A stretch of 44,041 nucleotides of DNA from a virus, in IMG/VR virus record IMGVR_UViG_3300018080_000280, positions 1 to 44,041 of that record. One strand, given 5' to 3'. Made by a program: the position numbers and the translations under genes. Under the pieces are notes generated by a model that saw nothing but the letters and a program-made list of their open reading frames with translations, made no database searches and was not told the DNA's origin. Of this stretch, positions 1-44,041 are shown one piece after another. Positions within the stretch are counted from its first letter, which is position 1, and every line of letters begins with the position of its first letter.

Positions 1-123
1 CTTCTTCCTGGGGAGCCCTGGGGCGATCCCCATGGGGTCCTTCCTCTTGTCGCAGTGAGCGCACTGGAAGCGGTCCTCTATGGTAATCTCAGGGCGCCAT
101 GCCTTGCAGTCCCCGCACTTCTC
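1..123. repeat. Terminal direct repeat, left copy
   Basis: These 123 bases recur exactly as the last 123 bases of the window. Such an overlap usually marks a circular or circularly permuted genome assembled as one contig. A short real terminal repeat is also possible. A gene reads across the junction in frame, which supports closure. Confidence 0.95.
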
Positions 124-129
124 ATTCAT
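1..129 (-). CDS. Zinc-ribbon microprotein, N-terminal part (continues across the junction)
   Basis: The gene starts with ATG at 129, one base after the TAA stop of the ASCH gene, and leaves the window at base 1. Joining base 1 to base 43918 continues the frame to a TAA at 43811, giving a 78-residue protein. This part encodes residues 1-43. C5 and C8 (CGDC) plus C23 and C26 (CAHC) form two CxxC knuckles of a likely zinc ribbon. A purine-rich GGGGTGTGA site lies upstream. The function is unknown; nucleic-acid binding would be usual for such small viral ribbons but is inference. Confidence 0.75.
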   Translation of the reverse strand, partial: MNEKCGDCKAWRPEITIEDRFQCAHCDKRKDPMGIAPGLPRKK

Positions 130-130
130 G

Positions 131-1420
131 TTAATCACACCCCAGGCATCGCCCGCAGTGGGGGCACTTGTTCGGAACAGTCCTCTCTCCCTGGTTCTCT
201 ACGAGGAGGACCTGCTTGCGGCAGTTGAAGCACTCGATCGATGCAGGGGGAGCTTCTTCGTGGAGGATCAGTCCTCTGAGATCGATGTCCTTGTGAGCTA
301 CTCTGTGGAGCTTCTTCTTCTCTTCCTTGCATCGGGGACATGCACATGTCTCCGCATGGGGAGCTTCCCAGGGGAAGAGTTCGGGGGCCTTCTCTCTGGA
401 GAGGTCCTTCTTGTTCTTCCAGAGGGGCTCGAGGACGTCGACGACCTTCATCTTCTCGTGGACGATGGTGAAGCATCCGTCCTGATACCAGGAGAACTCC
501 CTGCCCAGGGGATCATAGGAGAGATCGCCCTTCAGTCTCTTGGCGAATACCTTGTTCCCGCCTGGGTACACGTCGTGATCTCCGTGCCCTGTTCCAGGGG
601 GCTCGTCGACGGACCTGACGATCAGGTACCTGCCTTCTTCCGCCTGGGTGACGACGCTCTCAGTGGTCATTGAGTGGTTCGGCTCTCCTCTGTAGGTCCT
701 GCCGAGGTGCAGGTTCCTGGAGATGGCGTTGTGCTGTGAGATGGTCCTTCGGGCGTAGACCTTCATCCTCCTCTTGAGCTCTACCACGTCGCCGGGCTTC
801 AGCCTGCGGCGCTCGTGCTTGACGATCCTGTCCTTCGGGAACGGATCGGGGAACTCCTTCTCGAGGACCTCGATGACCTCGTCCGGCGTCGGGGGCCCTC
901 GCTCGTCGATGATCGTCCCGGTGGCGACGTCGGGGTTCCCGACGATCCTGTCGATCGGTTCGAGCTTCGGATCGTGGAGGACGTGCGCCTCCGGATCGAA
1001 CGGACCCGGAGCGGACGGGGGATCGGAGCCGGAGCTCCGAGACCCGGAAGGGGAGCGAGAGCGACCCTCGTCAGCGACGGGTGCCTTGGCGATGAGGTGA
1101 TCGGGGAAGTGTCCGAGATAGTAGTCAGCGAACTCCTTGTTGGAGGCGAACCGTGGAGGGAACTCGATATACTTCCGGGGGTCCTTGAAGTAGAACACGA
1201 CGGCCTTGTCCCCTGGGAACATCTCCTCAGCTTCCTCCTCGTTGAGCTTGAGCTCGTGGATGATCTTGTCGACGTCGATCATGCTGACGTCCTCGATGTC
1301 CGCTCTGAGCATCTCTCCGGTCTCTATGCAGACGAGGGTGAGATGATCCGCTCTATACTCGAGGGTCTTGTCCCCTGCAAGGATCGCATCGAAGTAGACC
1401 TTCTTGATGGGGAGCTTCAT
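131..1420 (-). CDS. ASCH-domain protein with C-terminal zinc ribbons
   Basis: 429 residues. The start is ATG at 1420, overlapping the previous stop as ATGA, with a GGGGGAAGG ribosome site. The N-terminal ~80 residues look like an ASCH (ASC-1 homology) domain: the opening IKKVYFDAILAGDKTLEYR has the family's typical first strand-helix and K..E.R pattern, and a later GDKAVVFYF strand fits. ASCH domains are beta-barrels thought to bind RNA or modified nucleotides. The middle is charged with a Pro/Ser-rich linker (~130-165). The C-terminus carries CACPRC, CFNC, and a CPHC..C cluster, so one or two zinc sites. It ends the MCM operon on this side and is followed directly by another zinc-ribbon gene. 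RNA or nucleotide binding is likely; the exact role is unknown. Confidence 0.7.
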   Translation of the reverse strand: MKLPIKKVYFDAILAGDKTLEYRADHLTLVCIETGEMLRADIEDVSMIDVDKIIHELKLNEEEAEEMFPGDKAVVFYFKDPRKYIEFPPRFASNKEFADYYLGHFPDHLIAKAPVADEGRSRSPSGSRSSGSDPPSAPGPFDPEAHVLHDPKLEPIDRIVGNPDVATGTIIDERGPPTPDEVIEVLEKEFPDPFPKDRIVKHERRRLKPGDVVELKRRMKVYARRTISQHNAISRNLHLGRTYRGEPNHSMTTESVVTQAEEGRYLIVRSVDEPPGTGHGDHDVYPGGNKVFAKRLKGDLSYDPLGREFSWYQDGCFTIVHEKMKVVDVLEPLWKNKKDLSREKAPELFPWEAPHAETCACPRCKEEKKKLHRVAHKDIDLRGLILHEEAPPASIECFNCRKQVLLVENQGERTVPNKCPHCGRCLGCD

Positions 1421-1626
1421 GGCCTTCCCCCCTTGTGCTTGCAGTAGGATGATCCGTCGCACCTGAACCTCCCAGAGGGATCGATGATCCTCCACCGGCA
1501 GTGGGGGCGTGATCCTTCTCCTGGAGATGTCTCGCAGAGCCTCGGGTCAGCGTTGCTTCTCTTGGACCACCTCTCTCTCATCTCGTGCCAGTTGGAGCTG
1601 TCGGGGTCCTTCTGTCTCTTCGGCAC
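1417..1626 (-). CDS. Small Cys-containing protein (GTG start)
   Basis: 69 residues. The GTG start at 1626 overlaps the TAG of the upstream gene as TAGTG, and a strong GGAGGTG site lies 6 bases before it, so the longer reading that begins at 1719 is not preferred. Its stop overlaps the ASCH gene start as ATGA. Four Cys (LCETS, HCRWR, RCDG, YCKH) in the second half suggest a small metal-binding fold. It has no recognised family. The position between two coupled genes says it is co-translated with the replication operon. Confidence 0.65.
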   Translation of the reverse strand: MPKRQKDPDSSNWHEMRERWSKRSNADPRLCETSPGEGSRPHCRWRIIDPSGRFRCDGSSYCKHKGGRP

Positions 1627-2060
1627 TATTCCACCTCCGGAGGGAGAGCGTCGTTCGGGAAGGGATCGATCATATTGGCGTCTGCGAGCCTCAAGGCCCA
1701 GGTGCCGGGGTTCTCCCATCGATACTTCCGGAGGGCGTTGAAGAGGATCAGAGGGTTCTCATTGAGGAGCTTCTCCACGATCTCGAACTGGGTGAACTCT
1801 CTCTCCCAGGAGGGCTCGAACACCTCGGCCTTGGTACCGTGCATGGGAGCGGGACCATTGGGGAGCACGAGGTAGTCTCCTCTCTCCATCTTGATCCTTG
1901 CTCCTGTCGTTGGATCGATGTATTCCCAGAGGTCCTCGATCTTGAAGGCGAGGCATCTCAGCGAGTGGATGTAGGCGGAGGCCTCCTCAGTGGGGAAGTT
2001 GGTGATCTTCCTGACCTTGCCGGCCTTCTCCATCTGCTTGCGCTCGTATCTCGAGGTCAT
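1626..2060 (-). CDS. Hypothetical protein of the MCM operon
   Basis: 144 residues. ATG at 2060 overlaps the nuclease stop as ATGA. The N-terminus is basic (RYERKQMEKAGKVRK), followed by a mixed alpha/beta region with a GDYLVLPNGP turn. It has no motif I recognise. Good codon bias (GC-rich third positions, ATC for Ile) and tight coupling on both sides support a real gene. Function is unknown; the context suggests DNA replication or repair. Confidence 0.7.
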   Translation of the reverse strand: MTSRYERKQMEKAGKVRKITNFPTEEASAYIHSLRCLAFKIEDLWEYIDPTTGARIKMERGDYLVLPNGPAPMHGTKAEVFEPSWEREFTQFEIVEKLLNENPLILFNALRKYRWENPGTWALRLADANMIDPFPNDALPPEVE

Positions 2061-2695
2061 AGGAGACCCTCCTCTCTCTTCTTCTTGCGATCAAGCTCCT
2101 CCTCTGTGGGCCTGTTCCACTCTCCATCGATGTGCTTCTGCATCTTCTCGACGTCTCCGGAGAGCATCTCGTCGAACATCTTCTGAGCCTCCTCCGATCC
2201 CTTGTGCTGTTGGTACCGCTTGATCCCTCCGGCGAGGAGCTCCTTGTCGACCTGCATCCTCTCGGAGACCTGCATGAGGATCGAGACGAACCTCTCGGAG
2301 AAGGTAGGTATCCACTGATCCCTCGGTGGGGCCTGATCGTTCTGAGCCATCTGCTCCTGGGCCTCCTTGTCCTCTGTGACCCCCCTCATGATGGCGACGG
2401 GGAGGAGGTCCTCCATGCGGCAACAGATCAGGCACTCCTCGTAAGGGGTCCCCTTCTGGTGGAGAGCGAGGATCGGTATCTTCCCGCCGTCCTGCCGGGC
2501 CTTGATCCTTGCCTCCTTGAACAGGGTGTGAGTGTAGAGGTTCTGGAGGTGCTTCGCCTCGACGAAGAGGAAGGGGTGCTTGATGTCGTCCTGACCTCCC
2601 TGCTTGGTGCCGTGGGCTCCTGATCCGGGCCTCCTCACGGTGCCGAACTTGCCGGCCACCCATCTCTCGAACTTCTTCCAGGGCTTGTTAGCCAT
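2057..2695 (-). CDS. PDDEXK-fold nuclease, possibly a Holliday-junction resolvase
   Basis: 212 residues. ATG at 2695 overlaps the MCM stop as TGATG. The first 50 residues show the pattern of archaeal resolvase-like PDDEXK nucleases: FER with E10, a Gly-rich RRPGSGAHGTKQGG stretch, DDI with D36/D37, then FVEAKH with E46-x-K48. The family cuts DNA with divalent metal. The C-terminal half is helical and charged, with an acidic-basic tail. Next to MCM it probably resolves branched replication intermediates or trims DNA before packaging. The restriction-like fold is fairly secure; the resolvase role is inferred from motif spacing and context. Confidence 0.65.
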   Translation of the reverse strand: MANKPWKKFERWVAGKFGTVRRPGSGAHGTKQGGQDDIKHPFLFVEAKHLQNLYTHTLFKEARIKARQDGGKIPILALHQKGTPYEECLICCRMEDLLPVAIMRGVTEDKEAQEQMAQNDQAPPRDQWIPTFSERFVSILMQVSERMQVDKELLAGGIKRYQQHKGSEEAQKMFDEMLSGDVEKMQKHIDGEWNRPTEEELDRKKKREEGLL

Positions 2696-4803
2696 CAGTC
2701 CACCCCCATGAAGTAGACGGTCTTGTCCTTCCCATCCATCTTGGGGTAGGTGATCTCGTTCTTCTTGTAGAGGCCTTTGAGGACCTGCTTCGCCTCGGTC
2801 TCTTCCATGTCACTCTCTGCGACCATGTCGTTGATCACGTTCTCGTAGAACACCGGCTCCTTGTGAGCCCCCAGGGCGATCATCACGTTCCGGGCAAGGG
2901 TCTCCTTCTCCCTGACTGATCTCGGGGTCCCGGTGTTCAGGGTGACGATGTCGATGGTACCGTCCTCCCCGGCGGTGATCTGCTTGAGGCTCTTCTCCAG
3001 GAGATCGACAGCGAGCTCGACGTCCTGCATCTCTACCACTTCAGAGAGCCTGATCCTTGCATGGGCCTCGGCGAGCCTCTGAAGGTCCTCGAGCTGTCTG
3101 ACGGTGATGGTCCTCTCCTGCTTGACATGGAGGTTGTGACCGAAGGACCTCGGGGCCCTGATGGCGGCGTATCTCTTGGCGAGCTCCTCCCTGATCTCCA
3201 CGGGCATGATCGGCTCGAACCTCTTGGCGTACCAGATGTATTTCATGACCCACTCGGAGGGGAGCTCAGGGGCCACGGTGGAACTCTTGGGATCATAGAC
3301 ACTATCAAGGTTGTGGAGGGCGAGGTCCTCATCCCTCTCCACCTTCGGCTCGTCGAAGATAGCGAAGATCATAGAGAACCTGCTCTGCAAGGGGGCCGGG
3401 AGATCGATCTGGGGAGCGATCACCTGATCCGGATCGAAGGCTCCTCCCTTGGGGTTCGCCGCTCCGATCACGGTGGTCTGAGCTCTCAGGGTGGCCTTGA
3501 TCACCTTGGAGATCGTGATGGTCCCGTGCTCCATGCACTCGTGCATATTGCTCGTGTCCTCCTTGGTCATCTTGTCCATCTCATCGATGGCGGCGACCCC
3601 TCCGTCTGCGAGGACCATGACCCCGCCCTCGAGGGTGTAGTTCCCCTCTCCGAAGTTGTCCTTGACCACTGCCGCCGTGAGCCCTGCTCCGGAGGAGCTC
3701 TTTCCTGAAGCGTAGATGCCTCTCGGGTGGAGGTACACGATGAACTTGATCAGGATCGACTTGCCTGTCCCGGGATCACCGACGATGAGGAGATGTATCT
3801 CGCCCCTCCTCGGGGTGCCGTCGGACTTGATCCTTGTCGGAGCCCCTGTCACTGCGAGGACCATGGCGACCTTGATCTCCTCGAGGCCGTAGAGGGAGCT
3901 CGCTATGGATGAGGCGAGACGGGTCACGGCCCCAGGCTCCTTGGCGAACTTCTCGAAGGCCTCGATCTCCTCCGGAGTGATCTCGATGTCAGTGATGGAT
4001 CGCTCGTTCGAGATGTGGTTCCCCTCGAGGTATAGGGAGAACATGGAGCTCTTGCTCTTCCCCTCGTGCCTCTGCTTGCACTTGACCACAGAGGTGACGT
4101 TGACCCTGTCCCCCGGCTGGACCATATTACAGAGATCGTCCTCGATGTAGAGGGTTTTCTTGTAGGCCTGCTCGTGCCCCTCGAGCATCTCAGGTACGTC
4201 CTGGAGCTCCACCTTCTGCCTGTTGATCCAGAGAGCCTCGTGGATCATGAACTTGAAGGTGGTCGACCCTGCCCTCTTCCCACAGCCTCCATCGTCCTTG
4301 GGACACTCCAGGGGCTCGGTGAAGTGGAACTTGTCCTGGTCGATCTCTTGCTTGAAGCCGCAGGAGGAGCAGGCGAAGGCCCCCACCATGAGCCTCGGCA
4401 TGATCTCGACGACCCTGTTGACGATCCCATGGATCGCTCTGAGCTTCGAGATGTCGTCGGTGTCGATGGTCCTGGGCATCCTTCCGGTGTCGATAGGGAG
4501 AGACTTGATCCGGAGGTTCGCTCCCCAGAGCCCGGTGTCGGGCTTGATCGGCTTCCCATCCTCGTCCTTCTTCCAGACGTTGTTCTCGATCCACTTGACC
4601 ATGGCCGCCTCACCGACACGGATCGCCCTCTCAGGGGACTGAAGGAGCTCCTTGCGGTACTTCTCCGGGAGCTTGGTGAAGGGAACCACGAAGGACTTCT
4701 CCCTGGCATTGTAGGCGACCTTCAGCTTCTTGGCATAGGTCTCTGATCTGTCGAGCCATTCCAGGAACCACTGATAGATGATCTCCTCATCTACGAACGG
4801 CAT
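2695..4803 (-). CDS. mcm: MCM replicative DNA helicase
   Basis: 702 residues, near the usual archaeal MCM length. ATG at 4803 has a GGAGGAGG site 8 bases upstream and overlaps the previous gene by 13 bases; a longer in-frame extension has no such site. A zinc finger of the N-terminal domain lies at ~145-170 (CSSCGF ... ECPKDDGGCG). The AAA+ core has Walker A GDPGTGKS (~343), Walker B AIDEMDKM (~408), sensor IGAANP (~440) and the arginine finger SRFSMIFAIFDEP (~475), where many MCMs have SRFDL. The C-terminus looks like a winged helix. It would unwind viral DNA 3' to 5' as a hexamer. No primase or polymerase gene was found, so those are probably supplied by the host. Confidence 0.97.
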   Translation of the reverse strand: MPFVDEEIIYQWFLEWLDRSETYAKKLKVAYNAREKSFVVPFTKLPEKYRKELLQSPERAIRVGEAAMVKWIENNVWKKDEDGKPIKPDTGLWGANLRIKSLPIDTGRMPRTIDTDDISKLRAIHGIVNRVVEIMPRLMVGAFACSSCGFKQEIDQDKFHFTEPLECPKDDGGCGKRAGSTTFKFMIHEALWINRQKVELQDVPEMLEGHEQAYKKTLYIEDDLCNMVQPGDRVNVTSVVKCKQRHEGKSKSSMFSLYLEGNHISNERSITDIEITPEEIEAFEKFAKEPGAVTRLASSIASSLYGLEEIKVAMVLAVTGAPTRIKSDGTPRRGEIHLLIVGDPGTGKSILIKFIVYLHPRGIYASGKSSSGAGLTAAVVKDNFGEGNYTLEGGVMVLADGGVAAIDEMDKMTKEDTSNMHECMEHGTITISKVIKATLRAQTTVIGAANPKGGAFDPDQVIAPQIDLPAPLQSRFSMIFAIFDEPKVERDEDLALHNLDSVYDPKSSTVAPELPSEWVMKYIWYAKRFEPIMPVEIREELAKRYAAIRAPRSFGHNLHVKQERTITVRQLEDLQRLAEAHARIRLSEVVEMQDVELAVDLLEKSLKQITAGEDGTIDIVTLNTGTPRSVREKETLARNVMIALGAHKEPVFYENVINDMVAESDMEETEAKQVLKGLYKKNEITYPKMDGKDKTVYFMGVD

Positions 4804-5297
4804 GACTTGGCCTCCTCCCAACTTGCGAACCTCGACGAGAACTCCGTCCAGGTGATCTCGATCCCGAAGGGCTTGAACCACTCCACGAGCTCGTCCGGAT
4901 GACTGTTCGCTCTCCTTGCTACGATCTTGCGAGGCTCACTCCTTCTGTGATCAAGATCATGACAGAGGACCCACCTGGGGATCAGTTCGTTGACCTTGTC
5001 GAACCTCTCTCTGTCCATTGCTCTGATCGCATTGAGGTGGTTCTCGAGACGTTCGATCGCAGGATCATACTGCTGATCTATCTCGAGGTGCTTCGCCGCC
5101 TGCTCTCCCTTCAGGGTCCTGACCTGCTTGGTGAGCTTCTCGATCTGCCACTCTCGTGCACTGAGCCCCTGCGGGATATAGAGCTCCAGCGCCATCTCCA
5201 GGAGAGACCCTACGGTCACTCCTTCGGTCTCGCTCAAAATCTTGATGCTCTCCTTCGTTGAAGGGGGCACCCTGCCTGTTATTACTTGCTTCGCCAC
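4791..5297 (-). CDS. Ribbon-helix-helix regulator with coiled-coil tail
   Basis: 168 residues from GTG at 5297. A GTG at 5306 is also in frame but sits one base from the GAGGAG site, whereas 5297 has a 10-base spacing. Residues ~2-40 fit an RHH DNA-binding fold: a strand KQVITGRVPP, helix STKESIKILSETEG, and helix TVGSLLEMALELYI. A predicted coiled coil follows (WQIEKLTKQVRTLKGEQ), then an alpha/beta tail. It is the first gene of the MCM operon, and a four-unit GTATTAC array lies 27 bases upstream, so autoregulation is likely. Confidence 0.7.
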   Translation of the reverse strand: MAKQVITGRVPPSTKESIKILSETEGVTVGSLLEMALELYIPQGLSAREWQIEKLTKQVRTLKGEQAAKHLEIDQQYDPAIERLENHLNAIRAMDRERFDKVNELIPRWVLCHDLDHRRSEPRKIVARRANSHPDELVEWFKPFGIEITWTEFSSRFASWEEAKSCRS

Positions 5298-5323
5298 TGC
5301 TGTCACACTCCTCAGATCGGGCC

Positions 5324-5356
5324 GTATTACGTATTACGTTTCGTATTACGTATTAC
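5324..5356. promoter_or_regulatory. Candidate RHH operator: four GTATTAC units
   Basis: GTATTAC occurs at 5324-5330, 5331-5337, 5343-5349 and 5350-5356: two head-to-tail pairs, 19 bp apart centre to centre, each containing a TACGTA palindrome. RHH proteins bind such short iterated sites as dimer pairs. The array lies between the TATA box at 5431-5442 and the RHH start codon, in the predicted leader. Confidence 0.6.
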
Positions 5357-5430
5357 ATCCCATCCCCCCATAGGCCTCTGATCTCCACAAGGCCGTTGTC
5401 CCCGCCACCGATCCCCTACATGGAGATGGT

Positions 5431-5447
5431 GATTATAAAAAGATTTG
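5431..5447 (-). promoter_or_regulatory. TATA promoter for the RHH-MCM operon
   Basis: On the minus strand this reads CCAAATCTTTTTATAATC, a BRE-like CCAAAT followed by a TATA element. A start about 25 bases downstream (~5410) gives a ~110-base leader containing the GTATTAC array. The T5 run may also serve as terminator of the RNA upstream. The same AATCTTT..ATAATC form precedes the portal gene. Confidence 0.55.
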
Positions 5448-5518
5448 GCCCCCGAAGTGTGACTTAAAAATCCATCTTATTCTTGGGAAGAGAGGAGAAT
5501 GGATCGGGGGCCTGAGTG
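5447..5518 (-). ncRNA. Candidate small RNA or conditional terminator, cassette 1
   Basis: A perfect 9-bp long-range stem pairs 5447-5455 (GGCCCCCGA) with 5504-5512 (TCGGGGGCC), enclosing 48 bases. The TATA box at 5542-5548 predicts a transcript start near 5518, just before the stem, and CTTTTT follows the stem. No credible protein is encoded here. The same architecture recurs at 34765-34925. It could be a small RNA, an attenuator or a DNA structural element. Confidence 0.4.
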
Positions 5519-5540
5519 CATCCTGAAGATGGAGCCCTGG

Positions 5541-5558
5541 CTATATAATGGTTCACTC
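5541..5558 (-). promoter_or_regulatory. GAGTGAA-type promoter of cassette 1
   Basis: On the minus strand it reads GAGTGAACCATTATATAGCC. The GAGTGAA box and TATA element match four other minus-strand promoters in this genome, and the TTATATAGCCAG core is identical to the one at 34948-34959. Confidence 0.6.
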
Positions 5559-5566
5559 AAAAAAGA
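5557..5566 (-). terminator. T-rich terminator after the 5669 gene
   Basis: On the minus strand CTTCTTTTTTGAG lies ~105 bases after the stop of the gene ending at 5669. Archaeal terminators are often bare T tracts. No strong hairpin accompanies it. The rest of 5567-5668 is comparatively AT-rich and holds a TATA-like AGTATATTTTTG, with no convincing gene. Confidence 0.4.
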
Positions 5567-5668
5567 AGGAGCGGTGCCCGAGAGGGTTAAGAAGAGAGGA
5601 TTGAATGATTGATGAATACATCAAAAATATACTCTCGAGCACCAGATATTCACACCCGTAGGTGAGCG

Positions 5669-6259
5669 TCATAGTTGTCTCTGCTGGCCTCCTTGTGGCT
5701 TGTCGGGCCACCCTGCCGCCGCCTTCAGCTTGTCGATGGTCTTGGAGGCGTTGTTCTTGGTGAGCTGTCCAGGCTTGTCGATCCCAAGGGTCCCGCAGAT
5801 GGTGATCCACTCCTTGTTCGCCGCTTGGCTCTCAGAGATCAGAGTATTGATCAGGTTGACCTGTCCACTCGTTGCCATGGGGGCCGATCCACCACCTCCT
5901 CGCTGTGGGGCTGTCTCACCGCCTCCCTGGGGTGGATGTGATTGACCACCACCCTGAGTGGTTGTCTGAGGGAGGTCTGCGGCGGAGGTGAACCCCTGCC
6001 CTCTCATGAACCTCTCCCATAGATCGAGGTCGATCTGCTGTCCTGTCATGACCTCGTCCCTCTGCTCCCTGTTGTATCTGATCTGGGCCCAGAGATCGCT
6101 CTCCGGATCAAGCTGATGGAGGAGCTCGTCCACGATCTCCCTGGTGAAGTTGTCCTCCCTCACCCGGATCGATCTCCTGTTGATCGCTCTCGTCATGTGG
6201 AAGAGGTGCTTGGTCTCCACCTGCTCCCCGTTCCTCGACTTGTGCTCCAGGGCGCTCAC
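5669..6259 (-). CDS. Putative DNA-metabolism protein with Gly-rich linker
   Basis: 196 residues. GTG at 6259 overlaps the previous stop as GTGA and has a GGAGGTG site 6 bases upstream. A charged helical N-terminal domain (~1-95) is joined by a Gly/Gln/Pro-rich linker (~97-127) to a C-terminal module (~128-185: TSGQVNLINTLI ... LTKNNASKTIDKL). That 'T..Q...I..L ... L....AS..I..L' pattern is seen in C-terminal domains of phage recombination (ERF/Rad52-like) and related DNA-metabolism proteins. A role in ssDNA handling is suggested but unproven; the N-terminal domain is unrecognised. Confidence 0.6.
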   Translation of the reverse strand: MSALEHKSRNGEQVETKHLFHMTRAINRRSIRVREDNFTREIVDELLHQLDPESDLWAQIRYNREQRDEVMTGQQIDLDLWERFMRGQGFTSAADLPQTTTQGGGQSHPPQGGGETAPQRGGGGSAPMATSGQVNLINTLISESQAANKEWITICGTLGIDKPGQLTKNNASKTIDKLKAAAGWPDKPQGGQQRQL

Positions 6260-6462
6260 TCCTTCACCTCCTTGATGGTGATGAACATCTCCGAGACCCT
6301 GTCGAACTGTTGCTTGTTCCCCGATCCCTCTCGAGCGTGAAGGACTGCCCTATGCGCCGCCATAGGGATCGTTGCCGCTTCCACCGTGCCCTTGAAGTAG
6401 GGACGGGTCGCCCGGGGATCGTCACCGGCGAAGTTGATGTCGTAGGTAAACTTCTTCTGCAT
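6256..6462 (-). CDS. Small hypothetical protein, first gene of the left short operon
   Basis: 68 residues. ATG at 6462 has a GGAGGT site 5 bases upstream and a TATA box (TTAAATATC) centred ~36 bases upstream, so the leader is very short. The sequence (KKFTYDINFAGDDPRATRPYF ... MFITIKEVKE) looks like a compact alpha/beta domain with a central helix (AAHRAVLHAREGSG). It is coupled to the next gene. No family is recognised. It is probably early, since it diverges from the plus-strand block. Confidence 0.65.
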   Translation of the reverse strand: MQKKFTYDINFAGDDPRATRPYFKGTVEAATIPMAAHRAVLHAREGSGNKQQFDRVSEMFITIKEVKE

Positions 6463-6493
6463 TGATGACCTCCGACCCCCTAACAGTCTGGGA

Positions 6494-6503
6494 GATATTT
6501 AAG
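6494..6503 (-). promoter_or_regulatory. TATA box, leftward promoter of the divergent region
   Basis: On the minus strand CCTTAAATATCTCC follows GTAAA, resembling the GAGTGAA-type promoters (compare GTGAAGCATTAAATATAC at 43016-43036). It lies ~35 bases before the ATG at 6462. Confidence 0.55.
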
Positions 6504-6550
6504 GGTTTACGTGAATTTTTAGACACTGTTGGCCCCTCGTGCCCCACAGG

Positions 6551-6560
6551 TATTATATAC
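6551..6560 (+). promoter_or_regulatory. TATA box, rightward promoter of the plus-strand block
   Basis: TATTATATAC is the only strong TATA element upstream of the plus-strand genes. It is centred ~36 bases before the ATG at 6591, predicting a short leader. A 16-bp palindrome sits between it and the start codon. Confidence 0.6.
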
Positions 6561-6563
6561 TCT

Positions 6564-6579
6564 GAGGGTCATGACCCTC
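6564..6579. promoter_or_regulatory. 16-bp perfect palindrome, probable operator
   Basis: GAGGGTCATGACCCTC is a perfect inverted repeat centred between the rightward TATA box and the ATG at 6591. A dimeric repressor bound here would cover the predicted transcription start. The binding protein is unknown. Confidence 0.55.
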
Positions 6580-6590
6580 TGGAGATTATC

Positions 6591-7463
6591 ATGACCGGAC
6601 CTAACAACAACGGCAACGGCGGCGCCCTGTCCGCCGAGACTTCTGAGCCTGTGACCAAGAACACCTACTTCTCGATCCATGGAGTGCCCTACTGCCATGA
6701 CTGCATCAAGATCGGGGACAGGAGGAGCAAGGCCGTCGAGAACGATGTGCTCCCCAAGGGGATCGTCTACTGCGCCGACTGCGGCAAGTCGATGGACTTC
6801 CACCTCCCAGGGCCCATGAAAACCTACACGGTCCTCTGGACCTATGTGGCGAACTACAGCGATGCTCCCGTGGTCGTGAACGCCAAGACCCCGGAGCAGG
6901 CGATCGTGAAGGCCTTCCCCCTCTATGCCGAGAACGATGAGGTCAACTTCATCGTCATCGAAGGGATGCCCGTCCTGGAGACCTCGAGGAAGCACTACGT
7001 GAAGGACGACAGTGCCCCCAGGGGGGAGAGGAAGGTGCAGGTGAAGATCGACTACGAGAGAGACGCCCAGGTGGCGGCGGACATGCCGATGAAGCTCCTC
7101 TACAGTGGAAGGGCACTCGTCGACAGTGGAGACGTCGACACGATCTACAAGGATCATATCACGAAGCAGGCCTTCGATCCTGAGAACACCGAGGAAGAGG
7201 ACGATGGCGGCCTGAGACAGTGGGCGATCTACGAGGGCAAGGAGCTCTATCAGTATGGCTACGACAGCCTCGAGATGGCCCAGAAGGGAGCCCATGTCGG
7301 AGAGGTCAAGGACCCCACCTACATCGAGTACTCCCACAAGAAGTTCGCCTACAGCGCCGAGAACAAGGACCTGATCCTGATCCAGGTGGAAGAGGGTGAA
7401 GAGGGCAAGGCGATCGCCAAGGTCGACGAGAGCAAGCCAGTCGTGAAGCTCATCGACTACTGA
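6591..7463 (+). CDS. Hypothetical protein with CxxC pairs, first plus-strand gene
   Basis: 290 residues from ATG at 6591, preceded by a GGAG site 6 bases upstream. An in-frame reading from 6462 would cross the promoter and palindrome and is rejected. The N-terminal ~70 residues carry YCHDC and YCADCGKS (four Cys, a likely zinc site). Next is an alpha/beta module (MKTYTVLWTYVANYSDAPVV ...) resembling small accessory phage domains, then a second similar-sized domain (RQWAIYEGKELYQYGYD). The C-terminus is acidic. As the promoter-proximal gene of the early-looking block it could act on host transcription or DNA, but no function can be assigned. Confidence 0.7.
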   Translation: MTGPNNNGNGGALSAETSEPVTKNTYFSIHGVPYCHDCIKIGDRRSKAVENDVLPKGIVYCADCGKSMDFHLPGPMKTYTVLWTYVANYSDAPVVVNAKTPEQAIVKAFPLYAENDEVNFIVIEGMPVLETSRKHYVKDDSAPRGERKVQVKIDYERDAQVAADMPMKLLYSGRALVDSGDVDTIYKDHITKQAFDPENTEEEDDGGLRQWAIYEGKELYQYGYDSLEMAQKGAHVGEVKDPTYIEYSHKKFAYSAENKDLILIQVEEGEEGKAIAKVDESKPVVKLIDY

Positions 7464-7472
7464 TCCTTTCGG

Positions 7473-7510
7473 GCCCGGAGAGGGGTAGGCGACCCCTGCC
7501 CTCTCCCGGT
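7473..7510 (+). promoter_or_regulatory. GC-rich hairpin between plus-strand genes
   Basis: CCGGAGAGGGG and CCCTCTCCCGG form an imperfect stem of about 10 bp, with a nested alternative GGGGT-AGGCG-ACCCC hairpin. It fills the gap after the first plus-strand gene. There is no T run, so it may stabilise or process mRNA rather than terminate. A similar hairpin starting GGGCCCGGAG lies at 9346-9390. Confidence 0.5.
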
Positions 7511-7545
7511 CAGCTTGACAGGATCAAGCAATGGAGTGTGACTAA

Positions 7546-7773
7546 ATGACCAAAAAAGACGTACAGGAGATCGAGGGGGAGCTTGGCTACCCTCTGACCT
7601 TCGAGACGGACTGCCAGGAGTGCGGAGAGTACTTCGAGGTCCAGGACCTCATCCCGAAGAAGGTCCTCAAGAAGATGATGAAGGACGAGACAGACGACCC
7701 CGTGTTCGAGTGGATCGGGGATCAGCCGCCCATGACCTGCCCCAAGTGCAAGGCCGAGGAGGGAGACGAGTGA
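7546..7773 (+). CDS. Zinc-ribbon microprotein
   Basis: 75 residues from ATG at 7546, with GGAGTGTGA upstream. CQECGEYF (C23, C26) and CPKCKAEEG near the end form a four-Cys zinc ribbon around a helical insert (IPKKVLKKMMKDETDD). Very acidic overall. Such proteins often bind nucleic acid or RNA polymerase; the role here is unknown. It is coupled to the next gene through a GTGA overlap. Confidence 0.7.
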   Translation: MTKKDVQEIEGELGYPLTFETDCQECGEYFEVQDLIPKKVLKKMMKDETDDPVFEWIGDQPPMTCPKCKAEEGDE

Positions 7774-7883
7774 ACACCTCTACCAAGACCTACACGGAGG
7801 CACTGAGAGACTTCTACGAGAACCTGAGCCCATGGGCGAAGGAGCGCTTCGACGAATACGTCGCCGCAGGGGGGAAGCTCTAA
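7770..7883 (+). CDS. 37-residue microprotein
   Basis: GTG at 7770 overlaps the previous TGA as GTGA, with a GGAGG site 7 bases upstream; its TAA overlaps the next ATG as TAATG. The sequence (TKTYTEALRDFYENLSPWAK ... YVAAGGKL) is one or two amphipathic helices. Its coupling on both sides and codon use support translation. Function is unknown. Confidence 0.6.
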   Translation: MNTSTKTYTEALRDFYENLSPWAKERFDEYVAAGGKL

Positions 7884-8824
7884 TGGTACAGGATGGATGG
7901 GGCCGGGAGAAGATCACAGAGGTCGCCCTCGAGGTGATCAGCGAGTTCGCAGGTACCCCGATCACGGTCAGACAGCTCTACTATCAGCTCGTCACCCGTG
8001 GGATGCCTAACGGGCAGAGATATTACAAGAGGGTCGTCGGGGCCATGGAGAAGGCACGCTGGAACAGGTCCGTCGACTTCGATGCCTTCGTCGACAGGGA
8101 CAGAGCACCCGTCGGACGCACTGACTGGGAAGAGACCGACGTGGACGAGCAGATCACCAAGGGACGCCAGCAGATCAGGGCATGGATGGAGAACTACTCC
8201 AAGAACAGGTGGGAGAACCAGGACAAGTATGTCGAGGTCTGGATCGAGAAGAAGGCCCTCCAGGGAGTGTTCGAGGGGCCCTGCTACGAGCTCGATGTGG
8301 GCCTCTTCGCATGTAAGGGGTACCCGAGCCTCACCGCCCTCTACGAGGCGGCTTGCAGGTTCCACGGACCTGACAGAGAGGGCAAGGAGATCGTGATCCT
8401 CTACTTCGGAGATCATGATCCGAGCGGGGACGACATCCCGAGGTCCCTCGAGGTGAACCTTGACAGGATGGGCATGACCATCACCCTCGAGAGGGTCGCA
8501 CTGACGAAGGAGCAGGTCATCGAGTACAGCCTGCCCCCGGCCCCCACCAAGGCCACCGACAGCAGATCGGCCTACTGGGACGGTCTCGGTCAGGTGGAGC
8601 TCGATGCACTGAACCCGAGAACCCTCGAGCAGATGGCTAACAAGGCCATCCACGAGCACTTCGACGCTGACGCCTACGAGGAGCTCCTGGAACAGCAGGA
8701 GACTGAGAGAGAGGAGTACAGGGCATCTCTGAGGGACTACGTGAACAGCCTCTATGAGGACGATGACGACGACGAGGATGAGGACGACGACTACGATGAC
8801 GAGGAGGACGACCTCGATGAGTAG
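7883..8824 (+). CDS. Topo VI-A/Spo11-like protein (winged helix + Toprim)
   Basis: 313 residues; ATG at 7883 (TAATG overlap) after a GGGGGGAAG site. Residues ~24-40, TPITVRQLYYQLVTRG, match the winged-helix motif of Topo VI subunit A and Spo11, which contains the strand-cleaving tyrosine (Y33/Y34 candidates). A Toprim domain follows: WIEKKALQGVF supplies the metal-binding E122, and YFGDHDPSGDD gives the D177-H-D179 pair. The last ~25 residues are almost all Asp/Glu. It is about 50-60 residues shorter than cellular Topo VI-A, and no B (ATPase) subunit is encoded here. Related short A-only proteins are known from mobile elements. It may nick, relax or cut DNA during viral replication; activity is untested. 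Confidence 0.8.
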   Translation: MVQDGWGREKITEVALEVISEFAGTPITVRQLYYQLVTRGMPNGQRYYKRVVGAMEKARWNRSVDFDAFVDRDRAPVGRTDWEETDVDEQITKGRQQIRAWMENYSKNRWENQDKYVEVWIEKKALQGVFEGPCYELDVGLFACKGYPSLTALYEAACRFHGPDREGKEIVILYFGDHDPSGDDIPRSLEVNLDRMGMTITLERVALTKEQVIEYSLPPAPTKATDSRSAYWDGLGQVELDALNPRTLEQMANKAIHEHFDADAYEELLEQQETEREEYRASLRDYVNSLYEDDDDDEDEDDDYDDEEDDLDE

Positions 8825-9083
8825 GACCCACGACGAGACCTTCTACCTCTGGTGGCTCAAGGACCAGTACGGGCAGATCGTCAGGACCGGGATCGAGAGC
8901 GAGATGATCGAGATGCTTGTCGACAGCGTGATCCCTGAGAGCTCCACCTGGGGCATCGACAGGAACATGAGCGATATGCAGAACTACATCGACGAGCACT
9001 TCCCTGGGAAGTATGACTTCTTCTATCAGGCGATCGACATCAAGATCGACGAGGAGAAGGACACCGCAGAGGTGAGCTCCTGA
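8817..9083 (+). CDS. Small acidic hypothetical protein
   Basis: 88 residues. ATG at 8817 overlaps the end of the Topo VI-A-like gene by 8 bases; a GAGGAGG site lies 10 bases upstream, inside the acidic-tail coding sequence. A strand-helix start (ETFYLWWLKDQYGQIVRTG) and acidic helices follow. No motif is recognised. Coupling to the Topo VI-A-like gene suggests a partner or regulator. Confidence 0.6.
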   Translation: MSRTHDETFYLWWLKDQYGQIVRTGIESEMIEMLVDSVIPESSTWGIDRNMSDMQNYIDEHFPGKYDFFYQAIDIKIDEEKDTAEVSS

Positions 9084-9211
9084 GCAAGTGCGTCTACTCC
9101 GGGATCGGGGACTGCACTCCGGAGAACTGCCCCTCTCCGGACAAGTTCTGCATCCACAAGGCATGGACCAAGGAGGACGACGAGGCCTTCATCAGGAGGA
9201 TCACCCCATGA
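9080..9211 (+). CDS. Cys-rich microprotein with probable CTG start
   Basis: 43 residues. The frame has no ATG, GTG or TTG; CTG at 9080 overlaps the previous TGA as CTGA, exactly like the ATGA/GTGA couplings around it, and a GAGGTG site lies 5 bases upstream. Four Cys (C-x7-C-x4-C-x6-C: CVYSGIGDC, ENC, KFC) suggest a zinc site. Its stop overlaps the next ATG. The unusual start makes this tentative. Confidence 0.5.
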   Translation: MSKCVYSGIGDCTPENCPSPDKFCIHKAWTKEDDEAFIRRITP

Positions 9212-9339
9212 TCCGAGAGCCGGTCGACTACATCAGGGAGCCTTCCTGGACCTGTCCAAGGTGCGGGATCAGGAACGCCCCCTACCCTGGTGTATGCGAC
9301 CGGTGCGGCCTCCGGAGAGGTCAAGACCCCTACCTATGA
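9208..9339 (+). CDS. RanBP2-type zinc-finger microprotein
   Basis: 43 residues; ATG at 9208 overlaps the previous stop as ATGA. Residues 14-34 match the RanBP2 zinc-finger consensus W-x-C-x2-C-x3-N-x6-C-x2-C exactly (SWTCPRCGIRN ... CDRCG). In eukaryotes this fold binds ssRNA or ubiquitin; in archaea and viruses small versions are mostly uncharacterised. Single-stranded nucleic acid binding is the best guess. A GGAGG site lies 9 bases upstream. Confidence 0.65.
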   Translation: MIREPVDYIREPSWTCPRCGIRNAPYPGVCDRCGLRRGQDPYL

Positions 9340-9345
9340 TCTCAT

Positions 9346-9390
9346 GGGCCCGGAGCTTGGGAGGCACCCCCTCCCTCGCCCGGGGAGCTC
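9346..9390 (+). promoter_or_regulatory. GC-rich two-stem hairpin between plus-strand genes
   Basis: An outer 5-bp stem (CCCGG 9349-9353 with CCGGG 9380-9384) and an inner 6-bp stem (GGGAGG 9359-9364 with CCTCCC 9370-9375) enclose a 5-base loop. Like the hairpin at 7473-7510 it begins GGGCCCGGAG, so the two may be copies of one RNA element. No T run follows. Confidence 0.5.
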
Positions 9391-9422
9391 GTAGAGATCA
9401 CGAGCAAGGAGACAAGAACACG

Positions 9423-9563
9423 ATGCCGGAAATATGCCCCCTCTGCGGGGCCGACATGGAGCTCGAGGATCGCTCGACGATCCAGGGCAAGGGACCTCGG
9501 AAGTTCAAGAAGATCAAGCTGAAGTGCACCGAGTGTTCCTACGGAACGACAAGGGTGATATGA
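9423..9563 (+). CDS. Zinc-ribbon microprotein
   Basis: 46 residues from ATG at 9423, GGAG site 12 bases upstream. CPLCGADMEL and CTECSYG form a classic four-Cys ribbon with a basic linker (KGPRKFKKIKLK). The layout resembles the ribbons of transcription factors or HVO-type archaeal zinc microproteins. Its TGA overlaps the next start as ATGA. Confidence 0.7.
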   Translation: MPEICPLCGADMELEDRSTIQGKGPRKFKKIKLKCTECSYGTTRVI

Positions 9564-10534
9564 TGCGAATGAACGAGGAGGATGAGTATCCCGTATGGGA
9601 TAGTGACGACGAGCTGGAAGAGTTGGAAGCCCTCCCCGGGGGCACCGGGGACGACCCGAAGGCGGAGAAGGTCCTGGACCTTGCCGACTTCGATCTCGAG
9701 ACGATCCTGGAGAACGCTCCAGAGCTCTACAAGATGGAGAGGGAGACCGCAGTGAAGAGGCTCGGCTTCTCCAGGGAGCCGGTGATCATCAAGGAACAGC
9801 ACACGGGGAAGCAGGCGATCATGAGAGGAGACAAGTATGTCGCCATGGTGAGCCCGAAGTACGTGGTGGTACCGAACGAGTGGATCGCCTCCGGGGTCGA
9901 GCAGGCCGCAGAGGAACTGGGTCTTGTCCTTCACTCGGACAGGTCCGACGTTCACAGGTTGTTCAGGTACTACCTGGACGAGGATAATCCCGCAGGACCC
10001 AACGGGGAGCTCCAGGCGGGCTTCCTCGTGAGGAACTCGGTAGATGGATCGATGTCCTTCTCCCTGAGCTCCTTCGCCTTCAGGCAGATATGCACGAACG
10101 GGATGGTCACTCAGGTCGACTACGGGTCCGTGTCCTTCGTCCACATGAGAGCCCTCGAGAGGCTCGACATGGGGGCCATGATCGAGATGATCAAGGGATC
10201 AGTGAAGAACGCCCAGAAGGACATCAGGATCATGGAGCAGTGGACGGTACCATGGGAGGAGCTCCCCCAGGGGAGGATGGCTCTCGGCTTGCTGAGGACC
10301 TCGAGGCTCCCGAACACCGTGAAGCCGGCCTACCTCCAGGAGCCGAACAAGAGGCTCAAGGCCGAGGACATCCCGAAGATACCGGAGGGGATCACCTTCT
10401 GGGAGATATACAACGAGATCACCGACATGATCTCCCACAACGACATCACCGAGAGGACAAGGGTAGAATATCAGGGGGTCCTTCACAAGACCCTGAGACC
10501 TCTCCTCAGAGGAACGGCACCCATCGAAGCCTGA
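9560..10534 (+). CDS. DUF932-like phage/plasmid protein
   Basis: 324 residues; ATG at 9560 overlaps the previous stop as ATGA (a second ATG follows at once). After an acidic N-terminus (~1-60), residues ~150-190 carry FLVRNSVDGSMSFSLSSFAF then RQICTNGMV, matching the 'DGS ... R..C.NG' core of DUF932, a family common on phages, plasmids and archaeal elements. The C-terminus (WEIYNEITDMISHND ... YQ) also fits. DUF932 proteins are unassigned; some lie near replication or anti-defence genes. Here it closes the plus-strand block just before a terminator. Confidence 0.65.
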   Translation: MMRMNEEDEYPVWDSDDELEELEALPGGTGDDPKAEKVLDLADFDLETILENAPELYKMERETAVKRLGFSREPVIIKEQHTGKQAIMRGDKYVAMVSPKYVVVPNEWIASGVEQAAEELGLVLHSDRSDVHRLFRYYLDEDNPAGPNGELQAGFLVRNSVDGSMSFSLSSFAFRQICTNGMVTQVDYGSVSFVHMRALERLDMGAMIEMIKGSVKNAQKDIRIMEQWTVPWEELPQGRMALGLLRTSRLPNTVKPAYLQEPNKRLKAEDIPKIPEGITFWEIYNEITDMISHNDITERTRVEYQGVLHKTLRPLLRGTAPIEA

Positions 10535-10578
10535 CGCTCAGAGGTGATAGCATGTATTTGAAAACGGTGGCGGCGGGA

Positions 10579-10606
10579 GGGGTCCGTGGTGGGCCCCATT
10601 TTTTTT
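10579..10606 (+). terminator. Intrinsic-type terminator of the plus-strand block
   Basis: A 7-bp stem (10579-10585 with 10591-10597, one G-U pair, loop GTGGT) is followed by eight T residues. It lies 45 bases after the DUF932-like gene and separates converging transcription units. Confidence 0.8.
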
Positions 10607-10630
10607 AATCATCTTACAACAGAACAGGCA

Positions 10631-10697
10631 CGCCTCTGCACGATCGGACCTCCGGACGGGCGAGTGCACGTCTAAGGCCTCGGATCGCTCAGAGGCG
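10631..10697. promoter_or_regulatory. Long imperfect inverted repeat between converging units
   Basis: CGCCTCTG (10631-10638) pairs with CAGAGGCG (10690-10697), and CGATCGGA (10641-10648) pairs with TCGGATCG (10680-10687) with one mismatch, leaving symmetric 2-base internal loops. It may act as a two-way terminator, a small RNA or a structural DNA site. The remaining gap 10535-10718 holds nothing else convincing. Confidence 0.45.
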
Positions 10698-10718
10698 CTT
10701 AAAATCGATCTGTGAGGA

Positions 10719-10919
10719 TCATGCCTTGGGCGGCCATCTCCATGTGTTCGGCATCTTCTCCTTGGAGTAGGGGATCATCGTCTGAACCTCTCCCGGCATC
10801 CCCGGCGGGAACACCTGAAGATCAACATGATCCTCCGGATGCACATCGGTCACGATCGCCGCACAGTCCTCGCCGTTCCTATGGAACAGCACCATCCTGC
10901 ATTTCATAAGTCCCTTCAT
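10719..10919 (-). CDS. Small hypothetical protein, last minus-strand gene
   Basis: 66 residues from ATG at 10919, which has a GGGGAGGT site 8 bases upstream; an upstream in-frame ATG at 10958 lacks one. It has its own GAGTGAA-type promoter, so it is expressed apart from the tail genes. The sequence looks like a small beta-rich fold (RMVLFHRNGEDCAAIVTDVH, then HVDLQVFPPGMPGE) ending WRWPPKA. This layout recurs in small proteins of many tailed viruses, but no function is known. Confidence 0.65.
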   Translation of the reverse strand: MKGLMKCRMVLFHRNGEDCAAIVTDVHPEDHVDLQVFPPGMPGEVQTMIPYSKEKMPNTWRWPPKA

Positions 10920-10965
10920 GGTAATTACCTCCCCGTTGATCACTGGGGACCTGATCATAGATTGA

Positions 10966-10985
10966 CCGGTTTAAAAGTTTCACTC
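10966..10985 (-). promoter_or_regulatory. GAGTGAA-type promoter
   Basis: On the minus strand it reads GAGTGAAACTTTTAAACC. It overlaps the stop codon of the tail-hub gene and drives the 66-residue gene, predicting a start near 10947. Confidence 0.6.
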
Positions 10986-12828
10986 AGAGGTGGTTCTCGT
11001 CCGCCCACTGAGCCTGGTGCGCTGTCTTGAACCCCATCTCCTTCGCCATGTATTGAAGGTCACCCATCCCCACGGTGAGAGCTGAGGTCCTATGTGCCCT
11101 CGTCGGCATGAGCCTGAGCATGAGGAGAGAGGTCTCGCTGTCCCAGGACTTCTCGAAGATCGACCACGTCTCAGGGGTCCAGGAAGCATGGGCGGTGAGG
11201 TAGTCCCCTCCGATCTGAAGCTGAGGTACTGAGAGGCTCACGAGATCACCAGGGCGGAGCTCCATGTGACGGGCAAGGAACCAGAGCTTGATGGGGCCCT
11301 TGACAGGGTCCTCGTGGCGATCGGCGATCGTCTGGGCGATGTTGTCCCCGTGAGTATTGCACTTGCACTGCTGATCGATGAGCCTGCCATGGTAGGACTG
11401 CCTCACTCCGTACTGGTTCTGAAGAGCGGCGCTCACTGTCGGGGTCGACCTCTTGGTGTTCGAGGCCCTGTAGACGTCGGCCTCATTGGTGCACTGGGTG
11501 AGGTCCCTTCTCTCGTCGAGGTAGTACATGCACCTCGATCCCTTCCCCGTGTCGATCACGGTCCCGGTCATGTCCCTCCACACGTCCGTCATCTTCATGG
11601 CACCCTCGGGGGTCCTGTAGAGATAGTAGTCCTCGGAGAGAGCGATCGACTTGAGGATCGTGTTCATGGGCTTCCCGGTGAAGGTGTTCGCTGATACGAC
11701 TACGTTCCCCGCCTTGACGAAGGCCCTGTTCATGTCCTTCTGAAGGGTCACTGCGGTGGCGCCATAGGTGAGAGTGGGCCCGGCCCAGTGGTTCCCTCCC
11801 CACAGCTCGAGGAACTGATTGATCACATCGGTCAGGGTCCCGGCGTGGTTCGTGGTGTCCGTTATGATGTCCATGGCTCGGGATCGGTCGATCATCACGG
11901 CGCTGAGCTTCTCGTTGTAGTCGTCCCCCTCTCCGGAGCTCATGATGAAGGCGAGCTCCCCGAAGAAGTCGAGGTGAGAGTACCAGTTATGGGGGGAGCT
12001 GTCGTCGACATCCCAGGCGAATATCTGGAAGAGATCACCAGGGTCCCAGAGGTCCCACTGATCGTAGTCACCCTTCAGCATGTGAGCGGTCGCCATGGCG
12101 GCCCCCAGGAGGGAGTGCTTGACCATGACCCTCTTCCGGAGCGGATAGAAGTCGTCCCCGATCACGTACTGAGTGATCCTCGGCTGTGATCCTGCTCCGA
12201 TGTAGACCCCGTGATAGTTCCCGGTTGTCCTCGGTGAGGGATCGATCCCGGTGCCTGTCGGATTGAGCTCTGCCATATTCTTCGGATCGGTTCCCACCTC
12301 GACGATGAAGGTACCCGCACTGGAGGCGAGGACCTGTCCGCTCTCGAAGTAGTAGTTCACTGGATAGAAGTGGACCCTGAGATAGGTCCATGCGTTCGTG
12401 AGGGCATAGGTCCAGGTGTCGCTCCACTGGACAGCGCCGGCTCCGTCGAGCCTCTCGATGGTCACGGCGGCCCCGGTGTATCTCACCCGATAGGAGTTCA
12501 CGTTCAGGGTCGCAGAGGCCGCCATGAAGTAGGCCCCGAAGTCCGATCCTTGACTGTTCGGATGAGCTCCGAGATCAAGGGAGAAGGTCGCTCCTGGAGT
12601 GGCTTGGGTCGTGCAGATCAGGTACGATGCCGCTCCTGCGACTGCCCCGGGGACCATGTAGGAGTTCCCGTAGGCCTCATTGGCAACGAACACCGTGTCC
12701 CAGGCATCCCAGGCGTTCGCTCCTGTAGAGTACCATATCTGGGTCGGGGTGTTATCGAAGCAGGAGGCCACTGTCACGTAGTGGAAGTGGTCGAAGAACC
12801 TGATCCTCCTGATCCCTGTCGTTGCCAT
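10984..12828 (-). CDS. Tail hub/baseplate-like protein
   Basis: 614 residues from ATG at 12828 with a GAGGTGA site 5 bases upstream. It is the last large gene of the tail cluster, two genes after the tape measure, the usual place of the hub or tip protein. The N-terminal ~220 residues are Gly/Ala/aromatic-rich and beta-like, similar to carbohydrate-binding jelly-rolls (AYFMAASATLNVNSYRVRYT). The C-terminal half has hub-like features: NEADVYRASNTKRSTPTV, repeated short strands, and LRPGDLVSLSVPQLQIGG near the end. It probably closes the tail and contacts the host surface. Identification rests on position and overall look rather than a sharp motif. Confidence 0.55.
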   Translation of the reverse strand: MATTGIRRIRFFDHFHYVTVASCFDNTPTQIWYSTGANAWDAWDTVFVANEAYGNSYMVPGAVAGAASYLICTTQATPGATFSLDLGAHPNSQGSDFGAYFMAASATLNVNSYRVRYTGAAVTIERLDGAGAVQWSDTWTYALTNAWTYLRVHFYPVNYYFESGQVLASSAGTFIVEVGTDPKNMAELNPTGTGIDPSPRTTGNYHGVYIGAGSQPRITQYVIGDDFYPLRKRVMVKHSLLGAAMATAHMLKGDYDQWDLWDPGDLFQIFAWDVDDSSPHNWYSHLDFFGELAFIMSSGEGDDYNEKLSAVMIDRSRAMDIITDTTNHAGTLTDVINQFLELWGGNHWAGPTLTYGATAVTLQKDMNRAFVKAGNVVVSANTFTGKPMNTILKSIALSEDYYLYRTPEGAMKMTDVWRDMTGTVIDTGKGSRCMYYLDERRDLTQCTNEADVYRASNTKRSTPTVSAALQNQYGVRQSYHGRLIDQQCKCNTHGDNIAQTIADRHEDPVKGPIKLWFLARHMELRPGDLVSLSVPQLQIGGDYLTAHASWTPETWSIFEKSWDSETSLLMLRLMPTRAHRTSALTVGMGDLQYMAKEMGFKTAHQAQWADENHL

Positions 12829-12838
12829 TGATCTCACC

Positions 12839-13330
12839 TCAGTCTATGATCCTGATGATCTGTCCGATCCACACCTCGAGCTTGTAGGGGATGCTGTCGA
12901 CCCCTTCCGCCTGGAGTGAGAAGTTGAAGGTCTTGACCCTACAGTAGATCGGGCCCGATCCGGAACTCTCGCTCGAGATGTTGTCCTGGGTGATATAGTC
13001 CCCGATCTCGATGTAGTTGTTCCGGTACCGGAAGGAGGTCAGCATGAAGAACTTCCTGTAGTCCCAGATCGTCTGATCGATCGGGGTGTGGAGGCTCTCC
13101 ACGACCTCGCCCTGGATCACGAACTTCTCCTTCTGCCGCCCGAAGTCAGTGATGTAGTTCGGGAGCTTGTATCCGGAGAGGATGTCGTCGATCAGGAAGG
13201 CCATGACCCCGAGGTCGAACACCTTGATGTCTCGATCTGCGGAGTAGTCCACCTGGGCCGACATGAGTACTCTCTGATCTGTCGTCGGTGTCTTGGAGCT
13301 GTCCTGTAGCTTGTATATCACGTTCGTCAT
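12839..13330 (-). CDS. Tail-associated protein downstream of the tape measure
   Basis: 163 residues; ATG at 13330 follows directly after the tape-measure stop. Mostly beta strands, with a central IDQTIWDYRKFFMLTSFRYR segment and a C-terminus PYKLEVWIGQIIRIID. Position between tape measure and hub fits a distal tail or baseplate wedge component. No diagnostic motif is visible. Confidence 0.55.
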   Translation of the reverse strand: MTNVIYKLQDSSKTPTTDQRVLMSAQVDYSADRDIKVFDLGVMAFLIDDILSGYKLPNYITDFGRQKEKFVIQGEVVESLHTPIDQTIWDYRKFFMLTSFRYRNNYIEIGDYITQDNISSESSGSGPIYCRVKTFNFSLQAEGVDSIPYKLEVWIGQIIRIID

Positions 13331-13333
13331 GGT

Positions 13334-14788
13334 TTACCACCACCCTCCTGAGATGCCGTCCCAGGTCTCCTTCGCATACTTGCCGGGGTACCATCCTCCT
13401 CCACCCCCGCCGCCTCCGGCGCTCGGAGCTTGTGATCCGAAGCCCCCGCCACCGTAGCCCGTCCCCTGATTTCCGAGAGGAGTGCCGGCCATGGGGTTCC
13501 CTGGATTTGGGACCCCGATAGTGTCCATTCCTTGATTGTAACGATCCTGGACCGCAGGGAGACCGGTCTGGTTCGCATTGTCTCCGGACCCTGTGATGTC
13601 TATGGCCTTGTTAGCGAGATAGTTCGTCCACTCCTTTTCATCGGTCATCTTGTTGGCCCATTGAAGGGCGTCCCTGATCTCTTCGAGGACCGGGATGATC
13701 ACATACTCGAAGATCGGTTCCAGGACCCAGATGATCGCACGGATCGCTGGCCCTATGGTCGCACTGAGCACGTTGAAGATCGGTTCCAGGAAGGCGATCA
13801 CGATCTGGAACAGAGCATCCAATATCGGGGCGATCGTGAGAGAGAATATCTCATAGAGGAGATCGATCACTGGCATGAGGGTCTCGTCGAAGAAGGGCCA
13901 TATATCGTTCTGGAACACGTCATTGATCTCTCTCAGGAAGGGACCTACTACTCTGTTGAGGATGTCCTGTATTCCCTCGAACACGGGCTTCAAGATCGTA
14001 CTCCACATCTCCATCTGAGCCTGTAGGATCGGGGCGATCACATGCTCGAAGATGCCGAAGATCATCTCCCAGAGAGGCAGGGTCACATTGACCCAGAAGT
14101 CGACAAGTGTCTGGAAGGCGGGCCACAATATCCCCTCGAAGAAGGTCCACATGGGCCCCCAGATCGCAGAGACCGCACCGAGGAGGGCGTCCGCCGTTGC
14201 GAGGATCGCAGGCTTCGCCTCCTCCCACATCGCAAGGCCCTCGTCCATGATCGGTTTGAGGTCCGTCTCCCAGAACTTCTTTAGATCATCTACGTGAGGG
14301 AGGAGCTGTCCGACGATCGAGGCGAAGATCACGATCATGAGCATGTCGAACAGAGCTCCTAATGTATCCCCCAGGAACGAGTTTATTGAAGCTACGATTT
14401 GAGAGTTCTGAATGGCCGTCTGGAGCGTTTTCATGCCGATCACAGCGATCACCCCCACGATGGCGAGGATGGCCCCTACGACGATCAATATCCCTGTTGC
14501 GGCGGCGGCGCTGATCCCAAGAGCTGACGCTATGGCTGTAACCGTGGACGATCCACCTGCTCCTCCAGCGAGCATGCCGAGGAGATCATCCCCTCCTCCG
14601 GCGGCGGCTTCCTTAGCGAGCTCAGTGGCTCCCCCTTCGTCCTCCTCAGAACCTTGGACCTTGTCCACTGCCACGTCGACCGGGAGGTCTATGGCTTCGG
14701 TGTCTTGAAGTCCGTGTTCCAGTTCGGAACGGAAGGTGTCGAGCCCTGCATGGATGTCGACTGTAAGGTCTGCAACTTTGAGGCCCAT
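13334..14788 (-). CDS. Tail tape measure protein
   Basis: 484 residues; ATG at 14788 has an AAGGAG site 8 bases upstream. A charged N-terminus is followed by a hydrophobic region (~75-165, with GILIVVGAILAIVGVIAVIG) and then a long helical stretch of Trp- and Pro-spaced repeats (WPAFQTLVDFW, LPLWEMIFGIFEHVIAPIL, LEPIF repeated). It ends in a Gly-rich tail (GGGGGGGGW). This composition and the place after the chaperone genes are typical of tape measures. It is short for the family; at ~0.15 nm per residue the tail would be well under 100 nm if the rule holds. Confidence 0.8.
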   Translation of the reverse strand: MGLKVADLTVDIHAGLDTFRSELEHGLQDTEAIDLPVDVAVDKVQGSEEDEGGATELAKEAAAGGGDDLLGMLAGGAGGSSTVTAIASALGISAAAATGILIVVGAILAIVGVIAVIGMKTLQTAIQNSQIVASINSFLGDTLGALFDMLMIVIFASIVGQLLPHVDDLKKFWETDLKPIMDEGLAMWEEAKPAILATADALLGAVSAIWGPMWTFFEGILWPAFQTLVDFWVNVTLPLWEMIFGIFEHVIAPILQAQMEMWSTILKPVFEGIQDILNRVVGPFLREINDVFQNDIWPFFDETLMPVIDLLYEIFSLTIAPILDALFQIVIAFLEPIFNVLSATIGPAIRAIIWVLEPIFEYVIIPVLEEIRDALQWANKMTDEKEWTNYLANKAIDITGSGDNANQTGLPAVQDRYNQGMDTIGVPNPGNPMAGTPLGNQGTGYGGGGFGSQAPSAGGGGGGGGWYPGKYAKETWDGISGGWW

Positions 14789-14946
14789 TCACTCATCTCC
14801 TTCTCGTACTCGTCCCACTCATCAAATACCTGATCTAACGGCATTGAGAGCGCTATGTCTGCGGGCCACCCCCGGGCGAGGAGGGATCGGAAGGCGGTCC
14901 TCCAGCCCCTCCATCCGTATCGCTGGAGGACCCAGGAGGGTCCGCT
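14689..14946 (-). CDS. -1 frame extension of the tail assembly chaperone (T-like)
   Basis: This frame is open from just after a TGA at 14949-14947 to a TAG at 14691-14689 (85 codons) and has no early start codon. It lies exactly in the -1 frame of the chaperone gene and reads WVLQRYGWRGWRTAFRSLLA then RGWPADIALSMPLDQVFDEW, far more protein-like than the Pro/Gly/Ser-rich end of the zero frame. It overlaps the tape measure by 100 bases. This is the arrangement of phage G/GT chaperones, where ribosomes slip -1. A CCCT slip at 14943-14937 is possible, but no canonical heptamer is present. Confidence 0.6.
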   Translation of the reverse strand, partial: SGPSWVLQRYGWRGWRTAFRSLLARGWPADIALSMPLDQVFDEWDEYEKEMSEWASKLQTLQSTSMQGSTPSVPNWNTDFKTPKP

Positions 14947-15542
14947 TCAGCATCCACGAGGAGACCCCGCTTTTCTGCCTGCTTTGCTTCTTCGACCCTT
15001 CCCTCTCTCATGAGGACCCATGCAGGCTTGGGATAGGGTTTGTGCTTGAGCATGGCGTTCATCCACACTTGGAGGATGTTGCCGAGGCTCTGAGAACAGG
15101 TCAACTGGAACCACTTGGGAGTGACCGGCTGACCGTTGATCTTCTTGACCATCTTCTCGATACAACCGATCAGGTAGAACGAGTGGACAAGCTGAGCGAC
15201 GACGCCCTTCGAGACCTTCTCTCCTCTCTTCTGTTTGGCCTCGACCTCACGCTCCACGTTGGCGATGAGGTTCTGGGCATTGCCCCATATCTTCTGGGTG
15301 GCTCCCAGGGGGAGCATCACGTACTCGATCATGAGGAACTCGTCCTCAGTCTCGAGGGGGATGATCTCCTTCCTGAACTTGTCACCCTTTTGGCTGGCAG
15401 TCATCCAAGGCTCGAGGGCCTTGGTGACGTTCTCCGGGTATTGCACCGGTTCTGGAACAGGACCTTGATCCTGCTCTTCTTCTTCCTCTTCTTCTCCTTC
15501 GTATTTTTCTTCTTCTTCGGGTAGTTCATTACTATCGTTCAT
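14853..15542 (-). CDS. Tail assembly chaperone (G-like)
   Basis: 229 residues; ATG at 15542 with a GGGAGG site upstream. It lies between tail tube and tape measure, the conserved place of tail assembly chaperones. The N-terminus is extremely acidic (runs of Glu at 9-23), followed by a helical domain (~35-195). The C-terminal ~28 residues (DPPGSSSDTDGGAGG...) are low complexity and are probably the product of ribosomes that do not shift frame. A -1 shift near residue 201 would fuse the helical domain to the T-like extension. Confidence 0.65.
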   Translation of the reverse strand: MNDSNELPEEEEKYEGEEEEEEEQDQGPVPEPVQYPENVTKALEPWMTASQKGDKFRKEIIPLETEDEFLMIEYVMLPLGATQKIWGNAQNLIANVEREVEAKQKRGEKVSKGVVAQLVHSFYLIGCIEKMVKKINGQPVTPKWFQLTCSQSLGNILQVWMNAMLKHKPYPKPAWVLMREGRVEEAKQAEKRGLLVDAEADPPGSSSDTDGGAGGPPSDPSSPGGGPQT

Positions 15543-15562
15543 TCATTCACCTCCCGAGTGAG

Positions 15563-15622
15563 TTCGACATTGAGTGAAGAGGGGCGTACAGATCCGTCGC
15601 ACCCTCTTCTGCTCGTGTCGAA
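15563..15622 (-). promoter_or_regulatory. 60-base two-stem hairpin between tail tube and chaperone genes
   Basis: Outer stem TTCGACA (15563-15569) with TGTCGAA (15616-15622), inner stem GAAGAGGG (15576-15583) with CCCTCTTC (15602-15609), joined by a symmetric 6/6 internal loop. It begins at the base after the tail-tube stop and ends shortly before the chaperone ribosome site. No T run follows, so it probably protects or trims mRNA and sets the tube:chaperone ratio. Confidence 0.55.
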
Positions 15623-17035
15623 TTAATAGATGTATTCCTCGGTCACGATGGTCAAGGTGGCGCTCTCTTCCATCCTCTCGAAGGATGTCTCGAACTTGCC
15701 CTGATCCGGCCAAGGTGTCTTGCCACCTCCGGCCCTGCCGTCCTGGAGATCGAAGGACAGGGTGTCGTTGGTTCCTCTCTCCCATCCCACGGTCGCATCG
15801 AGCTCAGAGGGGTCCCTGAGATCGGACAGGATCACCTTGTTGACAGGGTTGAAGGAGATCGCTGTCTTGCCGCTCCAGATGGCGCTCTCGATCCTGTAGG
15901 GCTTCTTGGCCTTGTGGCCTCTGAGAGCCCTCTTGTACTCGAGGTTGTTGTTCCAGGAGACGTCGCACTTCTGACCCAGGGCGACAGGTACCGAGTTGAC
16001 CTCGATCGTCATGTCGTCCCAGTAGTAGAACTCGTCCGTGTCCGGAGTGACTGAGGGCTTCGTGACCCCTGCGGGATCGATGGCGTCGGTCATGGCCCAT
16101 ATCTGCACATCGAGGAGGAGCTCCTTGTCGATCGCTCCCCTGAAGTCCGCCTGCCCCAGATAACAACCGCTCCATGTCCGGATCAGATCGCTCTCGACCC
16201 CGTAGGGATCAGAGGTCACGTCCACGATCGTGAAGGACCTCATGGCGAGCTTCGCTCCGGAGTAGACTGTGATGGTCAGGGGTGCGACCACCGTCTGCAC
16301 GACCTCGTTGTCGAGATGCTTGAGGTAGAGCGGAACGTCCAGGGTGACATCGTTCGAGTTGATCGCTGTCACCTTCCTCACCTCGTAGCCCTGAGCTCCC
16401 TCGAACTGCAAGTAGGAGGTGCCGGCGACGAGCCCGACGACGCTGTCGAGTGTCACAACATTCTCCCACGGCATGATGTGAGTGGCGTTATTGATCGCTG
16501 TCACCAGGGTCGCATCGGTCGTTCCCTGGCTCGTGACCTTGTCCCCCATCGCCATCAGTATGCGGGGGACCTGGAGCTGGATCGGGAGCTTGCCTCCCTT
16601 GTAGTCGATCTTATTGATCGACGATGCCAGCCTGTTCTTGTAGCCGTGCCCTCTATGCTCTGCGATGTCGACCTCAGCCTCCGGAGGTGTTCCACCCTTG
16701 ACGATCCCGAACCACTGATCGTAGGTCGAGGGGATGATCCCGTTCGTCGAGACGGCCACACGGGCGCCGGCTTCTATCGCATTGCCTCCTTCGTTCGGAG
16801 TGGTAGACCCCTGGACAGTCATGGCTGTCGCAGTGTTCTCGATGACCCAGTAGGTGTTGCCCTTCTGGTTTCCATCCAGGACCCTGAGACACTGGCCGGC
16901 GTACTCGTTGACCGTGAGGCCTGAGAAGCCTGTGATGGTCGTAGCCGTGGGCGTGTTCGCCACCAAGGTGATGTTCTCGGGGTGTTCCCATCCGAACGAT
17001 GTCTGGTTATTTTCTACATCCAGGTAGTGTACCAT
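15623..17035 (-). CDS. Major tail (tube) protein
   Basis: 470 residues; ATG at 17035 has an AAGGAG site 8 bases upstream (a TTG at 17044 touches the site and is not chosen). Almost all beta strand, with repeated modules (TATTITGFSGLTV ... and YEVRKVTAINSNDVTLDVPL), then a region near 400-460 (PYRIESAIWSGKTAISFNPV, ERGTNDTLSFDLQDG) that resembles the tube fold with a late Ig-like module. Placement between tail completion and chaperone genes fits the tube. It is long for a tube protein, so an added domain is likely. Confidence 0.65.
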   Translation of the reverse strand: MVHYLDVENNQTSFGWEHPENITLVANTPTATTITGFSGLTVNEYAGQCLRVLDGNQKGNTYWVIENTATAMTVQGSTTPNEGGNAIEAGARVAVSTNGIIPSTYDQWFGIVKGGTPPEAEVDIAEHRGHGYKNRLASSINKIDYKGGKLPIQLQVPRILMAMGDKVTSQGTTDATLVTAINNATHIMPWENVVTLDSVVGLVAGTSYLQFEGAQGYEVRKVTAINSNDVTLDVPLYLKHLDNEVVQTVVAPLTITVYSGAKLAMRSFTIVDVTSDPYGVESDLIRTWSGCYLGQADFRGAIDKELLLDVQIWAMTDAIDPAGVTKPSVTPDTDEFYYWDDMTIEVNSVPVALGQKCDVSWNNNLEYKRALRGHKAKKPYRIESAIWSGKTAISFNPVNKVILSDLRDPSELDATVGWERGTNDTLSFDLQDGRAGGGKTPWPDQGKFETSFERMEESATLTIVTEEYIY

Positions 17036-17058
17036 TTCGTTCAACTCCTTTCATTCGT

Positions 17059-17502
17059 TCAATAGAGTGTGAGGTCCTCCTCCAGGTCGATCTTGAAGAG
17101 CCACTTGAACACGGGGTGCTTGGTGATCTCTTCTCCGTTCCCTCGCTTCCATGCCTTGCGGTATCCCTGTCCCGGGGACAGCTTCCTCTTGGCATAGATG
17201 CGGTGGACCTCCAGGAGGCCCTCATAGGACAGTTCGTCGTCTCTCCCTCGTCTGGAGTGTATCTCCGTTGCGACGCCGTAGCGGCCCTTGTAGTGGGTCT
17301 GGTGGCCGAGGTCCTCGTTGTCTGCCTCTCCGAGGTTCCAACAGAGGACATACTCCTCCTGGTTCGGAGGGTTCGCTTGATCATACTCGTCCAGGTGGAG
17401 GATCGTGTCTCCGATCTCGAGATCGCAGTTCCACACGCTGTAGTTCCACTCTGCTACGAGGATGTTCATCCAAGCGTCCACGGCCTTGATCGTCGCTGGC
17501 AT
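17059..17502 (-). CDS. Tail completion/terminator-like protein
   Basis: 147 residues; ATG at 17502 has GGAGTG 6 bases upstream, within the end of the connector gene. The order connector, this gene, tail tube is the usual one for a tail terminator or completion protein. The N-terminus (MPATIKAVDAWMNILVAEWN) and acidic middle fit that size class. No motif proves it. Confidence 0.55.
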   Translation of the reverse strand: MPATIKAVDAWMNILVAEWNYSVWNCDLEIGDTILHLDEYDQANPPNQEEYVLCWNLGEADNEDLGHQTHYKGRYGVATEIHSRRGRDDELSYEGLLEVHRIYAKRKLSPGQGYRKAWKRGNGEEITKHPVFKWLFKIDLEEDLTLY

Positions 17503-17505
17503 GGA

Positions 17506-18405
17506 TCACACTCCATAAACGAGCTTGACATGGGGATGCAATATCCCCTTGATCTCCGCCCAGGAGGGAGCACCGTTCTGGTACGGCCATGCCTCTCCGA
17601 AGGCGGGCTTTCCTTGAGCCTCGACGTTCCGGTTGTTCCCTCTCAGGTACTCCCGGGCGACGAGCTTCGAGCATGCTTCCTCGATGTCCTGGGGGGGATA
17701 TCCCTCATCATATCGGAACTTCATCTTGATCGAGAACCTGCTGACCCTTGGCCGGACCTTCCGGAAGAAGAGCCAATCGTCCTCGATCCAATAATCACCG
17801 TCCCTGCCATAGGTCCACCCTGTAGCGAGGCAGTCGATGTATTGCGTTCCATCCCAGTACTTCAGAACATCCGTTCCATTCACGAGGGGGGTCGTGACCC
17901 CTGCATAGGGGAGCTTGATCGCATAGCGAGCGGAGAAGTCCCCGATGTATCCGAGGATCACCTCCGGATCGTAGGCGATCGGCTTCTCCCCCCAGGTCCT
18001 TCCCTTCCAGGAAGTATGGCAGTGCTCGTCGATCCTCCTCTCTGCCCTGGTGATCCATCTCTCCACTGTGGAAGAGCTCGGGATCGTGAGGGCATGGAAG
18101 TACTGGTTCACCTTCACGTTGGCGGTCAGCGCCGTCGTGAACTTGGTGTGATCACTGAGCGCACTGACGAGGTTGATGGTGTGCTCAGCTCCTCCTGCTC
18201 CATAGACGACTGTGGAGACCACGGCCTCCTCCTGATACCCTTCGTTGTTCTCGAGGAGCAGGGGGAGCCCTGCCTCGTAGTAGTGCCTCGTGGTGCCTGC
18301 GACCTTGATCTGTGAGGCGGCGGCGTCTGATGATAGCGAGATCGCTTTGCCCACTCCGAGCATGCGGTCCTCGCTGAACTTCTGAACGGTCAGGTAGGTG
18401 CCCAT
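17506..18405 (-). CDS. Head-tail connector (gp6-like)
   Basis: 299 residues; ATG at 18405, AGGTGA site 5 bases upstream. Two helical signatures of connector proteins are visible: VERWITRAERRIDEHCH (~112-130) and QDIEEACSKLVAREYLRG (~242-260), the latter the usual 'P..I..A...L....' helix. They flank a large beta insertion. It would form the ring under the portal. The protein is longer than most gp6-type connectors because of the N-terminal beta part (~1-105). Confidence 0.6.
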   Translation of the reverse strand: MGTYLTVQKFSEDRMLGVGKAISLSSDAAASQIKVAGTTRHYYEAGLPLLLENNEGYQEEAVVSTVVYGAGGAEHTINLVSALSDHTKFTTALTANVKVNQYFHALTIPSSSTVERWITRAERRIDEHCHTSWKGRTWGEKPIAYDPEVILGYIGDFSARYAIKLPYAGVTTPLVNGTDVLKYWDGTQYIDCLATGWTYGRDGDYWIEDDWLFFRKVRPRVSRFSIKMKFRYDEGYPPQDIEEACSKLVAREYLRGNNRNVEAQGKPAFGEAWPYQNGAPSWAEIKGILHPHVKLVYGV

Positions 18406-18417
18406 TGGATCACCTGT

Positions 18418-18837
18418 TTACATCTGCTGTTCTGCATGGACGTCGACGCTGTCGGCGAAGGCCGCTCCGTCGCTGATCCCCCGGACCTTGACCCCGTTGA
18501 TCGGTCCCTTCAGGTTCACCCTCTTGGTGGCCTGGGGCCCTACCGTGTAGGTCGTGGTGCTGTCGGGCTTCTGTTCCCACTCCGATCCGTCGTGCACGGC
18601 GGCGGGGGTTGTGACCCCTGCGGCCATGATCGAACATACGACCGATCTGGTAGCGTGTCTGTTCCTGATGATCACGCTGATCTCCTTGGCCCCTTCAGTA
18701 TTGATGATGGGGTGGAGGTCTGTGACCGAGCCCGATGAGATCACGACATCGCAGTCCGTGTATCCGGGCTTCTTCCTCTGTGAGGAGGCACTCATGTGCT
18801 GAGGCTCTGCCTCACTTCCGTCCCAAGTGTATGCCAT
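18418..18837 (-). CDS. Small beta-rich virion protein
   Basis: 139 residues from ATG at 18837, GAGGTG 7 bases upstream; an in-frame GTG at 18846 overlaps that site. All-beta appearance (CDVVISSGSVTDL, SVIIRNRHATRSVVCSIMAA, TTTYTVGPQATKRVNL) suggests a jelly-roll or Ig-like decoration or fibre-anchor protein. It lies between the giant LamG-like protein and the connector. Function is inferred only. Confidence 0.5.
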   Translation of the reverse strand: MAYTWDGSEAEPQHMSASSQRKKPGYTDCDVVISSGSVTDLHPIINTEGAKEISVIIRNRHATRSVVCSIMAAGVTTPAAVHDGSEWEQKPDSTTTYTVGPQATKRVNLKGPINGVKVRGISDGAAFADSVDVHAEQQM

Positions 18838-18842
18838 CTTGT

Positions 18843-21800
18843 TCACCTCTTATCGATGTAGTCGTCTAAGTTCTTCCAGTCGGCGAGGTTGATCCAGTCC
18901 CGGTAGTTCTCCCACCGGCCCGGGTACCCGTAGAGATGGTCGCCCTCCCTGCGGGTGACAGTCCAGGAGGCCCCCCCGCCGAGGGCCTCTATGAACTCTC
19001 CAGCGCCGACGGTGTTATCTTCCACCTCGTCGCCGTTGAACTTGATCCCGATCGTCACCAGATCGATCCCGTCATAAATGGAGAAGTATCCGGTGCCCTC
19101 CACGGCGAAGTCCTGCCACTTGATCGTGTCAGTGAGAGCGAACTCCCACTGGGTGCCATTGGCGCATGTGATCTTCCGATACCGTGCAAGGATGTCGTCT
19201 GTCATGATCCCATCCTCGAGCCTTGCCTCCATCCCTCTATTGAGAGCATTGGGGAGCATCGAAGAGTAGGACGTCGTTGCATCTGCATAGATATGCGATA
19301 TAGAGCCCTCTACGAGCTCCAAGACCCCCGTGACGACCGAACAGTCGCCGAGGGTGCCGATCGTGCTGTAGGGGGCCGCTACGCCCGCCATGCCGTTGAT
19401 CTTGATGTGATCGAAGGCACACGATCCTGGGAAGTTCCAATATCCGGAAGTGACACCGATCCCTTCATCGAAGGTACTCGTCTCGGTCTCGACTGTGAGA
19501 GTATTGATCTCTGACTGCCAAGTGCCTATTCCCTGGAAGCCTGCCTCCCAGAGATCGAGGATCGTGAGCGTGCTGTTGTCAGCCTTGAAGTTCCCATTCA
19601 CTTCGAGATTATAGACCCGGGCCTTCTCCCCGATCATGACCAAGGAGCCTCTCTTCGTGTCGACCCCTGCGGAGATCGTGCCATCGTAGGCGTTCTCAGA
19701 GAGATCGCTCCAGGTCGACCCATCGATCTCATCAGGATCATACCAGAGGACGAGCCCTTTCTTGATAGGGTTCTTCGGGAAGTGCCGGTTCCAGTACTCC
19801 TCCCATCTCTCGAGAGCTCTGTCATAGACGAGGACCTGATAGACCTCTCCATCAGTGCCGTCTCCACCGTTGCCGTAAGGCTCGGCGACATGAGCATAAT
19901 CCCCTCCAAGGGTCAAGTCCCTCACAGTGAGGCCCGTATTGACTTTTCGGAACGATCCGAGGATCGAGGAGAGTGTGGTCCCCTCCCTTATCCCTGCGAC
20001 GTTCAGAGCCTTGTCGACAGGTATCGAGGTGGAAGCGATCGAGGTCGTGAGAGAAGTCCCTCCGGCGTCCCTGGTGTAGAAGTAGTATCCTCCTCCATCG
20101 ATCCCGAGCTGTATCCCTGGGTTGACCTGTCTGCTTCCGATCAGGCCTCCACCATCGAATGACCCTCCGGTGTCGATGGGGTTGTGCCACTTCATAAGGC
20201 CCTGGACTGTGATGTCGCCGGTACCTACACTGAGAGGATTGGTCGAAGGCTCGACGTTCTCTCCTCCATCGGCGAACTCGAGACCTTCTTCGATCTGGAG
20301 CTTCTGCGGCAGGAAGTTCTCGACCTCTCCCTCTTCCGAGATGAACTGTATCCCGTAGAAGTCGCAGTCGACAGCTCCCCCGGTGGAGTTGAAGATCAGG
20401 ATGTCGTTGATGTTGGCGAGATCAGGAGAACCTGTTGTCCCCCATCCGTGCCCGGTAACGTTCGGGAGATCAAGTTCCCAGAGCTTCCAGCTCGTGACAT
20501 GGGCAAGGGTCTGAGTGTACTGGTTCCCGGACGATGTCCTGATGTAGATCGTTCCGTTCCCCGCTCCGGAGTACCTTGTCCAGAAGCGGAGCTTCGTGTA
20601 CCTCGAGAGATCGGCCCCACTGTCGAAAGAGTAGACCGTGTTACTGGCATTAGGCACCCCTGTCGCTCTCAAGAACTTGAGGTTCGTCAGAGGGGCCCCT
20701 GTATTAACGATCGCCTCAGTCCCCCCTCCTGTCCAGTCTCCATCCATGTGATCCGATCCGGAAGGTGACAAGGTGTCGGTGAGGAACTCGAGCTCGTTGC
20801 TCTGGTACCAGTGGACGTTGAGAGGGAACCTCTCGACCTTGATCTCCTTTATGTGGACGTGGCTCTTCTCCCCATTGTCATGCTTAGAAGTGAAGCGATG
20901 ATAGTTCGGGGTGGTCCAGTCCGTCCAGGTCCCAGTGATCGAGTAGTCAGGGGTACCGAGGACCCCATCAATGAAGAGCATGGCGCCCTTCTCACGATGG
21001 CAGTAGAGGACGAACTCGTGCCAGTTCGTATCCTTGGCGATCGTATAGGATGTGTAGAAGTGAACACCTCCTGCTGAGTTGAGCCAGCAGTTCCATTGGG
21101 TCCCAGTGTATTCGCAGTTGATCCTACCCGCAGAGCTCTCGATATATCGATAGTTGATCTGAGCAGGATCGGTGGAGGTGTCGTCTGCCTGTTGTTGATA
21201 CATGAACCTGATCACTACCACGCCGTTCATGTTGTAAACCTCGGTCCTGTCCATGTTGCTCGTGGAGTTGTCGGCGGCAGTGTTATCCTCCAGGTTGAAG
21301 CATGTGTTCCCGGCGTCCCATGTCGGAGCCGTGTCCCCTCCGAGGACCCAGTCCGGTGTATCGTCGACCGTCCCTGTATTCAGAAGAGGTTGTCCTCTGA
21401 TGTCGTGCTCAGGCCCTCCGAGAAGTTGAATATCAGAGACCACGGTGTTCCTTGCCTGAGAGGTGGATGAGATGCCGATGATCCTGAAGAAGTTCACAGC
21501 AGTCCAATCAATCCCACCCTCTATGAAGTCGTCAAAGAGCAGGGTCATATAGTACTTCTTGTTCGCCGCCGTTGGAGTGGTGAGGGACTTGAGAGCATCA
21601 TCCCCATAAGAGCCATGTGCTCCACTCTCGATATAGATTGACATGCTTGAGAGGTCTGTGATGTTGTCGACCTCATAGGCGAACCTGATCCCCCAGTATT
21701 TTGTAAAATCCACGGAGCTGTCGATCCGGAACTCACACCCCGAGGTCGACGTCCCCGTGTATTGGTTCTCGATCGATCCGCCGAATATTCCGTTCGCCCC

Positions 21801-23549
21801 GAGAGATGTCGTTCCTCTGAGGACGTTCCCCACCCACTGACCGGCGAGATCACTCCAGAAGGTCCCTTCGACTGCGGGCCTGAGCCCCGAGGTCATGAGG
21901 CTCACAGGGGTGGATCGTGGAGCGTTTACATTCGGAGTGTCCTCGACCAGGAGGTCCTTGATGAACCACTCACTGATCTCGCCGGCGTCATGCCGTGCGA
22001 AGAAGTAGAGCTCCCCATCATAGAAATGCTTCTTCTGAGTGTAGACTGCTTCCGCATGCTCCACTCCGTCGATGAAGAGGACGGCAGAGGTCTCTGTCGT
22101 GTAGACGTCGATCTCGTACCATGTACTTGCTGAGGGGGTCCATGACCCTCCTGTTGGTGGATACGCCGCCCCTCCTATGATGTTGGAGACCCAGAGAGAA
22201 CCTCCTGCGGTCATGTCCAGGGTGACAGAGATGTAGTCAGAAGATGACCCGTCACTCCTTAATTGGAGCTGGAAGGCTTTGCTGTCAGTCGAGGTATCAT
22301 TCGATCCCTTCTTGATCCTGAAGTGGATGTGACTGTTGTAATTCAACCCTCCCGACTTATCTCTGATGAAGCCGCTCAGTTGATTATCGAGGTTCGTGGC
22401 CTCGTACATCTTGATCGCCTTCTCGGTGCTGTCATAGGTGGGGGTCGTGGCCCCGACGGAGGAGTACTCGCTTGTGGTGTCCTCGTTGAGACTGTCGTAG
22501 AAGTGGATCGGGAGGTTGTCCATCCCATCCGAGAGGTACATCCTCCGGAGGTACCCGCCCCGGTATCCTGTCGCCACGTAGAGGTTGGTCCTGTCGCATG
22601 CGTTCGATGGTGATGCAGTCGGCATATATGTCCAATCAATGAACTCACCGTCGATGTAGAGGGCCGATCTCTGCTCGATGAAGTCGAACACGAGCTGATA
22701 AGTATGGACCCCGGTGAGGGTCTTGAGCACCTTGGTCCTCAGTGATCCGTCAGCGTTCTCACAGATCACGCCGTCGGTGTAGAGGATGATGTAGGCGATC
22801 CTTGCGTTCCCTCCTGTAGGTCCCTTCCCTTGTGCCTGCATGAGGCCGATCGTCGTCGATCCTGTTCCGGTGTCGGGGTTCGCCTCGATCTCCAGGACAT
22901 ACGATCCCTTGTGCCCGATCAGCTTGTCGGTACCTGATGCGATCCCGTAGATCGAAGTGTTCCCTGAGAGCTGACCGTTCCGGAGATCGATCCCCTTCTC
23001 AGCGATCACTGCACCCTGGGTAGGATAGACCTTGTTATATCCTTTCATCCCACTGATCGCATCGTTGGCGGCGTAGGTACCCCAGGCTTCCTCCTTCAAG
23101 AAGTTCGCCTCATAAAAATAATCGGAGTAGGAAGCCCTGACGTGCCCATCTGTCTCGAGGTGCCAGCACCCTCCGACGTCGCAGAGAGGATTGATCCCGA
23201 GTGGATCAAGGCTCTGAGGGATCGCCATGCACGAGAGAACAACGAGTGCGGTCAAGGCTCCTATGCTCCTACTGAAGCCTCCCGGCCCAAGGTAGAAGCT
23301 CAGCTTCCTACCTGCCCGAGCGGCCCATCGTCTCAGTATGCCCGGGCCCTTGATGATCTTCTCCACCGCCCTGCGGATCGGGTCGGGGAGATGCTTGCCC
23401 CTGAAATAACGTCGCAGGTGCCTCATGGTGAGCCCTCTCCTCCGATCGGGGCTCGAGGCAGTGTCAACTACCTCGAGGGTCTCGATGCCCTGAGAAGCGC
23501 CGAAAATGGCAAGGAGGGCGATGAGTGCGACGATGATCTTCTTCAACAT
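18843..23549 (-). CDS. Giant multi-LamG virion adhesin candidate
   Basis: 1568 residues, the largest gene; ATG at 23549 with GGAGGT 7 bases upstream. The N-terminus has two hydrophobic stretches: a signal-like KKIIVALIALLAIFG (3-17) and GALTALVVLSCMAIP (~97-111), separated by a very basic loop. At least three LamG/concanavalin-like modules follow, marked by ALYIDGEF (~303), AVLFIDGVEH (~495) and AMLFIDGVLG (~860), each after a 'W.....V......' strand. A fourth LamG-like region lies at ~1120-1250 (VLVYDRALERWEE), and the C-terminus (~1290-1560) looks beta-helical. LamG folds bind sugars or proteins, so host-surface attachment is likely. A membrane-anchored or virion-exposed location cannot be decided. 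Confidence 0.6.
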   Translation of the reverse strand: MLKKIIVALIALLAIFGASQGIETLEVVDTASSPDRRRGLTMRHLRRYFRGKHLPDPIRRAVEKIIKGPGILRRWAARAGRKLSFYLGPGGFSRSIGALTALVVLSCMAIPQSLDPLGINPLCDVGGCWHLETDGHVRASYSDYFYEANFLKEEAWGTYAANDAISGMKGYNKVYPTQGAVIAEKGIDLRNGQLSGNTSIYGIASGTDKLIGHKGSYVLEIEANPDTGTGSTTIGLMQAQGKGPTGGNARIAYIILYTDGVICENADGSLRTKVLKTLTGVHTYQLVFDFIEQRSALYIDGEFIDWTYMPTASPSNACDRTNLYVATGYRGGYLRRMYLSDGMDNLPIHFYDSLNEDTTSEYSSVGATTPTYDSTEKAIKMYEATNLDNQLSGFIRDKSGGLNYNSHIHFRIKKGSNDTSTDSKAFQLQLRSDGSSSDYISVTLDMTAGGSLWVSNIIGGAAYPPTGGSWTPSASTWYEIDVYTTETSAVLFIDGVEHAEAVYTQKKHFYDGELYFFARHDAGEISEWFIKDLLVEDTPNVNAPRSTPVSLMTSGLRPAVEGTFWSDLAGQWVGNVLRGTTSLGANGIFGGSIENQYTGTSTSGCEFRIDSSVDFTKYWGIRFAYEVDNITDLSSMSIYIESGAHGSYGDDALKSLTTPTAANKKYYMTLLFDDFIEGGIDWTAVNFFRIIGISSTSQARNTVVSDIQLLGGPEHDIRGQPLLNTGTVDDTPDWVLGGDTAPTWDAGNTCFNLEDNTAADNSTSNMDRTEVYNMNGVVVIRFMYQQQADDTSTDPAQINYRYIESSAGRINCEYTGTQWNCWLNSAGGVHFYTSYTIAKDTNWHEFVLYCHREKGAMLFIDGVLGTPDYSITGTWTDWTTPNYHRFTSKHDNGEKSHVHIKEIKVERFPLNVHWYQSNELEFLTDTLSPSGSDHMDGDWTGGGTEAIVNTGAPLTNLKFLRATGVPNASNTVYSFDSGADLSRYTKLRFWTRYSGAGNGTIYIRTSSGNQYTQTLAHVTSWKLWELDLPNVTGHGWGTTGSPDLANINDILIFNSTGGAVDCDFYGIQFISEEGEVENFLPQKLQIEEGLEFADGGENVEPSTNPLSVGTGDITVQGLMKWHNPIDTGGSFDGGGLIGSRQVNPGIQLGIDGGGYYFYTRDAGGTSLTTSIASTSIPVDKALNVAGIREGTTLSSILGSFRKVNTGLTVRDLTLGGDYAHVAEPYGNGGDGTDGEVYQVLVYDRALERWEEYWNRHFPKNPIKKGLVLWYDPDEIDGSTWSDLSENAYDGTISAGVDTKRGSLVMIGEKARVYNLEVNGNFKADNSTLTILDLWEAGFQGIGTWQSEINTLTVETETSTFDEGIGVTSGYWNFPGSCAFDHIKINGMAGVAAPYSTIGTLGDCSVVTGVLELVEGSISHIYADATTSYSSMLPNALNRGMEARLEDGIMTDDILARYRKITCANGTQWEFALTDTIKWQDFAVEGTGYFSIYDGIDLVTIGIKFNGDEVEDNTVGAGEFIEALGGGASWTVTRREGDHLYGYPGRWENYRDWINLADWKNLDDYIDKR

Positions 23550-23573
23550 GCGAGGACCTCCGGAGCTCCATGA

Positions 23574-23900
23574 TCAGGATCGGCGTTCTGGGGTGGCCTC
23601 GAAGGTCCCCGTTCCATCGTCCTCTTCGACCTCAGCACCGAGGGCCTGGAGCCTACCCAGGGCTTGCTGGTACTCCCAGGTCGCCATGGACAGTTCTCTC
23701 TTGGCCTCCTCTCTCTGCTGGAGAGCGGTCAGGTAGGCAGGGTTCTGGAGCATGTTCTCGACATCCTCCGCCTCCTTGTCGTACTTCTCCTGAGCGAGCC
23801 TCACCCTTCTCTTCAGGACAGGGATGCCCCTGTTCAAGAGAGTGGAGGGATTGGTCACTTCTGCGAGCTTTTTCCTGAACTCTTCTTTTTCATCTGCCAC
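23574..23900 (-). CDS. Coiled-coil protein
   Basis: 108 residues; GTG at 23900 with GGAGGT 8 bases upstream. Continuous charged helices (VLKRRVRLAQEKYDKEAEDV, REEAKRELSMATWEYQQALG) indicate a coiled coil. It overlaps the upstream gene by 46 bases. Together with its two upstream neighbours it may form a small structural or lysis cassette; no family is recognised. Confidence 0.6.
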   Translation of the reverse strand: MADEKEEFRKKLAEVTNPSTLLNRGIPVLKRRVRLAQEKYDKEAEDVENMLQNPAYLTALQQREEAKRELSMATWEYQQALGRLQALGAEVEEDDGTGTFEATPERRS

Positions 23901-24190
23901 TCTGTCACCTCCTCGTTAGCAATGGTGTCTGGATAGATTTCCCTCTCGAGGACCTTCTTCCAGTATCCGAGCTTCCGGACCTTCTCTACCTCCTGGTAGA
24001 CCTCGTCCTTGCGAAGCTGTATCTCACCAGACTGAAGGAGCTCCTTGTACTCCTCCATCTTGGCGGTCTTGCTCTCCTTCGCCGTCTCAAGGGCGGCGAG
24101 GATGTCGAGGAGCTCCGTCCGGAGCTTCTCCTTGGGGAGCTCGGCGAGCTCCACTCTGATCTTGTCGTTCGTTCTTTTCAGATCAATCAT
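23855..24190 (-). CDS. Coiled-coil protein
   Basis: 111 residues; ATG at 24190 overlaps the previous stop as ATGA, GGGGG site 6 bases upstream. Entirely helical and charged (LRTELLDILAALETAKESKT, EVYQEVEKVRKLGYWKKVLE), Lys/Ser-rich at the end. Probably a dimeric or trimeric coiled coil. Unknown role. Confidence 0.6.
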   Translation of the reverse strand: MIDLKRTNDKIRVELAELPKEKLRTELLDILAALETAKESKTAKMEEYKELLQSGEIQLRKDEVYQEVEKVRKLGYWKKVLEREIYPDTIANEEVTEWQMKKKSSGKSSQK

Positions 24191-24579
24191 CCGAATACCC
24201 CCGCTTCAATGAGCTTGTAAAGGACCCACCCGAGGACGGAGAGCGCCGCTCCCCCTCCCACTGTCGGCAGGCCGATCTTGAGCGTGATGTCCTTAGCCCC
24301 CCACTTGCTGTTCTCCTCTTCCTCTGGACCGTTCCCCCTGGGGGCAGGGTTCTGTCCTGGGCACGTTGCCTTCCTGGCGGCGCACTCGATCTTGATAGCT
24401 TCGAGCTCCTTGCCATGAGCCTCAAAGCGTTGCGATCCCTTCTTGAGCTCCTTGTCGATGCTGTCCAGACGTGGGGACAGTCTCTCGACTACCTTGTCGG
24501 CGTGCTTGTCGAGTATGTCTGGTAGTTCTGCTCTCGGCACGAGAAACCTCTCCATCAGTTGTATGTCTTGTTCGTCCAT
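24187..24579 (-). CDS. Coiled-coil protein with C-terminal membrane helix
   Basis: 130 residues from ATG at 24579 (a GTG at 24588 is in frame). A helical N-terminal half (DILDKHADKVVERLSPRLDS ... ELKKGSQRFEAHGKELEAIK) is followed by two Cys and one membrane segment near the C-terminus (IGLPTVGGGAALSVLGWVLYKLI). The coiled coil plus C-terminal helix resembles the XhlA-type accessory lysis proteins of bacterial phages, but lysis of archaeal hosts is poorly known, so this is only a hint. Confidence 0.6.
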   Translation of the reverse strand: MDEQDIQLMERFLVPRAELPDILDKHADKVVERLSPRLDSIDKELKKGSQRFEAHGKELEAIKIECAARKATCPGQNPAPRGNGPEEEENSKWGAKDITLKIGLPTVGGGAALSVLGWVLYKLIEAGVFG

Positions 24580-24600
24580 GGTGATCACCGGGATCGTGGA

Positions 24601-24631
24601 GGAGGGGCCCCCAAAACAAGGGGCCCACTCC
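24601..24631 (-). promoter_or_regulatory. Strong hairpin between virion genes
   Basis: GGGCCCC (24605-24611) pairs with GGGGCCC (24620-24626) around an 8-base loop, extended by four more pairs beyond a one-base bulge. It follows the stop of the gene ending at 24640 and precedes the next start at 24579. Without a T run it more likely attenuates or stabilises mRNA than terminates it. Confidence 0.5.
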
Positions 24632-24639
24632 AGTCACGT

Positions 24640-25317
24640 CTACTTCTTGTAGACGCAGAACGAGCTGTGGACGAAGGGGTTGTTCCCCAGATCACAGCCG
24701 GCGATGTCGTTGTAGAGGCTCACCTGGACCCAGTCCAAGTGCTTGAAGGTCAGGACCCCGCCGAGGTCGATGTTCACGGTGTACACCTCGAGGGGTGTAT
24801 CGTCCGTGACCTGCTCGACTGCGGTGAGGGCCGTTCCAGCGTCGTCTGCCACTACGGCGTAATCGCTCTCGTTCCTCGTTGTCGGGACCCTCCTGACGGT
24901 CCCGTTCCAGTCCGACTTCTTCGTCTTGTCGGTCTCGTTCGCATTGATGAGAAGGATCAACCTGAGCCAGTTCTCATCAGTGCTGAAGTCCGGAGGGATG
25001 TGGAAGCCTCTGAAGGCGTAGTCGATGGCGGTATCCTTCGCAAACTCGAGTGTGGTACCCATCCATTGCGTAGTTGTGCCGGTGACTGCCTGAGTGGCTC
25101 CATCTGTCCCATCGGGGTCCCAAGTTTTCATGGGCATGTCGATGATCCCGTATCCTGCGGGCAGGTCCTCTCCGAATATCTTGTCGTATCGTCCCTGCGG
25201 ACCTCCTCTCGCCTCCTGGACCTCCGGGACGCTGTTGATCACAGCGCTCAGGATAGCGGCCAGGATTAGAGAGATGATCACGACGGAGACGACGGTGGCG
25301 GCCAATATTGCGCTCAT
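24640..25317 (-). CDS. Membrane-anchored or virion protein with N-terminal hydrophobic helix
   Basis: 225 residues; ATG at 25317, GGAGGGTGA site. Residues ~4-28 (ILAATVVSVVIISLILAAIL) are a signal-anchor-like segment. The rest is a beta-rich domain (LEFAKDTAIDYAFRGFHIPP, VYTVNIDLGGVLTFKHLDWV) with two Cys near the end (GCDLGNN, SFCVYK) that could form a disulfide. Located among capsid genes; could be a minor capsid or envelope-interacting protein. No family is recognised. Confidence 0.55.
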   Translation of the reverse strand: MSAILAATVVSVVIISLILAAILSAVINSVPEVQEARGGPQGRYDKIFGEDLPAGYGIIDMPMKTWDPDGTDGATQAVTGTTTQWMGTTLEFAKDTAIDYAFRGFHIPPDFSTDENWLRLILLINANETDKTKKSDWNGTVRRVPTTRNESDYAVVADDAGTALTAVEQVTDDTPLEVYTVNIDLGGVLTFKHLDWVQVSLYNDIAGCDLGNNPFVHSSFCVYKK

Positions 25318-26261
25318 TCTTCACCCTCCTGTGGGAGCTCTCTCACGCCGGTCTTGAGCCTCTCAAGACCTTGCGTCTCCCTACTCTCATCGAAGAGCCA
25401 ATCGGTGAGTGTAGGTCTGTAGTTCGGGCTGTCCTTCTCGAGAAGCTCGAGCCAGTGGATCGTGACGCTGATGTCCTTGAAGATCAGGTTCCCCTTCTCA
25501 TCGTAGACATCGTTGCCCGGCACCAATGGTTCGATCTTCCCTTCCTTGAGGAGACGGACGTACTTCATCACCTCATCGACAGGACCCTCGAGGACCTTCT
25601 GCAAGGCTCCCACGGGTCCGTCTCCCCCCTCCGTATGTCTCGGCAGGGGCCCCCATTTCTCCTGGTACTTCCAGTATGATCCGGGGCGTGATGCGATCTT
25701 CCTGTACTCCTCGGACAGCTCCCTCGTCCACTGCTTCGCCAGCTTGATACGATCCGGATGGCGGGTGCCGATCCGGGCCAGGACGCTCTCCTCGATGTCG
25801 ACTGGCATATCACGCTGGAACTCCAGCTTACAAGTATGCTGGAGTGGTGAGTGCTCGAAGGTGCGATCGGGGCCCATGTAGGTCACTATGAAGTGCTTGA
25901 TCCTAAACCTGGGCCCCTTCGCCGGTGGCTCCTTTGGAGGGAGGTCCTTGGTGGCGTTGTCGTTCACCTCCTTGAGAGCATCGACCACTTCATCGGGGAG
26001 CTCCGACTTCGCCGCCTGCATCGTGGCCGCAGGGGTGGCGTCGATGATCGCCTTGATGATCTTCTTCTTGGATGTGAATTTGGAGGCCTTGATCCCTCTC
26101 GAGGCCGCCATCTGAATGAGCTCGTCCTTGTCCCACTTGTCCAGGTCCTCGAAGGTGTCCTGGGGCACGACAGGAGGAGAGGCCGGTGGCTTCTCCTTCT
26201 CCTGCTCCTTCTTCTTGGCCGGCTTCTTGGGGGTCTTGGCCTTCTTCTTCTCCTTCGCCAT
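25314..26261 (-). CDS. Lys-rich protein with SAP-like motif
   Basis: 315 residues from ATG at 26261, GGGAGGT site 6 bases upstream. The N-terminal ~40 residues are Lys/Pro-rich. Residues ~50-85 (LDKWDKDELIQMAASRGIKA ... KKKIIKAI) fit a SAP/HeH-like helix-extended-helix DNA-binding motif. A C-terminal alpha/beta domain (FRIKHFIVTYMGP ... CKLEFQRDMPVDI ... WLELLEKDSP) is unrecognised. The place just after the major capsid gene suggests a head protein that may touch packaged DNA. Confidence 0.6.
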   Translation of the reverse strand: MAKEKKKAKTPKKPAKKKEQEKEKPPASPPVVPQDTFEDLDKWDKDELIQMAASRGIKASKFTSKKKIIKAIIDATPAATMQAAKSELPDEVVDALKEVNDNATKDLPPKEPPAKGPRFRIKHFIVTYMGPDRTFEHSPLQHTCKLEFQRDMPVDIEESVLARIGTRHPDRIKLAKQWTRELSEEYRKIASRPGSYWKYQEKWGPLPRHTEGGDGPVGALQKVLEGPVDEVMKYVRLLKEGKIEPLVPGNDVYDEKGNLIFKDISVTIHWLELLEKDSPNYRPTLTDWLFDESRETQGLERLKTGVRELPQEGEE

Positions 26262-26304
26262 TTTGATACCTCCCGGTGCTCCCGATCTCCCAGGCAGTCC
26301 CCGA

Positions 26305-27432
26305 TCAGAGTATGTCTCTGACCTTGAACTGAGCCTTGGAGAGATCAGTGTAGAGCTCGGCCTCCATGTAGTAGTTGTACCTGTCCGCATAGATGCCCGT
26401 TACGAGCACGTTGTCGGTCTGGACGGTTCCAGGAGGTATGAGGATTTTCACCCCCATGAAGTCCTGGTTGAACCCGTAGAGCCACGAGATCGTGGACTGC
26501 TTGACGTGGTTCACCGAGAAGATCGGGTGCTTGTAGAGCTTCGGCGTCCTGATCGAGTAGGGTGTCCCCTGATCGGTCGAGATGCCGTTGATGCTCATGC
26601 CGACGTCCTCTTCCTTCCTCCAGATGGAGGGGCCGACCTGCTGAGCAGATCGCCAGTAGGTGTCGTAGCCGGTCATCAGCATGTATGCGAAGCGCCCCCT
26701 GGGGCCCTTGGCATACGGCTCTACTGCGGCAAGGCTGTCCTCGATGTACTTCAGCTTGTAAGCACCTGGGACGGCTGATCTGTGGCTCACATACGGATTG
26801 AACCACGTGTTCGCTGACTTGTCGATGTTCATGAAGTCCTCATCGCCGGCTGTCTCACCGCATGCGGCGACCTCCACGCTCGAGGCAGTGAGCCTGTCAC
26901 CGCTCTCGATGTTGTTCCCTGCGGCGGTATCGAAATACGCCACCAGGGCCCTGTCGATCAAGTCCTTCCACTCGGAGCCGGTATCCCGGACAAGCTGATC
27001 TGAGGAGATCAGATCGTCCTTCCCCTCGAGTGCCTTGTAGCTCTTGTTGATGTCCACGGTCTTGCCGTGGAGCTTCGGAGCTATGTATCCCTGGGAATAG
27101 GTCCTCACGTCCCCGGCGGGAACGGAGCCTCCCAGTGCGATACCTCCACCGCTTGTGGCGGCGGCGGCGCTCAGGAGTGGATGCCCGGACTTCAGGTAAG
27201 GCCTCTTGGGGTTGAGACCCATCACTTCTTCCGAGTAGATCACGTTCACTACGGCCTCAGTGCCGTATCTCTTGTTGTAGATGCCACCGGTTCCGATGCC
27301 GTAGGCCGCCTTCAGCGATGTCCCGAGGGATGCGCTTCCGAACTGGTCCGTGGCCTCGAAGAACTCGGCGGGGATCAGGTTGCTGTTGGACAGGTAGCTG
27401 ATCCACTCCACCATTGCGAAGTTTTCGCTCAT
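26305..27432 (-). CDS. Major capsid protein (HK97-fold candidate)
   Basis: 375 residues; ATG at 27432 with AAGGAG 10 bases upstream. It directly follows the protease-scaffold gene, the canonical place. Features consistent with HK97-fold capsid proteins are the N-terminal helical arm, a long central region with the ALVAYFDTAAGNNI helix, and a late strand-rich end (ISWLYGFNQDFMGVKILIPP, VLVTGIYADRYNYYMEAELY). The length is typical. Identification is by context and size; the fold itself cannot be seen directly. Confidence 0.75.
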   Translation of the reverse strand: MSENFAMVEWISYLSNSNLIPAEFFEATDQFGSASLGTSLKAAYGIGTGGIYNKRYGTEAVVNVIYSEEVMGLNPKRPYLKSGHPLLSAAAATSGGGIALGGSVPAGDVRTYSQGYIAPKLHGKTVDINKSYKALEGKDDLISSDQLVRDTGSEWKDLIDRALVAYFDTAAGNNIESGDRLTASSVEVAACGETAGDEDFMNIDKSANTWFNPYVSHRSAVPGAYKLKYIEDSLAAVEPYAKGPRGRFAYMLMTGYDTYWRSAQQVGPSIWRKEEDVGMSINGISTDQGTPYSIRTPKLYKHPIFSVNHVKQSTISWLYGFNQDFMGVKILIPPGTVQTDNVLVTGIYADRYNYYMEAELYTDLSKAQFKVRDIL

Positions 27433-27470
27433 GTCGATCTCTCCTTACGGGTGTGTGTTCGTGATCCAGA

Positions 27471-29039
27471 TCAGACCTTCTCAGGGGTCACGGGCACCTT
27501 GTCGATGGCGGCCTGCCTTGCGGCGGGGTCCATCGTGCTGAACTCCCTGGGGTTGATCTGTGTGCCCTGTCCATCCGGAGGAGCCTGTCCTCCCTCGTTC
27601 AGGGTCCTGCTTCTCTGAGGTCCTGGTGTGCTGACCTTCCTCGAGAGAGCGGCGACGCTCTTCTTGGAAGCCTCGAGCTCCTTCTGGGCGGCTTCGGCCT
27701 TGGCCTCTGCCTCCTTCTGAGCCTTCTGGGCGATCTCCAGTTCCTTCTTGTGCTTCTCCTCCTCGTTCGAGGCGGGCTCGTCCTCTTCCTCCTCTTCAGG
27801 GGGCTCCTGCTTGGCCTTGAGGTCAGCGAGCTCCTTCGTCGCCGCATCCAGCGACTTCTGGGTCTCGGCCTGCTTGTCGGTCAAGCTCTTGACGGTTTCC
27901 TGGAGCTCCTTGAGTTCGGCGGAAGGTGCCCCCTCTGCGGGGGGCGTCTCTGCCGGAGGGGCGGCTGGAGCGCTCTTCTCCTCCACGGCCTTGACCCTGT
28001 CACCCAGGGACTTGACCTCAGTGGAGACGGCGCCAAACTGCTCCTCCAGGAACTTCTTGGTTTCTTCATCCATTGGCAAGGTTTTCACCTCTTTGTCCTC
28101 ACCGTCGAGGACCCTCTGAAGATCAGATAGAGCCTCCTTCTCAGAAGTCTCAAGGGCCCGGAGGGCCACGAACCTCTGAGCGAGAGGGCTCTCCTTGACG
28201 GCTTGATTGATGTCATTAGGCAGGGTGCCTTGTGACCGTAACATATCGAGATCGAGGACGAGCTCCTTGGTCGTGATCTCTGACCCGAGCGCCTCCTTGA
28301 CCTTCGATCCTGAGTTCATGTAGAGGACCTGACACATCTCCTTGGCGTCCGGGCCCATCCACTTCATCCTGGACATGCAGTTCGATACCCACTCCTCGGG
28401 GATCGCTGAACTCGGCTCCATGTCCGCATCGTCGTATCCTCCAGGTTGTGCCATCTTGACCGATGCCATCTCCCTGATCTTGCTATGGGGGACTGCGGGG
28501 ATCGCAGGCATCCCGTTCGGGCCCCTCTTCCCCTCGTCTATGATCGATACCTCGAAGGGGAGGACCCTGGTGATCGTGTTCCCGAACACCTCTCCCGTCT
28601 TGGTGTCGTACTCGAAGTATCCCGATCTCTTGTTTCCTCCCCAGGACAGCCCCTTCCACTTGCCGGCCTTCCCTCTGTTCCAGGCGAGATCGGCCTGGGG
28701 GAACTCTCCACCGAACTCGTCGGGGCCCTTGTGGACCACTCCGAGGAGGTCCAGGCACTTGAGACCGGTCTCGTCGTCGACGCCGATCTCCCATCCGTCC
28801 CAGTGGCCGATCACCTCATTCGAGTGAGTGTCGATCATGGGGCCGCCATGACCCCCTGTCCCTTCCTTGTTGGTGGGGGCCACGAACCAATCCATCGCTG
28901 GCGCCATGGCCTTGATCAGGGTGGTCTCGTCTACGTGATCAAGCTCTTCGATGAGGAGTGATCCCTTCACTCTGCGGGCCCCCTCATCGCCATAGGTCTG
29001 TATCTTGCCCTTCTTCCAGTGTATCCTTTTCCTGGTCAT
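27471..29039 (-). CDS. Prohead protease-scaffold fusion
   Basis: 522 residues from ATG at 29039 with GAGGTG 5 bases upstream, ATGA overlap with the gene before. Residues ~20-185 resemble HK97-family prohead serine proteases: H72 in IDTHSNEVIGHW, S132 in KGLSWGGN, and the ensuing LPFEVSIIDEGKRGPNGMPA strand with its A/P-rich turn. After a linker, residues ~330-490 are coiled coil (ELKELQETVKSLTDKQAETQ ... AEAAQKELEASKKSVAALSR), typical of a scaffold domain. One polypeptide would thus guide capsid assembly and then cleave itself and the capsid N-terminus. Confidence 0.7.
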   Translation of the reverse strand: MTRKRIHWKKGKIQTYGDEGARRVKGSLLIEELDHVDETTLIKAMAPAMDWFVAPTNKEGTGGHGGPMIDTHSNEVIGHWDGWEIGVDDETGLKCLDLLGVVHKGPDEFGGEFPQADLAWNRGKAGKWKGLSWGGNKRSGYFEYDTKTGEVFGNTITRVLPFEVSIIDEGKRGPNGMPAIPAVPHSKIREMASVKMAQPGGYDDADMEPSSAIPEEWVSNCMSRMKWMGPDAKEMCQVLYMNSGSKVKEALGSEITTKELVLDLDMLRSQGTLPNDINQAVKESPLAQRFVALRALETSEKEALSDLQRVLDGEDKEVKTLPMDEETKKFLEEQFGAVSTEVKSLGDRVKAVEEKSAPAAPPAETPPAEGAPSAELKELQETVKSLTDKQAETQKSLDAATKELADLKAKQEPPEEEEEDEPASNEEEKHKKELEIAQKAQKEAEAKAEAAQKELEASKKSVAALSRKVSTPGPQRSRTLNEGGQAPPDGQGTQINPREFSTMDPAARQAAIDKVPVTPEKV

Positions 29040-29638
29040 GCTCCCACCTCGATACGTGCCCCCGTGCTCTGAGTGAGCGGATAGAGGCTCTTCTTCTGCT
29101 TCATGATCTCCACCCCTCTGTGGGTGAAGTGCTTGGCGCTGATGCCCTTCTTGGCGATCTTGTACCATAGGCTCCAGCTCTGCATGTAGTTGACAGCAGG
29201 GGACCTCCAGGGCTCCTTGAACCATCGATCTCTCGGTGGTCCCTTCCGCACCCGGGGGCCCCACTCCTTGAACCAGATCGGGGCGAGCGGCATGCCCGTC
29301 TTGGGGTCAACGACGAGCTTGCCTCCCAACTTCTTCAGGAGCTTCTGCTGTTGTTTGGACAGTCTCACGGGGATCAGCTTCGCCTTGAATGGATCGGTGC
29401 CGATCTCCTGATAAAGTGCATAGTGCATGAGGTTCCGGATCGTGCCGTGGATCGTCTGCTTGTCCGTGTCGATCTCGTAGGCAGTCTCCCATCCTGCGAC
29501 GAGGTCCCCGGTCACTCCGATCGGGGTGAGGTCCTGGATCACTGACATGCCGTCCTCGGTGTATTGGATCGTGTCGTCGACCACGAGCCTGAAGAAGTCC
29601 TGCATGCCCTTCTCGTCTATCGTCACCTGGACGGTCAT
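29036..29638 (-). CDS. HK97 gp10-like head/tail neck protein
   Basis: 200 residues; ATG at 29638, GGAGGTG site. The motif HYALYQEIGTDPFK (~72-85) matches the 'YA.Y.E.GT' signature of HK97 gp10-type proteins that sit at the head-tail joint. The family is usually ~130-170 residues; this one has an extra C-terminal part rich in Trp and Lys. Its place in the head cluster rather than the tail cluster is a little unusual. The last codon couples to the protease gene. Confidence 0.6.
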   Translation of the reverse strand: MTVQVTIDEKGMQDFFRLVVDDTIQYTEDGMSVIQDLTPIGVTGDLVAGWETAYEIDTDKQTIHGTIRNLMHYALYQEIGTDPFKAKLIPVRLSKQQQKLLKKLGGKLVVDPKTGMPLAPIWFKEWGPRVRKGPPRDRWFKEPWRSPAVNYMQSWSLWYKIAKKGISAKHFTHRGVEIMKQKKSLYPLTQSTGARIEVGA

Positions 29639-29811
29639 GGCCCCACCTCCTCGAACGGGAAGGTCACGAGGTTCGTCTGGACGATGTCGATCATGCGGCT
29701 CTCTCGTCCCCCGTGGCTGATCTTGGTGGAGATCACGGCGCCCTTGTGATCCAGGTGCAGGAGGGAACAGTCGATGTCCACGGTGATCTGTGACAGGTCA
29801 AGCATGAGCAT
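29635..29811 (-). CDS. Small hypothetical beta protein
   Basis: 58 residues from ATG at 29811 (GAGGGGG site 4 bases upstream), overlapping the MuF-like gene by 14 bases and the next by ATGA. Short strands (MLMLDLSQITVDIDCSLLHL, AVISTKISHG, DIVQTNLVTFPF) suggest a small beta domain. No function is assigned. Confidence 0.6.
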   Translation of the reverse strand: MLMLDLSQITVDIDCSLLHLDHKGAVISTKISHGGRESRMIDIVQTNLVTFPFEEVGP

Positions 29812-31027
29812 CGACCCCCTCGCTTCCATCCTCTTGCGGCATGTGTTCCCATGAACTTTGGAGCATCTCTTCCGTCACTCTGAACCTCTGCGGTACCTTC
29901 TGAGGGGTGTGCATGCAGTTCGGGTGACAGGAGAGGTCCCTTGGCTTGAGCCCGGGATGGAACATCACAGTGGCCTCTCTGACGAGGGCCTTGAGCTTCT
30001 CCATGGTCACACCCTGCGGCGGTATCTGATCTGCGACCCACCGACAGCTCGGGGCGTTCCGATAGCTCGGATCACGATCATAGTATCCGGAGGGGCGATC
30101 GTAAGGACCTCCCCACTTGTAGAGGAAGAGACCCTCGGGGTCCTTGATCTTGAACCCGATCTCCTTCCCCTTGTTCCGGACGATCCTGCTCTCGGTCCTT
30201 GCGATGGTGCGAGCTCTGTTCTCCTGGAGGCCGGCAACGTCGACGAGGTCGTCGATCATCGCCTCCCGATCGAGCCCGTGGGGCTTCCCATACTTGTCGA
30301 TGTCCGTGGTCCTGATCAGGTGGTTCGTGATCACGTCGTTCGTCTCCCTGACGAGGTCCACCGACATGTTCGAGTAGGTCTCCCAGAGAGGGCTGTCGTA
30401 GAACAAGGCCCGGACGTTCTCCGGAGATAGCTGTTGTTTGAGCATATTGACCCCTGCGGAGGACATCCCCTCCTCAACGAGGAGTTGGAAGGCTCGTTCC
30501 GCAGTCGTCCCTATGGTGTCTAAAAATCGATCTATGGCGACCTTGACGAGGAGCTTGATCTGCTCCTGATCCTGAAGGTTCGCAGTGGGAGCTCCGAGGA
30601 GCTTCCGGAGGTTCCTCTTGAAGGCCGACACGGCCCCGAGCATCCTCTTCTTGAAAATGCCGCCTGCTGTCTCCCTGTATTGCTTGGCGGCCTTGATCGT
30701 CAGGCCGAGGGGTTCCATGGTGAGCTCGAGCTCCTTGACCTCCCAGGGGTCCTCCTCGTCGTCGGGGAGACCGTAGGACTTCTGATCCTTGCCGGTGTCC
30801 TCGATCACATCGTCCGGAGGCTCCACCTCTGCCTCCATGTCCTCCTCTTCGATCTCCCTGCCCTTCTCTGCGATGATGTACTCGAGGTCCTCATCACCGG
30901 GCTCCTTCTCGAAGAGCTCCTCGAACTCTCCCTCGATCATCCCCTGGGACCAGAGGATGAACTTCTTCTTGGTGATCTCGTCGACGAAGATGAACTCCAG
31001 GGGACCTTCCTCGCTCTCCACGTGCAC
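29798..31027 (-). CDS. MuF-like head morphogenesis protein
   Basis: 409 residues; GTG at 31027 overlaps the previous TAG as TAGTG, GGAGGG 6 bases upstream. The acidic N-terminal third (~1-110) is followed by helices and then a MuF-type domain: ARTIARTESRIVRNKGKEIG (~275), a Trp/Tyr-rich strand pair, and DPSYRNAPSCRW ... DLSCHPNCMHTPQKV, where Cys/His residues could bind zinc. MuF proteins lie next to portals and enter the virion in small numbers. The position two genes after the portal agrees. Confidence 0.7.
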   Translation of the reverse strand: MHVESEEGPLEFIFVDEITKKKFILWSQGMIEGEFEELFEKEPGDEDLEYIIAEKGREIEEEDMEAEVEPPDDVIEDTGKDQKSYGLPDDEEDPWEVKELELTMEPLGLTIKAAKQYRETAGGIFKKRMLGAVSAFKRNLRKLLGAPTANLQDQEQIKLLVKVAIDRFLDTIGTTAERAFQLLVEEGMSSAGVNMLKQQLSPENVRALFYDSPLWETYSNMSVDLVRETNDVITNHLIRTTDIDKYGKPHGLDREAMIDDLVDVAGLQENRARTIARTESRIVRNKGKEIGFKIKDPEGLFLYKWGGPYDRPSGYYDRDPSYRNAPSCRWVADQIPPQGVTMEKLKALVREATVMFHPGLKPRDLSCHPNCMHTPQKVPQRFRVTEEMLQSSWEHMPQEDGSEGVDAHA

Positions 31028-32775
31028 TATGATCCCTCCTTGAAGTGCTTCTTCATGAAGGCGAAGGTCCTCGGAGAGGCGGCCTTCAGGTACCCGGGGT
31101 TCGTCTTGTAGATCGCATAGCACTCGGCGAAGGGCTCCATGGGTTGACGGCCCTTATCGCCGTGTCGACCCGACGGCTTCTGATGAGCATACTTCGTGAT
31201 GTCGACGTAGTCCCCTGCCATGGTGAACTCGTCAGCGAGATCGGGGTGATCCTCCAGGAGCTTGAAGTGGACCTGATGTCCGAGCTCATGGGCCACGACC
31301 CACTGGGTCTGCACTCGCATGTTCCCGAGCCGATCCCAGGCGGCACGGTTCCGGAGATATGATCCGTCCCTGATCTGATCATCCTTCCCCTGGATGCCGT
31401 AGTCCCTCTTCATGTTCCGCTCGACCTCTCTCATCTCGAGCTTGAGCTCGTCGTTGGTGTAGGCATTGAGACGGCCCGAGCTGAACTGCCTCGAGGAGAG
31501 GAGGATCGTCCCGGCGCCATCATAGGCCAGTCCCAGGGCCCCTGAGCCGGCCCCGTACCCGACCCCTATGTCCTGGACCCCCCACTTGTCGAGGTCCTCA
31601 CCGCAGGAGTGCAGGGTCGACATGACTGTCTCCTGCATCTCTGGGCTGAGCTTCTTCAGGGCGTTGTGGACCTTCCTGTCTGCCGTGAACTTCTTCCCGT
31701 TGAGCTGTTGCGATCCTTCGACCTTCATCCTCGAGAGGCCGTTGATCGTGTCGAAGTCCGTGGTATCGAGAGGGAACGAGATGCCCCTCGTCGAGGATCG
31801 GAAGGTACCGCACTCCACCCCTGCCGCCTGAAGGACCTCCCTGAGCTCGTAGGACTTCTTGCTGTCGGAGAGCTTCAGGTGCCCGTGGACCTTGTTCGAT
31901 CCCTTGTCGAGCTGGACGACCTTGAAGGACCCCACCGTGTTCTTGATGATCAGAGGTATCTTCTGATCCCCTGGGACATCCCGGAGAGCTCGGCCCACTG
32001 CCTTGAGCTCGTCCTTCTTGTCCCTGGCGGTCTTGTGCTTCTCATAGTCCCACCGCTCCCCACGCTGTTTATGAGAGGCCTTCCAGAGGTCCTTGATCTT
32101 GCCGCCGAGTTCCTGGAGCTCCTTGTCGGACTTGGGGACGAGCTTCGCCTCCGCTTCCGGATCGTAGGGCTTGAGGAACTGGCTCTGTATGTTGATGTGA
32201 CCCCTGCTCGATCCATGGACAGATTTGAACTGCCACATATCTCCGTTGCCGGGGCCCGTGATCTCGATCAGCTCCCCGTTGTAGAGGAACTTCTGCCCGG
32301 TGAAGTCTCCCGGGTCTCTCTTCGGTTCTGGTGGTTTCTGAGGAGGTTTAGGTGTCGGGGGAGCTTGAGGTCGCTTCGGTGCCGATCCCCCGGCAGGAGG
32401 CTGTAGAGCGCCATGGTTGACCCAAATCTTCGACCCGTCGGGCTTCTCGATCTGAACTCCTCCGAGACGACCCTCCTCGACCTTGAGGACCTTGACGTTC
32501 TGTCCCTTGTAGGTGGCCTCGTCCCCCACCTGGGGCTTGAACTGTTGCTTCTGAGCTCCCGGGAGCGGACGACCCTCAGCCCTGGCCTTGGCTCGCTCCT
32601 GTTGCTCTGTCTCGTAGTAGAGGCCTCCGTTCTCTCCTCTCTTGACGACCGCATATCGGGGGACCTGACGAGCATCCTTCACGTAGACCCTCTTCTTCAT
32701 CGCAGTGCCTATATCGACGAGGAAGCCCCACTTGCTGTGGTGGAGCGGCGTCCGCACTGCGATCGAGGGGGTCAT
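31027..32775 (-). CDS. Virion-associated zinc metallopeptidase candidate
   Basis: 582 residues; ATG at 32775 overlaps the portal stop as ATGA. The C-terminal domain has the zincin motif VVAHELGHQVHF (~492-503) and a later E in EPFAECYAIYKTNP (~550) that could be the third zinc ligand, as in gluzincins. The N-terminal ~200 residues hold two SH3-like beta segments (FKPQVGDEATYKGQNVKVLK; GDFTGQKFLYNGELIEITG) around a Pro/Lys-rich linker. Coupling to the portal suggests it is packaged in the head and injected, or processes head proteins. Peptidase activity and target are inferred. Confidence 0.7.
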   Translation of the reverse strand: MTPSIAVRTPLHHSKWGFLVDIGTAMKKRVYVKDARQVPRYAVVKRGENGGLYYETEQQERAKARAEGRPLPGAQKQQFKPQVGDEATYKGQNVKVLKVEEGRLGGVQIEKPDGSKIWVNHGALQPPAGGSAPKRPQAPPTPKPPQKPPEPKRDPGDFTGQKFLYNGELIEITGPGNGDMWQFKSVHGSSRGHINIQSQFLKPYDPEAEAKLVPKSDKELQELGGKIKDLWKASHKQRGERWDYEKHKTARDKKDELKAVGRALRDVPGDQKIPLIIKNTVGSFKVVQLDKGSNKVHGHLKLSDSKKSYELREVLQAAGVECGTFRSSTRGISFPLDTTDFDTINGLSRMKVEGSQQLNGKKFTADRKVHNALKKLSPEMQETVMSTLHSCGEDLDKWGVQDIGVGYGAGSGALGLAYDGAGTILLSSRQFSSGRLNAYTNDELKLEMREVERNMKRDYGIQGKDDQIRDGSYLRNRAAWDRLGNMRVQTQWVVAHELGHQVHFKLLEDHPDLADEFTMAGDYVDITKYAHQKPSGRHGDKGRQPMEPFAECYAIYKTNPGYLKAASPRTFAFMKKHFKEGS

Positions 32776-34682
32776 GCGAGGATGTCCTCCCCGCCGAACT
32801 GGGGAGGCTTCTTCCCCTTCATGGCGCCGCCGCCCTGGAGATCACTACCCGCTCCGAACATGTCCGGGCCTTGACCTCCTCCGAAGATGTCTCCTTCATC
32901 TGCCTCGTCACCGAAGGGGTTCTGGTTCCCCTGCATCTCATCGGGCTCCTTGTATTGCCCGGTGTAGACGTTCTCGATCCGATCCGTGCCCTCTCTCCTC
33001 TTGACCTTGAGGCCGAGGTTCAGGCCCTTCTCAGCGTTCTCGAGGACCTTGGCGACCCTCTCCTCTTCAGTGCTGTCGTTCTGCGGCTCCGGAGGTACTT
33101 GCTCGAGCCGCCATGCTTCGATCTTCCAGAGGTCCTTGGCGTACCACTTCCAGGCCCCATCGTTGTCGATGTCCTGGTATCCCTGCACCCTTCCGGCGCT
33201 GATGGTGACGTCCATGCTGTCGTTCCCGAGCCCTCCTCCTGCATCCGGTGATCCACGGACTGATGGGGTCACTCCGTACATGATCGAGATGTAGTTGTCG
33301 AGCTGATCGTTGGACTTGACGGCGTCGAGCTGTTGAGCATCGTAGTCGAGCTTGATGGCGCCAGCAGGCTGTCCCTTCGCCTCGCTGTCTGCCATGATCC
33401 AGGCCTCCTCCTTCGAGGCCCATGCCTGCTTCATGAAGTTGACGAACTCCTTGAACGAGTTCAGTGAGTTGGCCGCCACCCACTTCAGGACGTTGTTCGA
33501 CTGCTTGGTCCTGTAAATGTTGAGCCAGTAGCGGTACCCGTAAATCTTGATCATGATCACGTCGGACAGGGTCTCGATCGGGGACATGGAGAACCGGAGA
33601 CCATCGGGGAAGAACGGGGTCCAGTGATACTCGCCCTCGATGTAGTAGCGGCATCCGTCCCCTTCGTCTGCTCCGAAGGGTGACACGATCAGGTGAACGT
33701 CATAGAGCCGGGTGTTATTGCAGTGAGGGCACTTCGCAGGGGGCTGTCCCTTCACTCCCTTCTCGGGCCGGTAGTTGTCATACTGATCCCGGCAGGCGAG
33801 GCACACCCAGTAGATGCCTCCCTTGTTCCCGAAGTCGTCCTCGATCTTCTTCACCATCTCCTCGGGGGCCGTGGTGATCCCTCTGGGCTTCGTCACCATG
33901 GGCTCCCCGTCGGCGTCCTTGAGATCGGGGTCGTTGATGATCTCCCCGGACTGCCCGAGGTGATACTCGTTCATGGCGAAGTAGTATCCGTTACCGAGGG
34001 TAAGGACGTCCCTGTCGTGGACGTTCTGGAGATGGTTGAGAGACACCTGCGGATCGGTCGGGACAGGGTGCTCGAGGAGCTCATCGGCCTCTCGATACTC
34101 CTCCGGATCAGGGGTCTCAAGGACCCCATCACAGCCCGGCTCCTCGCAGTGGAATATCTCTTCTTCCTTCTCCGCCTCCTCACCCTCGGCCCCTCCGTCC
34201 GGAGAGGAGAGGTCCGGGGGTGGAGGGCTCACGGGTGTCTCACTCTGGGCAGTGGCGAGAGGGTCGTCTGATTGTTCAGGATCGAAGGGGTTCTGGTCAT
34301 CAGGGGGGGAAGTGGGGTTCTCGATCTCCTTCTGTTCGGGCAGGGCAGGATACTCCTTGCCGCACTTGGGGCACTTGGCGGCATACTCCTCCTTCCAGAC
34401 GAGCCCTCTCCGGTTCTTCTCCTGAAGGATGATATGAATGGAGGATCGGGTCATGGGCTCCTTGTAGGCCATGTAGATGAGCTCCCTGGCGGTGTGCTCT
34501 CCATAGACCCGGTCCCAGACCTTCGGCATGATGGTGGAACCTGCACCGAAGGGCTTGCCTCCCTTGTCTCCTTGAGCTGGCTCCTTGGTCGTCACGACGA
34601 TCCCCAGGAAGCCTTCTTTCGTCTTGCCTCCTGCGGCCTTGACCGTGCCGATGATCCTTGATAAAACTCGATTTGACCCCAT
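32772..34682 (-). CDS. Portal protein with inserted zinc ribbons
   Basis: 636 residues; ATG at 34682 lies ~30 bases from the TATA centre, so its mRNA may be leaderless or nearly so. Portal-like features: ELIYMAYKEPMTRSSIHIIL near the N-terminus, a central WTPFFPDGLRFSMSPIETLS region, the helix QLDNYISIMYGVTPSVRG (~450), and an acidic Gly-rich end. Two Cys clusters interrupt the fold: C104/C107 with C179/C184, and C294/C297 with C318/C321, each looking like a zinc ribbon. The first is split by a ~70-residue Pro/Asp/Glu-rich insert. Confidence 0.75.
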   Translation of the reverse strand: MGSNRVLSRIIGTVKAAGGKTKEGFLGIVVTTKEPAQGDKGGKPFGAGSTIMPKVWDRVYGEHTARELIYMAYKEPMTRSSIHIILQEKNRRGLVWKEEYAAKCPKCGKEYPALPEQKEIENPTSPPDDQNPFDPEQSDDPLATAQSETPVSPPPPDLSSPDGGAEGEEAEKEEEIFHCEEPGCDGVLETPDPEEYREADELLEHPVPTDPQVSLNHLQNVHDRDVLTLGNGYYFAMNEYHLGQSGEIINDPDLKDADGEPMVTKPRGITTAPEEMVKKIEDDFGNKGGIYWVCLACRDQYDNYRPEKGVKGQPPAKCPHCNNTRLYDVHLIVSPFGADEGDGCRYYIEGEYHWTPFFPDGLRFSMSPIETLSDVIMIKIYGYRYWLNIYRTKQSNNVLKWVAANSLNSFKEFVNFMKQAWASKEEAWIMADSEAKGQPAGAIKLDYDAQQLDAVKSNDQLDNYISIMYGVTPSVRGSPDAGGGLGNDSMDVTISAGRVQGYQDIDNDGAWKWYAKDLWKIEAWRLEQVPPEPQNDSTEEERVAKVLENAEKGLNLGLKVKRREGTDRIENVYTGQYKEPDEMQGNQNPFGDEADEGDIFGGGQGPDMFGAGSDLQGGGAMKGKKPPQFGGEDILA

Positions 34683-34704
34683 CAGCTAATTAACTTCGAT
34701 CTCA

Positions 34705-34720
34705 GGATTATAAAGATTAG
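34705..34720 (-). promoter_or_regulatory. TATA promoter of the portal operon
   Basis: On the minus strand it reads TAATCTTTATAATCC. The TATA centre is ~30 bases before the portal ATG, so transcription would start almost at the start codon. The same AATCTTT..ATAATC form precedes the RHH-MCM operon at 5431-5447. Confidence 0.6.
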
Positions 34721-34764
34721 TGGGAAATATCAGCGCCTCTCATAGCGTCGCTGTGATTAATTTG

Positions 34765-34925
34765 ATAAAATTAGAAGCGGCCCCCCTCGGTGCATCCCAA
34801 AACGTCCCATTCCCACAGTGGAGAGTAGTTTCCGAAGGGGGCCAGTGTTAGATGTAGGGGCCCCACCCACAGACAAAAAGACTGGAGATCATCATGTCCG
34901 GGACGTATCCCGGGTGGGGCCTCGC
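34765..34925 (-). ncRNA. Candidate structured RNA, cassette 2
   Basis: Two long-range stems lie in tandem. Stem A pairs 34859-34868 (GGCCCCACCC) with 34912-34921 (GGGTGGGGCC), 10 bp, with a competing CCGGGA-CGTA-TCCCGG hairpin at 34898-34913. Stem B pairs 34779-34790 with 34832-34843, 12 bp; its single mismatch is C-A on the plus strand but G-U on the minus strand, so the structure fits a minus-strand RNA. The TATA box at 34949-34955 predicts a start near 34925. T-rich sequence follows stem B. No protein is encoded here. Confidence 0.45.
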
Positions 34926-34947
34926 CATGTAAACATGGAAGTGCTGG

Positions 34948-34964
34948 CTATATAACGGTTACTC
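34948..34964 (-). promoter_or_regulatory. GAGT-AA-type promoter of cassette 2
   Basis: On the minus strand it reads GAGTAACCGTTATATAGCC, one base shorter than the box at 5541-5558 but with the same TTATATAGCCAG core. It overlaps the stop codon of the gene ending at 34959. Confidence 0.6.
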
Positions 34965-35234
34965 GTCCGTGTGGTCTTGACCCTCTTGGATGGCCTCGTG
35001 ATCCTCCTGCTCGTGCCCCACCCTCTTCATGAGGTGGTATCCGTGCCGGACGTTCACGTCGCCGGGGATCGGGACCTCACCGAACTCGGTGAAGAGGAGC
35101 CACTGGGCTCCCTTGTAGGGCTCCTCGTGGAGCTCCTGCATCTTGACGACCTGCATGATCACCTGATCCGCAGGTATCCCTGATCCGGTCCTGACGTGGC
35201 TCGTTCCCTTGGGGGTCCTAACTGCTATCTCCAT
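34959..35234 (-). CDS. Hypothetical protein of the chaperonin operon
   Basis: 91 residues from ATG at 35234, inside the end of the previous gene (17-base overlap). A small alpha/beta fold (MEIAVRTPKGTSHVRTGSGI ... QWLLFTEFGEVPIPGDVNVR) with an acidic, His-rich tail. It ends exactly at the cassette 2 promoter. No family is recognised. Confidence 0.6.
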   Translation of the reverse strand: MEIAVRTPKGTSHVRTGSGIPADQVIMQVVKMQELHEEPYKGAQWLLFTEFGEVPIPGDVNVRHGYHLMKRVGHEQEDHEAIQEGQDHTDE

Positions 35235-35523
35235 CTTCCTCGACCTCCTTGCTGACAAGCATATCGTAGTATGTCTTGCCTCTTCTGTTCATCTCCTCCC
35301 CGATCCTGAACTGCACCGCCATGAACGTGTTCGCCTGCCTCTGGAGCCGGGCGTTGGCGTCAGGGTTGTGGTTCTCGGGGAGCTTGGCTCTGTTATCGAT
35401 CTCGATGAGCTTCACCTTGATGTATCCAAGGATCGCCTCCATCCAGTCCATCGGCATCTTCTGGAGCGCCTTCTGGTTCACGTAGACGCTCTCGATCTCG
35501 GGGGGGATGTGAACCATGATCAT
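35218..35523 (-). CDS. Hypothetical helical protein next to the chaperonin
   Basis: 101 residues; ATG at 35523 overlaps the chaperonin stop as ATGA. Mostly helical (YVNQKALQKMPMDWMEAILG, NARLQRQANTFMAVQFRIGE). Immediate coupling to the chaperonin gene raises the idea of a cofactor or client, but nothing in the sequence proves it. Confidence 0.6.
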   Translation of the reverse strand: MIMVHIPPEIESVYVNQKALQKMPMDWMEAILGYIKVKLIEIDNRAKLPENHNPDANARLQRQANTFMAVQFRIGEEMNRRGKTYYDMLVSKEVEEDGDSS

Positions 35524-37172
35524 CCCATCCCTGGTGGGGGCCCCTGCTGAGGACCTTGTGGAGGCTGACCCGGCTGTCCGAGGTCCATCCCCTTCGAGGC
35601 GATCACGTCATCGATCCGGAGGATCATCGTGCAGGTCTCTACAGCGCCTACCAGGGCCATTTCGACGAGCTTGTGAGGTTCAACTACCTCCAAGGCCCTC
35701 ATGTCCTCTACGGTCCCCGTAACGACGTTCACACCGTGATACTTGTGTCCCTCGGTGTGGGCCTTCCGGAGGTTCAGGATCGTGTCGATCTTGTCCAGGC
35801 CGGCGTTCTCTGCGAGGGTCCTGGGGATCGCTTCCATGGCCTTAGCGAAGCCCTTGACAGCGAAGGACCTTCTCCCCTCGATCTCGTTCGCATACTTCTC
35901 GAGGGCGAGGACGATCTCCATGAAGGAGCTCCCTCCGCCGATGTTCACGAGGCCTTCCTCATAGGCGACCCCTACGGTCGACAGGGCGTCGTGGATCGAT
36001 CTCTCGATCTCGTCGACCACGTGATCCGTGGCTCCCCTGACGAGGATCGTCTGGATCGGGAAGGTCCCCTGCTCATCCCCTGCGGTCAGGTAGACGTGGA
36101 GAGCTCCCTCGTGCTTCTTCTCGCTGTAGAGGCACCTGCCGGTCTTGCCCTTGAGGTCCTTGGCCTTGGATGTGATCGTGGCTCCGGTGGCCCTGGAGAG
36201 CATGTCCATCTCCTCCTCTGTGACCCTGCGGAAGCCGATGATCCCGTTCTCCTCGAGCATCCCTGCGGCCTCGTCGGAGATGTCCTTCTGCACGAAGAGG
36301 ACGTTGATCCCTGCCTCGGTCACTCCATCGATCAGCTTGAGGAGCTCCTGATCATCACGATCCATGAGCTTCTCCAGCTCCTCGACCTGTTGGATGTTCA
36401 CCGAGTGATCCTTCACCCTGAGCGATCCGGAGAGGAGGCCTATGTTGACGAGACCGTCGGAGAGGTCCGCCCTCATGCCCTTGGAGGCCTTGTCCTTCTT
36501 GATCACGAGACCGTTGATCCTGTTGGTCGCTCCCACTGCCTTGCCCTTGAGCTTGACCACAGCGACATCCTCGAGGTCCACCATGTCCTCCTGTCCGGAG
36601 GGGCCCTTCGCTATCGCAAGGATCACGTCGACCACGAGCTCGGCGAGATCGTGCTTGTTCTCCTCGGTGCTCTTCCCGGTCATGGATGTCATGGCGACAG
36701 AGAGCAGGGTATCCCTGACCCCCTCGTTCTGCATCCCGTGGGCGATCGAAGGGGCGCATCCTCTGAGGACCTCGAGGGCCTTCTTGAGGGCGAGCTGATA
36801 CCCCTCGACGATCACCGTCGGGTGGATGTTCTCCTTGATCAGAGGCTTGGCCTCCTGGAGGAGCTCCCCTGTCAGGATCACGGTGGAGGTGGTACCATCA
36901 CCGCACTCGTCGTCCTGGGTCTTGGCCGCTTCGATCACCATCTTGGCGGCAGGGTGCTCGACATCGAGCTCCTTGAGGATCGTCACCCCGTCGTTGGTGA
37001 TGATCGTGTCTCCCATCCCGTCCACGAGCATCTTGTCCATGCCCTTCGGCCCGAGAGTTGTTCTCACGGCGTCTGCGATGGCAGAGCCGGCGTCTATGTT
37101 CAGTATCAGGGCTGGCTCGCCCTGCTCTCTCTGAGTTCCTTGCTTCAATACCAGTATGGGTTGTCCCATCAT
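35520..37172 (-). CDS. Group II chaperonin (thermosome subunit)
   Basis: 550 residues, full family length; ATG at 37172 (or the next codon) after GGAAGGTG. All key parts are present: [18 protein letters not shown] (38-54), DGVTILKEL, the nucleotide-site [10 protein letters not shown] (91-100), an intact apical domain with the helical protrusion ([16 protein letters not shown]), [20 protein letters not shown] (~405-425), and a closing [10 protein letters not shown]. The tail ends [11 protein letters not shown], close to the GGM-type tails of archaeal thermosomes. It would fold or assemble virion proteins as an 8- or 9-fold double ring. It lies in a run of small genes between terminase and portal, so it is probably used in head assembly. 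Confidence 0.97.
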
Positions 37173-37459
37173 GAGTTCACCTTCCTGTAGGCCCTACGGA
37201 CCCGATCCTCGAACATGTGCTCGAGTTCCTCTGCGGCTCTGACCGCATCGTCCTGATTTGGATACGGGCCCCCGGAGAACCGGAGGTCCTTGATCCTTCC
37301 CTTCAACATGAATGTTGTGATTACCTTGGCGGCATGGAGCCCGTATCGGGTCTCCTTCTTCTCTTCGATGAGATACGTTCGGGCACCTCCTCCGTTTGCA
37401 TGGAGCTCCCCCCTCTTCTCCTTCCAGGGGAGCGGTGTCCTCGTCATCTTCTTGTTCAT
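37169..37459 (-). CDS. Small basic hypothetical protein
   Basis: 96 residues; ATG at 37459, strong GGAGGGAAGGAG site, ATGA overlaps on both sides. Basic throughout, with a strand-rich middle (ARTYLIEEKKETRYGLHAAK) and a C-terminal helix (DDAVRAAEELEHMFEDRVRR). This resembles small nucleic-acid-binding or AP2-like integrase N-terminal folds only loosely; function is unknown. Confidence 0.65.
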   Translation of the reverse strand: MNKKMTRTPLPWKEKRGELHANGGGARTYLIEEKKETRYGLHAAKVITTFMLKGRIKDLRFSGGPYPNQDDAVRAAEELEHMFEDRVRRAYRKVNS

Positions 37460-37635
37460 CTCTCTCCTTCCCTCCTTCTTCTAACGATCAGGGCCTTGCC
37501 CTGTATCTCCACGATCAGGTCCTTCCAGTCGTCCTCCCTGAAGGGGAAGCTCGTGTCCCCCACGACATCCTTGGGGATGTAGAGGTTCGCCGCTCCCCCG
37601 TGGCAGTGGAGCTTGACCCGGGCCTTGCCACTCAT
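37456..37635 (-). CDS. AbrB/SpoVT-like small protein
   Basis: 59 residues; ATG at 37635 overlaps the previous stop as ATGA, with GGGAGG 8 bases upstream. The pattern AANLYIPKDVVGDTSFPF ... DLIVEIQGKALIVRR fits the swapped-hairpin AbrB fold ('..IPKDVV.D..F.F..GD.V.V.I.G..L.I.'). AbrB-like proteins bind DNA as dimers and are common archaeal regulators. It is co-translated with its neighbours, so it might control late genes. Confidence 0.55.
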   Translation of the reverse strand: MSGKARVKLHCHGGAANLYIPKDVVGDTSFPFREDDWKDLIVEIQGKALIVRRRREGER

Positions 37636-37778
37636 CCCATCAACCTCCCGAGCTGGCAGATCATATAGCCAGCGAAGAGGCCGAGCATTGCGAAGAGCAA
37701 GAACCAGGATAGGATGATCCAGATCAGGACCTCGATCTTATCTCGCTTTTTGTCGATCGTATCTCTCCCAGTCGTCAT
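37632..37778 (-). CDS. Small membrane protein
   Basis: 48 residues; ATG at 37778 with GAGGGGGG upstream. A basic N-terminus (TIDKKRDKIE) precedes one hydrophobic segment (VLIWIILSWFLLFAMLGLFA), so a single-pass membrane protein with cytoplasmic N-terminus is likely. Its start lies 41 bases inside the previous gene. The size suits a pinholin-like or accessory role, unproven. Confidence 0.6.
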   Translation of the reverse strand: MTTGRDTIDKKRDKIEVLIWIILSWFLLFAMLGLFAGYMICQLGRLMG

Positions 37779-38145
37779 TCGTTCCCCCCTCGGAGCTGTC
37801 CTCCAGGACCTTGTCCATGGAGGCGAGTGTGCGGTCGTAGGCGGTGTTCCTGATCCGTTGCGACTTCCTCATCCGGGGCCCGAACCACCGCATGAACACC
37901 TCGTCCGGTCCAGCGCAGGCTCTCCGAGGATAGATCGGTTGACCCCCATACTTCGAGGTCCCCAGTTGGAGCCGCTTGAAGCGCTCGATCTGGTACCTAC
38001 CGATCTGGGCCTTCTTGATCCTGTCCTCTGTTCGCCATTGATCCTTCTGGGCCTCCCATTGACGTGCGGACACCCCAGGATGGCTTCGCCTGATCCTGGT
38101 CTCCGGGGTCTTGCTGTGGGGGTCCAATCGGGTGATATTGGGCAT
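37738..38145 (-). CDS. Basic hypothetical protein
   Basis: 135 residues from ATG at 38145 (AAGGAG 10 bases upstream). Arg/Lys-rich, with a SHPGVSARQWEAQKDQW segment and an RACAGPDEVFMRWFGPRMRK block. It overlaps the upstream gene by 149 bases in another frame, and the membrane-protein gene by 41. Its codon use is normal for this genome, so it is likely the genuine frame in the overlap. Function is unknown. Confidence 0.6.
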   Translation of the reverse strand: MPNITRLDPHSKTPETRIRRSHPGVSARQWEAQKDQWRTEDRIKKAQIGRYQIERFKRLQLGTSKYGGQPIYPRRACAGPDEVFMRWFGPRMRKSQRIRNTAYDRTLASMDKVLEDSSEGGTNDDWERYDRQKAR

Positions 38146-38476
38146 GTTGTTCGTACTCCTTCTCTGGGATCGCAAGGACGTAGAACCCGTCCTCGGCGAG
38201 ACCTCCGATCATGGCAACGTGTCCGGACCTCTGAGCCGCCACTGCGGCGTAGGCCATGATCACGTTCTCACACTCCTCGATGTCGATCACCTTGAGCATG
38301 AAGGACCCGTCCCTGAGTGGGTTCGGATCGCCTGCCTTCTTCAGTCGCCCTCGGAGGCGCCCCATCAGCTTCGTGAAGTTCTTCCTCTGATGTTTGGGGA
38401 GCTTGTAGAGTGCGTTCCTGGCGGCCTTGGCGGCCTTCCTGATCGACTTCGATGGTCTCGATGAGTTGTCGGGCAT
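37997..38476 (-). CDS. Basic helical hypothetical protein with long overlap
   Basis: 159 residues from ATG at 38476, AGGAGGG 5 bases upstream, driven by the promoter at 38520-38538. A Lys/Arg-rich helical N-terminus (RKAAKAARNALYKLPKHQRK) is followed by an alpha/beta domain (FMLKVIDIEECENVIMAYAA ... GHVAMIGGLAEDGFYVLAIP). The last ~50 residues are Gly/Gln/Pro-rich and overlap the next gene, so the functional part probably ends near residue 110. No family is recognised. Confidence 0.6.
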   Translation of the reverse strand: MPDNSSRPSKSIRKAAKAARNALYKLPKHQRKNFTKLMGRLRGRLKKAGDPNPLRDGSFMLKVIDIEECENVIMAYAAVAAQRSGHVAMIGGLAEDGFYVLAIPEKEYEQHAQYHPIGPPQQDPGDQDQAKPSWGVRTSMGGPEGSMANRGQDQEGPDR

Positions 38477-38519
38477 CCCATCCCTCCTGTTGACAGCGAG
38501 CGTCATAATGGTGCTATGA

Positions 38520-38538
38520 CGTTTATAAAATTTCACTC
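38520..38538 (-). promoter_or_regulatory. GAGTGAA-type promoter
   Basis: On the minus strand it reads GAGTGAAATTTTATAAACG. It overlaps the terminase stop codon and predicts a start near 38500, giving a ~22-base leader that holds the AGGAGGG site of the gene at 38476. Confidence 0.65.
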
Positions 38539-40207
38539 AGTCCATGGTGACGACCGAGAGACCCCCGGTCCTCTTCTTGGGATCATACATATCAGCGATG
38601 CAGTGGACCACTGCGGCGGCGATGTCACCGTGACCGATCTCCCCCTCTCTCTCCGGCATCTCGATCCTCTTCCCGTTGACGAGCTCAATCCCCACCATCT
38701 CCCTCCGGAGCTGAGGCAGAGGATAGCACTGGGCCGCTCCCGTCTGATCATAGATCGCCTCCTTGGCGGCATTGCACCGGGCGAGGTCGAGCTTCTCCTC
38801 CTTGATGTGGGGACCCTCCTCCCTGATCTTCTGCCTTGCTTCCTGGAACCCCCAACCGTCATCGCCATAGGTCACGACGTCGAGCTTCTGAGCGACCTGA
38901 ACGAAGAAGGTCTTGACCTCTTGGGCGTCGATCTCCCTGCCGGCCTTGGGGTCCGGGATGAACCTGCCGGCGAGATCGATGATCACATCGTTCTGTCGAT
39001 CGAGGTGGGCGATGCAGTACCCGAAGGCGTCGTTCTTCACCGCAGGATCACCCCAGAGCCAATACCGGCATCCCGGCTCATACTCGTACTCGTTGAGGAG
39101 CCACTGTCTCATCCGATAGTGATACTCCCTCTCCACGCTGTAGCGCACTCCATACTCCGGAGGCTTTATCCCTCCAGGGAAGGGGAGACGGTTGAGGAAC
39201 CGATCGAGCTTCTTGCTGTCCCTGAAGAAGGCCTCGAGGGGAGCCGCCGCCTTGGCGAGGAAGTCCCTCTCGAAGCTCTCCGGATCGGTCTCCTCCTCGA
39301 CGGAGTAGTCCTCCCTCGTCTGCGAGGGGTCCATGAGCCACGTCGGGAGATTGAACCAGAGAGCTCCCGGGTACCGCTCGTTCTTGGCGAGGAGGCCGAG
39401 CTTGTGGAGCTCGTCGTCCTCATGGCACGGCGAGGAGATCAGGATGATCTTGCCGTCCATCGTCTTGGTACTGTTCCTCTGGGCCCTGAACACCTCCTTG
39501 CCTCCTACCCTTCCGGAGGTGTCGATCATCCAGGAGAGCTCATCGCAGACGGAGCAGAGAGACGTTCCCCCTCTCAGGGCCCCTGCGGTGCAAGGACCTG
39601 CTCGGATGTTCACTCCCTTCCGGCCCGTGATGAAGAGCCCCTTGATGTCCCTGTCGACACGGAGATGGTGTCGGAAGTATCCGGACTGACGGATGAAGGC
39701 CTCGGTCTCGGCGAACACGTGATCCCTTGCGTTGTCCTGCGAGGTCGCCACCATCTTGATCTCGATCGGGGCCCCGGTGGCGATCGGTCTCTTCCCCCTC
39801 TCCTCGAGGAAGGTGATGTGAGGGTTCTCGTGCATCTGCCACCGGTAGTATTCGTAGAGGCCGATCCCTGAGCAGAGGAAGGACTTGCCGGATCGCTGTC
39901 CTACCTCGAGGATCAGGATCGTGAACTCCCCTTCGTGCTCGGGGTCCCAGTTGGTGAGGCCTTGCTCCTTGAGCTCCTCGAGCCATTCAAGTTCTTGCTC
40001 AGTGAGTTGATCCTTGAGGCCGTAGAAGCACTTCAGGATCGTCCTCTGGTTCCTGAACCTGACGGGGTCGACCCTTCGGCCCAGATAGTGTGGATCGTGA
40101 AAAAAAGTAACAGCGTCGACGAGAGCGTCCCCTCGGGCCCTTCCATCAAGGACCAGGGCATAGGTCTCATACATCCCTTCAGGGGTCGGCACTACGTCGA
40201 CGCTCAT
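38537..40207 (-). CDS. terL: Large terminase subunit
   Basis: 556 residues; ATG at 40207 overlaps the previous stop as ATGA. ATPase motifs: Walker A-like EVGQRSGKS (~103), Walker B LCSVCDELSWM (~220) and coupling motif ILISSP (~259). Nuclease-domain acidic residues: WGDPAVKND (~387), TYGDDGWG (~447) and the terminal GHGDIAAAVVH (~528). Both domains are complete. It would drive DNA into the prohead and cut it. The family can be headful or site-specific; the sequence does not tell which. Confidence 0.93.
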   Translation of the reverse strand: MSVDVVPTPEGMYETYALVLDGRARGDALVDAVTFFHDPHYLGRRVDPVRFRNQRTILKCFYGLKDQLTEQELEWLEELKEQGLTNWDPEHEGEFTILILEVGQRSGKSFLCSGIGLYEYYRWQMHENPHITFLEERGKRPIATGAPIEIKMVATSQDNARDHVFAETEAFIRQSGYFRHHLRVDRDIKGLFITGRKGVNIRAGPCTAGALRGGTSLCSVCDELSWMIDTSGRVGGKEVFRAQRNSTKTMDGKIILISSPCHEDDELHKLGLLAKNERYPGALWFNLPTWLMDPSQTREDYSVEEETDPESFERDFLAKAAAPLEAFFRDSKKLDRFLNRLPFPGGIKPPEYGVRYSVEREYHYRMRQWLLNEYEYEPGCRYWLWGDPAVKNDAFGYCIAHLDRQNDVIIDLAGRFIPDPKAGREIDAQEVKTFFVQVAQKLDVVTYGDDGWGFQEARQKIREEGPHIKEEKLDLARCNAAKEAIYDQTGAAQCYPLPQLRREMVGIELVNGKRIEMPEREGEIGHGDIAAAVVHCIADMYDPKKRTGGLSVVTMD

Positions 40208-40431
40208 GGGTCATTATCTCCTGGTATCCATTCGTAGACCTTGATCACGTTCCCCGGCTTCTTCACGGTCCTCTTCACCCGAGGCTTGTGGAACCTCGTG
40301 ACGAGCTTCGCCAGCCTCACGTATCGACGATAGAGATCGAGGATCGAGAGGAGGACGACGATGATCCCGAAGAGGATCATCACGAAGGACCAGATGAGGC
40401 AGGTCTCTGCGATCGAGGTCGTCATGGTCAT
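40204..40431 (-). CDS. Small single-pass membrane protein
   Basis: 75 residues; ATG at 40431 overlaps the previous stop as ATGA. One membrane segment at ~10-33 (CLIWSFVMILFGIIVVLLSI), then a basic cytoplasmic tail (RFHKPRVKRTVKKPGNVIKV). It sits between a coiled-coil gene and terminase. Could be a holin-like or virion membrane-contact protein; unknown. Confidence 0.6.
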   Translation of the reverse strand: MTMTTSIAETCLIWSFVMILFGIIVVLLSILDLYRRYVRLAKLVTRFHKPRVKRTVKKPGNVIKVYEWIPGDNDP

Positions 40432-41711
40432 CCCTTCGGTGGAAGGATGCCGGTCTCACTGTTGGCCTCCTTCCTGATCTCCTCGAACTCGGTGTGGCTG
40501 TGACCATTGATCTCCTTGCGGTTCTCCATGATCTTCTTGTCGAGGTTCTTGTGGTTCGTCCTCACGATGCTGTGGAGGTCCTGGATGGCCCCCTTGGGCA
40601 TCGAGGGGTTGTTCGGGAAGAGCTCGTTGTGGAGCTTGGTGAGGTCCTGCTCCATCCCCTTGATCCTCTGAGCGATCGTCTCCGGATCGAGGGCCTCCGG
40701 AGGGGTTTTCATGAGAGTGTTATACATGTCCTCGACCTTGAGGATTGTCTGATCCCATGCGTCCACATGGAGATTGATCCGGTCCTGTAGTTTTTGAATG
40801 CCCTGGACGAAGCGGTCATGGTCCTCTGCTCTGAGCTTCCCGACCTTCTTGATCTCCTCGAGGATGCTCTCGAGGTCCTTGTATCGGGGCCCGGGGATCG
40901 GATCGTCCATCTTGGGGTCCTTGATCCTCTTGACCTCTTCCTGGGTCTTGACTATCTGGACCTTCATCGAGTTGATCTCGTTCCAGATGTCGTTGATCCT
41001 CTTGTCGAGGCGAGCGCTCTCCTGGGCCGATCCTACGGTCGAGGGCCTCCCGATCCCGACAGGGGGCTGAGGTCCTTCGAGTGCCTCGATCCTTCCCTGG
41101 AGCTCTGCGATCGCCTTGGTGCAGTCTCCCTGGAGGTCCTTGCCGAACTTCCTCATGTCGTCGACGAAGGTGTGGAGCCCCTGGGGATACGACTTCATGT
41201 ACTGCTCCACCTCGAACTTGGCGCACTCCTTGACCTGATTGAGGCTGATGGGCCCCAGGGAGTTGAAGGTCCTCTCCAGGCCGTCGAGCTTGATCCGGAG
41301 CGCCTCGAGGTCCTTGCCGTTGGCGGCAGTGAGGAGGCTGTTGAGCATGTCGGAGAGACCTCCGATCCTGCCCTCCTGCTCCCTGATGTGGGGCATCACG
41401 TCCTCCTTCATGAGGTAGACGATGGCGTCCCTGCCGAGTATCTCGGTCCCCTCGAGGGCCTTGATCCTGTTCTCATGATCCGCCCAGTAGGAGAGCGGTG
41501 AGCATGAGATCGATGATCCTCCCCTGATCCCGAGGAGGCTGTCGTCGGGCATCATGGTCTCGATCGGATCGGGCTCCGGATCGGGGCGCTCCCCTCCTCG
41601 GTCGATCCCGATCGGATGAGTGATCTTCTTCATGACCATGAGGTCCCTGAGCCCGTCGATGATCTTCTCTTGATCCTCTCCCTCGCAGGAGATCACCAGG
41701 AGCTTCTTCAT
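40428..41711 (-). CDS. Long coiled-coil protein
   Basis: 427 residues; ATG at 41711 overlaps the previous stop as ATGA, so a much longer upstream reading is rejected. A short alpha/beta start (MKKLLVISCEGEDQEKIIDG) is followed by ~370 residues of charged helices with heptad spacing (NDIWNEINSMKVQIVKTQEE, RIKGMEQDLTKLHNELFPNN). Likely a fibrous oligomer. Location next to terminase genes could mean packaging support or a virion fibre; no family is recognised. Confidence 0.6.
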   Translation of the reverse strand: MKKLLVISCEGEDQEKIIDGLRDLMVMKKITHPIGIDRGGERPDPEPDPIETMMPDDSLLGIRGGSSISCSPLSYWADHENRIKALEGTEILGRDAIVYLMKEDVMPHIREQEGRIGGLSDMLNSLLTAANGKDLEALRIKLDGLERTFNSLGPISLNQVKECAKFEVEQYMKSYPQGLHTFVDDMRKFGKDLQGDCTKAIAELQGRIEALEGPQPPVGIGRPSTVGSAQESARLDKRINDIWNEINSMKVQIVKTQEEVKRIKDPKMDDPIPGPRYKDLESILEEIKKVGKLRAEDHDRFVQGIQKLQDRINLHVDAWDQTILKVEDMYNTLMKTPPEALDPETIAQRIKGMEQDLTKLHNELFPNNPSMPKGAIQDLHSIVRTNHKNLDKKIMENRKEINGHSHTEFEEIRKEANSETGILPPKG

Positions 41712-42346
41712 GCGATCAACCCCTTGGAGGTCATGATCTTCTTGATCATCCCGATGTCCTTGGCCTGTTCCTCGATGAGCTTCTCGAACCTCTGCTCGAG
41801 GCGCTTGGTCTCCTTGGTCCAGGAGAGGAAGAGGTGCTCGATGCTCTCCAGGTAGAGGTCCTGATCCACGGGGTCCTCGCTGTCCTTCATCCATGTGCCC
41901 AGGTGATGACGGACTGCGGTGAGCTCGTTCCTCATCATGTCGACCCGCTCATGGAGCTGAGCGAGCAACAGGATCGGGCTCTCGTTCTCCACGTGATCCG
42001 GTAGGGGCCCCTCCCCGAGCTTGGGGATCACGATCTCCGGCTTCGCCTCCCTGCTCTCCTGCATGATCGTAGCAGGCTTGAACTGGAAGGGCCTCGTGTG
42101 ACGGGCCTCGTCCAGGACCTCGATGATCTTCAGGAACGGCACCCATTTCCATTCCGTGACGATCGATCCGTCGTTGAGGTAGGCGTTCATCTGAACGTAT
42201 GGGCCCCTGACATCGAGGATGTCGGCCTCGTAGGCGTTCTCAGGCAGGCTGTTCTGTATGTCGTCCTTCTTCAGGCAGAAGAGGACCTTCTTCCCGATCA
42301 ACGTCGCTATGTTGATCGGCTCGTTCTTCTTCGTTGGTGTCGTCAT
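41708..42346 (-). CDS. Hypothetical protein, beta-barrel N-terminus and coiled coil
   Basis: 212 residues; ATG at 42346 with a strong GGAGGAG site. Residues ~12-75 (LIGKKVLFCLKKDD ... AYEADILDVRGPYVQMNAYL ... WVPFLKIIEVLDE) have the strand order of a small SH3/Sm-like barrel, which invites a weak comparison with Lsm/Hfq RNA-binding proteins. The C-terminal half is helical (EQRFEKLIEEQAKDIGMIKK). It starts 107 bases inside the previous gene. Confidence 0.55.
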   Translation of the reverse strand: MTTPTKKNEPINIATLIGKKVLFCLKKDDIQNSLPENAYEADILDVRGPYVQMNAYLNDGSIVTEWKWVPFLKIIEVLDEARHTRPFQFKPATIMQESREAKPEIVIPKLGEGPLPDHVENESPILLLAQLHERVDMMRNELTAVRHHLGTWMKDSEDPVDQDLYLESIEHLFLSWTKETKRLEQRFEKLIEEQAKDIGMIKKIMTSKGLIA

Positions 42347-42980
42347 TTACTTCTCCTCCTTCAGGCAGTTGTATCAGGTCTGCCTTGCCCTCGACGAGGT
42401 CCCTGAGATAGTCGAAGGACGCTCCCTCGAACAGCTTGCACCGTTGGATATAGAGGTCCTTCAGGTCGTCGGGGATCAGGTCGTAGGCCACCCGCATGTG
42501 AGCTTGACCGAAGGTCACGAACCACTCCGCCTTGAGGTTGATGTCGATCTCTTCCCTCTTGGCTGTGACCCCTGCCTTCTCGAGCATCTGCACGATCGCC
42601 TTCTCTGCATTGATCTGAGTGTATTGGAGGTCCTTGAGGACCCTGGCAAGATCAGGATCACAGTCGGCCATGGTGATCTTGTCCTTCTTCATCCGGGTCC
42701 TGACCTTCTCCTCATCCTCTGCCGCTTGGTCGGCGATCTTCTGATACCGGGACATCGATCTCTGGAGCTGGAGCCGGAGGGCTTCCTTGTCCTTGTCGAA
42801 GATGCCCTCGTGGATCATCTCGCTCTCGGCCCATCGGTAGTATTTCCGAAGGGTCCGATCCGTCACCGGGCCGAACTCCTCGACCAGGGCGGCGAGCATC
42901 TTATCCTTGGGGATCGAAAAATAATTATCGAGCACGAACCGGCGGCGACGGTTGTGCTCGGCTTCTGATGATCTTCCCAT
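42240..42980 (-). CDS. Candidate small terminase subunit
   Basis: 246 residues; ATG at 42980 with GAGGT 6 bases upstream and a GAGTGAA-type promoter just before it. The N-terminus (RRRRFVLDNYFSIPKDKMLA ... EEFGPVTDRTLRKYYRWAES) reads as a helix-turn-helix, followed by long helices (~70-130) and a helical core, the layout of TerS proteins. It is the first gene of the packaging arm. Its last ~35 residues are charged and overlap the next gene, so they may be dispensable. TerS assignment is by architecture and position only. Confidence 0.5.
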   Translation of the reverse strand: MGRSSEAEHNRRRRFVLDNYFSIPKDKMLAALVEEFGPVTDRTLRKYYRWAESEMIHEGIFDKDKEALRLQLQRSMSRYQKIADQAAEDEEKVRTRMKKDKITMADCDPDLARVLKDLQYTQINAEKAIVQMLEKAGVTAKREEIDINLKAEWFVTFGQAHMRVAYDLIPDDLKDLYIQRCKLFEGASFDYLRDLVEGKADLIQLPEGGEVNDDTNEEERADQHSDVDREEGPLLPEEGRHTEQPA

Positions 42981-43015
42981 CCAAGTACCTCGTAATTGGA
43001 ACGGAAGTAATCGGA

Positions 43016-43036
43016 AGTATATTTAATGCTTCACTC
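43016..43036 (-). promoter_or_regulatory. GAGTGAA-type promoter of the packaging operon
   Basis: On the minus strand it reads GAGTGAAGCATTAAATATAC. It overlaps the end of the small membrane-protein gene, and predicts a start near 42996 with a ~16-base leader. Confidence 0.6.
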
Positions 43037-43160
43037 GGTGGAACCTGTAGCCGATATATCCGTAGACAAGGCCGCATACGGACAGGGCCAGTCCATGCTT
43101 CCAAGAGGGAACTATTGGGAGCAGGTCGATGGTCACGATGATCAGTCCGGAGACGATCAT
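43023..43160 (-). CDS. Small two-helix membrane protein
   Basis: 45 residues from ATG at 43160. Two hydrophobic segments (IVSGLIIVTIDLLPIV and HGLALSVCGLVYGYIGY) end in a basic RFHRVKH. No ribosome site precedes this ATG, and the frame stays hydrophobic upstream (KIIATLSWLMIVSG), so translation may begin earlier at a rare start or follow a -1 slip from the upstream Cys-rich gene at its A6 run. Holin-like size, function unknown. Confidence 0.45.
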   Translation of the reverse strand: MIVSGLIIVTIDLLPIVPSWKHGLALSVCGLVYGYIGYRFHRVKH

Positions 43161-43177
43161 GAGCCATGAGAGGGTCG

Positions 43178-43378
43178 CTATGATCTTCCCATTTCGTGCG
43201 ATTTTTTCACCTCCATCAGCCTCTTATATTCCGTTCTGCACCGTTCGCAGGTGCACTTCTCCAGGTCGAGGGTCCCCTTGTCCATGCGGACGCTGTTATG
43301 GCAGAAGGTGTAGACCCTGACACAATTCTCTCGGCGGATCATGTGGATGAGGTTGTTCTTATTCCTGTTCCTCGTCAT
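43178..43378 (-). CDS. Cys-rich microprotein
   Basis: 66 residues; ATG at 43378 with GGAGG 7 bases upstream, 20-base overlap with the previous gene. Cys at ENCVRVYTFCHN and KCTCERCRTEYK give a five-Cys/His set able to hold one zinc. Basic N-terminus. It is followed by a GTGAAAAAATCG stretch near its end. Unknown function. Confidence 0.6.
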   Translation of the reverse strand: MTRNRNKNNLIHMIRRENCVRVYTFCHNSVRMDKGTLDLEKCTCERCRTEYKRLMEVKKSHEMGRS

Positions 43379-43784
43379 GATGGCGCCTCCAGTGCCAGCT
43401 ATCAGATCGTAGGCAGTGCCAGCAGGTCACGGCCCCAAGGTCCTCGGTGAGCCTTGCGAGCTTCGAGAGGGCCCTGGAGGACACGTATCGACCGCAGGCG
43501 GTCCAGTGCCTCTCCTTCTCTCCAACGATGATCGATTGAGTGACCCGAACCCTGAGATGGATCACAGGGGCCCGAGTGTAGGGGACTCGAAGTCGCCACC
43601 CGCAAGTGGAACAGTAGATGTATTTTGTCTCCTTGTTGCTCGGCTTCGTATTTCTATCCCAGTGGCCGCATACAGGACAGAAGAGATCCTGAGGGTCCTT
43701 TACACCGCGCGGTGGGAGGTCTCGTCTGGGAGGTTTCCAGGGGGCCCTCTGTGGGTCTGATGTTTTCATTTCGATTTGTCTCAT
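43359..43784 (-). CDS. Double zinc-ribbon protein
   Basis: 141 residues; ATG at 43784 with GAGGTGG 7 bases upstream. First ribbon: FCPVCGHWD and YCSTCGWRLRV (~36-70). Second: HWTACGRYVSS and VTCWHCLRSD (~93-125), whose 'H.TACG' form recurs in small archaeal and haloviral zinc proteins. A basic, Pro-rich N-terminus precedes them. Nucleic-acid binding is likely, partner unknown. Confidence 0.65.
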   Translation of the reverse strand: MRQIEMKTSDPQRAPWKPPRRDLPPRGVKDPQDLFCPVCGHWDRNTKPSNKETKYIYCSTCGWRLRVPYTRAPVIHLRVRVTQSIIVGEKERHWTACGRYVSSRALSKLARLTEDLGAVTCWHCLRSDSWHWRRHHDEEQE

Positions 43785-43810
43785 GATAATCCACCTCTGT
43801 CTTGAGCATC

Positions 43811-44041
43811 TTAGAGGGTCCCGTGCGGCTTGCTGACCCTATTCGGGCCCTTTCTATTCCTCCTGTGTCGTCTAATGGCATCACTTCGGAGCTCGCACTG
43901 CGGACAACAAGGATCATCCTTCTTCCTGGGGAGCCCTGGGGCGATCCCCATGGGGTCCTTCCTCTTGTCGCAGTGAGCGCACTGGAAGCGGTCCTCTATG
44001 GTAATCTCAGGGCGCCATGCCTTGCAGTCCCCGCACTTCTC
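43811..44041 (-). CDS. Zinc-ribbon microprotein, C-terminal part (second copy of the junction)
   Basis: This is the end of the gene that starts at 129. The repeat makes residues 3-43 appear again at 44041-43919; from 43918 the frame runs on to a TAA at 43811. The added part contains CCPQC, completing the Cys set, then a very basic tail (RRHRRNRKGPNRVSK). The uninterrupted frame across the junction is good evidence for a circular or permuted map. Confidence 0.75.
   Translation of the reverse strand, partial: EKCGDCKAWRPEITIEDRFQCAHCDKRKDPMGIAPGLPRKKDDPCCPQCELRSDAIRRHRRNRKGPNRVSKPHGTL
43919..44041. repeat. Terminal direct repeat, right copy
   Basis: Identical to bases 1-123. Removing one copy leaves 43,918 unique bases. 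Confidence 0.95.

Follow-up and report, generated by a model that had tools for sequence, protein, structure and literature searches.

Twin cassettes of promoter-like sites and GGCCCC-core stems at the heads of two gene arcs in a tailed archaeal virus genome

The gap at positions 5431 to 5558, which precedes a replication operon, raises the question of whether two intergenic regions of one viral genome carry the same regulatory module and, if so, what that module might do. The window, by which we mean the whole stretch of DNA analysed, is a virus record of 44,041 bases whose two ends (1 to 123 and 43919 to 44041) are exact direct repeats of 123 bp; because of this repeat, the genome is probably complete, with a length of about 43.9 kb, and either circular or terminally redundant. 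Genes in the window lie almost entirely on the minus strand and encode an MCM, a group II chaperonin, a portal, a major head protein, a terminase and tail proteins, a set from which we conclude that this is a tailed archaeal virus. The MCM replicative helicase gene (2695 to 4881, minus strand) matched Pfam MCM with E 3.7e-69, and the first gene 3' of the second gap (32772 to 34682, minus strand) matched the portal family phrog_18178 with E 1.7e-21. On a circular map the two gaps, here called cassettes 1 and 2, divide the genome into a 14.5-kb arc, running from a ribbon-helix-helix (RHH)-like gene and MCM to terminase and chaperonin, and a 29.4-kb arc of portal, capsid and tail genes. Given the terminal repeat, each cassette probably heads a unidirectional arc on a circular genome, and their positions support the expectation that promoter pairs head the replication and structural gene blocks.

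All cassette elements lie on the minus strand in both gaps. The first promoter-like site, A, contains the TATA box TTATATAGCCAG and is preceded by GAGTGAACCA in cassette 1 (5537 to 5548) and by GAGTAACCG in cassette 2 (34944 to 34955), where GAGTAACCG overlaps the stop codon of the upstream gene. TTATATAGCCAG has no exact copies in the window other than these two (5548-5537 and 34955-34944). As the TATA motif of archaeal promoters begins at about −26 (PMC8707807), we predicted by analogy that transcription from A would start at about 5521 and 34928, respectively. A second promoter-like site, B, lies nearer to the genes: AATCTTTTTATAATC in cassette 1 (5431 to 5445), the presumed promoter of the RHH-MCM operon, and in cassette 2 (34706 to 34718) the similar AATCTTTATAATC, two bases shorter, the presumed promoter of the portal and structural operon. 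Local alignment of the promoter blocks of the two cassettes gave 27, with about 27 nt aligned, a result equalled in 8 of 500 shuffles; by itself, the likeness of these blocks is modest. Another promoter-like site, GAGTGAAATTTTATAAA, was seen at 38500 to 38538, with an inverted repeat (CGTCATA..TATGACG) directly after it, near the expected start, and a sequence similar to it, GAGTGAAACTTTTAAA, at about 10985 to 10970.

Between A and B, each cassette contains inverted repeats that could pair across long loops. In cassette 1, stem E1 (5447 to 5512) joins GGCCCCCGA (5512-5504) to TCGGGGGCC (5455-5447) in nine perfect pairs around a 48-nt loop, in which there is a T5 run at 5470-5466; a further T5 run right after E1 (5437 to 5441) overlaps the TATA box of promoter B and is likely to be a U-tract terminator for RNA made from promoter A. 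In cassette 2, stem E2 (34859 to 34921) joins GGCCCCACCC (34921-34912) to GGGTGGGGCC (34868-34859) in 10 Watson-Crick pairs around a 43-nt loop, which contains an inner hairpin, CGGGAUACGUCCCG, and a T5 run at 34879-34875. The original prediction, that a promoter, a 9-bp stem, a T5 run and a second promoter lie in order before the replication operon, was thus correct in each element, and the TATA-to-stem distances it gave as 33 and 31 bases were measured from the TATA center as 32.5 nt in cassette 1 and 30.5 nt in cassette 2 (36 nt for E1 and 34 nt for E2 when counted from the first T of TTATATAGCCAG to the start of the stem). The predicted recurrence of this order before the portal operon held in outline, but in cassette 2 the T5 run is inside the E2 loop, and a second stem, E3, intervenes before promoter B.

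E3 and a further stem in cassette 1, E0, went beyond what had been described. E3 (34779 to 34843) joins GGCCCCCTTCGG (34843-34832) to CCGAGGGGGGCC (34790-34779) in 12 pairs, one of them G-U, around a 41-nt loop, with T4 runs within it (34802-34799) and after it (34770-34767). E0 (5572 to 5644), which lies upstream of promoter A and lacks the GGCCCC core, pairs 5644-5632 with 5584-5572 in 13 pairs (two G-U) around a 47-nt loop; it has a T5 run in the loop (5627-5623) and a T6 run just downstream (5564-5559), so that T4 to T6 tracts occur in or after every one of the elements E0 to E3. The GGCCCC core is identical in E1, E2 and E3, and their outer spans vary little (66, 63 and 65 bp). Outside the core the arms differ in sequence and still pair (CGA with TCG, ACCC with GGGT, and CTTCGG with CCGAGG), from which it appears that the paired form rather than the sequence has been kept; with three copies, and so no covariation test, this is suggestive of a paired structure rather than a simple protein site.

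To what extent could such an arrangement arise by chance? GGCCCC followed by GGGGCC at a distance of 30 to 58 nt occurred three times in the 44 kb, exactly at E1, E2 and E3, against 0.22 expected and with none of 100 shuffles reaching three; likewise each gap held two strong stems against 0.08 and 0.05 expected, a number reached in 1 of 300 and 0 of 300 dinucleotide shuffles, although these tests were framed after the pattern had been seen and the quoted chances are somewhat optimistic. Watson-Crick stems of at least 8 pairs with loops of 35 to 55 nt numbered 17 in the window, three of them in the two gaps, where 0.25 were expected. In about 1.1 to 1.18 Mb of other viral and archaeal DNA, GGCCCC..GGGGCC pairs were absent except at loci that had been selected by such a pattern. 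The GGCCCC hexamer alone is common (79 sites in the window), and stems of comparable strength occur elsewhere in the window (18 on the minus strand); the case therefore rests on concentration and arrangement. Of the shared core words to which the original prediction pointed, it is the GGCCCC..GGGGCC pairs that are confined to the two gaps, but not the word itself, while its argument that chance was unlikely came out stronger than it had been put. Relative to shuffled sequences, folding gave z of −3.1 to −3.3 for E1, −3.0 for E2 and −2.2 for E3; the whole cassette 2 segment, with E2 and most of E3, folded no better than its shuffles (z −0.27). We conclude that the twin feature opening each of the gene arcs is real and non-random: the elements, their pairing and their operon positions are seen in the sequence, and their concentration exceeds chance.

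We tentatively propose, at rather less than even confidence, that the gaps are paired transcription-start modules, in which A would make a short end-paired RNA or a hairpin-headed leader and B would start the operon mRNA. Promoter A would begin an RNA about 8 to 10 nt before the GC clamp of E1 in cassette 1, or of E2 and then E3 in cassette 2, and the 5' end of this RNA would pair, through the long-loop stem, with a point 60 to 65 nt downstream. Archaeal termination is driven by U-tracts and aCPSF1, with no strict requirement for a hairpin (PMC8716108), and since U-tracts lie in and after the stems, an early end of the RNA from A would be expected. Release at these tracts would yield stable end-paired RNAs of about 80 nt from cassette 1 and about 160 nt from cassette 2, whereas RNA polymerase reading through them would instead produce a hairpin-headed leader; the operon mRNA itself would start at promoter B. 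The last U-tract of cassette 1 is at the same time the TATA box of B, and activity of A would therefore be expected to interfere with B. Promoter activity, the ends and stability of the RNAs, and any role in timing are what we infer here from sequence. We regard as unlikely the more specific idea that E1, E2-E3 and perhaps E0 would form a family of end-paired noncoding RNAs with a shared type of promoter, and that termination on the operon TATA box would act as a switch timing replication against structural gene expression.

The most serious alternative is that the cassettes are plain boundaries between operons, with U-tract terminators, ordinary promoters, and stems that serve only as 5'-end protection of mRNA or as roadblocks, so that there would be no separate RNA or switch. 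Each cassette lies precisely at the junction between one arc and the next, the T5 and T6 runs ahead of promoter A in cassette 1 are placed as expected if the incoming structural operon terminates there, and the U-tract and aCPSF1 basis of archaeal termination (PMC8716108) agrees with such a function; but the common arm core, the span of 63 to 66 nt shared by three elements, and the identical stacking order of two promoter-like sites in the two gaps would remain unexplained, and we consider this explanation somewhat unlikely. Less likely still, in our judgment, is a conditional leader, in which A could drive the operon and the stem and U-tract would form an attenuator that some viral or host factor overrides, so that replication and structural genes are coordinated as in the originally predicted switch. 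Such a leader would fit both gaps, where promoter A and a hairpin come before promoter B with intervening U-tracts, but the folds we made contained no alternative (antiterminator) structure, no antitermination factor was identified, and archaeal termination does not strictly need the hairpin (PMC8716108); that fact and the loops of 41 to 48 nt make the predicted antiterminator-type switch, in the bacterial sense, unlikely. The least probable explanation is that paired GGCCCC sites about 60 bp apart act at the DNA level as sites for protein binding, replication or packaging, to which the common hexamer, the near-constant outer spans and the location of one element near MCM and one near the portal gene lend some color, but a binding protein would not require arms that differ outside the core and yet remain complementary, neither cassette coincides with a turning point of cumulative skew, and the RHH-like protein probably has an operator of another sequence. 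An origin of replication at the cassettes was rejected for the same lack of a skew turning point, the extremes being at about 13.1 and 42.9 kb.

That operator belongs to the RHH-like gene, the first after cassette 1 (4791 to 5297, minus strand), which has a GTG start after GAGGAG. Its product matched Pfam Antitox_RHH with E 0.063, below the cut-off, and its structure model has helices at residues 12 to 25 and 29 to 40 and found no fold match in the PDB; the RHH assignment is accordingly weak. Between promoter B and this gene are four direct copies of CGTATTAC (5323 to 5356, plus strand; 0.10 expected), probably an operator for the RHH-like protein. As cassette 2 has none of these repeats, the twin cassettes are not equivalent.

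If the paired start modules made RNAs of a known kind, they might be recognized by family or by target. The Rfam 15 covariance models gave no match above gathering score in the window, the best weak matches having E 0.25 or worse, which is at chance level, and no credible tRNA or C/D-type match was found. By eye, there was neither a fitting pocket nor an ACA for an H/ACA guide, and there were no GGY/NN repeats of the kind described for VIPR guide RNAs (PMC13142463), so both readings were set aside. Pairing of the loops with start regions of viral genes was matched by shuffled loops in 6 of 60 cases for E0, 28 of 60 for E1, 59 of 60 for E2 and 21 of 60 for E3, showing that target pairing within the virus was not above that of shuffled loops. 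Neither the Rfam nor the pairing result, then, favored the small RNAs that had been predicted.

We also looked for a near relative in which the cassettes might be conserved. None was found by protein with MCM, terminase, capsid or an MCM alignment among viral contigs, with portal among archaeal genomes and genome contigs, or with a thermosome alignment; beyond MCM at about 30% and portal at about 25%, these searches brought up nothing but remote relatives of phrog_17057 and viral thermosomes that are unrelated. In each of two viral contigs (L040 and L044) an MCM (28.5% identical) occurs together with a thermosome-like gene (29%), which distantly recalls the gene set of this virus. The group II (thermosome-type) chaperonin gene itself (35520 to 37172) is 44% identical to Thermoplasma thermosome beta; the nearest cellular matches found for it were mostly from Thermoplasmatota (48%), and 31 other viral contigs, mostly unrelated, also encode a chaperonin of this type. 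The phage records contained no related DNA and gave a single 30-nt match, to mycobacteriophages. The pattern TTATATAGCCAG..GGCCCC had three matches in viral contigs, all in one coding sequence of an unrelated virus. A search with TATA plus GGCCCC..GGGGCC matched four contigs, and its swapped-arm control matched 2 contigs; the resulting look-alike in the terminase-portal operon leader of L057 and L059 (at L057:506-611, on a contig of an unrelated virus, TATA followed by GGCCCCTAC..GTGGGGGCC) folded with z −0.98 and was set aside as chance.

To our knowledge, what has been learned of gene-block regulation in tailed viruses of archaea comes from very few systems (HF2, HFTV1 and phiH1). If the proposal of paired start modules is correct, the module heading each arc would be a cis-acting timing device that is concrete and open to test, and a rare instance of a structured RNA encoded by a virus of archaea. 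A bacterial intrinsic terminator or attenuator has a short-loop GC hairpin, a U-run and an antiterminator fold, whereas the cassettes have loops of 41 to 48 nt and no alternative fold. The archaeal U-tract and aCPSF1 terminators (PMC8716108) resemble the T4 to T6 runs where the RNA from promoter A would end; that signal, however, does not include the GC stem and 41- to 48-nt loop seen here. The antisense RNAs of HFTV1 (PMC12542753) and, as far as its citation describes it, the phiH1 counter-transcript (cited in PMC8707807) are noncoding and are thought to set the timing of gene blocks, but they are antisense to genes, whereas the cassette RNAs would be sense-strand, intergenic and closed by a stem. 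Among known kinds, the closest is the set of promoter-bearing intergenic repeats in the halovirus HF2 (Haloferacalesvirus). These repeats, of Class I and Class II, carry the TATA promoters that head early-middle and late transcripts, and in one of them, IR4.5, a 9-bp inverted repeat replaces the motif containing the start site (PMC8707807). The cassettes are like these repeats in role and position, and in having a TATA-containing sequence common to the intergenic regions (exact TTATATAGCCAG in both gaps), without being members by sequence. The HF2 repeats are 58 or 29 bp in length and share long blocks, whereas the cassettes share only the promoter core and the hexamer arms, and have diverged, long-loop stems and two types of promoter stacked in each gap.
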